From Pelagibacterium luteolum (GTDB lineage Bacteria; Pseudomonadota; Alphaproteobacteria; Rhizobiales; Devosiaceae): a stretch of 64,000 nt of DNA. The position numbers and the translations under genes are program-made. A model generated the notes under the pieces. It was not told where the DNA came from, did no database searches, and saw only the letters and a program-made list of their open reading frames with translations. How positions within the stretch are numbered: the stretch's first letter is position 1; the number at the start of each line of letters is the position of its first letter. Below are positions 1 to 64,000 of this stretch, piece after piece. The stretch spans positions 1 through 64,000 of the forward strand of contig NZ_FNCS01000012.1 of NCBI RefSeq assembly GCF_900100665.1, written 5' to 3'.

Positions 1-1
1 T

Positions 2-1321
<1,320 letters not shown>

Positions 1322-1388
1322 GCGCCAACTGGTGGTGTCCTGGAATGGCGCAGCCTATCATGGCAGTGTCTTATACGGAGGAAATTTA

Positions 1389-2660
1389 ATGAAACTCGAA
1401 ACTCTTGCGCTTCACCACGGCTATACGCCAGAGCCGACGACCAAAGCGGCGACTGTCCCGATCTATCAGACGACCTCCTATACATTTGACGATACCCAGC
1501 ATGGGGCCGATCTTTTCGACCTCAAGGTTGAAGGCAATATCTATACGCGCATCATGAACCCCACCTCTGCGGTGCTCGAGCAGCGCATGGCGGCCCTTGA
1601 GGGGGGCGTAGGCGCGCTGGCAGTTGCCTCGGGCATGGCAGCGATCACCTATGCCATTCAGACGATCGCCGGGGCGGGCGATAACATCGTGTCGGTGAGC
1701 CAGCTTTATGGCGGCACCTACAATCTGTTCATGCACGCCCTGCCGCGCCAGGGCATCGAAGTGCGTATGGCTCCAGGTGATGATCTTGATGCATTCGATG
1801 CGTTGATCGATGACAACACCAAGGCGGTCTTTTGCGAATCGATTGGCAACCCCGCTGGCAATGTCGTGGACATCGAAAAGCTCGCCGAGATCGCTCATCG
1901 CCACGGCGTGCCACTGATTGTCGACAACACGGTCGCAACGCCGTTCCTCTGCCGTCCGTTCGAATTTGGTGCCGATATCGTCGTCCATTCGCTTACGAAA
2001 TATATCGGCGGGCATGGCAATGCCATTGGCGGCGTGATCGTGGATTCGGGGAAGTTCGATTGGGCGGCGCACAAGGAGCGCTTCAAAATCCTCAACGAAC
2101 CTGATCCGTCATACCATGGCGTTGTCTATACTGAGGCGCTTGGTGCAGCTGCCTACATCGGTCGCTGCCGGGTCGCGCCGCTGCGCAACACCGGCGCCGC
2201 GCTGTCCCCGCACAATGCATTTCTCATTATGATTGGACTGGAAACATTGGGTCTGCGTATGGAGCGCCACTGCGAAAACGCGCTCCAGCTCGCGCAATAT
2301 TTGCAGTCCCACCCAAAGGTAAACTGGGTGAACTACGCGGCGCTCGACACCAGTCGATATAAACCCATCTGTGACAAGATCGTTGGCGGCAAGGCGTCGG
2401 GGATCGTCAGTTTCGGGGTTGTTGGCGGACGTGAAGCCGGGGGGAAATTCATCGACGCACTCAAAATGATCTACCGGCTTGTCAATATTGGGGATGCCAA
2501 ATCCCTGGCGTGCCATCCGGCCACAACCACTCATCGCCAACTCGATGCCGATGAACTGAGATTGGCAGGCGTTTCGGAAGACCTTGTGCGCATTTCGGTC
2601 GGCATTGAGAATATCGACGACATCATCGCGGACGTCGATCAGGCGCTTGCGGGTCTTTAA
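1389..2660 (+). CDS. metY: O-acetylhomoserine sulfhydrylase (Cys/Met metabolism PLP enzyme)
   Basis: PLP enzyme making homocysteine (or methionine) from O-acetylhomoserine and sulfide, in methionine biosynthesis. The ATG at 1389 is preceded by GGAGGAAA at 1378-1385, far better than an upstream in-frame codon at 1332, giving 423 aa, the usual family length. Signatures: the N-terminal QTTSYTF block, [20 protein letters not shown], the cofactor-binding [13 protein letters not shown], and the Schiff-base lysine K204 in [11 protein letters not shown]. The long insertion ending in GIVSFGV is typical of MetY/Met17 rather than MetB or MetC. Annotated sulfhydrylase rather than gamma-synthase on overall resemblance; the substrate is inferred. 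Confidence 0.92.
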
Positions 2661-2700
2661 ATGATTGTGGGGCGCCCTGGCGCCTAATGCCCAGGAATCC

Positions 2701-3279
2701 ATGCTGCACGATTTGTTGACGGAAATTCGCGCCTGCGCACTTTGCGCGAACGAGCTGCCGCTTGGGCCGCGTCCGGTGGTCCAGGCGGATCGCACGGCCA
2801 GACTGCTGATCATCGGGCAGGCGCCGGGCCGAAAGGTGCATGAGAGCGGCATCCCCTGGAATGACGCGAGTGGCGATCGCTTGCGTTCATGGCTCGATAT
2901 CAGTCCCGCGGTGTTTTACGATCCGTCCCGGATCGCCATCGTGCCGATGGGCTTCTGTTATCCCGGCGTGAGCAAAAGCGGCAGTGGTGATGCCCCGCCA
3001 ATGAAGCGATGTGCCCCGACGTGGCACCACCGTCTTCTTGCCAGCTTGCCTGAAATACGTCTGACACTGCTGGTGGGTAGCCATGCGCAAAGGGGCTATC
3101 TGCACGGAGGCAAACGGTCCATGACCGAAACTGTGAAAGCGTTCGACCGGGCAAGCGCCGTTTGGGCGCTCCCGCATCCGAGCTGGCGGGTTGTGGCATG
3201 GATGCGCAAAAACCCCTGGTTTGTATCCGATGTGCTGCCAACCCTGCGTAGGGCTGTGGCCAGCACGCTCGACGACTAG
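2701..3279 (+). CDS. Uracil-DNA glycosylase family protein
   Basis: A 192-aa member of the uracil-DNA glycosylase-like superfamily. The nucleotide-binding loop LIIGQAPGRKVHESG is followed by GIPWNDASGDRLRSWL, and the C-terminal HPSW supplies the family HPS element. Two cysteines near the N terminus (ACALC) recall the Fe-S cluster ligands of family 4/5 enzymes, but I cannot see a full set of four. The start at ATG 2701 has AGGAA just upstream; a TTG at 2665 in frame is less likely. Its stop overlaps the convergent DUF488 gene by 4 bp. It probably excises a damaged base, but the substrate is not established for this subfamily. Confidence 0.75.
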   Translation: MLHDLLTEIRACALCANELPLGPRPVVQADRTARLLIIGQAPGRKVHESGIPWNDASGDRLRSWLDISPAVFYDPSRIAIVPMGFCYPGVSKSGSGDAPPMKRCAPTWHHRLLASLPEIRLTLLVGSHAQRGYLHGGKRSMTETVKAFDRASAVWALPHPSWRVVAWMRKNPWFVSDVLPTLRRAVASTLDD

Positions 3280-3824
3280 GATTTTGTTTGAGGATAAGTG
3301 ACGCAGTTATCGTCGCCCAAATTGGCGCCCGGCGTCAATTTCGCTTCCGAGATATTGCCCTCGCCCATGATGTGGAGCACCTCGATATCTCGCGCGATGA
3401 GGTAGTCAGCAATGATGCGGCGATGGCAGCGCCACCACACAGCTTCCGAGCACATGAGAGCGGGGCGCTGGTGGGATGCGAACGCTATCAGACGGTCAAG
3501 ATCGGACCGGAACTGCGATGAGAGCGCATAATCGGCGTAGTTGTGAAAACTGCGATTGTTCCAAAGCGCATTGGTGTCGGCAGGCACGTTGTCTTGCTTG
3601 TTGCGCCGGCCGCCGAGATCGGGCCAATGGCTGTAGTCGATCTGGTGTAGGGAAAGAGCGTCCGGCAGCGTGTCGATATTAAACTGGGGATTGGTTCGGG
3701 ACCGAGGAAACGTGCGAACGTCCACGGTGGCATCAACCCTTGCGGCACCGAGCATGGCGATGAATGTCTCAAGACTGTGGTTGGAGTGGCCGACAGTGAA
3801 GATAGTGGGACGCGATTTGCTCAT
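3276..3824 (-). CDS. DUF488 family protein
   Basis: 182 aa matching the DUF488 family: N-terminal IFTVGHSNHSLETF, then the arginine-rich VDVRTFPRSRTNPQFN, YSHWPDLGGRR in the middle, and the cysteine block ALMCSEAVWWRCHRRIIADYL. The family is conserved and cytosolic, with no firmly assigned reaction. The ATG overlaps the TGA of the upstream DUF2945 gene (ATGA at 3821-3824), so the two are almost certainly translationally coupled. The 3' end runs 4 bp into the convergent glycosylase-like gene. Confidence 0.8.
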   Translation of the reverse strand: MSKSRPTIFTVGHSNHSLETFIAMLGAARVDATVDVRTFPRSRTNPQFNIDTLPDALSLHQIDYSHWPDLGGRRNKQDNVPADTNALWNNRSFHNYADYALSSQFRSDLDRLIAFASHQRPALMCSEAVWWRCHRRIIADYLIARDIEVLHIMGEGNISEAKLTPGANLGDDNCVTYPQTKS

Positions 3825-4027
3825 GCCATTGTGAGCGCATCTTCCTTGTGCGCAGCCACGTGATCGGTCCGGTCGCTGTCGATCTCATATTGAGGCTCGT
3901 CCGGTGAGGCACGCCGCGTGTGGCCCTTATAAGTGAAATCCTTCACATGAACCTTTGTGATGGTGCCACTGACCCATCCCGCTTCCGAATTCCATTTCAC
4001 ATGATCGCCAACTTTGAATTTGCTCAT
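3821..4027 (-). CDS. DUF2945 (TUDOR-like) small protein
   Basis: A 68-aa single-domain protein beginning MSKFKVGDHVKWNSEAGWVSGTI and ending with the charged DRTDHVAAHKEDAL segment. This is the DUF2945 / hypervirulence-associated TUDOR-like small beta-barrel family. The start is set by GGAGG six bases upstream of ATG 4027; a longer in-frame extension to 4219 has no ribosome binding site and is not family-like. First gene of a two-gene unit with DUF488. The divergent HPP-CBS gene starts about 110 bp away, so promoters for both should lie in 4028-4134. Confidence 0.8.
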   Translation of the reverse strand: MSKFKVGDHVKWNSEAGWVSGTITKVHVKDFTYKGHTRRASPDEPQYEIDSDRTDHVAAHKEDALTMA

Positions 4028-4134
4028 GGCTACCTCCGTGTCGAACGAACTTTTGAGCGTGCGAGCTGTTCCAAGAATCAGCGCGACAAAGGCGCAATTT
4101 TTCAAGTTATGGGAAGAGTTTAGGTTTCCCTGCG

Positions 4135-5367
4135 TTGTGGAGGGGGGTGCCGAGCGGTAGGTTCGGCCCAGATTCGTCAGGACCCTATTTACCAGTGTTA
4201 TTCTCCCTTGTTGCAGCACTCCGCCCGCGCCTTGTGCGGGTCAGCCTTGTTGAAGCCTCACGCGCCACTTTGGGTGCGCTCGTTGGGATTTTGCTTGCGG
4301 GGCTGATTACACGCGCGGCCATGGGCGAAGGAAGTGTTGCGCCCATGCTGATCGCACCCATGGGCGCCTCGGCGGTGCTCTTGTTCGCCGCACCGTCCAG
4401 TCCCCTGGCTCAGCCCTGGTCGATATTGGCAGGAAACTGTATTGCCGCAGCAATCGGTGTGACCATTGCTGGACTTGTCGGCGATCCAATTCTTGCCGCG
4501 GCGTTGGCGCTGAGCCTTGCAATTGGTGCGATGCTGGCCACCCAGAGCCTCCATCCTCCGAGTGGGGCCGTGGCCCTGACCGCCGTCCTGGGTGGTCCGG
4601 CAGTACTCGAGCTCGGTTACGGCTTCGTGTTTTGGCCAGTCGCGGTGAACTCCCTGCTGCTGGTGGTTGCGGCCATGGTATTTAACCGGCTGACCGGGCG
4701 GGCATATCCGACTGTGCCTGTCAAAGCTGCTGACGACAGCGTGCGAACCGGTTTGCTCGATGTCCAGCCGACCGATGTGGAGGCCGTGCTCAGGCAATAT
4801 GATGAGATAGTAAATGTCACCCCCGAGGTCCTCGAACATCTTCTCGAGCAAGCACAGATCCGCGCCTTTCAGCGCAGCGCGGGACAACTCGCATGCGCTT
4901 CGATTATGTCGCCGGTCGCCGCGACGGTTTTGCCGACAACGCCGGTGCGGACGATATGGGCCTTGATGCAGCGGGCCGAACTGCGGGCGTTACCGGTTGT
5001 GGATAGGCACGGCGGCCTCGTCGGCATCATTTCCAGAACCGACTTTTTTGTCGCCCATTTGGTCGATCAACGCGGGAAGGTCAAAAAATGGCAGATTGGA
5101 TTTCCGAGATTGCGTGCTCACGATCTCATGAGCCGCAACGTGCAGTCCGCATTGCCCGAGACGCTGGTGTCAAAGCTGGTTTCGCCAATGGTGGATCAGG
5201 GTCTGCACCAAATTCCGATCGTAGATGCCAGCAACCGCGTGGTGGGGATGGTTTCGCAAGCTGACCTATTGTCTGGTCTGTTCAGGTCTGGTTTCGAACG
5301 AGTGGCGGAGTTCCCGAAGCAGCCACAATCAATAGGCGACGTCAGCTTGTCGTCGGCCCCGGCCTGA
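4135..5367 (+). CDS. HPP family membrane protein with C-terminal CBS pair
   Basis: About 410 aa. The N-terminal half is an HPP-family membrane domain with four or five hydrophobic segments (residues 35-190) carrying LIAPMGASAVLLFA and the family-naming ATQSLHPPSGAVALTAVLGG. The C-terminal half is a CBS pair: first motif near SIMSPVAATVLPTTPV with LPVVDRHGGLVGIISRTDF, second in DLMSRNVQSAL with IPIVDASNRVVGMVSQADL. Related HPP proteins include nitrite transporters, and CBS pairs usually bind adenine nucleotides, so an energy-regulated transporter is a reasonable inference. The start is uncertain: TTG 4135, GTG 4147 and GTG 4195 are all in frame and none has an ideal ribosome binding site. Confidence 0.8.
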   Translation: MWRGVPSGRFGPDSSGPYLPVLFSLVAALRPRLVRVSLVEASRATLGALVGILLAGLITRAAMGEGSVAPMLIAPMGASAVLLFAAPSSPLAQPWSILAGNCIAAAIGVTIAGLVGDPILAAALALSLAIGAMLATQSLHPPSGAVALTAVLGGPAVLELGYGFVFWPVAVNSLLLVVAAMVFNRLTGRAYPTVPVKAADDSVRTGLLDVQPTDVEAVLRQYDEIVNVTPEVLEHLLEQAQIRAFQRSAGQLACASIMSPVAATVLPTTPVRTIWALMQRAELRALPVVDRHGGLVGIISRTDFFVAHLVDQRGKVKKWQIGFPRLRAHDLMSRNVQSALPETLVSKLVSPMVDQGLHQIPIVDASNRVVGMVSQADLLSGLFRSGFERVAEFPKQPQSIGDVSLSSAPA

Positions 5368-5439
5368 AAAGTCGGCCTTTTCCCACTGACTCCATATTCG
5401 TTCGCTGTGAAAATGGGTTACGGTCGATAGAGTGCCGCA

Positions 5440-6292
5440 GGTGGAGACCTACGTTTCCCAATGCATTCTGCAGCGTTGGCAAGGCGATGTTCGCGATGGG
5501 ATCGTCAAGTACCGGCGACCTCTCCCGATTGGTAGCGACGGGTCGTCAGACCGAGCCAAGCACCGACTGAGCGGGACCTCTTGAAGTTGCCGGGATCCTC
5601 AATGGCGGTTGCGAACGAGGTCGCGGTGATCCACACCGACGCCAGGGATCGACATCAGTATCTGCCACGCTTGGCTTTGGCGCGCACTAGCGACAAGCTG
5701 CGGCCGATTTCGGTGGCACGTATGCTCATGCTGCGCCGGGGTTCCAGCATCGGCAGCACGATGGCAACAAGTCCTTCCTAGTCGACAAGCGGCTGCGGAC
5801 ATTTTCCTCGAACGTGCTTCCCTTTCCTGCGGCGACGATCAACCCGAATGTCTTCATGATGCCGCGAATCTGGTTCGAGAGCTGGGTGATCCTGACAAGC
5901 GTGTTGCGTGCCGCAACGAGTGTGCGGGTTTGCATCCTGTCAAACCCTTTCACCCGCACCTCGCGGAAGAAGCCGACCTCTGCAAGATGCGCGAAGCCAT
6001 CGGCATCGTTCGCATCAGTCTTGTTGGCGGCCATGTCGAGCGCTTCCTTGGCGTGGCGGGCATCAATACAGATGGCCGGTACGCCCCAGCTGCATAACGC
6101 GTGATAAAACCACACCGCCAAGGGCCCGGTCTCAAACACCACACGTTTTTGCGGCAGGTGGCCGCTTGCGGCTAAGTTCGGCAATAATCCTTGGATCGGA
6201 GGCGCACCGCCGCGCCAGACGCGCTTGCCTTCTCGGCGGTTCGACACCGCTGTCTCTTTCATGGATACGTCAAGACCGATATCATCTGCCAT
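5440..6292 (-). pseudogene. Decayed IS110-family transposase
   Basis: The N-terminal DEDD domain is readable from ATG 6292: IGLDVSMKETAVSN (first Asp), VVFETGPLAVWFYHAL (Glu) and KTDANDADGFAHLAEVGFF (the Asp pair). After about 165 residues the frame is broken. The C-terminal Transposase_20 part reappears in other frames: LMSIPGVGV near 5650, then SRSVGAWLGLTTRRYQSGEV near 5540, and a degraded ALYEAAN-like segment near 5470. At least three frameshifts or stops separate the pieces, so no functional enzyme can be made. IS110 elements lack terminal inverted repeats, and I could not fix the element ends. It lies between the core-like left segment and the island. Confidence 0.8.
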
Positions 6293-6470
6293 GGCTGTTC
6301 TCCATTCGATGCTTGGGCCCGGCGACCAGTCGTGAACCCGTATCTCATCCTATCGCGGGACAGCCGCCATCCAAAAAGTGAATGGTAGTCAGAGAGACTC
6401 GCTCCCGCGATTACGCCATGTGGACTGCGGCCAGGCGGCTATGGTCGTCACCAAACAGGAAGCGGACATT

Positions 6471-7394
6471 TCAAGCATGGAAACGTCGTCGGTACTCTGA
6501 CGGCGAAAGGCCTACGATTTTCAGGAACATTTTTCGGAAGGCGCTGGGATCCGTGTAGCCGACTCTCCAAACGATCTGGTCCACTGCTTCCGTGCCGAAC
6601 TGCAGCATCTCACGTGCCTTATTCATTCGGAAACGCTGAACATACTCAGTCACCGTCATGCCAGTAGCCTTCCGGAAGCGGCGCAGAAACGTTCGTTCCT
6701 CCAGCCCGGACTTGCGCGCCAGGTCGGCTAGAACGATGTCGCCCGAGAACGACGCATGGAGCCAGTGTTGCACACCTAGCACCGCCGCGTCCCCGTGATT
6801 AAGACTTGGTACGAAAGTGCAGTAGTATCGCTGTTCTCGCCCTGGGGGATCAATCAGCATCGTGCCCGCTGTCTCCAACATGGCGGAGGGCCCGAGATAA
6901 CGATCGACCAGGCTCAATCCCAGATCCGTCCAGGCCATCATGCCGCCTGCGGTAATAATGTCGCCCTCATCGATGATCAGCCGATCTACGTCGAGATTTA
7001 CGTCCGGGAATCGCGTGCGGAACTCATCTGCTGCGCCCCAGTGGGTGGTGGCTGATCGCCCGGCCACCAAGCCAGTCTCACCCAGGATGAAGGCTCCAAC
7101 ACAAACCGAAGCCAAAGTCGTGCCCGCAGTATGCAGATCACGCAACCCTGGAGCGAACTCTTGGGCTATCGCGGCAGTGACGGGTCCCAATTTGCCCGAG
7201 GGAATGATCATCGCGCTTGGGGCGCGGCTCTCTTTGATCGGAACAAGATGATTGTTTTCGGCCCGCCATCTCGTCACCTTTAGGTGTGGTCGATCAGGGT
7301 GATTAGCGATCTCGAAGAGGTCCGTCAGGCCGAAGAGGGCGGCCTCCTGAGCGCCGGGATATTCCAGTAGGCCGATATCGATGGTTCGAGGCAT
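6471..7394 (-). CDS. GlxA-type AraC regulator with DJ-1/PfpI domain
   Basis: 307 aa. Residues 4-170 form a class I glutamine-amidotransferase-like (DJ-1/PfpI) ligand domain with the nucleophile-elbow-like SVCVGAFILGETGLVAGRSATTHW region split by conserved Cys and His. Residues 210-305 are an AraC-type double helix-turn-helix ending in VGYTDPSAFRKMF. This architecture is the GlxA family of transcriptional regulators. It is divergent from the isochorismatase-like hydrolase at 7484 across an 89-bp gap, so it probably controls that gene and itself. The 3' end faces the IS110 remnant. Confidence 0.88.
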   Translation of the reverse strand: MPRTIDIGLLEYPGAQEAALFGLTDLFEIANHPDRPHLKVTRWRAENNHLVPIKESRAPSAMIIPSGKLGPVTAAIAQEFAPGLRDLHTAGTTLASVCVGAFILGETGLVAGRSATTHWGAADEFRTRFPDVNLDVDRLIIDEGDIITAGGMMAWTDLGLSLVDRYLGPSAMLETAGTMLIDPPGREQRYYCTFVPSLNHGDAAVLGVQHWLHASFSGDIVLADLARKSGLEERTFLRRFRKATGMTVTEYVQRFRMNKAREMLQFGTEAVDQIVWRVGYTDPSAFRKMFLKIVGLSPSEYRRRFHA

Positions 7395-7420
7395 GTGTCG
7401 TTTTCAACCCGCATTTTGTC

Positions 7421-7438
7421 GGTGCCGCCAATGGCACG
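7421..7438. promoter_or_regulatory. Short inverted repeat in GlxA/hydrolase divergent gap
   Basis: GTGCC at 7422-7426 and GGCAC at 7433-7437 form a 5-bp inverted repeat with a 6-base spacer, midway between the divergent starts at 7394 and 7484. It is a candidate binding site for the AraC-type regulator. Short repeats like this arise by chance in GC-rich DNA, so support is weak. Confidence 0.3.
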
Positions 7439-7483
7439 TCCACTATTCGCCGTCCATAAGATGATTATCGAAAGGATAAAACC

Positions 7484-8026
7484 ATGAGCAAGCAAGCTGT
7501 TGTCGTTGTCGATTTCCAGAACGACTATCTCACCTCCGGATCATGGCCGCTTGTCGGTATTGATGCCGCCGTCCACAAAGCCGCCAAGGTGATCGAAGAT
7601 GCTCGGTCCAAAGGGATCCGCGTCATCCATGTCCGGCATGAGAACCCCGCCGGTGCACCGTTCTTCATCGCGGGATCGCAGGGCGCCGAAATCATCCCGG
7701 CTGTGGCACCCAAGGATGACGAACAGGTGGTGGTTAAAAACTTCCCGAACGCATTCCGTGACACCGACCTCAAGACCCAGCTGGAAGCTGACGGCGTCAA
7801 GGATATCGTTATCATCGGCGCAATGAGCCACATGTGCATTGACGCTACTGCACGTGCGGCTTCTGACCATGGCTACAATGTTATCGTCGTCGAAGATGCT
7901 GCCGCAACCCGCGACGCCGAGTTTAATGGCATGACCGTTCCAGCATATCATGTGCACGCCGCGTTCATGTCTGCTTTGGACTTCGCCTATGGCAAAATCG
8001 TCAAAGCTGACGAATACCTGAAGTAG
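7484..8026 (+). CDS. Isochorismatase-family cysteine hydrolase
   Basis: 180 aa, start fixed by AAAGGAT seven bases before the ATG. The cysteine-hydrolase triad is visible: D10 in VVDFQNDYL, K85 in VVKNFPNAF, and the nucleophile C118 in GAMSHMCIDAT, with the preceding cis-peptide-type GAM. This superfamily covers isochorismatases, nicotinamidases and N-carbamoyl hydrolases; the isochorismatase substrate signature is not evident, so the substrate is open. The divergent GlxA-type regulator suggests induction by the substrate or a related compound. A GC hairpin follows the stop. Confidence 0.88.
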   Translation: MSKQAVVVVDFQNDYLTSGSWPLVGIDAAVHKAAKVIEDARSKGIRVIHVRHENPAGAPFFIAGSQGAEIIPAVAPKDDEQVVVKNFPNAFRDTDLKTQLEADGVKDIVIIGAMSHMCIDATARAASDHGYNVIVVEDAAATRDAEFNGMTVPAYHVHAAFMSALDFAYGKIVKADEYLK

Positions 8027-8033
8027 GTGTATC

Positions 8034-8060
8034 GGCCCCGTGCGGCTTGTGCGCGGGGCC
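8034..8060 (+). terminator. GC hairpin after hydrolase gene
   Basis: GGCCCCG at 8034-8040 pairs with CGGGGCC at 8054-8060 around a 13-base loop, beginning eight bases after the TAG at 8026. There is no clear T-run downstream, so it is a transcript-end hairpin candidate rather than a textbook intrinsic terminator. Confidence 0.5.
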
Positions 8061-8373
8061 TAATATCCACCAATGCGGAACCCAGGGTTCCCCATGCCTT
8101 CAAGGGCGAGGACAATCTGCATCTTGGGTGTAGACTGAGGGTGTCTGTTTCGGGAAGCGCAGGCGTGCCGTTGAACGACAGAAGTTGCGTCGGATGCCGA
8201 ACGTCTGCTTTCCTCAATTCCTCGCCAAAACCGGTCAGTCCGGATACGGCCCCAAGACTGCCAAAGCTTGGTGGACTGGTATTCCTATGGGCACACCCGT
8301 GGTCTCATTAGACAGGGCCCTTACAGGTGCGCGAAATAGAAATACTAGGAGCGGCGCGGCTGATGTTTCTGTA
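8061..8373. other. Gene-free stretch at left side of island
   Basis: No reading frame here looks protein-like on either strand, and I see no tRNA or obvious repeat. The long plus-strand frame that begins at 8185 runs antisense through the two small island genes and is discounted. This is where the left boundary of the mobile region probably lies, but no attachment-like direct repeat of the 18203-18246 tRNA sequence is visible. Confidence 0.4.
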
Positions 8374-8865
8374 TCACTCAGTTCTACGTCCGCGTTCAGA
8401 AGACACGATCACATTGGGTTTCATCTCCGCCATCTTTTCAATCTCCGCCTGAATTTTGATTTTCATTTTCTGACGGCAGTCCCAAGCGCTAAACATTGTG
8501 CAGTGCCATGGGACAGCAAGGTCGTTTGCCCAACCTCCTGGCGTTATTTCAAGACCAGTCAGTCGCAGGTGACGCGTTGTTCCAATGGGTACAAACACGC
8601 GGAAGGGCAAATGGTGGTTGAGCATGTTGGGAGAAGGGTTCCGCGGCGGTTCCCAATCTGGTCTGGTTGTGACCGGTCCTGTCCATTCGAAATGAAGACG
8701 CGCGCCTCCATATTCGGAGGTCGGTTCGCTATAAGTGGATCTATCATTGGCGATGAGACCGTAAAGACCAGCGTCGCTTCTCTGAGGCTGCGCGGGTCGG
8801 TAAACTTTAGATCTCAAGATTTTGAGCGCCGAGGACACGCTCGTAATGTGGGCAAATTCAATCAT
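8374..8865 (-). CDS. Unknown island protein, 163 aa
   Basis: Not assigned. A good ribosome binding site (AAAGGA, eight bases before ATG 8865) and a 12-bp gap from the preceding minus-strand gene place it last in the conjugation-remnant operon. The N terminus (MIEFAHITSVSSALKILRS) resembles the HIT-x-x-x-x-x-x-L-x-I-L opening of some ADP-ribosyltransferase-like folds such as DarT/DUF4433, and a YGGARLHFEWTG segment follows. I cannot see a full catalytic set, so this is only a hint. No signal peptide or membrane segment. The arginine-rich C terminus ends GRRTE. Confidence 0.55.
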   Translation of the reverse strand: MIEFAHITSVSSALKILRSKVYRPAQPQRSDAGLYGLIANDRSTYSEPTSEYGGARLHFEWTGPVTTRPDWEPPRNPSPNMLNHHLPFRVFVPIGTTRHLRLTGLEITPGGWANDLAVPWHCTMFSAWDCRQKMKIKIQAEIEKMAEMKPNVIVSSERGRRTE

Positions 8866-8877
8866 GGTGGCTTCCTT

Positions 8878-9126
8878 TCAGTTCTGCTGCGGAGGAGGGG
8901 GTGTCTGACGCTTTCGCAAGCGCGTGAGGACTTCGGCTTCAGCCTTCGCTTCGGCGAGCTCGCGTTCGAGGCGCCGGGCGATCGGTATGAACGCCGACGC
9001 GTTTTGGCCGGCACGCTCAACAACCAAGGCGAGGCGACCGAGATAGAGTTCACAAAGCTCGCTGGTTCGCGGAATGGAGCGGTGATCACTCTTCGCGTGG
9101 GGCGGCCCACCGTGGTCAGAGGCCAT
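8878..9126 (-). CDS. Small helical protein downstream of relaxase
   Basis: 82 aa, unknown function. The start is ATG 9126 because GGGAGG sits six bases upstream; it lies 11 bp inside the 3' end of the relaxase gene, implying coupled translation. The centre (residues 30-65) is Ala/Glu/Arg-rich and probably one long helix or coiled coil, followed by a proline-glutamine tail (TPPPPQQN). The gene position matches small accessory ORFs often found after traA-type relaxases. No catalytic motif is seen. Confidence 0.55.
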   Translation of the reverse strand: MASDHGGPPHAKSDHRSIPRTSELCELYLGRLALVVERAGQNASAFIPIARRLERELAEAKAEAEVLTRLRKRQTPPPPQQN

Positions 9127-11725
9127 GACCAACCTCCCGCCCTTCGAAAAGCCGGTGTTCGCGGCCGCGATCAGGGTTGATTGCTAGGGCCGCTTCAATG
9201 GTCGTCTGCTTCAGGTGAGACGCTGCCAATCTTCTGGCGAGATAGGCGTCGCGCTGTTTGGAGCCTATTGGGTCGGTTGGATTTTGCGTATCGCTCTCGC
9301 AAATCGATTGATCAAGCGCCTGCCTGTCGGTGATCAGGATGGTGGCGCCGCGTGATCGACTGATCGCCACGTAAGCGTGATGACGATCAAATTCCGGCGT
9401 CAGCAGCACGGCCGCCTTGTCAACGGTCAGGCCCTGCGCACCGTAAACGGTTGTCGCATAGCCCCAAGCCAGTCGCGCACGACCTTTTTCGTCTGCAATA
9501 TCTCGAGTGTCGAAGGCAATCTGCTCACACCCGACCTGCGCGGTTATCCTTGCGTGGTATTCCGCCTCACAGCGAGCCGCCTCTACGGCCAATACGACCC
9601 CGACCGACCCGTTGATGACCCCAAGTTCATCGTTACGGACAAGGAACCGGATACGGTCGCCGACGGCCAAGGCCAACTTTGTGGTGCGCCCACTTGGTGT
9701 TGTCGCTGTTACACCAATGTCCTCAATTGCGAGAAGCCCGGCTTTCCGTAACCGTGAGCGCGCTTCAATGCAGAGCGCTTCGGCTTCGGAATTGGTCCGG
9801 GCGATCATCAGAATGCTGTCGGCACGCTCCGAAAGAAGTTCTGGCTCGAGCTGATCTATAACCTTGCTGATGGCGTCGGAAAATCCCTCGCCCTCAACCA
9901 GCCGACCATGATCTCGGAAGGCCTGTAATGCTGGTTGTGGGTCACCGAAGCCGACGGCGACTACGGCGTTGCGCATCCAGGCTTCACTCTGGCGGACAAT
10001 ATTTCTGATGTAGCTGGAGCCAGCAGTCTGGGCGACAAGCGACAGGCCCGATCCGGCGCCGATCGGCTGGAGTTGCTGGCGATCACCGACAAGAATGAGG
10101 CGTGCGTTGGCCCGTTCGACAGCCATCAGCATCGCATGCATTTCGCGCGATGAGAGCAGACCGGCCTCGTCAACGATCAGTACCGATCGGGAATCGAGCA
10201 CGGGCCTGCCGCGTTCGAAAGACTTTAGCAATGAAGCGTTGGCGCGTGCTTCGATGCCCAGATCATCTCGCAAGGCATTGGCAATTTTCCATGCGCTAGC
10301 AGCTCCGATGGCCTGATAACCAGCGCTTTGCAGGGCGGCGACGACAGGGCGCAGTATCGTAGTTTTTCCCACGCCCGGAGCGCCCTCGACTATCACCAAC
10401 CGTCGGGATCCCGTCGCGGCATGCACCGCATCTATCTGTTCCTGGCTGAGCGTTGTCTCGGCAAGCGCGGCATCAATTGACCGCTTGTCAGGAACAAAAA
10501 CTGGACGCGAGAGCAGTCGAGTTGCAATCGCCACCACGTCCTGCTCGAGGGCGATCATTTCGGGGGTGGTGTATCGTGGCGTTCCGAGAACATCTCTGCC
10601 CAATTGAACTATGCCCCCGGCTCGTAAGAGCTCCGAAAGGGCAGGGGCGATCTGCTCTGATCCCAAGCCTGTTCCGACAAGGCTTTCGGCAATGGCACGC
10701 ATCAACTCGCGTCGCTCAAATAAGCTTTGAGATTGGGTGAGAGCGTGCGGAATGTCTTTCAATCGCGAAGCAAACAGCTTTTCGGCTCGGGCCTTCAAAG
10801 CCGTCATGGGAGTGCGTTGGCGGGAAATCGCTCGGGCGATATCGAAGTTGTTCCGACGCGCAGCCTCTTGCCAAATTGTGCGGACGTCGTCTTGCGGGGG
10901 TGACTTGGCCCTGCGCGATGAGCGGGCAACTTGAGCTGCATGCGCTACGGACTGGGCACTGGTCGTTCCGGCTTTATGCAATTCTGCAGTGATTGTATCC
11001 CGTCGCGCTGAAAAGTAGCGGGTGGCTTCGTCGCTTACATCGGCGATTTCGAACATGCCGTTCTTGCCGATACGGTCGATCGCAAACCCGGCCTGCATGA
11101 GACCCTCGGCAAGGGCGGCATGGTATGTGGCGCCTGCAGCCATTTTCCAATCGCGCAGAATAGTCGAATGCAGCGCGCCGGTTGTGCCGTCGGCGCGCTG
11201 GGCGAGATTGAACACGACGCAATGGGTATGAATATTGGGGTCTTCAAAGACGGCTCCATCGGAATGCTCAGCGGCGCGGCTGCTATGGTGGCGGAAACAA
11301 GCGGCAGTCAGTTCAACACGTTCGATCCTGTTTCCGCCGCGTCCTCGCCTTGCCCATGCGGCCTCTTCATTGAGCAAATTGAGAGCAGCACGCACCGCCT
11401 TGTCGTGAGCCTCGCCGATAGCTCTTTGGATGAGCACATCCGCCAGAGTACCGGCCAGTGACACCGATTTGGGAGCCGAAAACGTGATGTCGAAGGCGCC
11501 GGTTCGGTCAAGCCGGCTCGCCCCTTTCGCAAGCAGCGTCCTGCCGTTTTCATCGTGGGCGCGAAACAATCGCTCAAAGAGCGCGGCGACTACGTGAGCC
11601 CTGTCCACAAGCCCGAAGCGACCGGTCGGCGCATACCAAACTCCGGCCGGCTCGCCGGTCTCTAGATAGTATTGAGCATGAATGTAGTATCCAGCATCCG
11701 CGGCAGGGTTCCAGGTTGCGACCAT
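9116..11725 (-). CDS. MobF-family conjugative relaxase-helicase (TraA/TrwC type)
   Basis: 869 aa. The N-terminal relaxase domain has the early tyrosine-rich GYYIHAQYY region and the metal-binding IHTHCVVFN histidine motif (about residues 165-173). The C-terminal half is a RecD-like helicase with Walker A VEGAPGVGKTT near residue 445, Walker B LIVDEAGLL, VGDRQQLQPIG and the C-terminal TVYGAQGLTVDKA motif. It nicks DNA at an origin of transfer and unwinds the transferred strand. The start at 11725 is set by AAAGGAG six bases upstream; a longer frame from 11758 has no ribosome binding site. The only other conjugation gene nearby is the truncated coupling protein, so the element is a non-autonomous remnant. 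No frameshift is seen, so the protein may still be made. Confidence 0.9.
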   Translation of the reverse strand: MVATWNPAADAGYYIHAQYYLETGEPAGVWYAPTGRFGLVDRAHVVAALFERLFRAHDENGRTLLAKGASRLDRTGAFDITFSAPKSVSLAGTLADVLIQRAIGEAHDKAVRAALNLLNEEAAWARRGRGGNRIERVELTAACFRHHSSRAAEHSDGAVFEDPNIHTHCVVFNLAQRADGTTGALHSTILRDWKMAAGATYHAALAEGLMQAGFAIDRIGKNGMFEIADVSDEATRYFSARRDTITAELHKAGTTSAQSVAHAAQVARSSRRAKSPPQDDVRTIWQEAARRNNFDIARAISRQRTPMTALKARAEKLFASRLKDIPHALTQSQSLFERRELMRAIAESLVGTGLGSEQIAPALSELLRAGGIVQLGRDVLGTPRYTTPEMIALEQDVVAIATRLLSRPVFVPDKRSIDAALAETTLSQEQIDAVHAATGSRRLVIVEGAPGVGKTTILRPVVAALQSAGYQAIGAASAWKIANALRDDLGIEARANASLLKSFERGRPVLDSRSVLIVDEAGLLSSREMHAMLMAVERANARLILVGDRQQLQPIGAGSGLSLVAQTAGSSYIRNIVRQSEAWMRNAVVAVGFGDPQPALQAFRDHGRLVEGEGFSDAISKVIDQLEPELLSERADSILMIARTNSEAEALCIEARSRLRKAGLLAIEDIGVTATTPSGRTTKLALAVGDRIRFLVRNDELGVINGSVGVVLAVEAARCEAEYHARITAQVGCEQIAFDTRDIADEKGRARLAWGYATTVYGAQGLTVDKAAVLLTPEFDRHHAYVAISRSRGATILITDRQALDQSICESDTQNPTDPIGSKQRDAYLARRLAASHLKQTTIEAALAINPDRGREHRLFEGREVGHGL

Positions 11726-11830
11726 GTCGTGCTCCTTTGCGGGAGCAGGATCGGCCATTGGATTAACTGCGGTGGGGTAGCCAAATCATTTCTGAGAAAA
11801 AATTTGATCAGACGAAATTGCGCCACAAGA

Positions 11831-12600
11831 TCAAACCTCACGAGCCACAAATCCCGGCCGGATTGGCTGAGTTGTTCCAACCGGCCACTCAAGCAAGGCA
11901 ACATCCTCACCTTGTCCGACGAGAAGCGCTCGCACGACCGCCCGACCCGAAGCACCAGTGTTTTTCAGACCCAGTTCGGTGCCGACAAACCCAGGTTCCA
12001 CAACGGGAATGGTGGTCGTTAACCTCTCGGTCTGACCCGTGCCGCCGCTTTTCGGTTCCCAGTAAGCCACCTTACGTTCGCCAGCGAGTTGTACCACCCG
12101 ATTTTGACCCTCGCCCGGTGGCATTCGGCCCAGGATCTTGGTGGTGAGATTGTCCAGAAGGTGTGCGCATCCATCGACCCCGAAGGCGGCGCGCAACTGG
12201 GCAAGTGACTGGACCAGAATGACCAGCCGGATTTGGCCCTCACGGCCAATGGCGGCAAGTCGGGGTACCGCCGTGGCGTTTCCAATCTGCGCTACCTCAT
12301 CAAGAAAGAACCAGATCGGGGTCTTTTGGCGTGATCTCGCCATACGGTCAGCAGCAGCATCGGCTGAGATTTTCAGGGCCACGCGCACCATGGCGGCGGA
12401 TAATTCGGGCAATCGCTGCGACTGACGAAGAATAAGAGCCTGTCGAGGATCCAGGCCCAAAATCCAGTTTCGGATCGAGAAGGGCTTCCCGCCGCGTCCC
12501 ATGCCGGCAAGTGTTTGCAGGGGTTGACGAAGATGAGAGAGCAGAACCGTGTAGAACGAGTGGGCCGTACGCTGCGTCGCTTCGCGCTCCATAGCCGAAC
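11831..12600 (-). pseudogene. 5'-truncated TraD-like conjugative coupling protein
   Basis: The C-terminal portion of a type IV coupling protein (TraD/TrwB ATPase). The visible family sequence starts at EREATQRTAHSFYTVL and includes the Walker B region TPIWFFLDEVAQIGN followed by LAAIGREGQIRLVILVQSLAQL, ending in PIRPGFVAREV. The N-terminal membrane anchor and Walker A are gone. The same strand upstream of about 12595 is AbiEii toxin sequence in another frame, so the open frame extending to 12787 is artefactual there. A protein could start only at an internal ATG such as 12592. It would lack the nucleotide-binding loop and cannot be a working pump. Confidence 0.85.
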
Positions 12601-13004
12601 TGATCTTCCACTGACGGCGCGACGGAGCGCAGTTCTTCAGGGTGGACCGAACCGCGCAATACGGGCGAGAGCTCGATGTGAATTCGGTCGCCTTGAAAGT
12701 CCACAAATAGCCGCAGGGCATCTTGGGCATGCTCATAGGAGCGGATGACGGTCGATCTTGGGACGGTGGCCAGTATGATATCGGCAATACGACCGAGCGC
12801 CTGGCGGATATTGGCTAGCGCGGTTTGCCGATCATCCATGGGCAGGTAGACCAGATCGATATCAACCGAGAGGCGTGGCAGGTCCCTGACAAAGAGGTTG
12901 ATTGCCGTACCGCCTTTGAGCGCGAAGCATTTCTCTTCAGCGATCAGGGGCAGAATGCGCGTTAAGAGCCTTACGCGCCGGTAGTACGGGTTGGTGGGGT
13001 CCAC
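12594..13004 (-). pseudogene. 3'-truncated AbiEii-type nucleotidyltransferase toxin
   Basis: Type IV toxin of the AbiEii/AbiGii nucleotidyltransferase family. GTG 13004 is preceded by GGAGG and lies 34 bp inside the antitoxin gene. The first 137 codons are family-like: ALKGGTAINLF followed by the catalytic SVDIDLVYLP (the GG...DxD motif), then IHIELSPVLRG and SVEDQFG. Near 12594-12600 the sequence switches into the traD fragment in a different frame; reading continues as a foreign tail to 12348. The C-terminal half, with the remaining conserved motifs, is absent, so the toxin is probably inactive. Confidence 0.82.
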
Positions 13005-13822
13005 ATGTCCTCCGGGACGGTTATCAGATATTTTGCATCGAGCTTGCCACCTTTGGCCAGCTCTCTCTTGCCGCTGCCCAGTCCCAATTCGTCGAGATTG
13101 TCGGGGGGTGGCAGCTTTTTGGCCCATGCATGGGTATGGCGTTCAGTGAGCCAGTAGAACAGGCGTCTCACTTTTACGCTCTGGCATTTTTCCAGAAGCG
13201 CCGTCAGGCGTCGCGGGGAGAGGCTGGTCATGCCTTGCAGCAATTCGTCTGCATGCGCAAAGGATATGCCGCCCGGTATGTCGGCCAGCAATTCAAGGAA
13301 AGCGCGTTCGGGCGATGACATGGTGAAGGGCCATCGGCCCTCATACGGCCCCGGGTCCTCGAAAGCGTGAAAACTCCCGCCGGCAGTGTCGTATTCCTGA
13401 TTGATCAGTCCCGTTGAACCGAGGCCCGGCAGCGGCAGATGGCGCACAAACTGCGTATCCCGGACGACGGTGTTGAGCCATTTGGGCAGGTTGTCCTTGC
13501 CATAGAGATGGATCGTGCGGCGCGACGACAACGGTAGGTAGTGGGCGAAGCCATGGAGTTCCAATGCGCTCAAGCCGCCAACCGTGAGATCCGAGCGCAA
13601 GACGTTCTGCAACGCGGATACGAGACCTTGCCAGGTCAGCCGGGTCGCCGGCCTTGTGTAAACACCAGGTGCGACGGATACGAGAAGACCGCTCTTTACA
13701 AGGTTGTCCACGCCGTGCCGGTCAAATCCGGAATCCTGTCCGGCCAGCCAAGCGCGCGTGACCGGCATACCTTCCGGCACCAGTTCAAAAAGCGTCTTTC
13801 TGCGGTCTGCGTTTGTAGGCAT
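12971..13822 (-). CDS. AbiEi-type antitoxin
   Basis: 283 aa, intact. It carries the family N-terminal winged-helix region (TRAWLAGQDSGFDRHGVDNLVKSGLLVSV ending VYTRP) and the C-terminal AbiEi domain with LTVGGLSALELHGFAHYLPL and the SPERAFLELLADIP block. AbiEi neutralises AbiEii and represses the operon by binding inverted repeats in its promoter. Two such repeats lie upstream (13844-13860 and 13917-13935). The toxin downstream is truncated, so this may be an orphan antitoxin. The ribosome binding site before ATG 13822 is poor. Confidence 0.88.
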   Translation of the reverse strand: MPTNADRRKTLFELVPEGMPVTRAWLAGQDSGFDRHGVDNLVKSGLLVSVAPGVYTRPATRLTWQGLVSALQNVLRSDLTVGGLSALELHGFAHYLPLSSRRTIHLYGKDNLPKWLNTVVRDTQFVRHLPLPGLGSTGLINQEYDTAGGSFHAFEDPGPYEGRWPFTMSSPERAFLELLADIPGGISFAHADELLQGMTSLSPRRLTALLEKCQSVKVRRLFYWLTERHTHAWAKKLPPPDNLDELGLGSGKRELAKGGKLDAKYLITVPEDMWTPPTRTTGA

Positions 13823-13843
13823 CGTTTAAAGAATTTCGGTTCC

Positions 13844-13935
13844 GCGGCGATCATCGCCGCATTTCCTTCCTTATATAAACTAGCACAACGAAGCCAAGTT
13901 TGCAATTTGTGCGATATGCGGCGATGAATGCCGCA
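13844..13935 (-). promoter_or_regulatory. abiE promoter with two inverted repeats
   Basis: Two GC inverted repeats share the core GCGGCGAT. The first is at 13844-13860 (8-bp arms, one-base spacer); the second is TGCGGC/GCCGCA at 13917-13935 (6-bp arms, 7-base spacer). Between them on the minus strand lies an A+T-rich TATATAAG region near 13869-13880, a candidate -10, with TTGGCT 16 bases upstream of TATAAG. Paired inverted repeats bound by AbiEi are known in other AbiE loci, so this is a probable autoregulatory site. Confidence 0.55.
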
Positions 13936-14082
13936 ATTGTCCTATTTCATAAACTGATGCGATGCGGCCCATTGGCTATCAGACGCCGCGCCGCCTCAGA
14001 ATGATAATGTATCTTACGGATACTGCTGTGTCTGGACCGGCGCGATGAATGGCGGATGAGCCCGCAAGACCGCGCGAACAAA
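13936..14082. other. Gap between divergent AbiE locus and QueC-like operon
   Basis: The rest of the 332-bp divergent intergenic region shows no protein-like frame, tRNA or strong repeat. Base composition is less GC-rich than the core chromosome to the right of 18.25 kb. Confidence 0.4.
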
Positions 14083-14147
14083 TGTCAGAAGAAAATACGG
14101 AAATCTTGACGATGTCAGAAAATATGATATGTTTTCTGCCATAGGAG
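14083..14147 (+). promoter_or_regulatory. Promoter and inverted-repeat operator of QueC-like operon
   Basis: TTGACG at 14106-14111 and TATGTT at 14128-14133 with a 16-base spacer make a plausible sigma-70 promoter. Overlapping the -10 is an inverted repeat, CAGAAAA at 14116-14122 and TTTTCTG at 14132-14138. TGTCAGAA occurs at 14083-14090 and again at 14114-14120 as a partial direct repeat. AGGAG at 14143-14147 is the ribosome binding site for ATG 14155. A repressor bound to the repeat would block the promoter; the operon's own HTH protein is the obvious candidate. Confidence 0.55.
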
Positions 14148-14154
14148 ATATGCC

Positions 14155-14721
14155 ATGACCGATGGCCCATTCAGAAATTCACGGCTGAGCACGCGCTGGC
14201 AGAAGTTCGGCGAGCAGCTCGTGAGCGACGCCGCTAGCCCCGCAGAGCGAGTCAAACAGGCATGTCACAGCATGATGACTGACGCGGGCGTGAGGGAGTT
14301 CAGCTCCATGGTGCGGGACTTGTCGTCCTGCCTGGCTCGATCGCAACTAACGCTCGATCCAGTTGCGGATGTCGAAGCCGTCATTGAGAGACACCTCATG
14401 TCGTCGCTCTCAGACATTTTGCGACGCACGCTCATAGCCAATCTCCACGATGGCGTTTCTCCTGCGGAAGCGCTGCAGCCCGCAATGGAGGCCACCACCC
14501 AAGAGTGGATAGGTATCGTGAAGAACCGCCTGGAAGAACACTGTATTCAGGCAAGAGACATGGGCGATATGAGCCGCGCCGACTATCAAAAGGGTCTTGA
14601 GCGCAACGCCGAAGCTTTCTCCAGCATAGATGTGCCGAATCTCTGCCAGGCCATGAAGGTTGGTGACAGAAGGGCTTTCAGTTCCCCACGGCTCATGACT
14701 GTGGATGAGGGGCCCGAGTGA
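14155..14721 (+). CDS. Unknown first protein of QueC-like operon
   Basis: 188 aa, no family recognised. AGGAG lies seven bases before the ATG. The protein is largely helical in appearance with no signal peptide or membrane segment. It has paired features such as REFSSMVRDLSSCLARS and VEAVIERHLMSSLSDILRR, and a glycine close to the N terminus (MTDGPF). The TGA overlaps the ATG of the QueC-like gene (TGATG), so the two products are made together. The closest analogy by position is QatB, the partner encoded beside the QueC homologue QatC in Qat defence systems, but I see no sequence proof of homology. Confidence 0.75.
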   Translation: MTDGPFRNSRLSTRWQKFGEQLVSDAASPAERVKQACHSMMTDAGVREFSSMVRDLSSCLARSQLTLDPVADVEAVIERHLMSSLSDILRRTLIANLHDGVSPAEALQPAMEATTQEWIGIVKNRLEEHCIQARDMGDMSRADYQKGLERNAEAFSSIDVPNLCQAMKVGDRRAFSSPRLMTVDEGPE

Positions 14722-16097
14722 TGAACGTCCACAATCACTCCTCCCCAACTACCAAAACTCTTGTCGTACTTGAAAGCGGCGAGAGGCCACCCGCGCGACT
14801 CCATGGGCGCGAAGAATTGGCAGAAATAGGTCAGCAAATCCGGTTTGATGCCGGAATCTTGGACTCTTTCGATGTTGCGGGGTGCCTGTCCCGGCATTTC
14901 GATCTGCTCGTTGTATGTGCGGCTATCGAACTGGCGGACAGACGTTGGGGAAGGCCCCGCGCCTGGTCACGCAATTTCAACCTGCGTATCCCAGTCATCG
15001 ATCTGGAAAGGTGGCAAAAACCGGCCGTGGCACACGGTCTGCGTCGTGCTCTGGGTTTTCTAACCGGAGATAATTGGCAGTTTACCTTTGTTCGAGCGAA
15101 GAACGGTTCACCAATCGGCATGCGTCAGATTCCTCTGGGCTTCGACAAAACCAAGAAGTTCGCTATTGCCTACAGTGATGGCTTGGATTCGCGAGCTGTC
15201 ACGAGCCTAAGCGGTGGCGAGGACGAGGCGCTCTGCATCCGTGTGGCTGGCACCCACCAGCGGCGGCAAAAAGGAGATAGTCCGTTTGAACGCATTCCAT
15301 TCGATACCCGCGACTATCGGCAGAACGAAAGCAGCTTTCGAAGCCGCAGCTTTAAGTTTGCTGCCATTACGGCAATGGCAGCGCAATTATATCAGGTGTC
15401 GCGGATCGTCGTTCCGGAAAGCGGCCAGGGGGCGTTGGGGCCCGCTATCCTGCCCTTGCACAATATCTATGCTGACTACAGGAACCATCCGGCTTTCTTT
15501 CGTCGGATGGAGCAATTCCTGCACGCCCTTCTCGACTGGAGTGTCAAGTTCGAGCAGCCGAGGCTCTGGTACACCAAGGGTCAGACGCTGCGGGACTTCC
15601 GACTCTTGCCCGGCAAGACCAACCTGGATTTGACCCAGACCCATTCCTGCTGGCAAACCCGCCGCATTGTTAACGACGGTTACCGAAGGCAATGCGGGCT
15701 ATGTGCCGCTTGTCTGCTCAGGCGGCAGAGCCTACACGCGGCGGGGATCAAGGAGGACTCCGGGACGTATGTCGTCAGGGACCTGAATGAGGCCTCCATC
15801 GCGGCCGCGCTCACCACGGCCGTTGCTGACAAAGCCGATCGGGACATCATGATCGCATATGGCAGCGCAGGTGCGAGACATCTACAGCACCTCGCCGATT
15901 TGGCTGACCAGCCGGACAAGACCCTTCACACGCATGCCTCGCAGATAGCGATTGCCACGGGTGAGACGTGTGACGAAACCACTAGAAGATTGAGTGTTAT
16001 GTTGAGTGTGCATGCTGAAGAATGGAGAGCGTTTCGGTCAGACCTGGGAGGCAACAGCTTCCTGAATAGCTGGATGGATGGGGGGCGCAATGGTTGA
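14721..16097 (+). CDS. QueC-like PP-loop ATPase
   Basis: 458 aa from ATG 14721 (a GTG three bases earlier is possible). A PP-loop, SDGLDS at residues 152-157, replaces the usual SGGxDS. A four-cysteine zinc site follows the QueC pattern, C310 in THSCW and C325/C328/C331 in RQCGLCAACLLRR. ESGQGALGP near 234 and a downstream NHPAFFRRM match the QueC active-site region. The N-terminal 145 residues (NLRIPVIDLERW, FLTGDNWQF) are an extension absent from the 220-230-aa housekeeping QueC but common in defence-associated homologues. QueC makes preQ0 from 7-carboxy-7-deazaguanine; defence versions are thought to use this chemistry on macromolecules. No other queuosine gene is nearby. Confidence 0.8.
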   Translation: MNVHNHSSPTTKTLVVLESGERPPARLHGREELAEIGQQIRFDAGILDSFDVAGCLSRHFDLLVVCAAIELADRRWGRPRAWSRNFNLRIPVIDLERWQKPAVAHGLRRALGFLTGDNWQFTFVRAKNGSPIGMRQIPLGFDKTKKFAIAYSDGLDSRAVTSLSGGEDEALCIRVAGTHQRRQKGDSPFERIPFDTRDYRQNESSFRSRSFKFAAITAMAAQLYQVSRIVVPESGQGALGPAILPLHNIYADYRNHPAFFRRMEQFLHALLDWSVKFEQPRLWYTKGQTLRDFRLLPGKTNLDLTQTHSCWQTRRIVNDGYRRQCGLCAACLLRRQSLHAAGIKEDSGTYVVRDLNEASIAAALTTAVADKADRDIMIAYGSAGARHLQHLADLADQPDKTLHTHASQIAIATGETCDETTRRLSVMLSVHAEEWRAFRSDLGGNSFLNSWMDGGRNG

Positions 16098-17280
16098 TCT
16101 TAACGAGTTGAGTTCCCAGGAGATCGGTCGACGCCTGCGGATAGCTCGCGAGAATGCCGGCGTGCGACAGGAAGAGGCAGCCCGGATCGTCGGCGTATCA
16201 CGACCCACCCTTGTATCCATTGAGCAGGGCGTGCGCCGCGTACGAATTCAGGAGATCCAGGCACTCGCCCGCCACTATGGCCTCTCTGTCAACGCGCTGC
16301 TTCGCCGGGAGGCGGTGCATACCGATCTGGTGCCAAGGTTCCGCAGGTTACGGGAGGCAGAGGACGCGGAAACTACTGAAGCGGTTCAGTTGCTCAATGA
16401 CCTGATCAAGGCCGAAGTTGAGCTGGAAAACCTACTTGGAATCCAGAAAGGCCGAAACTATCCGCCCGAGCGCGGGATCAACAGTGGTGACGTGGTTATG
16501 CTCGCAGAGCAGCATGCGGCGGAGCTGCGCGAGTGGCTTGGCATCGGACTGGGGCCGATTGCCGACGTCTTCTCACTGATTGACAGGCAGCTTGGCGTCA
16601 GACTTTACCAGCGGCGTCTATCCTCCACTTCAAAAGTGGCAGGGCTGTTCAGCTTCGATGAGGGAATTGGTGCGAGCATTCTTCTCAATGCCAATCATCC
16701 CCTTCCCCGGCGCATTCAGTCGGCAGCGCATGAGCTTGGGCATTTCTTTGGCACGCGGCAGAGCCCAGAAGTATTGGAAACGGACGAAAGGTTCCTCTCG
16801 AGGGACGAGCGCTATGCCAACGCGTTCGGCAGGTCCTTCATGGCGCCGGCTGAGAGTTTTTCCGAGAGTTTCCGACGGATCATGGAGATCACCGGAAAAA
16901 TTACGGCCAGGTTGATTATTCTCCTCGCTGACGAATACCATATCTCACGACAGGCCTGCTGCCTGCGTCTAGAAGAACTGGGTCTTGCAAAGAAAGGAAC
17001 CTGGGGCTGGTTTGAGAATAGAGGCGGCATTACTGATGAACATGCGCGTGAAGTGCTTGGAGAGTCCGCGATTGTGCGCGATCCGGCAAAGACCGATGCT
17101 GACCGACCGCTCTCGCATCGAATGAGCCTCATGGCTCATGCCGCTTGGAAGCGCGACCTGATGTCAGAAGGCCAGTTGGCCGAATTGCTAAAGATTAGCC
17201 GTCTCGAACTTCGCGGCATCATCGATCAGATTGAGCTTGAGGAAAGAGAGACTGATGACTTGGTCGAGCTCCCTGATTAG
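16090..17280 (+). CDS. HTH-Xre and ImmA/IrrE metalloprotease fusion
   Basis: 396 aa from ATG 16090, which follows a GGGGGG run and lies 8 bp inside the QueC-like gene; ATG 16078 is an alternative. Residues 10-65 form an Xre-type helix-turn-helix (RQEEAARIVGVSRPTLVSIEQG). The ImmA/IrrE (peptidase M78) domain follows, with zinc motif HELGHFF at 214-220 and the third-ligand region ERYANAFGRSFMAP. The C-terminal 120 residues are unassigned. Such proteins cleave repressors or act as repressors; ImmA frees ICEBs1 by cutting ImmR and IrrE triggers the Deinococcus radiation response. Here it is tied to a PIN nuclease by a 26-bp overlap. Confidence 0.88.
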   Translation: MVDLNELSSQEIGRRLRIARENAGVRQEEAARIVGVSRPTLVSIEQGVRRVRIQEIQALARHYGLSVNALLRREAVHTDLVPRFRRLREAEDAETTEAVQLLNDLIKAEVELENLLGIQKGRNYPPERGINSGDVVMLAEQHAAELREWLGIGLGPIADVFSLIDRQLGVRLYQRRLSSTSKVAGLFSFDEGIGASILLNANHPLPRRIQSAAHELGHFFGTRQSPEVLETDERFLSRDERYANAFGRSFMAPAESFSESFRRIMEITGKITARLIILLADEYHISRQACCLRLEELGLAKKGTWGWFENRGGITDEHAREVLGESAIVRDPAKTDADRPLSHRMSLMAHAAWKRDLMSEGQLAELLKISRLELRGIIDQIELEERETDDLVELPD

Positions 17281-17869
17281 CATAGAGGTACCATTGGTTC
17301 TCGACACGAGTGTGCTGATCAATCTTCATGCTTGCGGGAGCGGTGCACTTATTCTCAGCGCTATACCGAACCGGATTTTGGTGCCGCAGGAAGTGGCCGC
17401 CGAACTGGAACATGAAACGAGTCGGGAGAACGGCGAGCATGGGTTTCTCAGATACATTGTCGACAGCGAGATTGCCCTCATCGAGGCAATGACGGATGAG
17501 GAATATGAACTTTTTCTGCATTTAGTTACTTCTTCGCCCAGCCTCGATGATGGCGAGGCTGCAACGATCGCCATCGCATCGAAGCGCGAGCTTCGGCCAG
17601 TGCTGGACGAAAGAAGGGGCCGAAGCCGGGCAGGCGAGTATTGCGGCGACGGACACCCTGCAGGGTGGTCCTTGGATTTGCTGATGCATCCCCTCGCTTC
17701 AAAGGCTCTGGGGCAAGCCCTGGCTGTGAACGCTGTTTTCCGGGCGTTGCGAGACGGACGTATGCGGATACCGCCGGAAAGCGCCGAATCCGTAATTTCG
17801 GCTATCGGTGAAGACCGGGCTCGCGAGTGCACCTGCCTACCCAAATACAAAAGCCGGTTCCCAACCTGA
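17255..17869 (+). CDS. PIN-domain nuclease-like protein (DUF3368 type)
   Basis: 204 aa. The PIN fold acidic residues are visible: D17 in LVLDTSVLINLHACG, Glu in VPQEVAAELEHE, the SLDDGEAATIAIA block, and the VLDERRGR segment typical of DUF3368 proteins. These metal-dependent ribonuclease folds include VapC toxins. ATG 17255 with an upstream GAGGAAAG is preferred over TTG 17231. It overlaps the metalloprotease gene by 26 bp and ends the operon. No VapB-like antitoxin is encoded beside it, so the HTH-ImmA/IrrE protein is the likely controller. Confidence 0.82.
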   Translation: MTWSSSLISIEVPLVLDTSVLINLHACGSGALILSAIPNRILVPQEVAAELEHETSRENGEHGFLRYIVDSEIALIEAMTDEEYELFLHLVTSSPSLDDGEAATIAIASKRELRPVLDERRGRSRAGEYCGDGHPAGWSLDLLMHPLASKALGQALAVNAVFRALRDGRMRIPPESAESVISAIGEDRARECTCLPKYKSRFPT

Positions 17870-18202
17870 ACCAGTAGACAATCGCTATGGCACAATGCTG
17901 TGGCTTCGGATGATTTCATCTGATTGCCCGCGCAGTCGGACCCAAGTGGCGGGGCGTGTCTGCACCAAACTGGCCTCGATAGAAGCTTCTAGAGCATTTC
18001 GTTGATCTAACTATTTGTTTGTGGAGCTTCCGGATCGAATATGTGGTTCTGCTTTATTCGGTAAGATTTCTAGAGATTTGCCGACTCAAACGCGGAGAGA
18101 GACAGCACCTCCCGGTTTGTTGAGGCACCTTAGGTAAAACGTGCTACAGAAGTGCGACTTTATGTGGTACATTGGAAGATCAAGAGCGAGAACTTCGCCT
18201 TA
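17870..18202. other. Gap between PIN gene and tRNA fragment
   Basis: About 330 bp that is more A+T-rich than the surroundings, with no protein-like frame. A short palindrome around AGAAGCTTCT (about 17982-17991) is the only structure noted, and I see no integrase. This is the terminal non-coding edge of the integrated element. Confidence 0.4.
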
Positions 18203-18246
18203 TTCCCAAGCTTACGACGAGGGTTCGATTCCCTTCACCCGCTCCA
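18203..18246 (+). other. 3' part of tRNA-Gly(CCC), probable attachment site
   Basis: The sequence runs from the anticodon loop (TTCCCAAG) through the variable region, the T-arm GAGGGTTCGATTCCCTT, the acceptor strand CACCCGC, discriminator T and CCA. The upstream bases do not supply the GCGGGTG acceptor strand, D-arm or anticodon stem, so this is not a complete tRNA. A 3' tRNA piece next to accessory DNA is the standard trace of integrase-mediated insertion at a tRNA gene. By that logic the intact tRNA-Gly should lie to the left, but no copy is visible in positions 1-18202. Confidence 0.75.
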
Positions 18247-18250
18247 TTGC

Positions 18251-18667
18251 CTATTCGCTGTACTGTTCGATCGTGCCGTCGTCGAAGACGAGGGCCGACA
18301 CGCAGACGATGCCCATCACGTCGTCGACATGAATGGATTGAAGGCGTTCGAGAGCGCTGCCGGTGATGACTTGCTCATGGTTGAACGTGCCCTCGGGTGG
18401 AATGGCGGTATCGCGATCGAGCGCAAATTCGCCGATCCGGTCTCCAAGGACGTCTTCGAGGCGAACCATCGCATCGATGAGACGAATGCCACGCTCAGCC
18501 TGCGGCTCGAGGGTGATGGTGATCACGTCCTGATCATCGGCATCTTGGCTGAGCGCCCAGTCGCCGAAGGATAGCACCTCGCTCGAATTGCCGTTGGTGC
18601 ATTCGATCGCCAATGCAGCGGGCGACGCGAGGAGCAAAAACGGCAGCAGGGACAAAGTCTTGTGCAT
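18251..18667 (-). CDS. Unknown secreted protein
   Basis: 138 aa with a clear Sec signal peptide (MHKTLSLLPFLLLASPAALA, cleavage before IECTNG). GGAG eight bases before ATG 18667 sets the start; a longer frame to 18703 lacks a ribosome binding site. The mature protein is acidic with two cysteines that could form a disulfide (IECTNG and GIVCVSAL). No family recognised. Its 3' end stops four bases from the tRNA-Gly fragment, so it is the first gene of the core chromosome and was probably downstream of the original tRNA. Confidence 0.7.
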   Translation of the reverse strand: MHKTLSLLPFLLLASPAALAIECTNGNSSEVLSFGDWALSQDADDQDVITITLEPQAERGIRLIDAMVRLEDVLGDRIGEFALDRDTAIPPEGTFNHEQVITGSALERLQSIHVDDVMGIVCVSALVFDDGTIEQYSE

Positions 18668-18765
18668 TGGCGGTCTCCAAAGATTGGGGAGGAAATGCGG
18701 CAAGACCCGTTTTGTTTCATGGCCCAGAGCCTGCTGACGCTATTGTGTCGAAGGCCGCGATACGG

Positions 18766-19671
18766 CTAGCGCTGGGATTCAAGCCAGGTTCGGAACTGTT
18801 GCAGAGGACGATAAGTGCTTCGCGCTTTGGGCCAAGCCAGCCAATAGGAGCCGGTGCCGGCAACGGCAGGTTCCAGAACCGGGATCAGCCGGCCAGCCGC
18901 GATCTCGTTCTCCGCGAGGTAGTGCGGGAGCAATGCGATGCCGAGACCGGCGATGGCCGCTTCGATCATCGGGGCGAACTGGTCAAACATCATTCCGGAA
19001 ATGGGCGGTGCGATCTCCCCTTGGCCCTCGAACCATGCAGCCCAAGCGTTTGGACGGGTTTCGAGCTGGAAGAGTTGAAACCGCGACATGTCTGCCACGG
19101 TCAGGATCGGCCTTCCGGTGACGCTGGTCGGCGCGACGCAGGCGGTGATGCGTTCATCGAAAAGCTTGAGATGATCGGCATCGGCGAGGTCGCCGCGCCC
19201 GAAATAGATGGCCGCGTCAAACCGCTCGGCGGAAAAATCGACCGGCCTGAGGCGGGTCGAGAGGTTGATGGTGACGCCGGGATTGTCGCCGAGAAACCCG
19301 CCAAGTCGCGGGGCCAGCCAACGCGTCCCGAAGGCAGGGAGGATGGCGAGCGAGAGGGCGCCTCCACCAAGATTGGCGGCCGCCTTCATGCTGGCACGCT
19401 GCACGAGATCAAGCGCCGCGGATATGTCACGCGCGTAGTCCGCCGCGATGTCCGTGGGGATCAGGCGCTTTTTGTGCCGTATGAACAGCGCGCGACCGAT
19501 CTGGGCCTCAAGCGTGGCCACTAGTCGGCTGACCGTGCCTTGCGAGAGCTGAAGTTCCTTGGCCGCCGCCGTGGTCGAGCCCGTGCGATTGACGGCTTCG
19601 AATGCGGCCAGCAAGCTCATCGATGGAAGATAACGACGCTGGCGGCTCATAACTTGATGCGCTTTATGCAT
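18766..19671 (-). CDS. LysR-family regulator (GcvA-like), divergent from gcdH
   Basis: 301 aa. The N-terminal LysR helix-turn-helix (MSLLAAFEAVNRTGSTTAAAKELQLSQGTVSRLVATLE) is followed by a substrate-binding domain of the GcvA type (IYFGRGDL, LFDERITACVAP, GLGIALLPHYLAENEIAAGRL). It is divergent from the glutaryl-CoA dehydrogenase gene across an 80-bp gap. LysR regulators usually bind the shared region and activate the divergent gene in response to a pathway metabolite, here probably glutarate or glutaryl-CoA. The effector is inferred. Confidence 0.88.
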   Translation of the reverse strand: MHKAHQVMSRQRRYLPSMSLLAAFEAVNRTGSTTAAAKELQLSQGTVSRLVATLEAQIGRALFIRHKKRLIPTDIAADYARDISAALDLVQRASMKAAANLGGGALSLAILPAFGTRWLAPRLGGFLGDNPGVTINLSTRLRPVDFSAERFDAAIYFGRGDLADADHLKLFDERITACVAPTSVTGRPILTVADMSRFQLFQLETRPNAWAAWFEGQGEIAPPISGMMFDQFAPMIEAAIAGLGIALLPHYLAENEIAAGRLIPVLEPAVAGTGSYWLAWPKARSTYRPLQQFRTWLESQR

Positions 19672-19693
19672 GAACTTGCTTCAAAATAGGATT

Positions 19694-19721
19694 TTGGTGC
19701 CGCCTTCGCAATCGCTATGAT
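19694..19721 (+). promoter_or_regulatory. Candidate promoter of gcdH
   Basis: TTGGTG at 19694-19699 and TATGAT at 19716-19721, spaced 16 bases, lie about 30 bp upstream of the gcdH start. ATCGCTATGAT at 19711-19721 is a small imperfect dyad that could be part of a LysR T-N11-A site. The weak -35 fits an activator-dependent promoter. Confidence 0.4.
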
Positions 19722-19751
19722 AGAGAAAACCAATCAATGGAGGAGGCTGCC

Positions 19752-20948
19752 ATGGCCGGACAGGACGGTATGCGCCCATTTTCATGGGACGACCCTTTTC
19801 TCTTGGAAGACCAGTTGTCGTCCGAAGAGCGCATGATCCGCGATGCCGCCGCAGCCTTTGCTGCCGACAAGCTCGCGACCCGCGTTCAGGAGGATTATCT
19901 CTCAGAGCCCGTCGATCGTTCCATTTTCGCTGATTTCGGCGTGGCGGGCCTGCTGGGCGCAACGCTGCCCGAACAGTATGGCGGGATCGACGCGTCCTAT
20001 GTTGCCTATGGTTTGATCGCGCGCGAGATCGAGCGCGTCGACTCCGGCTATCGTTCGATGATGAGCGTGCAATCATCTCTCGTCATGTATCCTATCCATG
20101 CCTATGGCTCGGATGCGCAGCGCGAGAAATATCTGCCGAAACTGGCGAGCGGCGAGTGGGTCGGGTGCTTCGGCCTGACCGAACCCGACGCCGGGTCGGA
20201 CCCCGGGGGCATGACGTCGCGCGCCGAAAAGATCGACGGCGGTTATCGCCTGTTCGGGGCCAAGACATGGATTTCGAACTCGCCCTTTGCCGATGTGTTC
20301 GTCGTTTGGGTCAAGTCCGCAGCCCATGGCGGCAAGGTACGGGGCTTCATATTGGAAAAGGGTATGAAGGGGCTTTCTGCGCCAAAGATCGGCGGCAAGC
20401 TGTCATTGCGCACGTCGGCGACCGGTGAGATCGTCATGGAGGGCGTCGAGGTGGGCGAGGACGCGTTGCTCCCCAACGCAGAGGGGATGAGCGGCCCGTT
20501 CGGCTGCCTCAACCGCGCGCGCTATGGCATTTCCTGGGGCGTCATGGGGGCAGCGGAAGATTGCTGGCACCGGGCGCGCCAGTACGGGCTCGATCGCAAG
20601 CAGTTCGATAGGCCGCTTGCGGCCACGCAATTGTTTCAGAAAAAACTCGCCGACATGCAGACCGAAATCGCGCTTGGCTTGCAGGCTTCGCTGCGGGTGG
20701 GGCGATTGATGGACGAGGGCAAGTTCACGCCGGAAATGATCTCGATCGTCAAGCGCAACAATTGCGGCAAGGCGCTCGATATTGCCCGCATGGCGCGGGA
20801 CATGCATGGCGGCAACGGCATTCAGATCGAATATCACGTCATGCGCCATTCCCAGAATCTGGAGACGGTCAATACCTATGAAGGCACGCACGATGTGCAT
20901 GCGCTGATCCTTGGGCGTGCCCAGACGGGCCTTCAGGCGTTCTTCTAG
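19752..20948 (+). CDS. gcdH: Glutaryl-CoA dehydrogenase
   Basis: 398-aa FAD enzyme that oxidises and decarboxylates glutaryl-CoA to crotonyl-CoA in lysine, tryptophan and glutarate breakdown. Acyl-CoA dehydrogenase signatures: [33 protein letters not shown], and the catalytic Glu in [20 protein letters not shown], which matches GCDH closely. The GGAGGAGG that begins four bases after the ATG at 19737 is the ribosome binding site for ATG 19752, which is therefore chosen. A CoA-transferase gene follows after 4 bp, an arrangement common for glutarate use. Confidence 0.93.
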
Positions 20949-20952
20949 CACC

Positions 20953-22101
20953 ATGGCTCCCAATACGCCCCTGTCCGGTCTGAGGGTTGTCGAGCTGGCG
21001 CGCATATTGGCCGGGCCCTGGCTGGGCCAGACGCTGGCCGACCTTGGAGCAGATGTCATCAAGGTGGAAAGCCCCGAAGGTGACGATACGAGACGGTGGG
21101 GCCCACCGTTCATCGAACGCGACGCGCAGGATGGACAGCGCGAGACCGTCGCGGCCTATTTCCACGCCGCCAATCGCTCCAAGCGCTCCGTCGTCTGTGA
21201 TTTCCGTACGGATGAGGACCTTGCGCGGGTGCGATCGCTGATCGCAGGTGCCGATGTCGTCATCGAAAACTTCAAGGTCGGCGGCCTGGCGCGCTATGGC
21301 CTCGACTACCAAACCCTTTCGGCGATCAACCCTCGACTGGTCTATGTCTCGATCACTGGGTTTGGTCAGGACGGCCCGAGGGCAAGCCAGCCTGGATACG
21401 ACTTTCTCATTCAGGGGATGAGTGGGGTCATGGATTTAACTGGCACGCCCGATGGCGAGCCGCAAAAGGTCGGTGTGGCCTGGATCGATATCTTCACGGG
21501 CCTATACGGGGTGATCGGTGTTCAGGCCGCGCTGGCCGAACGCGAGAAGTCGGGCAGGGGGCAGCGGGTGGATCTGGCGCTGTTCGATGTCGGTGTGGCG
21601 GTTCTGGCCAATCAGGCGATGAACTATCTTGTTACCGGAACCTCGCCGCACCGCCTGGGCAATGCTCATCCCAATATCGTGCCCTATCAGGTTTTTGCGG
21701 TCGCCGATGGACACGTGATCATTGCCTGCGGCAATGATAGGCAATTTTTGTCCCTGTGTCAGGCTTTGGCACTCGACCACTTGGCGTCGGACCCGCTCTA
21801 CGCGACAAATCCCCAACGCGTCGCCAATCGCGAGACGCTTGTTGTTGATATGGAGCATGCGCTTGGGCAATGGGCCAAGCGTGATGTCATAGCGGCACTC
21901 GAAGGGGTTGGGGTGCCGTGCGGTCCGATCAATACGGTGGCCGAGGCACTGGCCGATCCACAGATCGCGGCGCGAGGAATGCGGATCGCGCCCGAAGGCG
22001 TGCCCGGTGTGCGAACGCCGCTCACCTTTTCGCGCAGTCGTCTTTCGATAGATGACGCCGCACCAAGGCTCGGTCACGGCGATTGGAGCTGGCGTGACTA
22101 G
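20953..22101 (+). CDS. Family III CoA-transferase, probable glutarate CoA-transferase
   Basis: 382 aa of the CaiB/BaiF family. It has the N-terminal LARILAGPWLGQTLADLGADVIKVE CoA-binding region, the catalytic aspartate D150 in QPGYDFLIQGMSG, and C-terminal GVPCGPINT. ATG 20953 lies 4 bp after gcdH, and an upstream in-frame extension is inside gcdH and discounted. Next to gcdH it most likely activates glutarate using succinyl-CoA (as mammalian SUGCT does); this rests on context. The 3' end overlaps the convergent acetyltransferase gene by 4 bp. Confidence 0.88.
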   Translation: MAPNTPLSGLRVVELARILAGPWLGQTLADLGADVIKVESPEGDDTRRWGPPFIERDAQDGQRETVAAYFHAANRSKRSVVCDFRTDEDLARVRSLIAGADVVIENFKVGGLARYGLDYQTLSAINPRLVYVSITGFGQDGPRASQPGYDFLIQGMSGVMDLTGTPDGEPQKVGVAWIDIFTGLYGVIGVQAALAEREKSGRGQRVDLALFDVGVAVLANQAMNYLVTGTSPHRLGNAHPNIVPYQVFAVADGHVIIACGNDRQFLSLCQALALDHLASDPLYATNPQRVANRETLVVDMEHALGQWAKRDVIAALEGVGVPCGPINTVAEALADPQIAARGMRIAPEGVPGVRTPLTFSRSRLSIDDAAPRLGHGDWSWRD

Positions 22102-23294
22102 CCCTTCTTGCGACCACTGAGGGCCGTTTTGAACGACTGCAGGGCGCGGGCGGCCCGCCAGAGTTGCGGTGTCTGCTTGATCGTGCGTTTGAGGCTGCGT
22201 GCGTTTCTCAACAGCGGAGTTGCAGCGCGACCGAGTGCAGAATTGGCGATGACGATGTCATGGACAACGGTCTTGCGCGTCCAGTCGAGCTTGTAGTCGA
22301 AATCGCCCAATCCCATGTCGAGCCCGGTCACACCGGTCTCGCGCAATTCGTCGACAAGCAGCGATAGCGTGACGCCCATCAGTGAGTATCGCGACGCTTC
22401 ACCGGAGTCGGTCGAGTTGATGTACTGCGAATAATGGTTGGCGCCATATGTACCAAGGCTCGTGGCCACGACCGTATCGCCGGCATAAAGCGCATGGACG
22501 CGCATGGCGGGTCGATCCTGACCCAACCCTTCAACACAAAGCCTGCGGAAAAATGTTCGGAAGTGAGGGCGGGCGAAGACGTTCTCTATGCCCATCGTCT
22601 TGAAACGTGCGCTGCGTTGCTCAAGAAAGATTTCTAACATCGCGTCAATGTCATCGGCCGACTGGGCGTGCTCGAGGCGCACTTCGCCGAGCGCCTCCGC
22701 GAGGCGTCGCCGGGAGCGCTTGATATTGGTCCGGCGCTTGTGCGGCAGGGATTGCTCGATATAGGGCGTGTCACCCGGTACCAGCTCATTGGCATAGAAA
22801 TGATCTGGTGAGGGCGTATGCGGAAACGCGAGCAGGGGGTTGGCCGTGGGGCCCGCATGCGGCGCGACGCAGTGGAAGTTGACGAGATCCGCCGGCAGGG
22901 TTTTGAACGCGGAGCGCAGCGCATCCCGCGTCAGCAAGTGAATGAAATCCGGGTCGAAGATGACCGCATCGCCATTGGAAATCGGCATGCCGATGATCTG
23001 GGCAATGCGCAGGCCGAAACGGCGCTGGATGAGAAACGGAACGAGCGCGATCGGACGGGAAGCTGCCGAGAGGGTGAGTATGGCGATATCGCCCTTAGCC
23101 CCAAACCCGGATTCCATATAGGCCCTGATCCAGTCGAAACGCTGATAAGGGGTGAGACGTCCGCGCGTTTCAAGCTCGCGCCACACCGGCTCGGCGGCTG
23201 CGAGACTATCGAATGTCTGCGCGCTCAGGGAGGATGGGGCTTCGCTCGACTCTGCGGGGAGACGACCGAGTGTGGTGACATTTGGCGTCGACAT
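22098..23294 (-). CDS. GNAT-fold protein of the CelD/BcsL (BioF2-like) family
   Basis: 398 aa. The first half contains PYQRFDWIRAYMESGFG and the second the BioF2-like GNAT signature around LEIFLEQRSARFKTMGIENV and TSLGTYGANHYSQYINSTD, ending with GLDMGLGDFDYKLDWT. Members of this family are often linked to polysaccharide or cellulose biosynthesis and transfer acyl groups to sugars. No polysaccharide cluster is adjacent, although a GT2 enzyme is encoded 1.2 kb away on the same strand. Acceptor unknown. Confidence 0.82.
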   Translation of the reverse strand: MSTPNVTTLGRLPAESSEAPSSLSAQTFDSLAAAEPVWRELETRGRLTPYQRFDWIRAYMESGFGAKGDIAILTLSAASRPIALVPFLIQRRFGLRIAQIIGMPISNGDAVIFDPDFIHLLTRDALRSAFKTLPADLVNFHCVAPHAGPTANPLLAFPHTPSPDHFYANELVPGDTPYIEQSLPHKRRTNIKRSRRRLAEALGEVRLEHAQSADDIDAMLEIFLEQRSARFKTMGIENVFARPHFRTFFRRLCVEGLGQDRPAMRVHALYAGDTVVATSLGTYGANHYSQYINSTDSGEASRYSLMGVTLSLLVDELRETGVTGLDMGLGDFDYKLDWTRKTVVHDIVIANSALGRAATPLLRNARSLKRTIKQTPQLWRAARALQSFKTALSGRKKG

Positions 23295-23427
23295 GGGCGC
23301 TGCTGGCTTTATCCGAAAGGGAAATTTCAGCAGCCAATTTATCCGCCAAGCCCTAGCAAAGCCTGAAACGGATCGTGCCTCGTGACGGCAATTGGGACAA
23401 TGGTAATCGTAAGGTTAAGGCACGGGT

Positions 23428-23456
23428 GAAAATGGCCCGGATCGTGTCCGGGCCAT
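23428..23456 (-). terminator. Intrinsic terminator of FKBP gene
   Basis: A perfect 10-bp stem (ATGGCCCGGA at 23432-23441 and TCCGGGCCAT at 23447-23456, 5-base loop) lies 14 bp after the FKBP stop. On the minus strand the stem is followed by TTTTC, giving a short U-tract. Confidence 0.75.
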
Positions 23457-23469
23457 ATGGTGCGCGGCC

Positions 23470-23898
23470 TTAGACGACCGCGACGAGTTCGACGTCGAAA
23501 ACGAGATCCTTGCCGGCCAACGGATGGTTGGCATCGACGGTGATCTCGGCGTCCGATGTATCGACCACTGTGAGCGTCATGGTGCGGCCGTCCCCGCCTG
23601 TCGCTTGCAACCGGGCACCGACCGAGGTGTCGACGCCATCGGGAATTTGCGCGCGCGGAACAGTTTGCACGCCTTCCGCACGGTGGGGCCCATAGGCTGC
23701 ATCGGCCGGGATAGTCACTGTCTGCTTGTCGCCGACCGCCATGCCTTCGATCTGTTCCTCGAGGCCCTTGATGATCTGTCCAGAACCGACCTGGAATTCG
23801 AGGGGGTCGCGCCCATCCGAAGAGTCGAACTGTGTGCCGTCGGTCAAGCGGCCTGTGTAATGGATGCGCACAGTATCCCCGTGCTTTGCCTGGGTCAT
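23470..23898 (-). CDS. FKBP-type peptidyl-prolyl isomerase (SlyD-like)
   Basis: 142-aa proline isomerase and chaperone-like protein. Features: HGDTVRIHYTGRLTDGTQFDSS, the insert-in-flap region between GMAVGDKQTVTIPADAAYG and RAQIP, and DANHPLAGKDLVFDVELVAV typical of SlyD. The SlyD metal-binding His-rich tail is absent. The start at 23898 has AAAGGA seven bases upstream; the open frame extends to 24093 but that stretch is not family-like. A strong terminator follows. Confidence 0.9.
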   Translation of the reverse strand: MTQAKHGDTVRIHYTGRLTDGTQFDSSDGRDPLEFQVGSGQIIKGLEEQIEGMAVGDKQTVTIPADAAYGPHRAEGVQTVPRAQIPDGVDTSVGARLQATGGDGRTMTLTVVDTSDAEITVDANHPLAGKDLVFDVELVAVV

Positions 23899-24065
23899 GC
23901 TGTGTCCTTTTTCAGCTTGTGTTTGCTCAGGACCCGCTGCGATGCGCAATGCCGATAAAATGACCGGGCCCGGCGATATGTGTCCGCTGGTCGTTGGCGC
24001 AGACTGAAGACAATTTAGGAAGCCTGACGCAGATGTAAACCGCTGGAGGGTGAAAGCGTCGCCGC

Positions 24066-24398
24066 CTAGAGGCCGAAAAGCGACAGAAACCACCAGATCA
24101 GCGCCGTCATTGGAAGCGGTCCGAGAAGGCGCGCCGGCCAGACTATCCAGTGCTGATCCGCGCCTGCGGTCAGGAAAATCAACCCGGCGAGAGTTAGAAA
24201 ATAGAATGTCGCGGCGATCACTTGCGCGGCACCGAACACCGTAGCCAAGAGGCTCAGCCCGCCGATGACCGAGGCGATGGCCCCAAAAACGCCAAGCGCA
24301 ATGAGCGCGCGCGCGCGCAGGGAAGGGCCTCTCTCTGGGGCGGGTTGATTATCGCTGTCGTCCATATGGGCGATATACCGATGCAGCTCTGGCGTCAT
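24066..24398 (-). CDS. Small membrane protein, unknown
   Basis: About 110 aa with three hydrophobic segments: ALIALGVFGAIASVIGGLSLL, VIAATFYFLTLAGLIFLTAG, and the C-terminal LLGPLPMTALIWWFLSLFGL. The N-terminal 30 residues are polar and cytosolic in appearance. The start is uncertain between ATG 24398 and ATG 24365; neither has a strong ribosome binding site. No family recognised. Confidence 0.55.
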   Translation of the reverse strand: MTPELHRYIAHMDDSDNQPAPERGPSLRARALIALGVFGAIASVIGGLSLLATVFGAAQVIAATFYFLTLAGLIFLTAGADQHWIVWPARLLGPLPMTALIWWFLSLFGL

Positions 24399-24493
24399 GA
24401 TTGGTTCGCGACCGTGCTGCAACACGAGCCTGCTCGCAACCGATATAATGTTTCGTCTCGCCTGCCATCGCCAATCAGACGCTGTGCTTGGGA

Positions 24494-26383
24494 TCAGTCA
24501 GCATACTCTCCGTCGATGGCGATCCTTGCGGGCAGAGGCTTTAGCGGAATGCCATCGGTTAGGAGACCATCGGGGAAGCCCTTGTGGTTGGTTTTGGCCC
24601 AATGGTGCGGTCGAACCAGCAGGTCTCGCATGGCTATGGTCAGCGCCAATGCGGCGAGCAGCCAATAAATCGGCAGGCCGACGACAGCCATCACAGATCC
24701 TCGGCGCCGTAGCCTTTCAAGGCCGACCACGCTGATGGCGGCGGCGCCACCATAGCCAACGAGCAAAGATGCCAGCCCCGCGAAGACCCAAGGCGAGGGC
24801 ATGCCCTGTGTGAGGGCGCCGATGAGAACGAGCACGAGTGTCGTGGTGAGGAAAATAGCGTGCATCGCCGTCGAGAGCACCATGCCGCCGACGAAGATGT
24901 AGAACGCGAAAACGCCCTTCCACCCCAGATCGCGCGCAAGGCTGAGCGGATGTGCGGAATGGACGATGAGGGTTTGCATCCAGCCTTTCATCCACCGGCT
25001 GCGCTGCCGCACCCATTCGGACACGGTTTCCGGCGCTTCCTCCCAGGTGATCGATGCAACGTTTTCGACCTTGAGACCGAGACGTGCCATGCGGATCCCG
25101 AGGTCGGCATCTTCGGTGACATTGAAGGCATCCCACGCTCCGATCTGGCACAGGGTTTCGGTGCGGAAATGGTTCGACGTGCCACCAAGCGGCATGGGAA
25201 GTCGAGCGCGCGAGATGGCCGGGAGAAGCACTCCGAAATGTCCGGCATATTCCGCGGCGAACATGCGGGCGACGAACCCTCTCGACGAAGGCGCGATCAC
25301 GAGTTCGGCCTGCAGGCATTCGAGCTCTGAATCCTCGGCAAAGAGCGAGGCCGCACGACGCAACTGCGACGGTTCCGGCACGTCCTCGGCGTCATAGACA
25401 ACGACATGGACACCGCGCGCCATCGGCAGCGCATAGTTCAGGGCCTTTGGCTTTGTAAACGGTGGCCCCTTTGGCACCACAATGAGCGAGAAGCGCTGAT
25501 CGTGCAGCTGACCCTGGACTTCGGCGATGGTCTCGGGGCTGGCACTTTCGACAACGAAGATGATGTCGAGCTTTTCGGCAGGATAGTCCAGTCGCCGCAT
25601 CGCAACGGCAATCTGGGACACCATATGGGCCTCATCTCGCAAGGGAATGAGGATGGTGTAGATGGGCAGATCCGGATCGCCCAGTTCAATTTTCGGCTTC
25701 AGCCGGGCATCTGGCCGATAGCCTCCCGCGGCCCAGAACCGGAAAAATGATGGGACTGTCAGTATAAGGCTCAAGAAGCCGAGCACTACGGGCTGGACGA
25801 TCGGGATGGCGAGCGACGATGCCAAAAGGATGGTCGCGATCGCCAGAACGACGCCGAACCGGATGCGGAACGAGAGATCGAGATGAGCGCTTCCCGAGGG
25901 GAAACGACGCGCCAGACGCTGCAGAGCCGAGGTATAGAACAAGTGCTCATTGGCCTCCACCAAGCCCGTTCGCATGGTCGAGGGCGAGACGATGCAGAGC
26001 CGTTCCGCAAGGGCTGGGTCCTCTTGCACGCGCTGGCGCAGCGAGGCCAGTTGCTCGAGAGTGGGCGACACAAAGACCACCTCTGTACCGCCTAGACGGC
26101 CCCGCATGCTGCGAACGGTCCCGAGTGTATCGAGGTCCGCATCATCGCTAAGTGGCCGGATACTGCCCGCGATATGATCGCTATAGTGCGATCCGAGCAT
26201 GGCCGCCGCACGGCGATATGGGTGCTCCGGATCGTCCGAAAAACTCTGATTCAACGTTTGGAGGGCGCAGGTTCGCAGATAGGCCGATCGGTCGAGCACC
26301 GCCAGAGCGGTGGCGTCGGACGCATTGGGCCCGAGCAGCGCCTTGACGAGCCCCATCGTGTCAGGCGGCCAGCAACCGATCAT
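24494..26383 (-). CDS. Family 2 glycosyltransferase, membrane-bound (XagB-like)
   Basis: 629 aa. A soluble N-terminal domain (to about 170) contains VVFVSPTLEQLASLRQRV and IVSPSTMRTGLVEA, as in glycosyltransferases with an extra N-terminal domain. Two hydrophobic helices near 175-215 precede the GT2 core: IYTILIPLRDEAHMV, YDAEDVPEPSQLRRA (metal-binding D), TEDADLGIRM and the processive RQRSRWMKGWMQT. Three or four C-terminal membrane helices follow. The pattern suggests a membrane enzyme polymerising a sugar for export. The product is unknown and no polymer cluster surrounds it. Confidence 0.85.
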   Translation of the reverse strand: MIGCWPPDTMGLVKALLGPNASDATALAVLDRSAYLRTCALQTLNQSFSDDPEHPYRRAAAMLGSHYSDHIAGSIRPLSDDADLDTLGTVRSMRGRLGGTEVVFVSPTLEQLASLRQRVQEDPALAERLCIVSPSTMRTGLVEANEHLFYTSALQRLARRFPSGSAHLDLSFRIRFGVVLAIATILLASSLAIPIVQPVVLGFLSLILTVPSFFRFWAAGGYRPDARLKPKIELGDPDLPIYTILIPLRDEAHMVSQIAVAMRRLDYPAEKLDIIFVVESASPETIAEVQGQLHDQRFSLIVVPKGPPFTKPKALNYALPMARGVHVVVYDAEDVPEPSQLRRAASLFAEDSELECLQAELVIAPSSRGFVARMFAAEYAGHFGVLLPAISRARLPMPLGGTSNHFRTETLCQIGAWDAFNVTEDADLGIRMARLGLKVENVASITWEEAPETVSEWVRQRSRWMKGWMQTLIVHSAHPLSLARDLGWKGVFAFYIFVGGMVLSTAMHAIFLTTTLVLVLIGALTQGMPSPWVFAGLASLLVGYGGAAAISVVGLERLRRRGSVMAVVGLPIYWLLAALALTIAMRDLLVRPHHWAKTNHKGFPDGLLTDGIPLKPLPARIAIDGEYAD

Positions 26384-26451
26384 TTGCCCTCACTTTGCCT
26401 TGCCGACCCTATCAATTGCATGGCGGATAAGCCATAAGCAACCACGACCCG

Positions 26452-27294
26452 ATGATCCCCTCTTGGACGTTAATTTTGTTTCGCAGCCTGGCCGTTACTG
26501 TTTTCGTTTCGATGCTTGCGTTGGTGAGTTGGCCGGCGCTCAGCCAGTCGCTACCGGTCCATGTCGATCCCGACGCGCGTGACGATCTGTTCAGCGCCGG
26601 TGAAATTCCGGCCCTCCGCTTCCTGACAACCGATGATTTTCCGCCGTTCAATTACACCGATGCGGGCGGAAGGCTTGTGGGCTTTCACGTCGATCTCGCC
26701 AACGCCATCTGCGTGCGTCTGAGTGCCCGTTGCACGATACAGGCCTGGCCGTGGGATCGCGTGCAGGACGCATTGGCCGACAATCAGGGCGATGCTCTGC
26801 TGGCAGGGCTGGATATCAATGAGACCTCGGCGGCGCGGTTCGACTTTTCGCGGATCTATATGCAACTGCCAGCGCGCTTTGTGGTTCGGCGCGCTGACGC
26901 AGCCGGCTTCGATGCCAGCGCCGTCGCGGGTTCGATTGCCGTTGCGGCCAATACACCGCATGCCGAACTCGCAGCGACGGCCTATCCGTCCGCTGAGATT
27001 GTCGATTTCCCAAGCGAGTTCGCCGCCCTCGAGGCGCTATCTGCAGGAGAGGTGGACCTTGTTTTTGCCGACGCCGCGCGGGCTTCGTTCTGGCTCAACG
27101 AGAACCCGGACTGTTGCAGCTTTGCGGGCGAAGCTTATTTCCGCCCGGACATCTTCGGGGACGGGCTGGCCGTGGCTGTCCCGGCGGGACTGGATAATGT
27201 GCGCGTAGCGATCAATTGGGCGCTCGTTCGGCTTCAGCGCGAGGGTCGGCTCGACGAGCTATATCTTCGCTGGTTTCCGGTCAGCTTTTACTGA
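26452..27294 (+). CDS. Periplasmic solute-binding protein (SBP_bac_3)
   Basis: 280 aa with a signal peptide (hydrophobic stretch through MLALVSWPALS, cleavage about residue 31). The mature protein has the family-3 binding-protein pattern: TTDDFPPFNYTDAGGRLVGFHVDLANAI, DALLAGLDINETSAARFDFS, and a C-terminal LVRLQREGRLDELYLRWF. It would bind an amino acid or similar small solute. No permease or ATPase gene is adjacent, so it may serve a distant transporter or be a sensor-type domain. Overlaps the convergent TerB-like gene by 7 bp. Confidence 0.85.
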   Translation: MIPSWTLILFRSLAVTVFVSMLALVSWPALSQSLPVHVDPDARDDLFSAGEIPALRFLTTDDFPPFNYTDAGGRLVGFHVDLANAICVRLSARCTIQAWPWDRVQDALADNQGDALLAGLDINETSAARFDFSRIYMQLPARFVVRRADAAGFDASAVAGSIAVAANTPHAELAATAYPSAEIVDFPSEFAALEALSAGEVDLVFADAARASFWLNENPDCCSFAGEAYFRPDIFGDGLAVAVPAGLDNVRVAINWALVRLQREGRLDELYLRWFPVSFY

Positions 27295-27704
27295 CCGGAC
27301 TTGAGGCGCCGGTGGCGGATGCGGGCCGAGGTTTCGATGGCGGCAGTCGTCAGGCGGTCGATCGAAAACGCATCGCGGATCATTTCCAGCATGCGCAATT
27401 CTTCCTGATTGAGGGTCAGATCTACGGTCGCGATCTCGACGGCCAAGGCGTAAGCGGTTTCTTGCAGCCGTGGTTCGAGTGTGTCGGCGATCTGGCCCAA
27501 AAGAGCATCGAGGCCGGCCTTGTTGACGGTTTCAACGCAGGCGCTGGCGACCTCGGGCAGGCGTGATATGGCAAAGCTTTCGAACATCGGCCAACGGCTG
27601 ATCAAGGCGGCGAACCGGTCCATCTCGTGGTCGGTGACGTCCTTGTCCGAGACGGCCGCCATTACCATGATGTGGACGAGGGCATCGGTTACTGAAAGCT
27701 GCAT
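27288..27704 (-). CDS. TerB-family (tellurite-resistance-like) protein
   Basis: 138 aa, all helical in appearance. The TerB fold is indicated by ALVHIMVMAAVSDKDVTDHEMDRFAALI and the second-half repeat AVEIATVDLTLNQEELRMLEMIRDAFSI with conserved acidic residues thought to bind metal. Members act in the cytoplasm or at the membrane in stress responses; most are not involved in tellurite resistance. No ter operon is nearby. Single gene, convergent with the binding-protein gene. Confidence 0.8.
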   Translation of the reverse strand: MQLSVTDALVHIMVMAAVSDKDVTDHEMDRFAALISRWPMFESFAISRLPEVASACVETVNKAGLDALLGQIADTLEPRLQETAYALAVEIATVDLTLNQEELRMLEMIRDAFSIDRLTTAAIETSARIRHRRLKSGQ

Positions 27705-27859
27705 GACGTCACCAAACGAAACGGTCGAACTGCGCGGAATCTAGAAACACGCGATACCAAGCGCAAGTGCTTGGTTGACCGCCATTGACGTTTGTTTGGT
27801 GATGGTGCAACACCGGGCCGAATTCCCAAGCTTTGGCCTAGAAAAAGGACGGACGATCC

Positions 27860-29506
27860 GTGTCCTCAACTCTTCTTCCCCTCGACCCCGCCGCCATCGA
27901 AGCTGCGACAAACGCTCGCGCCTGGCCGTTCGAGGAGGCGAGAAAAGTCGTTCAACGGGCTGAAAAGCTTGGCAAGAGCGAGGTGATTTTCGAGACCGGT
28001 TACGGTCCGTCGGGCAAGCCCCATATCGGAACCTTCGGCGAGGTGATGCGCACCACGATGGTGCGGACCGCCTTCCGCCTGCTCACTGGCGATGCCATCA
28101 AGACGCGTCTCATCTGCTTTTCCGACGACATGGACGGGATGCGCAAAATTCCCGACAACGTGCCTTCCAAGGAGGCGCTTGAGCCGTTTCTGCAGATGCC
28201 GCTGACGGCGGTGCCCGATCCCTGGACCAATGAGTTCAAAAGCTTTGGCGATCACAACAACGCCATGCTGCGCCGGTTCCTCGACACCTTCGGGTTCGAC
28301 TACGAGTTCGCCAGCGCGACCGAATACTACAAATCCGGCAAGTTCGACGCCATGCTGCTGCGTACGCTCGAGCGCTATGACGACATCATGGGCGTCATGC
28401 TGCCCATCCTCGGCGCCGAGCGTCAGGCGACCTATTCGCCAATCCTTCCAATTTCCCCGATCTCCGGCCGGGTGCTTTATGTTCCGATGAAGGAAATCAA
28501 TGCCAAGGACGGCACTGTGACCTTTGCGGACGAGGATGGGCGCGACGTGACGCTGCCTGTCACCGGCGGCAATGTGAAGCTGCAATGGAAGCCCGATTTC
28601 GGCATGCGCTGGGCGGCGCTGGGCGTGGACTTCGAGATGTTCGGGAAGGATCACCAGACCAACCAGATCGTCTATGACAAGATCTGCGCCATTCTGGGCG
28701 GCACGCCGCCGGAACACTACGTTTATGAGCTCTTCCTCGATGAAGAGGGGCAAAAGATATCCAAGTCCAAGGGCAATGGGATCACCATCGATGAGTGGCT
28801 GACCTACGCGTCGGCGGAAAGCCTTTCGCTTTTCATGTTCCAAAAGCCCCGGACGGCCAAGAGGCTCTATTTCGACGTCATTCCCAAGGCTGTGGACGAG
28901 TATTTCACCTTCGCCGCGAAAGCCCAGGATGAGGATGCAAGCCAGCTTTTGGAGAACCCCACCTTCCACATCCACTCGGGAAGACCCCCGGCTCAGGACA
29001 TGCCGGTAAGTTTTGCGCTGCTGCTCAATCTGGCGACGGCGTCCAATCCCGAGAGCCGTGAAGTCATGTGGGGATACATTTCGGCCTACGCCCCCGGTGT
29101 TACCCCGCAGACCCATCCGCATCTCGATGCGCTGGTGGGTTATGCCATGCGCTATTTCCACGATTTCGTGCAGAAGACCTATCGCGCCCCCGACGATGTC
29201 GAGCGCAAGGCACTCGAAGATCTGTCCGCATCGTTTGCCACGCTGCCGGCGGATGCCGATGGCGCCGCAATCCAGGATGCCGCGCTTGACGTCGCGCGCG
29301 AGATCGAGCGGTATCAGGATCACAAGCGCACGGGACCAAATGGCGGCCCGGGTGTTTCGGGCGCATTCTTCCAGATGCTCTATCAGGTGCTGATCGGGCA
29401 GGAACGCGGCCCGCGCTTTGGTTCGTTTGCAGCGCTTTACGGGATCGAGAACACCCGTAACTTGATCGCGCGGGCTCTGAACGGCGAACTCGCTTCGCAA
29501 GGGTAA
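27860..29506 (+). CDS. lysK: Class I lysyl-tRNA synthetase
   Basis: 548 aa. The class I synthetase signatures are present: the HIGH-like [13 protein letters not shown] and the KMSKS-like [11 protein letters not shown] near 295. The protein follows the archaeal/alphaproteobacterial LysRS-I layout rather than the class II LysS. It charges tRNA-Lys. GTG 27860 follows AAGGACGG; the first residues [19 protein letters not shown] fit the family. A complete antisense frame of 544 codons exists opposite and is a by-product of codon bias. A small gene begins 6 bp downstream. Confidence 0.95.
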
Positions 29507-29511
29507 GTGCG

Positions 29512-29715
29512 ATGGGCGTCACCCCCGAACTCGCTGAGCTTGAGGCAACAATCCTGAGAATGGAGGCTCGGTTCGATGCAGAACCGAGCGCGGCAGCACT
29601 TATGGCTTACTATCGTCAACTGAGCCTTCGATTTGCAGATGATCTCACCGATCCCCGCGACATCGCGCTAAGCCGTGCTGCGGCCCTGATGATGGTCAAA
29701 GCCCAACAAGGCTGA
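29512..29715 (+). CDS. Small unknown protein after lysK
   Basis: 67 aa starting 6 bp after the lysK stop with AAGGG upstream. Sequence is acidic and helical (ELAELEATILRMEARFDAEP...DPRDIALSRAAALM), no signal peptide or membrane span. Probably co-transcribed with lysK and convergent with the S24 repressor gene, ending 5 bp before its stop. No family recognised. Confidence 0.55.
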   Translation: MGVTPELAELEATILRMEARFDAEPSAAALMAYYRQLSLRFADDLTDPRDIALSRAAALMMVKAQQG

Positions 29716-29719
29716 TCGA

Positions 29720-30364
29720 TTACTGACTGGCCCAGAGGATGCGCGCGATCCAGTCGATGTCTTCGGGCTTGAAGATTCGCGGTTCGTGCTCGGGGTTGAT
29801 CGAGTGCAACTCGATCTGCTTTTCGGTGCGGCGGTAGAGAATCTTTGCCATGACCTCGCCTTCGCGCGTCCGGGCCACCACGCGATCGCCGCGCCGCAAT
29901 TGCTCGGTGGGCGAGACAATGATGTAGTCGCCGTCGCGATAGAGCGGCTGCATGGAATCGCCAGTGACTTCGAGGGCATAGGCGGTGCCATCGCCAAGCC
30001 CGGGAAATTTGACCTCGTCCCAGCCTTGCCCTGCCGGAAATCCTGCAGCGTCGAAATACCCGCCCGAGCCGGCTTGCGCAAAACCCAGCAGGGGCACGGT
30101 CATGCCGGGAGTTAATGCGGTTGAATGCTGCGAATAGGGGATTGCAGCCGACATCAACGTGTCGAAATTTTCCGAAGTGGCCTCAAGAACCTTGGCGATC
30201 GACTCCGTCGAAGGCCAACGCTCGCGGCCGTCCTTGCTGATCCGCTTGGAGGGATTGAACGCCGTTGCATCCAGGCCCGCCAGCTTGGCAAGCCCGGAGG
30301 TCGACAGCCCGTGCCGTTCCGCAAGGGCGTCGAGGGCCTGCCATATGGCGCGATGAGACAGCAT
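29720..30364 (-). CDS. HTH / S24 peptidase-type repressor
   Basis: 214 aa from ATG 30364. The N-terminal helix-turn-helix (LAERHGLSTSGLAKLAGLDATAFNPSKR) is followed by an S24/LexA-type domain with the serine in LEVTGDSMQPLYRDGDYIIV and the catalytic lysine region DRVVARTREGEVMAKILYRR. This resembles phage CI- or HrcA-like stress repressors that cleave themselves on RecA activation. The usual Ala-Gly cleavage pair may be in GFAQAGSGGYF. No prophage genes surround it, so it is probably a chromosomal stress regulator, and its targets cannot be seen. Confidence 0.85.
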   Translation of the reverse strand: MLSHRAIWQALDALAERHGLSTSGLAKLAGLDATAFNPSKRISKDGRERWPSTESIAKVLEATSENFDTLMSAAIPYSQHSTALTPGMTVPLLGFAQAGSGGYFDAAGFPAGQGWDEVKFPGLGDGTAYALEVTGDSMQPLYRDGDYIIVSPTEQLRRGDRVVARTREGEVMAKILYRRTEKQIELHSINPEHEPRIFKPEDIDWIARILWASQ

Positions 30365-30501
30365 GAGCACTGGCCAGAAAAAGGAATGAAGTCTTTAAAT
30401 TGGAAACTAGTCCTATTCCGCCGTTAGTCTTTTGTAAAGCCATTTTGCGCCTTGGCAGGGGCGACAGGGGCGTTTAGACCGGCAGCGAGCAAGGAGTGAA
30501 G

Positions 30502-30846
30502 ATGGCCGAACCGATCTATAAAATCGCAACGCAATCGGACTGGAGCGCCGCGCGCGCTGCTGGAGAACTTCACGGCACGCCGGTCGATCTCGCAGATGGA
30601 TACATCCACTTTTCCACAGCGGCGCAATTGGCTGAAACGCTCAACAAGCACTACGCGGGGCAGTCCGGCCTTGTGCTAGTAACCATCGATCCAGATCGGC
30701 TGCCGGTGCCCCTGCAATGGGAGCCATCGCGCGGCGGGCAACTCTTTCCTCATCTCTATGCCGCCTTGCCACTCGAAGCCGTCATTGCAGAGCGCGAGCT
30801 GCACGCAGGGGCTGATGGCAAATTCGATCTGCCGGAGATCGCGTGA
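30502..30846 (+). CDS. DUF952 family protein
   Basis: 114 aa. Family features: IYKIATQSDWSAARAAGELHGTPVD at the N terminus, DGYIHFSTAAQLAETL, and the C-terminal PHLYAALPLEAVIAERELH. DUF952 proteins are small and cytosolic and often sit beside pyrD, as here; their reaction is not established. ATG 30502 lies 5 bases after AAGGAG, so it is chosen over GTG 30496. The TGA overlaps the start of pyrD, indicating coupling. Confidence 0.85.
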   Translation: MAEPIYKIATQSDWSAARAAGELHGTPVDLADGYIHFSTAAQLAETLNKHYAGQSGLVLVTIDPDRLPVPLQWEPSRGGQLFPHLYAALPLEAVIAERELHAGADGKFDLPEIA

Positions 30847-31946
30847 TGGCCATTGGCGACCTGTTCCGCAATGCCGGTCTTCAGAAATTCGCCCGCGACT
30901 CGCTGCTCAAGATGGAAGCCGAGACGGCGCATCGCGCGACGATCAACGCGCTGAAGCTTGGACTGGCGCCGAGCGGAAGCCCGTCCCCTTCCAGTCTGGT
31001 AACCAGCTTTCTGGGTCTGAACTTGCCCAACCCGATCGGCATGGCCGCCGGGTTCGACAAGAACGCCGAGGTCTTCGCGCCCTTGGCCAAGGTCGGCTTC
31101 GGCTTTGTCGAAATCGGGACCGTGACGCCGCGCCCGCAGGAGGGCAATCCGACGCCGCGTGTGTTCCGCATCCCTGAGGAAATGGGGGTCATCAATCGGT
31201 TGGGATTCAACAATGAGGGGCACGCCGCAGCGTTTGACCGTCTCCGAAATCGGACGCCGGGTCAGATCGTTGGCGTCAACATCGGGGCCAACAAGGATAC
31301 CGAAGATTTCGTCGCCGACTATGTCTTGGGCATCAACACCTTTTCGCCGCTCGCCGATTATCTGACGGTCAACATCTCTTCACCCAATACGCCCGGTTTG
31401 CGCAATCTGCAGGCCGATGAAGCGTTGAGGCGCCTTCTTGGCGCCGTGCTCGAGGCACGCGCAACCCAGCCGCGCCAGACGCCAGTCCTTCTAAAGATCG
31501 CGCCCGATCTCGACATCGCGCAGATGGACACGATTGCCGCGGTGGTGTTGGCCAGCGGGATCGATGGCGTGATCGTGTCCAACACCACGATTTCGCGCGA
31601 CGCCGTAGAGGGGCGGACCAATGCCAGCGAGGCGGGTGGGCTATCCGGGAAACCACTTTTTGCGCTCTCCACCCAGCGCTTGGCGCAAATGCGTCAGAGG
31701 CTTGGCCCGGACTTTCCCATCGTCGGCGTGGGTGGCATCCATTCGGCCAAAAGTGCCGTCGCCAAATTCGAGGCGGGCGCCAATGTCATCCAGCTCTATT
31801 CGGCGCTGGTCTATGGCGGGCTCAAGATGGTCGATGAGATCACGACCGGCTTGGCCCACGCGCTATCGGAACGTGGGCTTGCGTCAATTTCCCAACTGAC
31901 CAACGCAGCGGCGGACGATTGGGCTGAAGGGCGCGGGCAGATCTAG
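30843..31946 (+). CDS. pyrD: Dihydroorotate dehydrogenase (quinone)
   Basis: 367-aa membrane-associated class 2 enzyme that oxidises dihydroorotate to orotate in pyrimidine synthesis, passing electrons to quinone. Features: N-terminal helix, LNLPNPIGMAAGFDKNAEV, GFGFVEIGTVTPRPQEGNPTPRVFR, INRLGFNNEGHAA, the active-site serine in NISSPNTPGLR, and IVGVGGIHSAKSA with FMN-phosphate binding. Start is GTG 30843 or the adjacent ATG 30846. The 3' end overlaps the convergent MATE gene by 4 bp. Confidence 0.95.
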   Translation: MMAIGDLFRNAGLQKFARDSLLKMEAETAHRATINALKLGLAPSGSPSPSSLVTSFLGLNLPNPIGMAAGFDKNAEVFAPLAKVGFGFVEIGTVTPRPQEGNPTPRVFRIPEEMGVINRLGFNNEGHAAAFDRLRNRTPGQIVGVNIGANKDTEDFVADYVLGINTFSPLADYLTVNISSPNTPGLRNLQADEALRRLLGAVLEARATQPRQTPVLLKIAPDLDIAQMDTIAAVVLASGIDGVIVSNTTISRDAVEGRTNASEAGGLSGKPLFALSTQRLAQMRQRLGPDFPIVGVGGIHSAKSAVAKFEAGANVIQLYSALVYGGLKMVDEITTGLAHALSERGLASISQLTNAAADDWAEGRGQI

Positions 31947-33277
31947 GCGAAGATGGCGGATTTTCGCCGCTCAATGGCGATGGCGTAGATGCCGGCGCGG
32001 ACCAGCAGCAGCACGTGAAGCGCGATCCAGAGGCCCCATAGTCCGAGGACGGGCTGAAGCAGCATGGCCACGGCCAGATACACCACCAGCGATGCGATCA
32101 TGCCATTGCGCATGGTGACGTTCAGCGTCGCACCAATCATGATGCCGTCATAGACGAAGGCCGGCATGCCGGTGAGCGGCGTCAGCGCCGCCATGACCAG
32201 ATAGAGCCGCGCCATTTCGCGCACCTCCGGGTTGGTGGTCATTAGATCGATGGCCATCCATCCGCCGAAATAGAGCATCGCGCTCAACGCGGCGGCGATC
32301 ACCAACCCCCAGCCCAGCGAGAGCTTGGTCGCCCGCTCGAAGGCCGGTCGCCACCGCGCACCGACGGCCTTGCCGCACAATTGTTCGACCGCCGTTGCGA
32401 TGCCATCGAGAAAGAACGCTGCGACTGAAAAAAGCTGAAGGAGGATGGCGTTGGAGGCCAGTTCGATCTCGCCGGTTCTGGCGCCTTGCGCCGCGAAATA
32501 GGCAAATGCGCCCATGAGCGCAGCCGAGCGGATGATCAGGTCGCGGCTGATGCCGAGCATGCGGCGGATCGCCGTCACGTCGAGAAGCGCCGGCAGGCTG
32601 GTGTTGGAAAGGATCGGCGCGAGGCCCCCGTAATAGCGTACCGCAATCGCTAGCCCGACAATCGCCGCCACCGCCTGCCCGATAACTGTGGCCCAGGCAA
32701 CGCCCGGCACGCCCCAGCCGAGGCCATGCACGAACCAGATGCTCAAAACGATGTTGATCAGGTTGATGAGGATCTGCAGCCACATGCCGGTGCGCGCATC
32801 CGCCCGGCCATAGAACCAGCCCAGCAGCACGTAGTTGACCAGAACGAACGGCACCGACCACATGCGCACGCCCATATAGTCGGCAAAGGCCTGCGCCGAA
32901 TTGGGCGGCGGCGCGAGCGCGGCGGCAAAACCGAGAGTTATGGGATAAGACAGCGCCAGAAGAACGAGACCCAAAACGATGGCGATCACCATCGCCCGGG
33001 CCATGTGCAACAGCCCGTCGAGCGGATCGCGCGCACCGACAGATTGCGCCGTCAGCCCAGCCGTACCGAATCTGAGAAAAAAGGCGAGGGCGAAGATGAC
33101 ACTGAACGCGGTCGCGCCCAGCGATAGTCCGCCCAAGAGCCCGGCATCGCCCAATTGGCCGATGACCGCCGTGTCGATGATGCCTGCAACCGGCTCGGTG
33201 ATAAAGGCGATCGACGCTGGAATGGCGATCGCCCAGATATCGCGGTGGCGAACCGTAAAGGGATGAACATCGGTCAT
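31943..33277 (-). CDS. MATE-family efflux transporter (DinF type)
   Basis: 444 aa, twelve predicted membrane segments. The MATE N-terminal pattern AIPASIAFITEPVAGIIDTAVIGQLGD is followed by LGATAFSVIFALAFFLRFGTAGLTAQSVGA and the symmetric second half (LLQLFSVAAFFLDGIATAVEQLCGKAVGA). These inner-membrane antiporters export organic cations or drugs using Na+ or H+. The DinF subgroup is inferred from resemblance. It is divergent from no gene; the SDR gene upstream runs in the same direction. Confidence 0.9.
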   Translation of the reverse strand: MTDVHPFTVRHRDIWAIAIPASIAFITEPVAGIIDTAVIGQLGDAGLLGGLSLGATAFSVIFALAFFLRFGTAGLTAQSVGARDPLDGLLHMARAMVIAIVLGLVLLALSYPITLGFAAALAPPPNSAQAFADYMGVRMWSVPFVLVNYVLLGWFYGRADARTGMWLQILINLINIVLSIWFVHGLGWGVPGVAWATVIGQAVAAIVGLAIAVRYYGGLAPILSNTSLPALLDVTAIRRMLGISRDLIIRSAALMGAFAYFAAQGARTGEIELASNAILLQLFSVAAFFLDGIATAVEQLCGKAVGARWRPAFERATKLSLGWGLVIAAALSAMLYFGGWMAIDLMTTNPEVREMARLYLVMAALTPLTGMPAFVYDGIMIGATLNVTMRNGMIASLVVYLAVAMLLQPVLGLWGLWIALHVLLLVRAGIYAIAIERRKSAIFA

Positions 33278-33334
33278 GGATGGAAGCCGGAGGTGACGTG
33301 GATCGCGACGCTATCCGATTCCGGAAGCAGTTAC

Positions 33335-34102
33335 CTAGCTCGGCAGCTGATCTTTCTTGAGGATCACCGGGCGAGTCGGGACCTGGCACACGGGCATGAT
33401 CTCGATGGAATTGACGTTGACGTGCGCGGGCAGATTGGCGATCCACCAGACGGTGTTGGCAATGTCTTCTGGCAAGAGCGGTTCGTTGTCGGCGTACATC
33501 TTTTCATTGGCTTCGAAATCGCCACCCGTGCGAACGGCGGTGAATTCGGATTTGGAGTGCCCTGGCTCGACCGATGTTACCCGGATGCCCGTGCCCATCG
33601 TGTCGGTGCGCAAATTCATCGAGAACTGGTGCACGAAGGCCTTTGTCGCGCCATACACATTGCCGCCCGTATAGGCGAACCGGCCGGCGATCGAGCCGAC
33701 ATTGATGATCGATGACCCGCGTCCGACCTGCTTGACCAGCGGCAGCACTTCGAGCGTCGTATGCAGCATGCCCATGATGTTGGTGTCGATCATGGTCTGC
33801 CACTGATCGGTATCGATATCGGGGATTGCGCCGGTGCCGAGCGCGAGCCCGCCATTGTTGAAAAGGCAGGTGATGGGCTTGAAGTTTTCCGGGATCGCCG
33901 CGACGGCACGTTTGATCGACGCCTTGTCGGTCAGATCCATTTCGATGCCGTGGACGATTTCGGGAAACTCGGCCTCGAGTTCCACGAGCCGTTCGCGCCG
34001 ACGTCCAGTCGCGATCACTTTCCAGCCGTTGCGAGCAAACTGCCGTGCGGTGGCGGCGCCAAAACCTGACGTGGCGCCCGTGATGAAGATGACCGGAGAC
34101 AT
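33335..34102 (-). CDS. Short-chain dehydrogenase (YdfG-like)
   Basis: 255 aa. Classical SDR features: FITGATSGFGAATARQFARNGWKVIATGRR (NADP-type Rossmann loop with Arg), NNGGLALG, active-site Ser in INVGSIAGRFAY and the YGATK Tyr/Lys pair. The C-terminal EIMPVCQVPTRPVI is characteristic of YdfG-like enzymes that oxidise serine, threonine or 3-hydroxy acids. Start 34102 has AAGG nine bases upstream; the frame reaches 34183 without a better signal. Substrate is inferred. Confidence 0.85.
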   Translation of the reverse strand: MSPVIFITGATSGFGAATARQFARNGWKVIATGRRRERLVELEAEFPEIVHGIEMDLTDKASIKRAVAAIPENFKPITCLFNNGGLALGTGAIPDIDTDQWQTMIDTNIMGMLHTTLEVLPLVKQVGRGSSIINVGSIAGRFAYTGGNVYGATKAFVHQFSMNLRTDTMGTGIRVTSVEPGHSKSEFTAVRTGGDFEANEKMYADNEPLLPEDIANTVWWIANLPAHVNVNSIEIMPVCQVPTRPVILKKDQLPS

Positions 34103-34129
34103 GACCATACCCTTGATAATCGTCGGAGA

Positions 34130-34150
34130 GCGCGTCCGGACTGGACGCGC
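34130..34150 (-). terminator. Hairpin between DUF6460-like and SDR genes
   Basis: GCGCGTCC at 34130-34137 pairs with GGACGCGC at 34143-34150 around a 5-base loop, between two minus-strand genes. There is no T-run, so it may be a terminator for the upstream membrane-protein gene or a 5' leader hairpin of the SDR gene. Confidence 0.35.
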
Positions 34151-34204
34151 CGGCACCCTAATGGGCGTTTTGATCAGGCTCAACCATGGAAGGCAATTAT
34201 ATGA

Positions 34205-34513
34205 TTATCGCCGCCGACCCGCCGCCATCAGCCGCCCGATGAACCACAGCGGCAGAACGATCACCGCGCCGGTCAGGATATAGGCGAAGGCATCGCGGAA
34301 CACTTCGAACCCATTGTCGAAAACCGAATTGATAAACCCCTGGAAGGAGCGGAAGATCGCCTCCGGGCTGAGGCCGAAGATCGCCATGAGGAAGCCCACG
34401 ACGAGGCTCATGATGACGAGGCGGACGACAACGCGTCCCGGCGAACCGCCAAGGAACGATTCCAGCCATCCGCGTCTTTGATTAGTCTCACGGTTGTCCA
34501 TAGTCTCGGGCAT
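34205..34513 (-). CDS. DUF6460-like small membrane protein
   Basis: 102 aa. A polar N terminus (MPETMDNRETNQRRGW) is followed by VVVRLVIMSLVVGFLMAIFGLSPEAIF and AYILTGAVIVLPLWFIGRLM, two membrane segments separated by SFQGFINSVFDNGFEVFRDAF. This pattern matches a small integral membrane family common in Rhizobiales, which I believe is DUF6460. ATG 34513 and ATG 34501 are both possible. It diverges from the Lhr-like helicase gene with an 80-bp gap. Confidence 0.7.
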   Translation of the reverse strand: MPETMDNRETNQRRGWLESFLGGSPGRVVVRLVIMSLVVGFLMAIFGLSPEAIFRSFQGFINSVFDNGFEVFRDAFAYILTGAVIVLPLWFIGRLMAAGRRR

Positions 34514-34592
34514 CGGCTCACTTGGGTTTAGCGATTCTTTACATGATGCCACATAGGCGCCAACCATGGCCAATTAAAGAGGCGCCTATCGC

Positions 34593-37079
34593 GTGAGCGT
34601 GCTCTCGCCCATCGTTTCGGACTGGTTTGCCTCCAAGGGTTGGCAGGCTCGAGCGCACCAATTGGCCGTACTCGATGCCGAGCGCGCCGGCAATTCCGTA
34701 CTGCTTATCGCGCCGACCGGTGCCGGAAAGACGCTAGCCGGGTTCCTGCCGTCCATCGAAGACCTCATCGCCAATCCGATGGATGGGCTGAATACGCTTT
34801 ATATCTCCCCGCTCAAGGCACTTGCCGTGGACGTGGCGCGCAATCTGGGCGATCCGGTGCGCGAGATGGGGCTCAAGATCAAGGTCGAAACCCGAACCGG
34901 CGACACTCCGGCCTCGCGTCGCCAGCGCCAGCGTTTCGCGCCGCCCCATATCCTGATGACCACGCCCGAGCAATTGGCGCTGCTGCTGAGCCATCCCGAC
35001 AGCGCCAAACTGTTTGGTAGCCTGCGCCGCATCGTGCTCGACGAGTTGCATGCTCTGGTGACCTCCAAGCGCGGCGATCTCCTGAGCTTGGGCGTCGCGC
35101 GGTTGGCGCGGCTGGCGCCGGAGGTCAAGATTACCGCGCTATCGGCAACTGTAGCTCAGCCCGAAATCCTGCGTGACTGGATTGCCGCGCCCGTCGCTCC
35201 GAGCCCCGCGGTGCTGCTCAACGCCCCCGGCGGAGCGGCGCCGCAGCTGGGCATCCTTTCGAGCGACGAACGCCTGCCGTGGGCGGGACACTCAGCGGCC
35301 TATGCCGTTCCCGCGCTCTACGAGACGATCAAGCAGAACGGTACGACGCTGCTCTTCGTCAACACGCGGTCACAGGCCGAACTGCTGTTCCAGAACCTCT
35401 GGGCGGTAAACGACGATGGCTTGCCCATTGCCCTCCATCACGGTTCTCTCTCGGTCGAGCAGCGCCGCAAGGTTGAAAGCGCCATGGTGTCAGGCGTGCT
35501 TCGGGCGGTAGTCTGCACCTCGACCCTCGATCTTGGTATCGACTGGGGAGATGTCGATCTTGTAGTGCAGATCGGCGCGCCGAAGGGCGCATCGCGCATG
35601 CTGCAGCGCATCGGCCGGGCCAATCACCGGCTGGACGATCCCTCGCGCGCTCTGTTCGTGCCCGCCAATCGGTTTGAAGTCCTCGAATGCGAAGCGGCAC
35701 TCGAAGCGGTTCAGGAGGGCGCTCAGGATAGCGAAACCCCGCTTCCCGGCGGACTGGATGTTTTGGCCCAGCATATTCTGGGCCTGGCTTGCGCGGAGCC
35801 GCTCGATGCCGGCGAAACGTTCAAGGAGATCACCAAAGCCTGGCCGTACAAGGACCTCGACCGTCCTAAATTCGATCGTGTCCTCGAGTTCGTGTCAACG
35901 GGGGGCTATGCGCTCAAGGCCTACGAACGCTTCGCCAAGCTGCGCAAGACCGAAGATGGGCTATGGCGCATCGCCAATCCGCAGATCGCCCAGCAATATC
36001 GCCTGAATGTCGGCACCATCGTCGAAGAGCCCATGCTAAAAGTGCGTCTTGTCCGCTCCCGCGGGGTACGCAAGGGGGCAACCACTGGACCGATCGGCCG
36101 CGGTGGCCGTGTGCTGGGCGAAATCGAGGAATATTTCATCGACCAGTTGGTGCGTGGCGATACCTTCATGTTCGGCGGCGAAATCGTTGCGTTTGAGGGT
36201 GTTGTCGAGACCGAGGCCTATGTCAGCCGGTCGTTTTCTGACAGCCCGAAAATCCCCTCCTATATGGGCGGACGCTTTCCCCTCTCGACCTTTCTCGCGG
36301 ACAAGGTGCGCAAAATACTTGCCAACCCCGAAGATTGGCGTGTCTTGCCTGATCAGGTACGCGAGTGGCTGGACCTTCAGAACTACGCCTCCGTCCTGCC
36401 CGACGCGGACAGCCTTCTGGTCGAAACCTTCCCGCGCGCCGACAAGCACTACATGGTCTGCTACCCGTTCGAGGGGCGGCTGGCCCACCAAACCTTGGGC
36501 ATGCTGCTAACCCGGCGGCTCGAACGGGCCCGTGCCAAACCGCTGGGGTTCGTGGCTTCGGACTATTCGCTCGCCATCTGGTGTGCTTCTGATCTGGGCG
36601 CGCTGATCGACACCGACCGTCTCTCACTCGATCAATTGTTCGATGAGGACATGCTGGGCGATGACCTCGAAGCCTGGCTAGATGAATCGGCGCTGATGAA
36701 GCGCACCTTCCGCAACTGTGCCGTCATTTCCGGGCTGATCGAGCGACGGCATCCGGGAAAGGAGAAGACCGGGCGGCAACTGACCATGAGTTCGGACATC
36801 ATCTACGACGTGCTCTATCAGCACGAGCCCGACCACATATTGATAGAGGCCACGCGGCGTGATGCGGCGCGCGGTCTGCTCGATATCGAACGGCTGGGTG
36901 TGGCCTTAAAGCGCATCCGGCGCCATATCCGACACAAGCGGCTGGACCGAATCTCGCCTCTTGCGGTACCTATCTTGCTCGATATCGGCAAGGAGCCGAT
37001 CTTTGGTGAAGCGCGCGAATCCATCCTCCGGGAAGCCGCCGAAGACCTTATCGCGGAAGCTATGGGCGTGGTCCCGTAG
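34593..37079 (+). CDS. Ligase-associated Lhr-like DEXH helicase
   Basis: 828 aa. SF2 helicase motifs: Q-like AHQLAVL, motif I LLIAPTGAGKTLAG, motif II VLDELHAL, motif III ALSATVAQPE, motif V ICTSTLDLGIDWG-type sequence, and motif VI QRIGRANHR. The long C-terminal part (MLQ... through GRLAHQTLGMLL and SSDIIYDVL) is the Lhr-core extension. It corresponds to the ligase-associated DNA-damage-response helicase family. GTG 34593 has AAGAGG 10 bases upstream. It is immediately followed by the PdeM-like phosphoesterase gene; no DNA ligase is encoded nearby. Confidence 0.92.
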   Translation: MSVLSPIVSDWFASKGWQARAHQLAVLDAERAGNSVLLIAPTGAGKTLAGFLPSIEDLIANPMDGLNTLYISPLKALAVDVARNLGDPVREMGLKIKVETRTGDTPASRRQRQRFAPPHILMTTPEQLALLLSHPDSAKLFGSLRRIVLDELHALVTSKRGDLLSLGVARLARLAPEVKITALSATVAQPEILRDWIAAPVAPSPAVLLNAPGGAAPQLGILSSDERLPWAGHSAAYAVPALYETIKQNGTTLLFVNTRSQAELLFQNLWAVNDDGLPIALHHGSLSVEQRRKVESAMVSGVLRAVVCTSTLDLGIDWGDVDLVVQIGAPKGASRMLQRIGRANHRLDDPSRALFVPANRFEVLECEAALEAVQEGAQDSETPLPGGLDVLAQHILGLACAEPLDAGETFKEITKAWPYKDLDRPKFDRVLEFVSTGGYALKAYERFAKLRKTEDGLWRIANPQIAQQYRLNVGTIVEEPMLKVRLVRSRGVRKGATTGPIGRGGRVLGEIEEYFIDQLVRGDTFMFGGEIVAFEGVVETEAYVSRSFSDSPKIPSYMGGRFPLSTFLADKVRKILANPEDWRVLPDQVREWLDLQNYASVLPDADSLLVETFPRADKHYMVCYPFEGRLAHQTLGMLLTRRLERARAKPLGFVASDYSLAIWCASDLGALIDTDRLSLDQLFDEDMLGDDLEAWLDESALMKRTFRNCAVISGLIERRHPGKEKTGRQLTMSSDIIYDVLYQHEPDHILIEATRRDAARGLLDIERLGVALKRIRRHIRHKRLDRISPLAVPILLDIGKEPIFGEARESILREAAEDLIAEAMGVVP

Positions 37080-37107
37080 CCAGTCGCCGGCACGGGAAGA
37101 CATCAGT

Positions 37108-37815
37108 TTGGCTCAAATACAGCCTGTTTCAGATTCGGACGCTGCCCCCGTTATCCGCTTTCATGGACAGGTTTTTCTTCCCCTTGCTTCAGGTGCGCTG
37201 TTCTGGCCGGATGCGAATGCACTGCTGGTCGCCGATCTGCATCTGGAAAAATTGTCGAGCTACGCGCGCTCTGGTCAGTTCTTGCCCCCTTACGACACCG
37301 GTATGACTTTGGCCCGCCTGCAGCGCGACCTTACCGAAACTGGTGCGACGACCGTGATTGCGCTCGGTGATAGTTTTCACCGCGACGAGGGCTCAACGAC
37401 ACTCCTCGACAAGGACCGCGCGACTTTGGCCTCAATGGTCGAAACGCGCGACTGGTTCTGGATCGCTGGCAATCACGATCCTGCACCGCATGGGCTCGGC
37501 GGGGTCTGTTGTGCCGAAATTTCGATCTCAGGCTGCTCGCTCAGACATGAACCGCGCCGTGGAACACCTGGATTGATTTCAGGCCATTTGCATCCCGCAG
37601 CGCGGGTCGCGATCAACGGCAAATCCTCGCGCCGTCCGTGCTTTGCATGGGACGACCATTTGCTGATCCTTCCGGCTTACGGCGCGTCGACGGGGAGTCT
37701 CAACGTTTTGTCACCGGCCTTTGCGGGACTGTTCGACAAAACGCGACTGCAGGTGAGCATGCTTGGGCGTGACCGCGTTTACCCCGTGAGCACCCAGCGC
37801 CTCGTGCACGGCTAG
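37108..37815 (+). CDS. pdeM: PdeM-like ligase-associated metallophosphoesterase
   Basis: About 235 aa. Calcineurin-like motifs: LLVADLHLEKLSS (DxH), VIALGDSFHRDEG (GD), WIAGNHDPAP (GNHD) and ISGHLHPAAR (GHxH). This is the ligase-associated DNA-damage-response endonuclease/phosphoesterase commonly paired with the Lhr-like helicase. The start is not certain: TTG 37108 begins 28 bp after the helicase stop with a weak GGGAAG upstream, and no ATG is available in this frame before the conserved region. Overlaps the convergent TIGR02186 gene by 4 bp. Confidence 0.85.
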   Translation: MAQIQPVSDSDAAPVIRFHGQVFLPLASGALFWPDANALLVADLHLEKLSSYARSGQFLPPYDTGMTLARLQRDLTETGATTVIALGDSFHRDEGSTTLLDKDRATLASMVETRDWFWIAGNHDPAPHGLGGVCCAEISISGCSLRHEPRRGTPGLISGHLHPAARVAINGKSSRRPCFAWDDHLLILPAYGASTGSLNVLSPAFAGLFDKTRLQVSMLGRDRVYPVSTQRLVHG

Positions 37816-38570
37816 CGCCGGAACAATACGCCGCCCATCCAGCCGGTAAAAAGCGCGAGCAGCACTGTGGCGAGCCCGTAAAGCAGCGGCTGATCGACGG
37901 CCGCTTCGCCCAGGAAACGCTCGAAGCCGGACTTCTGAACAAAGAAGCGTTGCGCGCGATCAGCTATGATCTCGCCATCTCGGACGACGAAAACCTGGGC
38001 GAGAAACATGCCGTTCGGAACATTGGCGGGCAGTACGATGCGGGCGGAAAAAAATGTCGGCGACATGAATGTGACGCCGCGCGGATCCGCCCGGAAAAGG
38101 TTCGAGCGCTCCATCAACCGCACCAACTCGTTTTCATATAGCGCGACATTGCCATTCGATTCGCTCAGCGTCGCCCGAGCCAGACCGTGCAGGCTGAATT
38201 GCCGACGGTCGATGGTCTCGGCGTCGAGCAAGGTTTCGATCGGTCGACTTGAAGCAATGCGATAAAACGACGGCAGGCCGGAAAACAGCGCATAGTCGGC
38301 GTTGAGCATAATGCCGAACTGGCGCGACTTGCGCCGCACGACGCGATCTTCCACCGGTCCACGCACTACCATGACAATGTCATAGGCCCCACTTGGCATG
38401 GTTCCTGCGGTATCGGGTTCGATATTGCCGAAGAGCGTGACCGTCTCTCCCGAAAAGCTCGAGTGGATGGAAATCGTTGGATCGGATGTGCCGAAAACCA
38501 GGCTTTGGGCTTGGGCGGCGGCGCCGGAAACGATCAGGGTCGCAACGAGGATGATAAGGCGCATGACCAT
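37812..38570 (-). CDS. TIGR02186 family membrane-anchored protein
   Basis: 252 aa. A signal sequence (MRLIILVATLIVSGAAAQA) is followed by a periplasmic domain with DPTISIHSSFSGETVTLFG, YDIVMVVRGP and FSARIVLPANVPNGMFLAQVFVV, then a C-terminal membrane helix (LLYGLATVLLALFTGWMGGVLFRR). This is the TIGR02186 family of Rhizobiales, almost always next to a TauE/SafE gene, as here (TGATG overlap with it at 38570). The two presumably act together in the envelope; the reaction is unknown. Confidence 0.82.
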   Translation of the reverse strand: MVMRLIILVATLIVSGAAAQAQSLVFGTSDPTISIHSSFSGETVTLFGNIEPDTAGTMPSGAYDIVMVVRGPVEDRVVRRKSRQFGIMLNADYALFSGLPSFYRIASSRPIETLLDAETIDRRQFSLHGLARATLSESNGNVALYENELVRLMERSNLFRADPRGVTFMSPTFFSARIVLPANVPNGMFLAQVFVVRDGEIIADRAQRFFVQKSGFERFLGEAAVDQPLLYGLATVLLALFTGWMGGVLFRR

Positions 38571-39502
38571 CACAGCGCCTCCCCGAACCCGAGGGTGGCC
38601 ATGGAATAGGGGTCGGCCGGCGCCAGCAACAAGGTCAGTGCAAAGCGGATGGCAACGCCCAGAACGATGATCGCCAGAAGCGCGCGCAGTTGGTCACCAC
38701 GCAGATATTGTCCGGCCGAGGCGCCAAACTGTGCCCCTGCGACGCTCCCGACCATCAGGCAGAATGCCAAAAGCATGTCCACGCTCTGGCTTTGCACAGC
38801 GTGCAACACGCAGGTCGCTGCCATCACCGCAAGGACGTGGAGAAGCGAGGTGCCGATGACGACCGACCCGGGAATGCGCAGCAGATAGACGAGTGCCGGC
38901 ACGAGGATGAACCCCCCGCCAATGCCGAGCAGCGAACCAACGATGCCGATGAAAAAGCCGATGCCGATGACCGGGATCACCGAAATATAGAGTTTCGAGC
39001 GTTTGAACCGCACGCGCAGCGGCAGGCCATGGGCCCAATTGTGCTGGCCCGGCATGCGCCGCGGCGGTGGGCCGCTTTTGCGCGAGCGGATGAGGGACCG
39101 CACCGCTTCGATCAGCATGAGCGTTCCGATGGAGCCTAGAAAGATCAGATAGCCGAACGAGATTGCCAGATCGAGCTGACCAAGAGTGCGCAGGAGATCG
39201 AATATCCAAACGCCAATGAAAGCGCCACCAAATCCGCCCAGTACGAGAAACCCGGCAAGTTGGAGATCGATGCCGCCCCGCCGGAGATAGGACAACGCCC
39301 CAGAGGTCGAAGAGGCCACGACCTGACCGGTAACCGAAGCGACGGCGACCGGTGCCGGGACCCCGGAAAAAATCAGCAATGGCGTGAGAAGGAAACCACC
39401 GCCGACCCCGAACAGTCCCGACAGGAACCCGATCGCAGCCCCAATCCCTACAAGAAAGAAGAGATTGACCGATATTTCGGCGATGGGCAGGTAGATCAGC
39501 AC
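38570..39502 (-). CDS. TauE/SafE-family transporter
   Basis: 310 aa with eight predicted membrane segments in two repeats, each containing a glycine-rich signature: LSGLFGVGGGFLLTPLLIF near 30 and GSLLGIGGGFILVPALVYL near 195. The family exports sulfite, sulfoacetate or related anions. It is upstream of and overlaps the TIGR02186 gene, which is the standard pairing. The start codon is GTG 39502 with only a weak ribosome binding site; other starts in this hydrophobic region are possible. Confidence 0.87.
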   Translation of the reverse strand: MLIYLPIAEISVNLFFLVGIGAAIGFLSGLFGVGGGFLLTPLLIFSGVPAPVAVASVTGQVVASSTSGALSYLRRGGIDLQLAGFLVLGGFGGAFIGVWIFDLLRTLGQLDLAISFGYLIFLGSIGTLMLIEAVRSLIRSRKSGPPPRRMPGQHNWAHGLPLRVRFKRSKLYISVIPVIGIGFFIGIVGSLLGIGGGFILVPALVYLLRIPGSVVIGTSLLHVLAVMAATCVLHAVQSQSVDMLLAFCLMVGSVAGAQFGASAGQYLRGDQLRALLAIIVLGVAIRFALTLLLAPADPYSMATLGFGEAL

Positions 39503-39565
39503 GGCCGGAGCCCATTCATAGGAAGGTGACGCAGGGCGCTGATAGGGGCGCCCTGTGGCAGATTT

Positions 39566-39605
39566 ATTGCATTTGTGTGCACCAGGTTCGAAACCTGATG
39601 CAATT
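39566..39605 (-). terminator. Inverted repeat after PodJ-like gene
   Basis: CAGGTTCGAAACCTG at 39583-39597 is a near-perfect dyad (6-bp arms, 3-base centre), flanked by TTGCAT and ATGCAA that can extend the pairing. It lies just beyond the stop of the large minus-strand gene. No T-run on that strand, so support for termination is moderate. The GGTTCGAAACC core resembles a tRNA T-arm, but no tRNA can be folded around it. Confidence 0.4.
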
Positions 39606-39611
39606 GCACTT

Positions 39612-42600
39612 TTAGACCGGTTGGCTGCCGAGGACGGCCAGCAGCCGAGGATTGACCGCTCCGCTTTCGCTCATGCCGGTCTCGCGCTCGAACGATGCAA
39701 TCGCTTCGCGAGTCCTTGGGCCGGCAATGCCGTCGGGTGTGCCGATTTCGTAACCGAGTTTGCCAAGCAGCATCTGGACGCGCAAGACCACGTCAGTGTT
39801 CGCGATAGATGGGCCCGGATCGAATGTCTCGTCCCAAGTTCCGATCGGCGCAAAATTTGCGGCAAGATCGAACTCGGCGGGGCTCCAGGCGGCAATCGTG
39901 TCGTCTAGCCGCTGGACCGCCGCAGCGTCGAGCGAACGGGCAACGTCATCGCGTGAGGTCGCGGCGTCCTGGTCGCCGGCGCGGGCGGCAAGCGAGAACC
40001 ACACATAGGATTGTTCGAAATCCTGTTCGACGCCGAGGCCGCGGGCATGAAGCATGCCCAGATTGAACTGGCTATCGGTCATGCCGCGGGTAGCTGCTTC
40101 TTCAAACCAATGTGCCGCGGATTCAAAATCCTGGGTTTCCAGTTCGCCGCCAGCATAAAGCGAGGCGAGGTTGTGCATCGACATGCGGTTACCGGCTTCG
40201 GCGGCGCGTTGATACCAGAGACGTGCCATTTCAAGATCGCGTTCAACGCCGCGACCGCTTTCGTAGAGGCTGCCGAGCCGATATTGCGCCGGAGCAAAGC
40301 CCTGCGCAGCGGAGCGTTCATACCATGCGGCGGCCTGTGCAAAATCTTGTTCGACCAGCGTGCCCTCGGTGAGGATGGCGCCGATTTCGAACTGGGCAAA
40401 CCGGTCGCCGGCTTCGGCTGCTGCTGCAAGCTCGGCGGGCTCGATACCATCCGGCACTGCGATTTCAGGCAAAGCGGCTGACGTCATGGTCTCGATTGCG
40501 CGCGCTGCACCATCGTCTGTGGGAAGCGGTGAGGCGGTGTCGATCGACGCTGTCTGGATCGGATCAAGATAGGGAAGGGCGTTGATGGTGGCTGCGTCGA
40601 CGCGCGCCGCGGTAAGGCTCGGCTGCTGCTCTATGACGCGAACAGCGGAGGTGAGTCCATCTGCGCTGCCCGTTTCGAGCGTTTTGGGTTCGGCAGAGAC
40701 CGGCGCTGCCGGCTCGACTGGTGCGGCCTCGGGTTCTGCAGCCGGGGCCGGGGTTTCCACCACGGGTTCAATGGCCTGCACACTCTCGGTGGTCGCCGTG
40801 GCCTGACGATCGAGAATGAGCGGTACGGCAAGGGCGATAGCCACGATCAGCGCGGTGCCGAGGAGGAGTGCGCGGCGATTGCGTGCGAGAAAGCCGGGCG
40901 TTGGCTCTTCGGATGTTTCGAACGCTTCAGGCTGAACAGCCGGCTGCTCGATGGCTTCCGGAGCGGCAAGAAAAGGCTCAGCTGGGCCGGTCTCGGTCGC
41001 TTCGGCCTCGGCGCGCTGGAAACGGGCAAGCGCGCGTCCGATCAGAGACTTGGATTCGAGCGCTTCAGGTTCGGGCTGACGTGCAGAACGACGGGCGGCT
41101 TCGATAAAGCTCGAGCGGGTGGCGCTGGAAACGCCTTGTGCGGCTGGTGTCTCGGTCTCACGGGCGGCGGCCTCGAACGGGCTCCGGGACTGCGAGAAGC
41201 TCGACATCGGTTTGGCTGGGCGCTCGATCGCTTCTGGATCGATCATGAAGCCCTTGGGTTCGTCCGCCGGTTGCACCGAAAGAGGAACGACCTCCGGCAG
41301 GCTCTCGATCGGCTGGCTCAGGACACGGCGAGTCGATCCGGTCACAGGGTCGACCGGCATTGCATCGTCGGGGCGCTGACGCGGCTTGGGAGGGGCCTCG
41401 GATATCGGGGTCGCAATCGCGGTTACAGGCTCGGACTTCTCGATCTTGGTGTTCAGCATCGCTTCAAGACGCGCGATGCGGTTGTCCACCTGATTGATCG
41501 ACTGCTTCACTCCGGCCAGATGGCTGGAGGCTTCGGCTGGTTCTGCGCGGGCAAAGAGATTGGCCAGCCGCTCCTCGAGCGCGGCCAGATCGGCCTTGTC
41601 GATGCCCGCACCCTCCTGGTCGGCGAAGGGCGCAAGTTCATTGGCTTTGGCGATGATGCGCTCGGCCAAGGCGTCGAGGTCGGGCGGCAGGCTTGTCTCG
41701 CCGTGCGATGCCTCGGACATGGCCTTGAGCTGGTTGCTCGTATCTTCGATCCTGAGCGCAATCTGGCGCAACTGGGTTTCAACCGCATCCGATGTACCGC
41801 CGGCTGGAGCGCTGGCGATGGCCTCGATACAGGTGTCGATGGCGTCAAATCGTGGGGCAATGGTTTCGGCGATAACGTGGCGCAGGGTCTCAACGCTCTG
41901 GGCCAGCGTCTCGGCTTCTTCTCCACCCGAGGCCTGCATCGTTTCAATGCGCTGGCTCAGCGCGTCGATTTTTTCGAGCAGGGCGGTCGGTTCGCGATTG
42001 GCCGAGACCGCTTCGGTCAGCGAGGCCATATCCTGGCTCAAGCGCTCGACATAGGCCGGCTCGGCCTGGCTGGCTTCAAACGCATCGATGCGATCGTAGA
42101 TCGTGCGGACGGAGCGCTCGATCATTTCCATCGACTGGATCTGGCGCGCCTCTGAAGCGGCAAGCGCCTCTTGGTCGCGATCGGATATTTCGACCTGATG
42201 GGCAACGAGCTTTTCGACTGTCCCCGTCAATTCCTCGATGCGTCGCGAGGTGGCTGTTTCGCCCGATGCGCGATCGGCGGCGAGAATTTCGGCGAGGTTG
42301 CCGATCTGCGCTTCGATGCGCCGGATCTGCCCGGTTTCGCCGACAGCGGCGGCCAGCATTTCGATGACTTCGCTGAGCTGCGAGATCTGTCCGGAAATGT
42401 CGGCGCGATTGTCGAGCGTGTCGAGGCGGTCGGCGACGCTGGATTCGAAATTGCCGATCCGTTCGCCCAAGGCGTCGAGCGACTGGGCGAGACCACTGAG
42501 CTCTGCGTCGTCGCGTGCCGCGGGGGGCGTCGGCTGGGGCTCGGGCGTGGGTTCGGCTATCGCAGGTGTCGGCCCGACAACAGCTGGTTCGGGTTCTGGC

Positions 42601-42941
42601 ACGTTGACGGCGCCGGTCTGGCGGGCGCGGATCTGGTTGATGGCGTCAACGACGCTTTCGCGCATCACGGGGCGATCGTCGCTCGACCGGTCGGCGAGGC
42701 GGTAGACGGCCTGGCGAACGCTCTTGAGCGCTTCGGAATGGCGCGATGCCTGATGGGCCATGGGGCGCGGGGTGACGGCTTGCGGTTGAGTGGTGTCGGG
42801 TTTTGCGCTGGTGACGTGGTCTTCGACCTGATCGAGCAGGGCGACCAATTCGTTGCGCAGGCTCTCCCATTCCGCGCCGTTCGATTTTGGCGCAACCGTT
42901 TCGGTCTCGGGCCAATCGTGATTTGGATTCGTACGCGCCAT
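39612..42941 (-). CDS. PodJ-like SEL1-repeat and peptidoglycan-binding protein
   Basis: 1109 aa. Residues 1-130 are low-complexity and proline-rich. Residues 140-490 are a long coiled-coil region (ISGQISQLSEVIEMLAAAVG, LEKIDALSQRIETMQ). Residues 500-685 are disordered, followed by one membrane helix at about 690-709 (ALLLGTALIVAIALAVPLIL). The periplasmic part has four SEL1-like repeats (about 834-994, for example AQYRLGSLYESGRGVERD) and a C-terminal peptidoglycan-binding domain (about 1043-1109, LGYEIGTPDGIAGPRTREAI). The same layout is found in Caulobacter PodJ, a polar localisation factor. A polarity or cell-cycle role is inferred. Confidence 0.85.
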   Translation of the reverse strand: MARTNPNHDWPETETVAPKSNGAEWESLRNELVALLDQVEDHVTSAKPDTTQPQAVTPRPMAHQASRHSEALKSVRQAVYRLADRSSDDRPVMRESVVDAINQIRARQTGAVNVPEPEPAVVGPTPAIAEPTPEPQPTPPAARDDAELSGLAQSLDALGERIGNFESSVADRLDTLDNRADISGQISQLSEVIEMLAAAVGETGQIRRIEAQIGNLAEILAADRASGETATSRRIEELTGTVEKLVAHQVEISDRDQEALAASEARQIQSMEMIERSVRTIYDRIDAFEASQAEPAYVERLSQDMASLTEAVSANREPTALLEKIDALSQRIETMQASGGEEAETLAQSVETLRHVIAETIAPRFDAIDTCIEAIASAPAGGTSDAVETQLRQIALRIEDTSNQLKAMSEASHGETSLPPDLDALAERIIAKANELAPFADQEGAGIDKADLAALEERLANLFARAEPAEASSHLAGVKQSINQVDNRIARLEAMLNTKIEKSEPVTAIATPISEAPPKPRQRPDDAMPVDPVTGSTRRVLSQPIESLPEVVPLSVQPADEPKGFMIDPEAIERPAKPMSSFSQSRSPFEAAARETETPAAQGVSSATRSSFIEAARRSARQPEPEALESKSLIGRALARFQRAEAEATETGPAEPFLAAPEAIEQPAVQPEAFETSEEPTPGFLARNRRALLLGTALIVAIALAVPLILDRQATATTESVQAIEPVVETPAPAAEPEAAPVEPAAPVSAEPKTLETGSADGLTSAVRVIEQQPSLTAARVDAATINALPYLDPIQTASIDTASPLPTDDGAARAIETMTSAALPEIAVPDGIEPAELAAAAEAGDRFAQFEIGAILTEGTLVEQDFAQAAAWYERSAAQGFAPAQYRLGSLYESGRGVERDLEMARLWYQRAAEAGNRMSMHNLASLYAGGELETQDFESAAHWFEEAATRGMTDSQFNLGMLHARGLGVEQDFEQSYVWFSLAARAGDQDAATSRDDVARSLDAAAVQRLDDTIAAWSPAEFDLAANFAPIGTWDETFDPGPSIANTDVVLRVQMLLGKLGYEIGTPDGIAGPRTREAIASFERETGMSESGAVNPRLLAVLGSQPV

Positions 42942-43157
42942 GTGTCCGTCCGACCGGGTCTTTGGGGCAGCGCCGCTTGCGCTACATTCAGAAAAGGGAA
43001 TCGCCTAGCGTGACTCTCGTCAGTTTATGGTAAACATCGCGTTAACCCTGGTCGCATTCTGCATTGAAAGCACAGGTAAATTCGCCCATTGCTTGAACTG
43101 GCCCACCGTTCGTGGTGTGGTCGATTTCTCAGTACCAGCGTGAACGATCCGGCAGAC

Positions 43158-43607
43158 ATGACAGGTTCGACCCGAAAGGAGCGTGTAGCGCGCCGTGGCG
43201 AGGGGCAGGCGATCTATACGATCGCCGAACTGGCGGACGCGTTTTCGATCACGCATCGCACGCTGCGGTTTTACGAGGACAAGGGGATGTTGCGCCCCCG
43301 GCGTGTGGGCAACAAGCGCCTCTACACCAATCGCGATCGCCTGCGGCTGCGCATCATCCTCGACGGCAAGCAGGTCGGGCTGACGCTGCGCGAAATCCAG
43401 GAATATCTCGACACCTATGATCTGCGCGATGGCTCTTACGACCATCTGCGCCGCGCGCTCGACAAGGTGCAGCACCAGCGCCATTTGCTGCAGCAGCGGC
43501 GCAGTGCGATCGAGAAATCGCTCGCCGAACTCGGACGCGTCGAGCAGATCATCGAAGGCATGCTGGCCGAACCGCAGGACCCCGACGGCCATGGCGACAA
43601 AATTTAG
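43158..43607 (+). CDS. MerR-family regulator
   Basis: 149 aa from ATG 43158. Residues 18-85 are a MerR winged helix-turn-helix (YTIAELADAFSITHRTLRFYEDKGMLRPRRVGNKRLYTNRDRLRLRIIL), followed by a coiled-coil dimerisation helix (RALDKVQHQRHLLQQRRSAIEKSLAEL). There is no cysteine pair for metal binding, so it is not a classic metal sensor. This layout resembles MerR-type regulators found near PodJ-like or flagellar loci in Rhizobiales. The ribosome binding site is weak and a longer start (GTG 43140) is possible. Confidence 0.85.
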   Translation: MTGSTRKERVARRGEGQAIYTIAELADAFSITHRTLRFYEDKGMLRPRRVGNKRLYTNRDRLRLRIILDGKQVGLTLREIQEYLDTYDLRDGSYDHLRRALDKVQHQRHLLQQRRSAIEKSLAELGRVEQIIEGMLAEPQDPDGHGDKI

Positions 43608-43701
43608 ACTTTCGGCCAACCTGACGCGATTTGCTTGATTTGGCGGCCAATCTTGGGTTTATCACAGGTGAGTTATCCCTTCCGGCGAGGATTTGCGCCC
43701 C

Positions 43702-44364
43702 ATGAGTCACCGCATCATCATCGTCGACGACCATCCGCTGTTTCGTTCGGCCCTGCGCCAGACGCTGGAAGGAACGGATGCCGACACGGCGTTTGAAGAG
43801 GCCGGCGACATCGAGGGGCTGACCTCGGCACTCGAAGCCAATCGCGATTGCGACCTCGTGCTGCTCGATCTCAACATGCCGGGCGTGCGTGGGTTCTCGG
43901 GGCTCCTCTTGCTGCGCGCGCAGTTTCCCGAAATCCCGGTGATGATCGTATCGGCTGTCGAGGATGTTTCGATCATCCGCCGCTGTTTCGATCTGGGCGC
44001 TTCGGGGTTCCTCTCGAAGTCCGAAAGCGCGGCGCGCATCCGGCAATCGATCGATACGATCCTTGCAGGCGGGCTTTGGGTGCCCGAGGGTGTCTCGCTC
44101 GATGGCGACGACGAACAGGCCGAGGTGCTGGCACGACTCGGCACGCTCACACCGCAGCAGATCCGCGTCCTGATGATGCTCTCGGACGGACTGATGAACA
44201 AGCAGATCGCCTATGAGCTTTCGATTTCCGAGGCGACGGTCAAGGCGCACGTCTCGGCGATCCTGCAAAAGCTCGGGGTCGACAGCCGCACCCAGGCGGT
44301 GATTGCGTCGTCCAAGATCGAGCAGGGACATTTTTCGCAATTGTTCGAGAGCGCCGAAAGCTAG
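43702..44364 (+). CDS. LuxR-family response regulator
   Basis: 220 aa. The receiver domain has acidic pair D9/D10 (IIIVDDHPLF), phosphoacceptor D56 in LVLLDLNMPG, and Lys in GFLSKSESA. The C-terminal LuxR/FixJ helix-turn-helix (LTPQQIRVLMMLSDGLMNKQIAYELSISEATVKAHVSAIL) binds DNA. ATG 43702 has GAGG eleven bases upstream. A hybrid histidine kinase is encoded at 46425-48038, and the pair may form one signalling path, although they are separated by four genes. Confidence 0.92.
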   Translation: MSHRIIIVDDHPLFRSALRQTLEGTDADTAFEEAGDIEGLTSALEANRDCDLVLLDLNMPGVRGFSGLLLLRAQFPEIPVMIVSAVEDVSIIRRCFDLGASGFLSKSESAARIRQSIDTILAGGLWVPEGVSLDGDDEQAEVLARLGTLTPQQIRVLMMLSDGLMNKQIAYELSISEATVKAHVSAILQKLGVDSRTQAVIASSKIEQGHFSQLFESAES

Positions 44365-44871
44365 GCTGAGCACGTGCGCAATCGCCCTCCGGCATTGCCA
44401 TCGGGTCCCCGGCGATTTCAAAGACGGCATGGGGCGATGAACGCTCCGCATGATTTTTGTTTTATATGAAGCGATCATCGCCCCATGCGTCCGGGATTTT
44501 GGGCTTATGGCGGCGTCTCGGGCTGGGGATTGTTGGAAGTCTCGGTTGCCCGATCCTCCCGGTGCCCCTCCGGGTTTCCCCGGTACGACGTGGACCTCGC
44601 AATCCACATCCGGCCATCCGTCCGCTTTGGGCCTTCCCTGCGGCGACCCCCAAGGAACCCGAACCAAACCCGCCCAAACGTTCGTTGCGCTTGCGTCCAT
44701 CAACGCGGGTTCGTTGGGGGATTATGGGGAAGATCGAGAGGGCGGGGATAAGTTATTTTTAGGGTGAGGGTGGTTGAGGGGGCGCTGAGACGCGGAGCCA
44801 CAGGTGACCGATACCGCCCCGCGTTCGAAATCATCACTGACTTTCGGCGCGGGGCGAATGTGTGCCGCTGG
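44365..44871. other. Gene-poor 507-bp stretch with GC hairpins
   Basis: No frame here is convincing. The region has several short GC inverted repeats, such as CCCGG-tgcccct-CCGGG near 44560, and a proline/arginine-rich plus-strand frame from ATG 44466 to 44762 (98 codons). That frame lacks a ribosome binding site and has codon use unlike its neighbours. A repetitive intergenic element or a structured RNA cannot be excluded; no terminator T-run was found. Confidence 0.4.
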
Positions 44872-45297
44872 CTATTGCGGCAGAGCCTCGGGGGCGTACT
44901 GGGCGGCGAATTCGGGGCTGGGGGGGATGGGTTTGATGACGTCGATCAAAATGCCGTTGGGGTCGGTGAGGATGAAGTGGCGCTGGCCGAAATCTTCGTC
45001 GCGGATGTCGAGGACAATGTTCGCTTTGGCGTCTTTGAGTTGGGCATAGGCGGCGTCGACGTCTTCGACTTCAAAGCTCAGCAGGGCGCCACCGGTCTGG
45101 CCGCGATGGGCTTCGGGGATCGTCGCGTGGTCCTTGGCCAGAACGGCGAAATTGAACGCCGGGTTGGCCGTCGATTGCAGATGGACGTACCAATCGCTGT
45201 CGAACAGCGTCTTGAAGCCGAAATGGTCGACATAAAAAGCGGCGGAGGTCGTCACGTTATCGGTCATGATGACGGGATAGAAGCTGGTCGGACGCAT
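44872..45297 (-). CDS. VOC-family (glyoxalase/bleomycin-resistance-like) protein
   Basis: 141 aa. The vicinal-oxygen-chelate fold is indicated by [52 protein letters not shown] and [15 protein letters not shown]. Metal ligands would be His/Glu at the corresponding strands, but they cannot all be confirmed by eye. ATG 45297 follows AAAGGA; a longer frame to 45420 crosses the operator and is rejected. It is divergent from a TetR gene with twin operators between them, so it is very likely repressed by that protein. Confidence 0.85.
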
Positions 45298-45322
45298 GGG
45301 GGTTTCCTTTCGCTTGAAACAA

Positions 45323-45368
45323 ACATACTGTCTGTATGTATGATTGAAATAACATACAGGCAGTATGT
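45323..45368. promoter_or_regulatory. Twin palindromic operators of TetR regulator
   Basis: Two 17-bp palindromes share the pattern ACATAC-N5-GTATGT, at 45323-45339 and 45352-45368, centred 29 bp apart in the gap between the VOC and TetR genes. The second ends directly at the TetR start codon. Near-identical arms repeated in a divergent promoter are a strong sign of TetR-type autoregulation with control of both genes. Confidence 0.8.
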
Positions 45369-45962
45369 ATGCAAGTGGTATTGAAACGGCGTTCGAACAA
45401 GGATCGCTCTGAGGGCACACGCGCGGCCCTGGTGGCGGCGGGGCGTGATCTGTTTGTCGAGCGGCCCTATGCCGACATCGGGACGCCCGAAATCGTGGCC
45501 AAGGCAGGGGTAACGCGGGGCGCGCTCTACCATCACTTCGCCGACAAGCGCGAATTGTTCGCTGCCGTGGTGGATGCGGAAGCTGCGGCGGTGGCGCGCG
45601 ATATCATCCAGTCATCGCCCGATCCCACATCGGCCATGGAGGCGTTGATGGCCGGCGGCAGAGCCTATCTCGATGCCATGGCGGCGCCGGGGCGCACACG
45701 GCTTTTGCTGCTCGAAGGGCCGGCGGTGCTCGGACACGCCGAGGCGAAATCGATAGATATGTGCCACAGCGCCAGCGCGCTGCGCGATGGGCTGGCCTAT
45801 GCGATAGAGACCGGGGCGCTGCAAAAGCTGGCGCTCGATCCGTTGACTGCAATGATTTCGGCAGCGTTCGATGCCGCAGCACTCGACATCGAGGCGGGCG
45901 GAAGCCGAGCGGATTGGGAAAAAAGCCTCGAAGCGATGATCAGGGGGCTGGCGCCGGCCTGA
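45369..45962 (+). CDS. TetR-family regulator
   Basis: 197 aa. The N-terminal TetR helix-turn-helix ([48 protein letters not shown]) is clear, and the C-terminal ligand domain is helical and divergent. It begins directly after the second operator, so bound protein would occlude its own ribosome binding region. Divergent from the VOC gene and convergent with the GNAT gene, three bases apart. The inducer is unknown. Confidence 0.9.
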
Positions 45963-45965
45963 CGT

Positions 45966-46421
45966 TCAATCGAGCGGCAGGGCCATGGTCCAGCTTTCGC
46001 GCTGGCCGAACGGCTCGGACGATTGCCGGGTGAAGCCGTGCTTTTGATAGAGTGCGACAGCAGCGTCATTTTCACGGAAGACACCAAGCGCGATGTGCCG
46101 GCAACCCGCCTCTCGGGCAGCGGACTTGAGGGCGTGCATCAGCGCGTCGGCCAGCCCGGTTCTGCGCGCGGCCGGGCGCACGTAAAACCCGTGGATCGTT
46201 CCGGTTGCGCCAAACACACGCAGGAATGCGTTCGCTTCGTCGTTTCCGGCGACGAAGACATGAGCGCCCGATGCGATGGCATCGGCATAAGCCGTAATCG
46301 GGATGGTGCTTTCGTCATCGAGCGGCGTCATGAACGCTTCGGGATGATTGGCGATGGCTTCGAGTGAAAGCGTCCGCCAGAGCGCAGCGTCGTTCGGCGC
46401 AAGGCGTCGGACGAGGACCAT
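45966..46421 (-). CDS. GNAT-family N-acetyltransferase
   Basis: 151 aa. GNAT motifs: residues around IHGFYVRPAARRTGLADALMHAL (motif A with R/Q-x-x-G-x-G/A acetyl-CoA loop) and IALGVFRENDAAVALYQKHGFTRQ (motif B). Substrate unknown. It lies 3 bp downstream of the hybrid kinase stop codon on the same strand, so the two may be co-transcribed. Confidence 0.87.
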   Translation of the reverse strand: MVLVRRLAPNDAALWRTLSLEAIANHPEAFMTPLDDESTIPITAYADAIASGAHVFVAGNDEANAFLRVFGATGTIHGFYVRPAARRTGLADALMHALKSAAREAGCRHIALGVFRENDAAVALYQKHGFTRQSSEPFGQRESWTMALPLD

Positions 46422-46424
46422 CCG

Positions 46425-48038
46425 CTAAAGCTGCTTGCTCATCTGGGTGAGTAGGGCACGCAGCGCTGCGGGTTTGACGGGCTTGTTGAGCACGGGCGTG
46501 CCGCGCGTTTCGGCGAGTTGGCGGACGGCAGGGGTCTGGTCGGCGGTGACGAGGACGGTGGGGAGATGGCCGCCGACGATCTGTTTGAGCCATTCGATGG
46601 CATCCAGCCCCGAGGTCTGGTCGAGGTGGTAGTCCATCAAAACGAGATCGGGCACCCAGCCCTCGAGCATGCCCAGTTGCGCGATTTCCTTGAGAGAAGT
46701 CGCGGTACGCACATCGCAGCCCCAGTTTTCAAGCAAGCCGGACATGGCATCGAGGATCGAGCGTTCATTGTCGACGCAGAGGACGTGCAGTCCGTCGAAC
46801 TGGCTCGGCGCGCGCTGCGGCGCTTCTTCGACCGGCTGCGGAGTAAGCTTGCCGTCCTTGACCAACGGTACGAATACCGAAAACCGTGAGCCGGCGCCGA
46901 CCTTGCTTTCGATATCCATGGGATGATCGAGCGCGGCAACGATGCGCTGCACGATCGAGAGGCCCAGGCCCAAGCCCGGCGCAATGCGGGCGCCCTGTTC
47001 GAGGCGGGAGAACTCGGTGAAGATCAATTGGTGCTGGTGCCGATCGATGCCGATGCCGGTATCGATGACGTCGAGCCGAACCGTGTCGCCGCGCTGGCGG
47101 CAGCCGACCAGGACGCGGCCACCGGGGCGGGTGTATTTGACGGCGTTCGAGACGAGGTTCTGGATGACGCGCGCCAACAGCATACGATCGGACCGGACCG
47201 AAAACGAAGCGCCAACGACGCGCAGCTCGATATTTTTCTCGTTGGCCAGCGGCTGGAACTCGACTTCGATTTTCTTGAGCAGGTCGAGGATATCGAAATT
47301 GGTGCGCGAGACCTTGAGCGCGCCCGAATCCATACGCGAAATGTCGAGGAGGGTCGACATGATGTCTTCGACGGCGTTGAGCGCGGCGTCGATCGAGCCG
47401 GCGAGATCCGCCGTGGGCGTGCCGCGCGTGCGTTCGAACAGCGTCGAGGTGTAGAGCCGGGCGGCGTTGAGCGGTTGCAGCAGGTCGTGGCTGGCGGCGG
47501 CGAGAAAGCGGGTCTTTTCGTGATTGGCGGCGTCGGCCTTGGCGCGCGCCTTTTCCAGTTCGGCATTGAGGATCGTCAGGGCGCGGGTGCGATCGTTGAC
47601 CCGCGCTTCGAGGGTGTGGTTGATCTGTTCGAGCGCCGCTTCGGCACGTGCGCGGTCGGTGACATCGGAGAACGAGACGACAAGACTGCCATCGCTCATG
47701 CGGCTCGTGTGAATTTCGAGCTGGTTGCCGGCCATGTTGGAGCGCTGGGTGAGCGTCGTTGGCTCGGATGTGATCAGGCGTCGGCGTTGGCTGGCCAGAA
47801 CGGCGGGCGTGCCGGGTCCCAGATCGCCGCGGCGGGCGATGAACAAAAGGACGTCATCTATAGAGGTGCCCGGTACCGATAGATCGGCCGGAAGCGCCAG
47901 CCCGGACCGATAGGTTGCATTGGAGACGACCAGCCGCATGTCGGCGTCGTAAACCGCGATGCCATAGGGCAAGTGGTTGATCGGTCCCGACAGGGCGGGG
48001 CCGTCGAACGGATGCGGCTGGCGGGTCGGCTCGACCAT
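46425..48038 (-). CDS. Hybrid sensor histidine kinase
   Basis: 537 aa, cytosolic. An N-terminal PAS-like domain (LPYGIAVYDADMRLVVSNATYR) and coiled coil lead into a HisKA domain with the phosphorylated His at about 184 (AASHDLLQPLNAARL) and a HATPase_c domain (NLVSNAVKYTRPGG, DTGIGI, GLGLGLSIV). A C-terminal receiver has the phosphoacceptor Asp at about 469 (LVLMDYHLDQ). This resembles NahK/ErcS-type kinases that work with LuxR-family regulators. A response regulator at 43702 is the best candidate partner. The signal is unknown. Confidence 0.9.
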   Translation of the reverse strand: MVEPTRQPHPFDGPALSGPINHLPYGIAVYDADMRLVVSNATYRSGLALPADLSVPGTSIDDVLLFIARRGDLGPGTPAVLASQRRRLITSEPTTLTQRSNMAGNQLEIHTSRMSDGSLVVSFSDVTDRARAEAALEQINHTLEARVNDRTRALTILNAELEKARAKADAANHEKTRFLAAASHDLLQPLNAARLYTSTLFERTRGTPTADLAGSIDAALNAVEDIMSTLLDISRMDSGALKVSRTNFDILDLLKKIEVEFQPLANEKNIELRVVGASFSVRSDRMLLARVIQNLVSNAVKYTRPGGRVLVGCRQRGDTVRLDVIDTGIGIDRHQHQLIFTEFSRLEQGARIAPGLGLGLSIVQRIVAALDHPMDIESKVGAGSRFSVFVPLVKDGKLTPQPVEEAPQRAPSQFDGLHVLCVDNERSILDAMSGLLENWGCDVRTATSLKEIAQLGMLEGWVPDLVLMDYHLDQTSGLDAIEWLKQIVGGHLPTVLVTADQTPAVRQLAETRGTPVLNKPVKPAALRALLTQMSKQL

Positions 48039-48180
48039 TTCCGGGACCTCTCAGGTTCGTCCTGTCGTGGCCCTTCGAGAGGATCGATGTCAAGCTATCC
48101 CAATGGACAATAGGCTCAATTTGGCGCTAGCGTCGTCAGCGCCCCATGCTCGGGGCAGAGACTGGACAGGAGACGAACCC

Positions 48181-48627
48181 ATGTCACTTCTAAAGGAATT
48201 CAAGGAATTCGCCATCAAGGGCAATATGGTGGAGCTGGCGATCGGTATCGTCATCGGCACCGCCTTTACCGCCATCGTCAATTCGATCGTCAACGACATT
48301 TTCATGCCACTGGTCGGGTTGATCCTGGGCGGTGTGGATTTTTCCAACCTCTTTATCGTTCTGTCCAATCCCAATGACGTCGCCGTGCCGTCGCTGGCCG
48401 TTGCGCAGGAACTGGGCATCGCAACGCTCAATATCGGCCTGTTCATCAACGCCACTGTGCGGTTTACAGTGATCGCTATCGTTCTGTTCATGCTGGTCAA
48501 GCTGATCAATCGCCTGCGCCGTGAAAAAGCCGCCGAGCCTGCGCCCGAAGTGCCCCCCGCACCCTCGCGCGAAGAAGCGCTGCTCACCGAGATTCGTGAT
48601 GCGTTGCGGGCACGTCCCCTGAACTGA
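48181..48627 (+). CDS. mscL: Large-conductance mechanosensitive channel
   Basis: 148 aa. The amphipathic N terminus (MSLLKEFKEFAIKGNMVELAIGIVIGTAFTAIVNSIVNDI) forms the first pore helix, and FTVIAIVLFMLVKLINRLRR is the second. MscL opens under osmotic downshock to release solutes. AGGAG nine bases upstream supports ATG 48181; the frame extends upstream to 47977 without support. The C-terminal tail is longer and more proline-rich than in E. coli (136 aa). The GC hairpin 17 bp downstream may end its transcript. Confidence 0.94.
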   Translation: MSLLKEFKEFAIKGNMVELAIGIVIGTAFTAIVNSIVNDIFMPLVGLILGGVDFSNLFIVLSNPNDVAVPSLAVAQELGIATLNIGLFINATVRFTVIAIVLFMLVKLINRLRREKAAEPAPEVPPAPSREEALLTEIRDALRARPLN

Positions 48628-48639
48628 TCGCAGACGCTG

Positions 48640-48668
48640 CGCCTCTCCCGGTTTGCCGGGAGGGGCGA
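48640..48668 (+). terminator. Hairpin after mscL
   Basis: CTCCCGG at 48645-48651 and CCGGGAG at 48656-48662 form a stem with a 4-base loop, extendable by flanking GC pairs, starting 18 bp after the mscL stop. No T-run follows, so it resembles a hairpin-stabilised 3' end more than a strict intrinsic terminator. Confidence 0.5.
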
Positions 48669-49136
48669 TCGCGATTTGGGTGAGGCCAATCCTCGCGAAT
48701 CGCCATCTTCCATACAGGACTTGAGACCTAACATGTTAGCGACGTGCTCAACGCTGCACGGCGTGTCTATCGACGAAATAGGTTGTCTGTCTCAAGATTT
48801 ACGTATTACTCCCTATTGCTTTAGTTTTTATAAGACTGTAGTCCTATTTGTAGGTAGTCGAGTCTAGGGAGATTCCCGGACGGCTGATTTGACTGCCTGT
48901 AGCAAACTTCGTGCGCGATTACGCTTACGGATCGCGAGGCGGACCACAGTCTGGAGAATGGCCCTGTAGCGGGCGCCGGGACCGTCGCGTTCCGGCGGAC
49001 ACCATGTCTTTGCCTCTGGTTTGCCGATCTGTGACGGGTCGATGGCTGCTCTCACCGAGCGGTCGAAAACAGACGGTTTAAACGCAAGTGCCCGGCGGCA
49101 ACGCCATTGGAGGGCCCTGCCCAAAGGAGATGGTCA
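48669..49136. other. Intergenic region upstream of response regulator
   Basis: About 470 bp without a convincing gene. An A+T-rich section at 48780-48865 contains a small hairpin-like pattern, CCTA-tttg-TAGG within GACT...AGTC, and could hold the promoter of the regulator at 49137. A minus-strand frame at 48864-49124 is arginine-rich with no ribosome binding site and is discounted. Confidence 0.35.
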
Positions 49137-49772
49137 ATGACTGCCGAAATTTCCTACCGCCCCTTTCTCAACCGCGACCGGCTGGTCCATATCGGCGATA
49201 GCGACGTGTCGACATGCCAATCGCTCGACGTGCTGTTCAAGCTCGAAGGGTTTCAGACCGTCGTGTCGCGCAACAGCGATGAGTTCATCGCTCGCTTCGG
49301 GCAGCGGCGGCCCGATGTCGTGATCCTCAATTTCAGGCTGATGGGTGAGGACATGATGCCGGCGCTGCGGCGCATCAAGGACATGCGCGCGGGCATCCCC
49401 GTCTTCATGCTCGCCGATGCGCCCGACGTGGACGGGACGGTCGAAGCCATGCGATCGGGTGCCAGTGATGTGTTCGTCAAGCCCGTCGACAATGAGCGCT
49501 TCGTGCGCGCCGTGCGCGAAACGCTGCGCCGCGACGTGCATCTCAATGCCGCCAGCGAGGGGCAGCGCGATGTGGAGATCCGGGGCTTTGCCCAATTGAC
49601 CCCGCGCGAACGCGAGGTGCTGCAACTTGTAACCAACGGCCAATCCAACAAGGAAGCGGGGCGCGAACTGGGCATCTCCCCGCGCACTATAGAGGTGCAC
49701 CGGGCGAGGGTCATGGACAAGCTCGGCGCGCGCAACACCGCCGACCTGATCCGCATCGTTCTAACGAGTTAG
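49137..49772 (+). CDS. FixJ/LuxR-type regulator with atypical receiver
   Basis: 211 aa. The receiver-like domain has GDSD near residues 20-23 and a Lys in DVFVKPVD, but the phosphoacceptor position is Asn (N65 in VVILNFRLMGED) instead of Asp. The C-terminal FixJ/LuxR helix-turn-helix is complete (LTPREREVLQLVTNGQSNKEAGRELGISPRTIEVHRARVMDKLGARN). ATG 49137 has AAAGGAG eight bases upstream; an extension to 49107 is rejected. Lack of Asp suggests control by something other than phosphorylation. The 3' end overlaps the convergent MarR gene by 4 bp. Confidence 0.9.
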   Translation: MTAEISYRPFLNRDRLVHIGDSDVSTCQSLDVLFKLEGFQTVVSRNSDEFIARFGQRRPDVVILNFRLMGEDMMPALRRIKDMRAGIPVFMLADAPDVDGTVEAMRSGASDVFVKPVDNERFVRAVRETLRRDVHLNAASEGQRDVEIRGFAQLTPREREVLQLVTNGQSNKEAGRELGISPRTIEVHRARVMDKLGARNTADLIRIVLTS

Positions 49773-50221
49773 CCCGCGAGCCCTGCAAGTTGCCCTGCCG
49801 CGAGCGGCCGACCTGAGGCCGCGAGGGCGGCGTCGATCTCGGCGTGGGTCTGGGTCCAAATTGGTACGGCGCGAGCCAGAAGGGCCATGCCCTCGGAGGT
49901 GAGCCCAAGGCGACGGCTGCGACGGTCGGCGGCATCGGGCGCGACCGTAAGGAGCCCGCGCCGTTCGAGCGGCTTGAGGGCCGCGGTCAGCGTCGTCCGG
50001 TCCATGGCCAGAAGATTGGCGACGGACCCCAGGGTCGGAGGCTCGGGGCGGTTGAGGGACATCAGGAGCGAGAACTGGCCATTGGTGAGGTCCAGCGGCC
50101 GGAAGGCGTCATCGAACCGTCGCGCAAGGGTGCGTGCCGCGCGCTGGGTGGCCAGGCACAGGCAGGTGTCGCGAACATGGAGGGTCGTGGCGTAGGGTAT
50201 TGGGGCGAGTGTCTTTGACAT
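49769..50221 (-). CDS. MarR-family regulator
   Basis: 150 aa. Winged-helix features: LTNGQFSLLMSLNRPEPPTLGSVANLLAMDRTTLTAALKPLERRGLLTV and DRRSRRLGLTSEGMALL, the family DNA-binding wing. It starts 80 bp from the divergent tandem DUF1428 gene, with a 16-bp palindrome in between, so it probably represses both itself and the DUF1428-GST operon. Two cysteines near the N terminus (DTCLCLA) could be redox-sensitive; this is a suggestion from sequence only. Confidence 0.88.
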   Translation of the reverse strand: MSKTLAPIPYATTLHVRDTCLCLATQRAARTLARRFDDAFRPLDLTNGQFSLLMSLNRPEPPTLGSVANLLAMDRTTLTAALKPLERRGLLTVAPDAADRRSRRLGLTSEGMALLARAVPIWTQTHAEIDAALAASGRPLAAGQLAGLAG

Positions 50222-50230
50222 GTCACGATC

Positions 50231-50246
50231 ATGTTGATATCAACAT
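50231..50246. promoter_or_regulatory. 16-bp palindrome, probable MarR operator
   Basis: ATGTTGATATCAACAT at 50231-50246 is a perfect palindrome, 9 bp upstream of the MarR start and 55 bp upstream of the DUF1428 start. Position, length and symmetry fit a dimeric MarR binding site. Confidence 0.75.
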
Positions 50247-50301
50247 AAATGTCAATGCGACGCCGTGACCGGGGGCCGGCTGTCTGCGAAGGGAGATTGT
50301 C

Positions 50302-51018
50302 ATGACCTATGTGATGGGTTTTGTCGCCGCTGTTCCAAATGCCAACAGGGACGACTACCGGAAGTTTGCCGCGGACTCGGTCGACTATTTCAAAGGGCTC
50401 GGCGCCACGCGCATGCTCGAGACCTGGGCCGATGATGTACCCAAGGGCGAAAAGACCGACTTTTACCGCGCCGTTGCTGCGAAAGACGACGAAGCGATCG
50501 TTTTCTCGCTCCAGTCGTTTCCCGACAAGGCAACTGCCGACGCGGCCAATGAGAAGATGATGAACGACCCGGCCATGGCCGACATGGGCGCCAAGATGCC
50601 CTTTGACGGTGCGCGGATGATTTATGGTGGGTTCGAGGCGATGTCCGAGCACGAGGGCAAGGGCCATGCAGGCTATGTCGAGGGCTCGGTAATCGCGGTG
50701 CCCAATACCGCGCGAGATGCCTATCAGGCCTATACCAACGCTATGTCCGAGATGTTCATCGAAAGCGGCGCGGTGCGCAGCGTCGATGCCTGGGGCGACA
50801 TGGTGCCAGACGGCAAGCAGACCGATTTCAAGAAAGCGGTTGCCGCAAAGCCTGACGAGACCGTGGTGTTTGGCTGGATCGAATGGCCGTCCAAGGCCGT
50901 GCGCGACGCTGCCTGGGGCAAGCTGATGGCCGACCCGCGCATGCAGGCCGAAACGGCGCCGGGGATCGATGAATCGCGTCGCATATTTGGTGGGTTTGTA
51001 CCCATCCTCGACGCCTGA
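50302..51018 (+). CDS. Tandem DUF1428 protein
   Basis: 238 aa made of two homologous halves, each a DUF1428 domain (alpha/beta ferredoxin-like). The first half starts MTYVMGFVAAVPNANRDDYRKFA and has the family LETWADDVPKGEKTDF; the second starts GYVEGSVIAVPNTARDAYQAYT with VDAWGDMVPDGKQTDF. Standard members are about 120 aa, so this is an internal duplication. Role unknown. It is the first gene of an operon with a GST (TGATG overlap at 51016-51020), under probable MarR control. Confidence 0.85.
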   Translation: MTYVMGFVAAVPNANRDDYRKFAADSVDYFKGLGATRMLETWADDVPKGEKTDFYRAVAAKDDEAIVFSLQSFPDKATADAANEKMMNDPAMADMGAKMPFDGARMIYGGFEAMSEHEGKGHAGYVEGSVIAVPNTARDAYQAYTNAMSEMFIESGAVRSVDAWGDMVPDGKQTDFKKAVAAKPDETVVFGWIEWPSKAVRDAAWGKLMADPRMQAETAPGIDESRRIFGGFVPILDA

Positions 51019-51653
51019 TGATCACCGTCTGGACCTATGATTGGGTGCCCAACGGGCCGCGTGGCCACGTCCGTGACATTCGGCTGCGATGGGCGCTCGA
51101 AGAGGCGGGATTGGACTATGTCGTCAAATCGGTGCCCTTCGATGGTCGTGGTCCGGACCATATCGCCCGCCAACCCTTTGGGCAGATCCCGTTCATCGAC
51201 GATGGCGAGGTCACGCTCTTTGAAAGCGGAGCGTGCCTTCTCTACATCGCGCGTAAGAGTGAGGTCTTGATGCCGCGCGATGGTAAAGGCGAGGCCGACG
51301 TCACCCAATGGCTGATCGCGGCACTCAATTCAGTCGAGATGGTTTCGGTGCCCTGGTGGTTCATCGACAAGCCCGGGCAGGGCGATAACCCCCTGGGCGG
51401 CTGGCTGCGCAGCCGCTTCGAACGCCTCGATGCAGCACTGGGCGATCGCGACTGGTTTGCGCAGTCGGGCTTTTCGGTCGCCGACATCATGATGGCCGAC
51501 ACGCTGCGCGTGCCCCTCAAGCGCGGCGCGCTCGATACCTATCCCAAGCTCATCGCCTATGTCGAACGCGCCCTTGCCCGCCCGGCCTTCAAGAAAGCCT
51601 ATGACGACCAACTGGCCCATTTCGCGGCCGGGGACCGAGCGCGGGCAAGTTGA
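51018..51653 (+). CDS. Glutathione S-transferase family protein
   Basis: 211 aa. An N-terminal thioredoxin-like domain (ITVWTYDWVPNGPRGHVRDIRLRWALEEAGL, IPFIDDGEVTLFESGACLLYIARK) is followed by a helical C-terminal domain (RFERLDAALGDRDWFAQSGFSVADIMMADTLRVPL). The usual glutathione-binding P and E/S residues are in QIPFIDDGEVTLFES. It is coupled to the tandem DUF1428 gene and probably induced with it, suggesting detoxification of an electrophile. Substrate unknown. Confidence 0.87.
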   Translation: MITVWTYDWVPNGPRGHVRDIRLRWALEEAGLDYVVKSVPFDGRGPDHIARQPFGQIPFIDDGEVTLFESGACLLYIARKSEVLMPRDGKGEADVTQWLIAALNSVEMVSVPWWFIDKPGQGDNPLGGWLRSRFERLDAALGDRDWFAQSGFSVADIMMADTLRVPLKRGALDTYPKLIAYVERALARPAFKKAYDDQLAHFAAGDRARAS

Positions 51654-51820
51654 CATAGGGAACGGAGGGTGGTCTCTTTTAAGGAGGCTGATACGGCCCG
51701 CCGCTCGCGCCCACTGGGTTTGGTGAACGTATCGATCGATATCCAACGGTTTGACCTTGATGGGCAAGCTGTCGGTAACGCGGGCGCTGACACCGATCTT
51801 GCCCCAGCAAGGATCAGATC

Positions 51821-52510
51821 ATGTTGGACTTCCCAGCACCCAAGACCATGGCCAAAGCGCTACGTGGTGCGTTGGCCGATCGCGGTGTATCGCTCTCTCA
51901 CGGTCAATGCCTCGATCTCGTTGCCAAGCAGTTCGGCTTCGCCGATTGGAATGTTCTCTCCGCGCGTAACGCGGGCGCGCTGCCGCCTTCCGATTTGCCG
52001 ATACCGAGCGGATGGTTTTCATGCGGCTCCTTTGATCCCGACCAGTTCCGTGTCGGACGTGCACCCGATGTTCCGGACGCCTCGCTGGCCGAAACGATCG
52101 CGACGTCCGGTGTTCCATCCGATGCGTTCGCCGGCCTTATGCAGTCGTTTTCGGCAGAAGCCTATCGCGGCAAGAGGGTACGATTGACCGCTGAACTCAC
52201 GGCGCGAGGAGCCGGGGCGGGCACGATTTGGTTGCGTGTCGATCCCATCGATGGCGTCCGTCCGTTGGCGTTCGATAACATGATGGATCGAAAAGAGGAC
52301 GGCCCGATATCGGGCACCACTGACTGGACCGAACGCTCGGTGGTTCTCGACGTGGACGATAAAGCCGCCAGCCTCCATTTCGGATTCTTCCTCAAGGCGC
52401 CCGGTTCCGTTTTGGCAAGGGCGTTTCGGATCGACACTGTCGATCAAACGGTGCCGGTGACAAAGGGAAGGCCCCTGCCACCCGGACCAGTCAACCTCGG
52501 ATTTCAATGA
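51821..52510 (+). CDS. Glyoxalase-superfamily-like protein, unknown role
   Basis: 229 aa. An N-terminal helix-rich segment (MLDFPAPKTMAKALRGALADRGVSLSHGQCLDLVAKQFGFADWNVLSAR) is typical of proteins annotated as glyoxalase superfamily in alphaproteobacteria, followed by an all-beta region (FDNMMDRKEDGPISG, WTERSVVLDVDDKAASLHFGFFLKA). No metal-binding set is evident, so enzymatic activity is uncertain. The annotation rests on resemblance. The preceding gap of about 165 bp has no other gene. Confidence 0.6.
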   Translation: MLDFPAPKTMAKALRGALADRGVSLSHGQCLDLVAKQFGFADWNVLSARNAGALPPSDLPIPSGWFSCGSFDPDQFRVGRAPDVPDASLAETIATSGVPSDAFAGLMQSFSAEAYRGKRVRLTAELTARGAGAGTIWLRVDPIDGVRPLAFDNMMDRKEDGPISGTTDWTERSVVLDVDDKAASLHFGFFLKAPGSVLARAFRIDTVDQTVPVTKGRPLPPGPVNLGFQ

Positions 52511-52544
52511 CGAGGCGGCCGCGATCTCAGGCGGCGGCGATCCG

Positions 52545-53354
52545 TTAAAGAGCCGCCTCTAGCTCGGGCCACGCGGCGATGAAAGCGTCGCGGGCTCTGG
52601 TGCCGGGCGAGCCGGAGAGGCGGGTTCGATCCTGGTTGAGCTGTGCGAAGACCACGGTGCGCCCATCGCGCTCGGCCCAGCCGACGAACCAGCCCCATCC
52701 GGCGGTGTAGTCAAAGCTGCGGTCGGCATTGCGGGGGTAGGCGCCGCCGGTCTTGCCGCGCAGGGTCCAGCCATCAGCGGCTGGATAGGCATCGATGATG
52801 GCAAAGGTGTTCTCATGGGCCGCGGTCGAGACGGGAAGGTCGCGCGCGAGCAATTTGACGAGAAACGCCGCTTGATCGCGGGGCGATATCGCAAGGGACG
52901 AGCTGACCCACGCGCGCTCCAGGCCGTTGTCGAAACCGGCGTCGCCGGACATGTCGGCATTGCCGTAATTAAAGGCGCGGAGATAATCGGTCATCGTGGC
53001 GGCGCCGAGCGCATGGGTGATGCGCTGGGAATACCAGAGGACCGAATAGCGCATCCAATCGGATGGGTCGGTATTTTCGGTCCAGCGATCGCCCCAGTCG
53101 GGGTCGCCGGGCGTAAAGGCGAGTTCGGGCGTTTGGGGACCGACAAGGACGCCGCTGTCGAAACCGATGAGCGCGAGCGGGATCTTGAAGGTCGAAGCGG
53201 GCGTGACCGGGGTGGTGCAATCGCCGCGTTCGAGCAGCGCTTCCCCGGTTGAGGCATCCAGGATCAGGGTGCAAATCTCGCGGGCCTGAGACGGCATGGC
53301 CGCGGGCACGGCAATGCCCACGGCCACGATAAGCGCCAGGATGAACCGCGTCAT
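52545..53354 (-). CDS. Class D (OXA-type) beta-lactamase
   Basis: 269 aa with a signal peptide (MTRFILALIVAVGIAVPAA, cleavage after PSQA). Class D motifs: active-site STFK at residues 54-57, YSVLWY at 103-108 in place of S-x-V, YGN at 130-132 and KTG at 201-203. The lysine of STFK is the one carboxylated in OXA enzymes. It hydrolyses beta-lactams in the periplasm. ATG 53354 is preferred; a GTG at 53369 is possible and would overlap the hemA stop. No integron or transposon adjoins it, so it is probably a resident chromosomal gene. Confidence 0.9.
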   Translation of the reverse strand: MTRFILALIVAVGIAVPAAMPSQAREICTLILDASTGEALLERGDCTTPVTPASTFKIPLALIGFDSGVLVGPQTPELAFTPGDPDWGDRWTENTDPSDWMRYSVLWYSQRITHALGAATMTDYLRAFNYGNADMSGDAGFDNGLERAWVSSSLAISPRDQAAFLVKLLARDLPVSTAAHENTFAIIDAYPAADGWTLRGKTGGAYPRNADRSFDYTAGWGWFVGWAERDGRTVVFAQLNQDRTRLSGSPGTRARDAFIAAWPELEAAL

Positions 53355-53361
53355 GCGGTGG

Positions 53362-54642
53362 TCATCCACCCACGGTCGGAAGCGTCAGATCGCCGACCAC
53401 GAGTTTGTTTTCCATGAGTTTGGACATGTCGAAATCACGCGGCAGATCGAGTTGCTGCCAGACCGAGATCAACGCGTCGCAGAGTTCGGCGATCATGTCG
53501 TCTGAGTGGTAGGGCGTCGGCGTGATGCGCAACCGCTCGGTGCCCTTGGGGACCGTGGGGTAGTTGATGGGCTGGATATAGATGTTGTGGCGATCCATCA
53601 GCATGTCGCTGGCCGCCTTGCACAGCCGCGCATCGCCCACGATCAGCGGCACGATATGGGTATCGGTGGGCAGGACGGGCAGGCCGGCTTCGGCGAGGAC
53701 GCGCTTGACGCGACCGGCCTGGCGCTGCTGGCCCTCGCGCTCGACATTGGAGACCTTGAGGTGCTCGATCGACGCACGGGCTGCCGCGCAAAGGGCAGGG
53801 GGCAGCGCGGTGGTGAAGATGAATTCGGGCGCGTAGGAGCGCACGGCGTCGACGATGGCCTTGTTAGCGGTGATGTAGCCGCCCATGACGCCAAAGCCCT
53901 TGGCCAGAGTGCCTTCGATGATATCGATGCGGTCCATCAGGCCTTCGCGCTCGCACATGCCGCCGCCACGCGGGCCGTACATGCCTACGGCATGAACTTC
54001 GTCGATATAGGTCATGGCGTTGAATTCATCGGCCAGATCAGCGATGGCCTCGATGGGCGCGATGTCGCCATCCATGGAATAGACGGATTCAAAAACGATC
54101 AGCTTGGGGCGCTGCTTGCCGGCTGCCGAGAGCAGTTCGCGCAGATGATCGAGATCGTTGTGGCGGAAAATCTTCTTTTCCATGCCCGACTGGCGCACGC
54201 CCTGGATCATAGATGCGTGGTTGAGCTGATCGGAGAGGATCAGGCAATCGGGAATGAGGCGGGCGACCGTCGAAATCGTGGCTTCGTTGGAAACGAAACC
54301 CGAGGTGAAGACGAGGGCGGCTTCCTTGCGGTGCAAATCGGCGAGCGAGCGCTCGAGCTCGACGAGAGGACGGTTGGTGCCTGAAATGTTGCGTGTGCCG
54401 CCGGCGCCTGCGCCGAGCTTTCCGGCAGTCTCCTGCATTTCGCCGATCACCTTGGGGTGCTGGCCCATGCCGAGATAATCATTCGAGCACCAGATGGTGA
54501 TTTCGTGCCGATTGTCCGCGCTGTCGCGGAAAATGGCGCGGGGAAAATGCCCGGCAATGCGTTCGATATCGGCAAAGACGCGATAGCGCTTTTCAACGCG
54601 AAGCGCATCGATCGCATCTTCAAAGATGCCGCGGTAGTCCAT
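53362..54642 (-). CDS. hemA: 5-aminolevulinate synthase
   Basis: 426-aa PLP enzyme condensing succinyl-CoA and glycine, first step of the C4 heme/tetrapyrrole pathway of alphaproteobacteria. The Schiff-base lysine is K248 in [35 protein letters not shown] and NASM-type HASMIQGV match the family. GGAGTTGG before ATG 54642 fixes the start, and a longer open frame to 54777 is rejected. An FNR-type box lies 122 bp upstream (54764-54777), consistent with oxygen-dependent expression. A class D beta-lactamase gene follows on the same strand. Confidence 0.94.
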
Positions 54643-55042
54643 GAGGCCAACTCCAATCGCGCCGGAGGCTGACGGCTGTAAACCTGCCCTGGCACCTAGT
54701 CTTTTCATGTGCGCTTCAGCATGGCGCACCTTGATCATTTGCACCCCGGCGCCGGAGTACGACATGATCTGTATCAAATCGATCCGTGAGATGTCATCGT
54801 CAAATTTGGCGTTGGCGTTCCGCTATGCGGGAATTGCTTATCCAACTCATCGCTTTATAGCGGGAGATTGGCTAAAAGTCAGAAGAAAATCAGCGCGACC
54901 CAATGACGCGAGCCATGCTTGCGGCCCAACGTCTTGCCGCTGTGGCTGGCGCTGCGTAGTCTTGTCGCGGATGACCACTTTCCCGCCGTATTCCCTCCGC
55001 AAAGGATTCGGCAATATTTTTGATAGAGGCGACGAGATTATC
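54643..55042. other. Regulatory gap between hemA and OmpA-type lipoprotein
   Basis: 400 bp between divergent genes. Apart from the FNR-type box at 54764-54777 there is no gene-like frame. The section 54780-54860 is A+T-rich and likely contains promoters in one or both directions; the plus-strand frame running from 54641 into the lipoprotein gene is not family-like before 55043. Confidence 0.4.
54764..54777 (-). promoter_or_regulatory. FNR/FixK-type box upstream of hemA
   Basis: Read on the minus strand the site is TTGATACAGATCAT, nine of ten conserved positions of TTGAT-N4-ATCAA. It is 122 bp upstream of the hemA start, a usual position for activators of this family. FnrL control of hemA is known in Rhodobacter, which supports the assignment. 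Confidence 0.6.
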
Positions 55043-55705
55043 ATGAGAACTCAAGCTATTGCCCTTACGGCGGTTGCCGCAATGTTTCTGGCCGGCTGCT
55101 CGACCAATCCTTACACAGGCGAATCGCAGCTTTCCAACACGGCAGGCGGTGCGCTGCTGGGTGCCGGCGGCGGCGCTCTCGGCGGCGCGCTGATCGGGTC
55201 GGCAGTTGGTGATGCGCGTGTCGGCGCTCTGATCGGGGCCGGTGTCGGTGCTGTCGCCGGTGGGGCGATCGGCAATTATATGGACGAACAGGAAGCCCAG
55301 CTCCGCGCCCAGCTTCAGGGCACCGGTGTTTCGGTTACCCGCGTTGGCGACAATATCGTCCTCAACATGCCGTCCAACATCACGTTCGGCGTCAACCAGT
55401 CCGATATCCAGCCAGCGTTCCAGAACACGCTGCGCTCGGTGTCGCTGGTGCTCCAGGAATACAACCAGACCCTGGTCGATATCATCGGCTACACGGACTC
55501 GACCGGTTCGGCGAGCTACAACCTCACCCTGTCCCAGCAGCGCGCCACCTCAGTGCAGCGCACTCTTGCCCAGTTCGGTGTCGATCCACGCCGCTTCTTT
55601 GTCGAGGGCCGCGGCATGGCCAACCCCATCGCCGACAACTCGACGGAAGCAGGTCGTGCGCAGAACCGCCGCGTCGAAATCCGCATCGTTCCGATCCGTC
55701 AGTAG
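55043..55705 (+). CDS. OmpA-family outer-membrane lipoprotein
   Basis: 220 aa. A lipoprotein signal ends in LAGC (C19), followed by a glycine-rich Gly-zipper-like segment (GGALLGAGGGALGGALIGSAVGD, VGALIGAGVGAVAGGAIGNY) and a C-terminal OmpA domain (residues 100-218) with VDIIGYTDSTGSASYNLTLSQQRA and GRGMANPIADNSTEAGRAQNRRVEI. This YiaD-like architecture anchors the outer membrane to peptidoglycan. A strong bidirectional terminator follows at 55725-55758. Confidence 0.9.
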   Translation: MRTQAIALTAVAAMFLAGCSTNPYTGESQLSNTAGGALLGAGGGALGGALIGSAVGDARVGALIGAGVGAVAGGAIGNYMDEQEAQLRAQLQGTGVSVTRVGDNIVLNMPSNITFGVNQSDIQPAFQNTLRSVSLVLQEYNQTLVDIIGYTDSTGSASYNLTLSQQRATSVQRTLAQFGVDPRRFFVEGRGMANPIADNSTEAGRAQNRRVEIRIVPIRQ

Positions 55706-55724
55706 TCTGTTCGGACTGTCCAAC

Positions 55725-55758
55725 AAAAAAGGCGCGCCCTTGCGGGTGCGCCTTTTTT
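55725..55758. terminator. Bidirectional intrinsic terminator
   Basis: GGCGCGCCC at 55731-55739 and GGGTGCGCC at 55744-55752 pair across a 4-base loop (one G-T pair). A six-base T-run follows at 55753-55758 and an A-run precedes at 55725-55730, giving U-tracts on both strands. It separates the OmpA lipoprotein from the convergent L,D-transpeptidase gene. Confidence 0.9.
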
Positions 55759-55777
55759 CATGGCCAAGCGCCGGTCC

Positions 55778-56509
55778 CTAGACCAACTGGGCCTGCCCCA
55801 TCGACGGGTCCTGGGACAAAGGCTGAGTTGTCGGGGATTGCAGGACAACGATGGTCGAGCCGGCCCGCACATTGTCGGCAAGGTGGATGACGTCCTGGTG
55901 CAGCAGACGGACGCAGCCCGAAGACACCGCTTGACCGATGGTCCAGGTCTCGCCCGTGCCGTGAATGCGGTAGATCGTGTCGCGATTGCCTTCATGGATA
56001 TAGAGCGCGCGCGCGCCGAGCGGGTTGTCGAGCCCCGGAGGCTGGCCCCGGCGCCACTGTTCCAGTTCGGGCTGACGGTCGACCATTTCCGAAGGCGGTG
56101 TCCAGACCGGCCATTCGCGCGAATAGGCAATGTGGCCGCGTCCCGCCCATTCAAAGCCTGCGCGACCCAGGCCCGCGCCGTAGCGCATCGCCATGCCGTT
56201 GTCCTGAACGTGGTAGAGATAGTAATTGGCTGTGTCGACGATCACCGTGCCAGGCCGCTCGGTGGTCGAATAGGGCACGCTTTGGCGGTAGTAGCGCTGC
56301 TCGAGATAGCGCAGATCGACGGCTGGAACCGGGAACTGCTCATAGGGCATCGCCGCATACATCGCGACGACTTCTGGAGAGATCGGAGGCGGAAGGGTGA
56401 CGGGCTGGGTCGTCACAGGGGCGGTGGTGGTGCAGCCCGCGGCGGTCAGCGCCAGAAGGCTCGATGCCCCGGCAAGAAAACCGCGGCGGGAGAGGGTGAT
56501 GTCATTCAT
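55778..56509 (-). CDS. L,D-transpeptidase (YkuD family)
   Basis: 243 aa. An N-terminal SRRGFLAGASSLLAL twin-arginine-like region precedes LTAAGC, a lipobox, so it may be an exported lipoprotein. The YkuD domain has GTVIVDTANYYLYHV at its start and the catalytic HGTGETWTIGQAVSSGCVRLLHQDVIHL with the cysteine nucleophile. It crosslinks peptidoglycan by 3-3 links or attaches proteins to it. It converges on the OmpA lipoprotein gene across the bidirectional terminator. Confidence 0.9.
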   Translation of the reverse strand: MNDITLSRRGFLAGASSLLALTAAGCTTTAPVTTQPVTLPPPISPEVVAMYAAMPYEQFPVPAVDLRYLEQRYYRQSVPYSTTERPGTVIVDTANYYLYHVQDNGMAMRYGAGLGRAGFEWAGRGHIAYSREWPVWTPPSEMVDRQPELEQWRRGQPPGLDNPLGARALYIHEGNRDTIYRIHGTGETWTIGQAVSSGCVRLLHQDVIHLADNVRAGSTIVVLQSPTTQPLSQDPSMGQAQLV

Positions 56510-56587
56510 GTCAAAAAACTTCTCATACGGACGGAGGCATTGGGGCTTCGTCCAGGGATAGCAGGAGGATAGCGATCTGTGTTGCGA

Positions 56588-56944
56588 TCAGACCCTGGGC
56601 GGGGGGAGGACGGGGAAGGGTTCGATACCGATACGGTCGATCAGGGGCTCTATGATCGCCCAGTGAGCTTGGGGCTGCTTGGGCTCGATGTCGCAGGCAT
56701 GGGGGATTTGCCCATGCACCTTGCAGCCGGGCACCACCATGCCGAGCGCCAACTCTTTCCAGCAGCGCCCAAGCATGAGCTCTGGGCGATCGAGAGGGCT
56801 GGCGGTATCGGTCGGTTGGTCGTCGAGCACGCACCATTGCGCCAAAGGCATGGCATGCGTCTCGGTCGTTGCCGCCGTGGCGAACGAACTCGAGAGCAGA
56901 ACCAGTCCAATGGTCAGCATGATGATGGGCAGGATGCGTGTCAT
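56588..56944 (-). CDS. Small secreted protein, unknown
   Basis: 118 aa with a signal peptide (MTRILPIIMLTIGLVLLSSSFATA, cleavage before ATTETH). The mature part has four cysteines (QWCVLDD, GRCWKEL, PGCKVHG, HACDIE) that could form two disulfides and lacks further motifs. No family recognised. The gene reads toward the L,D-transpeptidase gene on the same strand with a 78-bp gap. Confidence 0.6.
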   Translation of the reverse strand: MTRILPIIMLTIGLVLLSSSFATAATTETHAMPLAQWCVLDDQPTDTASPLDRPELMLGRCWKELALGMVVPGCKVHGQIPHACDIEPKQPQAHWAIIEPLIDRIGIEPFPVLPPPRV

Positions 56945-57142
56945 GGCCTATCGGTTACCGTATCAATCATGGCGCGATAAAGGCGCAGACCGGTAACGGA
57001 CGAGTGAGGCAGTGCCGAGAGGCGCCCTGTGTTGCCCGGGGGTCACAGGCTGGCAGATGCATTTATCGTTGTGGACGCGTCCTTGTTGCGCTTTGCCAGC
57101 GCCACAATCGATCCGTAATGTCGCGCCCTCGACACGATCCGG

Positions 57143-59458
57143 ATGACCATGACCGACACGACCAAAGCCATCACCGCCCTTATCGCCACCGAAATTGCGG
57201 CACGTCCCGAACAGGTGAAATCTGCAATAGACCTGCTTGATGGCGGCGCCACGGTGCCGTTCATCGCACGATATCGCAAGGAGGTGACGGGCGGGCTCGA
57301 CGATGTGCAATTGCGCACGCTGGGCGAACGCCTCGGCTATCTGCGTGAACTCGAGGCGCGCCGGATTGCGATCGTCCAGTCGATCGACGGGCAAGGCAAG
57401 CTGACGCCCGACCTGGCGGCCCAGATCGCCCGCGTTACGACCAAGTCCGAGCTGGAAGATATCTATCTCCCCTATAAGCCCAAGCGTCGCACCAAGGGGG
57501 AGATCGCCCGAGAGCGCGGTCTCGAACCATTGGCCGACGCGCTGTTTGGCAACCGCACGCTGATACCGCTGGCCGAGGCTGAAAAATTCCTGTCCGACGA
57601 GGTGCCGGATGCCAAGGCTGCCCTGGATGGGGCCCGTGATATCCTGGCCGAACGCTTCGCGGTCGATGCGGACCTCATCGGGAAGCTGCGTACCTATATG
57701 GAAGCAAAGGCCATGATGCGCGCGCGGGTGATGGAGGGTAAGGCCGAGCAGGGCGCCAAGTTTTCCGACTATTTCGACCACGTGGAACCCTGGGCGAAGG
57801 TGCCGAGCCACCGCGCGCTGGCGATGCTGCGCGGGCGCAATGAAGAGATCTTGAGCGTCGATCTCGAACTCGATGCCGATGCGGACGGCAAGTACAAGCC
57901 TGCCGAGGCTATGGTCGCCGCGCATTTCGGCGTCCGCGCCGATGGCGGTCCCGCTGACCAATGGTTGATGGAGGTGGCGCGCTGGAGCTGGCGCGTGAAG
58001 CTATGGCTCCATTTGTCGGTCGATCTGATGGGGCGGTTGCGCGAGCGTGCCGAGGACGAGGCCATCACGGTGTTCGCGCGCAATCTCAAGGACCTCCTCC
58101 TTGCCGCGCCGGCCGGCAATCGGGCGACGATGGGGCTGGACCCTGGAATTCGGACCGGGGTGAAGGTCGCTGTCGTCGATGCGACGGGCAAGGTGCTCGA
58201 CACGGCAACGGTCTATCCTTTCCAGCCGCGCAACGATGTGCAGGGCGCCATCGCCGTGCTAATGGCGCTCGTCGCTCGCCATAAGGTCGAACTCATCGCC
58301 ATAGGCAATGGCACCGCCAGCCGGGAAACTGAGCGATTGGCGGCTGAAATGCTGGCCAGGGTGCCAGCGCCCAAGCCGTTAAAGGTCGTTGTCAGCGAAG
58401 CGGGAGCTTCGGTCTATTCGGCCTCCGAGACCGCATCGAACGAATTGCCCGATCTCGACGTCTCCTTGCGGGGTGCCGTATCGATTGCGCGCCGGCTTCA
58501 GGACCCACTTGCGGAACTGGTGAAGATCGATCCCAAATCGATCGGAGTAGGGCAGTATCAGCACGACGTCGACCAGTACCGCATGGCGAAATCGCTCGAT
58601 GCGGTGGTCGAGGACGCCGTCAATGCCGTGGGAGTCGACCTCAATACAGCTTCGGCGCCACTGCTTGCCCGGGTGTCGGGGCTGGGCACCTCGCTGGCAG
58701 AGGCGATCGTCGCGCACCGCAACGCCAATGGCGCGTTCTCGTCGCGCAAGGATCTTTTGTCGGTGTCGCGTCTTGGTCCCAAGGCGTTCGAACAGGCGGC
58801 GGGGTTCCTGCGCATCCGCGACGGTGCCGAGCCGCTCGATGCGTCCTCGGTCCATCCGGAAGCCTATGGCGTGGCGCGCAAGATCGTCGCTGCGTGTGGC
58901 CGCGATATCCGCGCCCTGATGGGCGACACAGCGGCTCTGAAAAATCTCGACGCCAGACATTTCGTCGATGAGACGTTCGGATTGCCCACGGTGCGCGATA
59001 TTCTCGCCGAACTTGAAAAACCCGGCCGCGATCCACGCCCGGAATTCAAGACGGCCACCTTTGCCGATGGGGTCGAAGAGATATCAGATCTCAAACCCGG
59101 CATGATGCTCGAAGGGACAGTTACCAATGTCGCCGCCTTCGGAGCCTTCGTCGATATCGGTGTGCATCAGGACGGATTGGTCCACGTGTCTCAACTTGCC
59201 GACAAATTCGTCAAGGACGCCCATGAGGTGGTCAAGACCGGCGACGTCGTGAAGGTCAAGGTGCTCGAAGTGGATGCCAAGCGAAAACGCATCAGCCTTT
59301 CGATGCGCAGGGATGCGGCTCCTGAGCGGGCGAATGCTCAACCAAAGCGTGACGACCGGTCAACGCCCAGAAGTCGGCCACCCGCTGTTAAGGCCAGTGA
59401 GGCTGCGTCTGGCGCACTGGGGGCGGCGCTGGCAGAAGCGATGCGGAACAAGCGCTAG
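57143..59458 (+). CDS. tex: Tex-family RNA-binding transcription accessory protein
   Basis: 771 aa. The N-terminal Tex helical domain includes [21 protein letters not shown] and [21 protein letters not shown] YqgF-like nuclease fold near 330 ([16 protein letters not shown]) and a helix-hairpin-helix part ([19 protein letters not shown]) are followed by an S1 domain at about 650-720 ([35 protein letters not shown]). The C terminus is a basic, disordered tail. Tex binds RNA and affects transcription and RNA turnover. ATG 57143 and ATG 57149 are both possible. Confidence 0.94.
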
Positions 59459-59498
59459 TCGGCGTCGTTTTCCCTATCCAATGATGCTGGAGATATCC

Positions 59499-59774
59499 AT
59501 GTCGCAATTCCGGGCGTTCACCGGGTCTGAGACCCAAGGCACGATTGTTGTAAGGGTGCTCGACAGCCCGGAGGGACCGCGCGCCTTTATCCGGCAGGTG
59601 TCCGACCCCGCCGATGTGGCCGAAGACACGATCGAACAAAGCGAAGAGATGCCCGTCGAAGAGGCGCTTGCTTTAGCACGCAACAAGGCCGCCAACATGG
59701 ACGGCGGGGCCGAAATCGTTATCGACCTCGGCCCCGATGCAAAGTGGGACGACCACTGGGGGCGGCTGGATTAG
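59499..59774 (+). CDS. Small acidic unknown protein after tex
   Basis: 91 aa. ATG 59499 with GGAG six bases upstream is chosen over the adjacent ATGs at 59481 and 59484. Sequence shows FTGSETQGTIVVRVLDSPEGPRAFIRQVSDPADV and a strongly acidic C terminus (IDLGPDAKWDDHWGRLD). No signal peptide. Located 40 bp after tex on the same strand and possibly co-transcribed; no family recognised. Confidence 0.6.
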   Translation: MSQFRAFTGSETQGTIVVRVLDSPEGPRAFIRQVSDPADVAEDTIEQSEEMPVEEALALARNKAANMDGGAEIVIDLGPDAKWDDHWGRLD

Positions 59775-59810
59775 ACCCCGGCCGCCAAAATAGTGTTCTC
59801 TACGCCCAAA

Positions 59811-60128
59811 TCAGCGCTGGCTGATGTGGTAGAGATATCCGAGACCGAACCCCACGATGGCGGCCACGGCGAGCACGGTGCCGGTGGCGGCGGGCGCCTT
59901 GTGGGCGGCTTTGTTGATGATTTCGATGTCGCGTTGGACCTGCTTGCTGGCCCTGCGCGCGTTCTTGCGAGCGCCGCGCCACAAATCTTCGGCCTCATCG
60001 CTCAGTTCGTCGAAATCGATGCCGTTATCCGCGAGGGTCTTGGAAATGCTCTGAAGCTGCTTGCGCAGATCGCGAACCTGATGGTCGAGGTTTTTGTTGA
60101 TGCCATTGGCAAAGCTGAAATCGGCCAT
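59811..60128 (-). CDS. DUF883/ElaB-like membrane-associated protein
   Basis: 105 aa. Residues 10-70 are charged and helical (NLDHQVRDLRKQLQSISKTLADNG), and a C-terminal hydrophobic helix (APAATGTVLAVAAIVGFGLGYLYHISQR) anchors it in the inner membrane. This is the DUF883/ElaB-type layout of ribosome- or stress-associated membrane proteins. GGAGACG before ATG 60128 sets the start; the frame extends to 60158 without support. Confidence 0.72.
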   Translation of the reverse strand: MADFSFANGINKNLDHQVRDLRKQLQSISKTLADNGIDFDELSDEAEDLWRGARKNARRASKQVQRDIEIINKAAHKAPAATGTVLAVAAIVGFGLGYLYHISQR

Positions 60129-60199
60129 GCGTCGTCTCCGTTGCGAATTTGAACTCACAACGAACTGGGAACCCTGCGGTTCCCTTTTCAGAAATACGC

Positions 60200-60526
60200 C
60201 TATTGAGCGCCGGCCGCCTCGCGACGATAGAGTTCATAGGTGCCATGGCATGCGAAGGACGCGATAATGCGGTGGGCGGGCCCAAGGGCGCTGGCTACGC
60301 GGTCACAGACCAGTTCCGTCGCCGCCTGGATTTCCGGATCGATCAGGCCGAAATAGCAGACCATCTTGTAGCTCGACTTGAACGCGGCTCCGATTTCGGG
60401 GCGCAGTGACTCTTCGACGAAGGCCTCGCAGCGGTTGATGGCGTCGATTTCGGACAACCCTTGGGCCGCAGCCGGGTGAATGCCAAGCCCCGCCATTCCG
60501 ATTGCCAGCCCCAGCAGCACGCGCAT
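60200..60526 (-). CDS. Small exported protein, unknown
   Basis: 108 aa from ATG 60526 with a signal peptide (MRVLLGLAIGMAGLGIHPAAA, cleavage before QGLSE). The mature protein has conserved-looking cysteines in NRCEAFV, MVCYFG, LVCDRVA and FACHGTYEL, four in total, suggesting two disulfides. No family recognised. Confidence 0.6.
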   Translation of the reverse strand: MRVLLGLAIGMAGLGIHPAAAQGLSEIDAINRCEAFVEESLRPEIGAAFKSSYKMVCYFGLIDPEIQAATELVCDRVASALGPAHRIIASFACHGTYELYRREAAGAQ

Positions 60527-60643
60527 CATCGAACCTAATCCCCAGTCGCAAACCCACCCAATCGTAAATTCAGTCGGCTCTCAACGAAAAGCTGCATAGG
60601 CGAAAAAGGATAGTGTGCGATGTTGCCGAACTGCCGCAGAAGG

Positions 60644-61243
60644 CTACTGCGGCGTGCAACTGGCGGGAAGGATGGCCTCGAGCGCGCCCTCTGCCGGAGC
60701 AAGCTCGCTCGACACGATCGAGAGGGGCCTAAACGGCGGCGTTGCCTGATTTCCTGGCTGGGGCAGGCTTAAAGTGTAGCAGCCGGCAAAGCTTTCGGTG
60801 CTGCCATCGCGTTGAGTGGCCGCGAGGGCGACGGGAATGGCCGAATATTGCGTGCCCGCCGTGCCTTCGGTGATCTCCGCGCCGATCAGGATGTCGACCG
60901 ATTGCGTATCGGCATATCCTGCGGCGAAGGCATCGAAATCAGCTTGCATCGCCTCGATATCTGCATCCGAATATGCTTGCTCGAAATACGACCACGCGCG
61001 CAGATATTCCTGGCGGTTGATGGCGTTGTAGAGCGAGTCAATGATCGATGCTGATGTGGAGCGGTCGTCATAATAAGGGTTTTCCGGAACGGTCTCGGTG
61101 GATTCGGGCGCTGGCGGCAGCACCTCTTCGAGAACGATCACTGGAGCGTCCTGTACCTCCGGGATGGGCAAGGTCAAAACCTCTTGGGCCGCCGCGGGAA
61201 CCGCAAGGCACGCAGTGAGAACAGGCAGCACAAACAGACGCAT
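60644..61243 (-). CDS. Exported protein, unknown
   Basis: 199 aa with a signal peptide (MRLFVLPVLTACLAVPAAAQ). A proline-rich linker (LEEVLPPAPESTETVPENP) leads to a domain with SASIIDSLYNAINRQEYLRAWSYFEQAYSDADIEAMQADFDAFAAGYADT, which resembles an NTF2-like or tetratricopeptide helical start, and two late cysteines (FAGCYTL, PASCTPQ). No family can be assigned. It precedes the tRNA-Thr gene on the same strand. Confidence 0.6.
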   Translation of the reverse strand: MRLFVLPVLTACLAVPAAAQEVLTLPIPEVQDAPVIVLEEVLPPAPESTETVPENPYYDDRSTSASIIDSLYNAINRQEYLRAWSYFEQAYSDADIEAMQADFDAFAAGYADTQSVDILIGAEITEGTAGTQYSAIPVALAATQRDGSTESFAGCYTLSLPQPGNQATPPFRPLSIVSSELAPAEGALEAILPASCTPQ

Positions 61244-61328
61244 AGGAAACTCCTTTAGAGCCCTAACGCGTAAATGCCGATGGCGTTGCCATAAAGGTGG
61301 CCAGATGACGAAGAGGATTTAGGAAAAC

Positions 61329-61403
61329 TGGTGCTGCCGGAGAGATTTGAACTCTCGGCCTCTCCCTTACCAAGGGAGTGCTCTACCCCTGAGCTACGGC
61401 AGC
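61329..61403 (-). tRNA. tRNA-Thr (anticodon GGT)
   Basis: Read on the minus strand: acceptor GCTGCCG / CGGCAGC, D-arm with AGCTCAGGGGTAGAGC, anticodon arm CTCCC-TTGGTAA-GGGAG with anticodon GGT, and T-arm GAGAG-TTCAAAT-CTCTC, then discriminator A and encoded CCA. All four stems pair. It lies between the exported-protein gene and the small gene upstream of murA. Confidence 0.95.
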
Positions 61404-61530
61404 ACTGGATTGCGCGGCGTGGCGAAGGCGCCACCCGAATGCGGGCCTCTACTGCCACACCCTCCTTATGGACGCAAGGGCAAAAAGCGGGCAGTTAGGG
61501 GTTCAGTTTCGCGTGCAGGAGAGGCTTGTG

Positions 61531-61701
61531 ATGACCGGTTCGGACCGCGACCAAAGATTGGCCGCAAAGCTGCGGGAAAACTTGCGGCGCCGTAAGGCGC
61601 AGGCCAAGGCGCGTTCGAGCGCGGAGCCATCGGCAGGCGAGGAGCAGCCCGCGCCACCCGAAGGACCCGACGAGCGCGACGACGCCGGCCAAAAGACCTG
61701 A
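61531..61701 (+). CDS. Small basic protein upstream of murA
   Basis: 56 aa. GGAGAGG before ATG 61531 gives the start; a longer frame to 61468 lacks support. The N-terminal half is Arg/Lys-rich and helical (DQRLAAKLRENLRRRKAQAKAR) and the C-terminal half acidic and proline-rich. Proteins of this type, with an LRxNLxRRKAQxRxR segment, commonly precede murA in Rhizobiales; function unknown. Confidence 0.7.
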   Translation: MTGSDRDQRLAAKLRENLRRRKAQAKARSSAEPSAGEEQPAPPEGPDERDDAGQKT

Positions 61702-61843
61702 CCATCGCCTTTCCTTGCAGCGGTTTTCACGCTGCGATACCACAGGCATCGAAGTGTTCGTCGCCTGTGCGCGGCGATTCGTCCGCGCCAAAATCGTGGC
61801 GGGGCGGGAAACAACAAAGACTGCAACGTCCTAGGAGCAATCG

Positions 61844-63136
61844 ATGGACCGTATCCGACTCGTTGGTGGCAACGAACTCAACGGCGAAATTCCCATTTCC
61901 GGCGCCAAAAATGCCGCCCTGCCGTTGATGATCGCGTCGCTCTTGACCGACGAGCCTCTGGTGCTGGTCAACGTGCCGCGTCTCGCAGACGTGAAACAGC
62001 TCGAGCGCATTCTGGAAAATCACGGCGTCGATATCGCCGTGCATGGTCGTCGCCGTGGCGATACCGACATGGGCGGCCAGCGCATCACCTTCACGGCGTC
62101 TGACATCGTCGATACGACGGCGCCCTATGAGCTGGTCTCGACGATGCGCGCGAGTTTCTGGGTCATCGGCCCACTGCTGGCGCGCGAGGGCAATGCCCGC
62201 GTTTCGCTGCCCGGTGGTTGCGCGATCGGCACGCGACCCGTCGATTTCTATCTCGATGGTCTGCGCCAGCTGAGCGCGGAGATCGATATCGATGGTGGCT
62301 ATGTCGTAGCGCGTGCGCCCGGTGGCCGCCTCAAGGGCGCCAATGTGCGCTTTCCCAAGGTTTCCGTCGGCGCAACCCATGTGGTGATGATGGCCGCAAC
62401 CCTTGCCGAGGGGACCACGATCATCGAGAACGCGGCGCGCGAACCCGAAGTCTCCAATCTGGCCGAATGCCTTGTTGCCATGGGTGCCAAGATTACAGGC
62501 ATCGGCACCGAACGGCTGGTGATCGAAGGCGTCGACAAGCTCAACGGGGCCATCCACGAAGTGCTGCCCGACCGCATCGAAACCGGCACCTATGCTATGG
62601 CCGCGGCAATGACGGGTGGCAATGTCTTGCTGCGCAATGCGCGGCCCGACTTGCTGCAATCGGCGCTCGATGTCCTGAGCCGCGCTGGCTCGGACATTAC
62701 CAGCGAAGAGGGGGGCTTGCGCATTCGCCGCAATGGCAATGGCATCCTGCCGGTCGATGTCGAAACCGATCCGTTCCCCGGGTTTCCGACCGATCTGCAG
62801 GCCCAGTTCATGGCGCTGATGACGCGCTCGAACGGGGTATCGGCGATCAAGGAAACGATTTTCGAAAACCGCTTCATGCATGTGGCCGAACTCGCGCGGT
62901 TTGGCGCGAAAATCCATGTCGATGGGCAGACGGCGCATGTGACGGGCGTGCCCGAACTCAAGGGAGCCCAGGTGATGGCCACCGATCTGCGTGCGTCGGT
63001 ATCGCTGGTGATCGCTGGCCTTGCGGCCAAGGGCGAAACCGTCGTCAACCGCATCTATCACCTCGATCGTGGATTTGAGCGGCTGGAAGACAAGTTGAGC
63101 CGGTGCGGTGCGGAGATCGAGCGGATTGCAGGTTAA
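61844..63136 (+). CDS. murA: UDP-N-acetylglucosamine 1-carboxyvinyltransferase
   Basis: 430-aa cytosolic enzyme adding enolpyruvate to UDP-GlcNAc, the first committed step of peptidoglycan synthesis and the fosfomycin target. Features: N-terminal [16 protein letters not shown] with K22/N23, the catalytic cysteine C126 in [14 protein letters not shown] (C115 in E. coli), and the C-terminal [20 protein letters not shown]. Start ATG 61844 follows TAGGAGCA. The order murA, DUF2948 gene, hisD is typical for Rhizobiales. Confidence 0.96.
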
Positions 63137-63181
63137 GCGAGTTGTGCAAAGGCGCTTGCACTTTGGGTCATAAATGCCCAG

Positions 63182-63655
63182 ATGTGCGCCATGACCAACG
63201 CCTCAAACGCTTCCGGACCTGACATGACCGACCTCAAGCTCCTCGCCATCGACAGTGAAGATCTCGAGATCGTTTCCGCCCATGTGCAGGACGCCGTCGT
63301 CAAGGTCGGCGACATGGGGTATTCGAAATCGGATCGCCGGTTCGTTTTGCTTATGAACCGCTATGCCTGGGAAACGGGCAGCATGAAGGGCAGGGGGCAG
63401 CGCAAGCGGGCCGGGCTGCACTTCGATTTCGTTACTTCGGCCCATGCCGAAGGCTTCGATATCAATGCCAAGGACGGTGTGCTCGAATTGCTGGCGATCA
63501 GTTTTTCGATGAAGGACGACCCGGCGGGCGAAGTCTTGCTTACCTTTGCCGGCGGTGGCAGGGTGCGGCTCGAAGTCGAGTGTCTCGAAGCGCGCCTTCG
63601 CGATCTCGGCGGTGTCTGGGCGGCCAAGGCCCAGCCCATGCACGATATCGACTGA
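63182..63655 (+). CDS. DUF2948 family protein
   Basis: 157 aa. Family features: LKLLAIDSEDLEIVSAHVQDAVVKVGDM, FVLLMNRYAWE, RKRAGLHFDFVTSAHAEGFD and the C-terminal LEARLRDLGGVWAAKAQPMHD. Small cytosolic proteins of unknown role that lie between murA and hisD in many Rhizobiales. The start is uncertain between ATG 63182, 63191 and 63224, none with a clear ribosome binding site. Confidence 0.82.
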   Translation: MCAMTNASNASGPDMTDLKLLAIDSEDLEIVSAHVQDAVVKVGDMGYSKSDRRFVLLMNRYAWETGSMKGRGQRKRAGLHFDFVTSAHAEGFDINAKDGVLELLAISFSMKDDPAGEVLLTFAGGGRVRLEVECLEARLRDLGGVWAAKAQPMHDID

Positions 63656-63677
63656 TCCGGGACGCCATCGCCAGCCT

Positions 63678-64000
63678 ATGACCGCCTATCTTTCGAGCGC
63701 CGAACCCGGCTTCGCCCAAGCTTTCGAGACCCTACTGGCCTCCAAGCGTGAGGCCTCGGTCGAGGTCGGTGAAACTGTCGCCGCGATAATCGCGGATGTC
63801 CGCAAGCGCGGCGACGTTGCGCTGATCGAATTGACCACCAAATTCGACGGCATGACGCTCGATGCCGCGGGGCTTAGATTTACCGCCGACGAGATCGAAG
63901 AGGCGTATCGCGCCGTCGATCCAGATGTGCGCAGCGCGCTCGAACTGGCGCATCGCCGCATCACGGCGCACCACCAAAAGCAGATGCCGGAGGATAGCAC
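63678..64000 (+). CDS. hisD: Histidinol dehydrogenase, 3' end cut by window
   Basis: The open frame from ATG 63678 runs past the window end with about 107 codons visible, starting MTAYLSSAEPGFAQAFETLL. The conserved HisD N-terminal pattern is present: FETLLASKREASVEVGETV, AIIADVRKRGDVALIELTTKFDGM and FTADEIEEAYRAVDPDVRSAL. The enzyme catalyses the last two steps of histidine synthesis. The gene order with murA and DUF2948 supports the call; most of the enzyme, including zinc ligands, lies outside the window. Confidence 0.88.
   Translation, partial: MTAYLSSAEPGFAQAFETLLASKREASVEVGETVAAIIADVRKRGDVALIELTTKFDGMTLDAAGLRFTADEIEEAYRAVDPDVRSALELAHRRITAHHQKQMPEDS

Follow-up and report, generated by a model that had tools for sequence, protein, structure and literature searches.

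Four overlapping genes in Pelagibacterium luteolum raise the question of whether a QueC-like enzyme, a small partner protein, an ImmA/IrrE metalloprotease, and a PIN-like protein belong to a single system, and what such a system might do. The window analyzed here is a 64,000-nucleotide stretch of DNA (assembly GCF_900100665.1, contig NZ_FNCS01000012.1, positions 1 to 64,000), and a sequence-only reading of it had proposed that these genes form one immune or addiction module. The four genes move as a group among distantly related species and have the look of an antivirus system not yet described, one that would combine an enzyme that tags protein, related to one that produces a modified RNA base, with a sensor that cuts itself and a toxin that cleaves RNA. 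By analogy with characterized systems, they are best read as the third immune module built on QueC-type protein conjugation, here linked with an ImmA-PIN toxin-antitoxin pair that would regulate itself. A described system combining QueC, ImmA, and PIN proteins was not found among the titles and abstract beginnings of the open-licence literature, and the DefensePredictor paper (PMC13092281) mentions none of QueC, Qat, and ImmA.

Organization and setting of the operon

The open reading frames all lie on the plus strand, with likely ATG starts at 14155 (g1), 14721 (g2), 16090 (g3), and 17255 (g4). The features of the operon and its downstream flank are as follows:

14155..14721, plus strand: g1, 188-aa helical partner protein, the proposed g2 substrate (ORF, N-terminus, predicted model)
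14721..16097, plus strand: g2, QatC-like/QueC-family ATP-dependent enzyme, 458 aa (PADLOC QatC; PDB QatC 9vlk, 9zee; tree)
16090..17280, plus strand: g3, HTH, ImmA/IrrE (M78) metallopeptidase, and C-terminal domain; likely autorepressor and antitoxin (Pfam; 9vzy_A; HExxH)
17255..17869, plus strand: g4, PIN-fold nuclease, likely toxin/effector (VIA; invariant acidic residues)
18222..18246, plus strand: remnant of a tRNA-Gly 3' end, perhaps a former attachment site (match to genomic tRNA-Gly genes)

The overlapping arrangement proposed from sequence is present, with g2/g3 and g3/g4 overlaps of 8 and 26 bp in the ORF coordinates, although the TGATG lies at 14719-14723, one base off the earlier position of 14718. 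The suggestion of a tRNA-bounded island held for one side. Two complete tRNA-Gly genes at other genomic sites have a 3' end identical to positions 18222-18246, which thus mark a tRNA scar at one side of the island, but the window contains only one tRNA gene, tRNA-Thr at 61329-61403 (ARAGORN). AbiE adjoins the operon as described, its AbiEii covering just half of the profile.

Conservation and mobility of the four-gene unit

All four genes were found in the same order on one strand in 96/99 homologous loci, the genome relatives examined being the best 80 of 214 confirmed. In the class-wide sample, g1 occurred in three of 385 genomes, each of which has all four genes, so that the proposed co-occurrence does not dissolve into scattered singletons. 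The four proteins diverge in step, their pairwise distances being correlated at 0.86-0.95 against a permuted maximum of 0.19 (60 rows), with r=0.87 for g1 and g3. The module is mobile; 14 of the 18 plasmid copies fetched were typed as conjugative or mobilizable, and a chromosomal copy resides on Paraburkholderia xenovorans chromosome 1. Consistent with the suggested defence-gene vicinity, named defence genes lie beside 8/14 annotated plasmid loci, a proportion that has no control set. Phage origin of the operon was rejected, as no relative was found among viral contigs or phage records. Separately, the sequence upstream of g1 in a Latescibacterota contig (L101) is the same as in Henriciella (L100), and the Latescibacterota label may therefore be a binning error.

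g2 is related to QatC and keeps a QueC-type motif

The description of g2 as QueC-like, with a PP-loop and four cysteines, was borne out. g2 exceeds the cut-off of the Pfam QueC family (33.3 vs. 22 bits) but falls below that of canonical QueC TIGR00364 (22.4 vs. 150.3 bits). It matches the PADLOC QatC model (E=1.8e-34) and the QatC structures 9vlk and 9zee in PDB, and scores 126.9 bits against NCBIfam QatC NF041925, below the equivalog cut-off of 280. In a phylogenetic tree, the g2 family is the sister clade of QatC (support 97/98), and the QueC clade stands apart from it (100/100). Three motifs characterize the family:

15174..15191, plus strand: PP-loop SDGLDS; family form S[DEN]GxDS, with S, G, D, and S each in 95/95
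15468..15491, plus strand: YADYRNHP, putative base-recognition motif; Y250 in 92/95, D252 in 95/95
15648..15713, plus strand: four-Cys zinc site, C310, C325, C328, and C331, each in 95/95

Like QatC, g2 has the signature residues P(x)4TK, ExG, RxRxxxF, and HP, the last with H in 81/95; these residues are named in the available part of PMC13329287. It departs from QatC in its PP-loop, where S[DEN]GxDS stands in place of SGGxDS, and in its putative pocket. Y250-x-D252-x-R254 of g2 resembles the YPDCR of QueC (12/12 QueC), whereas QatC relatives carry (S/A)TRT(T/A)HP at the position of YADYRNHP (13/13). As judged from these alignments, the Tyr-x-Asp element of QueC presumed to recognize the base is kept by g2 and replaced by Thr-x-Thr (T278/T280) in QatC. 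According to the available part of PMC13279940, attempts to reconstitute the QatC reaction did not succeed, and the substrate pocket of QatC is unlike those of QueC and Cap9. Because it keeps the QueC pocket motif, the g2 clade may be a tractable case for the attachment chemistry and target of QatC-like enzymes.

The Y/D base-recognition pair is also found in Cap9, the QueC-type enzyme of type IV CBASS, and both enzymes are expected to conjugate a base to the N-terminus of a partner (PMC11996544 and PMC13279940, available parts). Unlike Cap9, which is about 185 aa in length (PMC13329287, available part), g2 is about 460 aa and has QatC-type extensions. Pfam and PADLOC revealed no CD-NTase, Cap10, or TatD among the four products, in agreement with the earlier observation on CD-NTase and TatD. 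The gene set likewise differs from qatABCD, as had been noted, in that ImmA and PIN genes replace QatA, QatB, and QatD. By tblastn, a KAP-type NTPase homologous to QatA (one QatA query, from locus L062) was found in 0/96 operon loci vs. 9/12 QatC loci, the TatD-type nuclease QatD in 0/96 vs. 9/12, and QatB in 0/96 vs. 8/12.

g1 has a near-invariant N-terminus

In line with its listing as unknown in the earlier reading, the 188-aa g1 product belongs to no family above cut-off. Its best Pfam match, YjcZ, was rejected at 19.5 bits (cut-off 27). The extreme N-terminus of g1 is near-invariant:

14155..14172, plus strand: codons of the N-terminal motif M-[S/T]-D-G-P-[F/H]; 93/98 g1 ORFs

M-[S/T]-D-G-P begins 93/98 g1 ORFs (MTDGPF in the window), and D3 and G4 are kept in 62/62 non-redundant rows, in which the synonymous codons of the motif vary. 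The predicted model (pLDDT 89.5) has no secondary structure in residues up to 12. Fold searches gave a best E of 0.18 in Foldseek and a best Z of 7.6 in VIA, the latter usual for unrelated helical bundles.

The position of a small helical protein with a conserved extreme N-terminus upstream of the enzyme is shared with qatABCD, and this N-terminus is comparable to the essential MGTS tail of QatB. However, the N-terminal residue of g1 is Ser/Thr, as opposed to the Gly of MGTS/MGGS. Homology of g1 to QatB found no sequence or profile support (hhalign probability 0.4%; tblastn 0/96 loci), and no QatB fold match appeared in Foldseek or VIA, whose libraries may lack QatB chains. g1 also has a conserved D-[D/E]-G at its C-terminus, but no function is claimed for it, since the probable Shine-Dalgarno sequence of g2 lies partly within the same codons.

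g3 and g4 resemble an ImmA-PIN toxin-antitoxin pair

The assignment of g3 as an HTH-ImmA/IrrE metalloprotease is supported by HTH and Peptidase_M78 domains (Pfam). Two sites stand out:

16339..16344, plus strand: F84-R85, where the HTH and peptidase parts join, a possible site of self-cleavage; F and R in 63/63, as in the VapB52 FR motif
16729..16743, plus strand: zinc-peptidase motif HELGH; H214, E215, and H218 invariant

HExxH is present in 63/63 rows. The g3 profile matches PDB 9vzy_A (E=2e-9), a protein of 393 aa; the VapB52 construct is of similar length, and 9vzy is probably VapB52. VapB52, the HTH-IrrE antitoxin of the PIN toxin in VapBC52, has the FR motif (PMC13273310, available part), and by its domain order, its FR and HExxH motifs, and its PIN partner, g3 resembles this ssDNA-triggered, self-cleaving antitoxin. 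The two differ in that no conserved Cys comparable to C229 of VapB52 was seen in the switch loop after HExxH of g3 (41 rows), and in the linkage of g3-g4 to g1-g2.

Among PADLOC models, g3 matches those of RmrA (best E=2.6e-18), capP (E=2.4e-12), and capH (E=1.7e-4). In RosmerTA (RmrA/RmrT), as is proposed here, an ImmA antitoxin lies beside a toxin, and the available part of PMC10440598 remarks that ImmA occurs in association with PIN-like domains; the present operon is distinguished by its QueC-like pair and by g4, which matches the candidate family PDC-S70 (E=2.1e-12) and no named RmrT. In CapH/CapP, an HTH repressor and an ImmA/IrrE protease control a defence operon (PMC13273310, available part). 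g3 would have both functions on one chain, and no cysteine-switch residue was seen in the loop that houses the switch in VapB52 and CapP.

The PIN-like character of g4 is weak by sequence (17.8 bits vs. a Pfam cut-off of 23.6) and emerges from its predicted fold. Nearly all matches were PIN chains in Foldseek (best E 2.2e-3, probability 1.00) and PIN/VapC chains in VIA (best Z 12.8, rmsd 2.9, 119 aligned). The g4 profile had no match among PDB sequences, so that the assignment rests on fold; D17, E50, D99, E101, and D118 are invariant in 62/62. With an HExxH protein adjoining and overlapping a toxin-like PIN-fold gene, and with the FR motif in 63/63, g3-g4 have the appearance of an ImmA/PIN toxin-antitoxin pair of a type already known.

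A palindrome in the promoter region

Two elements precede g1:

14082..14088, plus strand: half-site ATGTCAG, candidate upstream operator, 23 bp from the promoter palindrome (sequence)
14106..14116, plus strand: TTGACGATGTC, a palindrome similar to a -35 element and the likely g3 operator; TTGACNNTGTC in 81/93 loci

The TTGACNNTGTC palindrome recurs upstream of g1 in 81/93 loci, against a shuffle expectation of 0.02. The upstream half-site accompanies it in 50/81 palindrome-bearing loci, with the 23-bp spacing in 45/50. The palindrome is probably the operator of g3.

Proposed mechanism

The four genes probably, though far from certainly, form a mobile immune operon of two coupled modules, g1-g2 for conjugation and g3-g4 as toxin and antitoxin. 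Of the one-module proposal, the conserved four-gene unit stood; the role given to g2 changed, as analogy suggests that its most likely target is its partner, the g1 protein, and not a free nucleobase. In an ATP-dependent step, g2 would couple a base of the 7-deazaguanine type, or a different acid, to g1 at its free N-terminus, which reads Ser/Thr-Asp-Gly-Pro once Met has been removed, in parallel with Cap9 acting on CD-NTase in type IV CBASS and the proposed action of QatC on QatB. g3 would bind the palindrome, keep operon expression low, and hold g4 until infection or DNA damage (ssDNA) triggered self-cutting at the FR site, which would derepress the operon and release g4, leading to RNA cleavage and growth arrest. 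Tagged g1 might act directly or gate g3-g4. The specific version, in which g2 tags the g1 Ser/Thr with 7-deazaguanine and the tagged tail controls release of the PIN RNase g4 by an ssDNA-sensing g3, is put forward tentatively, its chances being somewhat below even.

The operon joins two recently described themes, nucleobase protein tagging and ssDNA-triggered ImmA antitoxins, and links them behind a defined operator-like site. If the proposal is true, QatC-like enzymes would be a general "tagging" cassette, whose clades differ both in the N-terminus that is tagged (MGTS, MGHQ, M[S/T]DGP) and in the effectors that go with it.

Host queuosine genes and the g2 substrate

In the genome to which the window belongs, queC, queD, and a queE-like gene lie near one another on contig C33. 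Canonical QueC was above cut-off in 16 of 22 operon hosts (9 genomes of the order plus 13 hand-picked from the 80 named loci) vs. 88/199 genomes of the order, relatedness not being controlled; within the order it was present in 6/9 hosts, a number too small for a conclusion. These figures do not support the idea that the operon strictly depends on queuosine genes of the host. The remaining six of the 22 hosts have neither canonical QueC (best E above 1e-8) nor a match to QueE TIGR04508, and QueD is absent as well from the three of them that were among 9 hosts tested for it. The expected base may therefore be absent there, which counts against 7-carboxy-7-deazaguanine as the substrate.

These hosts lend weight to a quite plausible alternative, although one we would not bet on, that g1-g2 do modify g1 but use something different from 7-carboxy-7-deazaguanine as the substrate, as suspected for QatC, whose own substrate is likewise unsettled (PMC13279940, available part). 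The YxD residues would then have a different role or bind a base of a related kind. The likeness of this motif to that of QueC, as distinct from all 13 QatC relatives, and the queuosine genes of the window's host speak for the base originally expected.

Immunity, addiction, or hitchhiking

The conjugative or mobilizable nature of most plasmid copies, together with the occurrence of an HTH-ImmA/PIN gene pair on its own in a further genome of the class (L172), would also suit an addiction module that stabilizes plasmids or islands, with g1-g2 tuning the g3-g4 pair. We consider this unlikely, given that phage defence is provided by a RosmerTA pair with broadly this architecture (PMC10440598, available part), that QatBC alone defends (PMC13279940, available part), that named defence neighbors are frequent, albeit without a control set, and that one copy is chromosomal.

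Equally, g3-g4 could be a hitchhiking toxin-antitoxin pair that guards g1-g2 from loss, the halves having no interaction; the lone pair in L172 fits this arrangement, as does the ability of QatBC to defend against lambda with no partner. Strict co-occurrence, overlapping frames in the window, a single operator-like site upstream of g1, and the correlated divergence of g1 and g3 make it improbable. Finally, the idea that g2 is the host preQ0 synthase or a degenerate copy, set in this neighborhood by chance, draws on the Pfam QueC match and is already refuted by the shortfall against TIGR00364, the separate QueC clade, the conserved gene set, and the presence in the host of a separate canonical QueC above cut-off.

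A conserved four-gene unit

The four genes overlap head to tail on the plus strand:

14155-14721, +, g1, ORF for a small helical protein
14721-16097, +, g2, ORF for a QueC/QatC-like enzyme
16090-17280, +, g3, ORF with HTH and Peptidase_M78 domains (ImmA/IrrE)
17255-17869, +, g4, ORF for a PIN-fold protein, the PIN assignment being weak by sequence

The sequence-only reading took these genes for one module, possibly an undescribed defence system, and no description of the four-gene system was found in the literature searched. Among 297 genomes searched for g2 in the order Rhizobiales, 41 had a match, mostly to distant QueC/QatC proteins, and g1-g2-g3-g4 was present at all nine loci with a close match (E <1e-80, window included). 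Plasmid records matching more than 80% of g2 numbered 25; the four genes were present at all 18 of these that were examined, with frame breaks splitting g2 in L032 and g1 in L173. A genome-wide scan confirmed 214 relatives, the best 80 of which were combined with the window and 18 further loci (10 plasmid, 8 from the order) into a 99-locus set. All four genes occur in order on one strand at 96 of these 99 loci. Some genomes are represented twice in the set; 63 of the 96 loci are non-redundant (<90% g2 identity). The exceptions are L101 and L116, where contig ends cut the operon, and L115 (7322-9881), where g3 ends early, at ~180 aa, and is followed by a second HTH-ImmA-like gene with no g4 found. 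The reverse search of 385 genomes of the class Alphaproteobacteria found g1 in three, each with the complete operon, and g4 in four. Divergence is correlated among the four proteins: their pairwise distances give coefficients of 0.86-0.95 over 60 rows, against at most 0.19 after permutation. The genes are conserved together; the system is real, widespread and apparently mobile between hosts, and g1-g4 almost certainly constitute a discrete functional unit. By mean column identity, calculated over differing row sets, g3 is the most conserved member (68%, 41 rows), followed by g2 (52%, 18), g4 (46%, 62) and g1 (38%, 62).

Named hosts of the best 80 of the 214 relatives include Alpha-, Beta- and Gammaproteobacteria, along with MAGs labelled Cyanobacteria, Latescibacterota, Thermoanaerobaculia and Geobacter. 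The Latescibacterota label is doubtful: L101 and Henriciella L100 have identical upstream sequences, and the contig may have been misbinned. In the tree, copies from Beta- and Gammaproteobacteria fall among the alphaproteobacterial ones, a pattern that fits horizontal transfer of the operon.

Relationship of g2 to QatC and QueC

The g2 protein matches QatC in PADLOC (E=1.8e-34) and the solved QatC structures 9vlk and 9zee, and scores 126.9 bits against the NCBIfam QatC model, under its equivalog cut-off of 280. Phylogenetic analysis of 33 g2 proteins from the operon (of 61 non-redundant rows), 13 QatC-type proteins and 12 QueC proteins resolved each group as one clade (support 97/98, 99/88 and 100/100, respectively), the long QueC branch being flagged by the program. 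When one annotated QatA, QatB and QatD each from Azospirillum locus L062 were used as tblastn queries, homologues were found at none of the 96 operon loci, versus 9, 8 and 9 of 12 QatC loci. The claim that the gene set differs from the anti-phage system QatABCD holds: the operon is not Qat, and its g2 clade is the sister of QatC.

The base-pocket motif is YPDCR in QueC (12/12), (S/A)TRT(T/A)HP in QatC (13/13) and Y-x-D-Y-R-N-H-P in operon g2 (Y250 92/95, D252 95/95, R254 95/95). According to the account in PMC13279940, Tyr and Asp are responsible for base recognition in QueC and Cap9 but have been lost from QatC; in a HMMER alignment to QueC structure 2pg3, the YxD motif of g2 is in register with that of QueC. 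The PP-loop of g2 is S[D/E/N]GxDS (95/95), whereas the QatC form is SGGxDS. Judged from these motifs, g2 would combine a QatC-like build with base reading more like that of QueC/Cap9.

The host genome also contains a canonical qatABCD (L045, contig C24; QatB with MGTS), so that two QatC-type systems coexist in one strain. A further QatC branch consists of ~670-aa enzymes (L046:5714-7729, L047:3232-5220, L048:5508-7556), at which QatA, QatB and QatD were not found by tblastn. At all three loci an overlapping or adjoining upstream ORF holds the likely start MGHQ[R/H]LG, another Gly-2 N-terminus.

The g1 N-terminus and its predicted modification

The g1 protein has no family match. Its model contains eight helices (pLDDT 89.5) and a disordered C-terminus; residues 1-12 are without secondary structure, with a mean pLDDT of 68 for residues 1-10. 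At the extreme N-terminus, 93 of 98 g1 ORFs read start-[S/T]-D-G-P. Variants are VDGP in L115 and RDGI in L036, and the g1 ORFs of L103, L105 and L141 are without the [S/T]DGP start. In non-redundant rows, Asp3 and Gly4 are kept in 62/62 and Pro5 in 61/62. The codons for these residues are not fixed (two are used for Asp, four for Gly and four for Pro), so selection on the N-terminus acts on the protein.

In Qat, as PMC13279940 describes it, models place the MGTS N-terminus of QatB in the active site of QatC, and the Gly of this N-terminus is essential. The CD-NTase of type IV CBASS receives 7-amido-7-deazaguanine on its N-terminal Gly (MGGS; PMC13279940, PMC11996544). The g1 protein has Ser/Thr in place of the Gly of MGTS/MGGS and is not demonstrably a QatB. 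We lean towards g2 modifying the g1 N-terminus; that the attached base is a 7-deazaguanine is a more tentative proposal. Separate queC, queD and queE-like (E=1.5e-8) genes lie on contig C33 of the window's own genome. In six of 22 hosts searched, QueC matches stayed under the cut-off (all at E >1e-8) and there was no match to QueE model TIGR04508, a narrow model that was over cut-off in one of 14 control genomes and may miss other QueE types. Three of those six were included in a nine-host search for QueD, and it was absent from all three. In such hosts, the base would not be 7-carboxy-7-deazaguanine, or would come from elsewhere, or the system would be silent.

The g3-g4 half and its putative operator

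The g3 profile matches PDB 9vzy_A (E=2e-9; 393 aa), which from its length and name we infer to be the VapB52 construct of PMC13273310. As reported there, VapB52 is an antitoxin of HTH-IrrE type whose partner is a PIN toxin; exposed to ssDNA, it undergoes self-cleavage, probably at an FR site. Likewise, g3 has an FR site (F84-R85, 63/63) and HExxH (63/63), but it is without a conserved Cys in the switch loop. The AlphaFold model of g4 (pLDDT 92.7) had no Foldseek match at E <=0.001; the best (E 2.2e-3, probability 1.00) were mostly PIN chains, and against PIN/VapC chains VIA Z reached 12.8 (rmsd 2.9, 119 residues aligned). Residues D17, E50, D99, E101 and D118 are kept in 62/62. RosmerTA systems, as presented in PMC10440598, pair ImmA antitoxins with varied toxins in phage defence, and an association of ImmA with PIN-like domains is noted there.

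Of the 93 loci with sufficient upstream sequence, 81 (53/60 non-redundant) have the palindrome TTGACNNTGTC (14106-14116 in the window) ahead of g1, 78 of them at 46-51 bp from the g1 start; dinucleotide shuffles predict it in 0.02 loci. An extra half-site accompanies it on one side or the other in 76/81 loci, upstream in 50 (spacing 23 bp in 45) and downstream in 30 (spacing 20-21 bp). Since its TTGAC half resembles a -35 element, TTGACNNTGTC is most simply read as a putative operator of g3, the sole predicted DNA-binding protein of the operon. The predicted g3-g4 pair is likely an autoregulated ImmA-PIN toxin-antitoxin. The fourth g4 match in the class search (E=1.2e-8) is L172:4123-5785, overlapping HTH-ImmA and PIN genes without g1 or g2; the g3-g4 half may derive from a stand-alone pair of this kind.

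Immediately 3' of the palindrome, window 14116-14138 holds a second inverted repeat, CAGAAAATATGATATGTTTTCTG. On plasmid pArA4 (L034:8509-9129), the annotation omits the PIN gene and gives an ORF on the minus strand instead.

Genomic context

The operon probably encodes an anti-phage or anti-element system. Its window neighbours are AbiEi, a shortened AbiEii, a TrwC-type relaxase and a coupling-protein fragment. A named defence gene (Lit, AbiE, AbiV/AbiJ, Shedu or restriction genes) lies within the 5 to 10 kb flanks at 8 of the 14 annotated plasmid loci (of 18), a count made without a control set; some of the other six hold VapBC pairs, a Fic protein, a reverse transcriptase or a dGTPase.

Annotated plasmid loci by presence of a named defence gene
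Present: L034, L035, L036, L174, L175, L176, L178, L179
Not counted: L032, L033, L059, L060, L177, L180

The window AbiEii (12348-13127) matches profile positions 1-127 of 238, the first half only, and overlaps the TrwB/TraG coupling-protein fragment, so that a shortened toxin adjoins AbiEi. A tRNA-Gly 3' end without the rest of the gene lies at 18222-18246, and a second copy, likewise without a tRNA call, is on contig C3 of the same genome. Judged by annotation and size, the Rhizobiaceae plasmids L034, L175 and L177 have the operon in a shared setting, with three hypothetical genes on the minus strand upstream of it and DUF3800 and dinB downstream.
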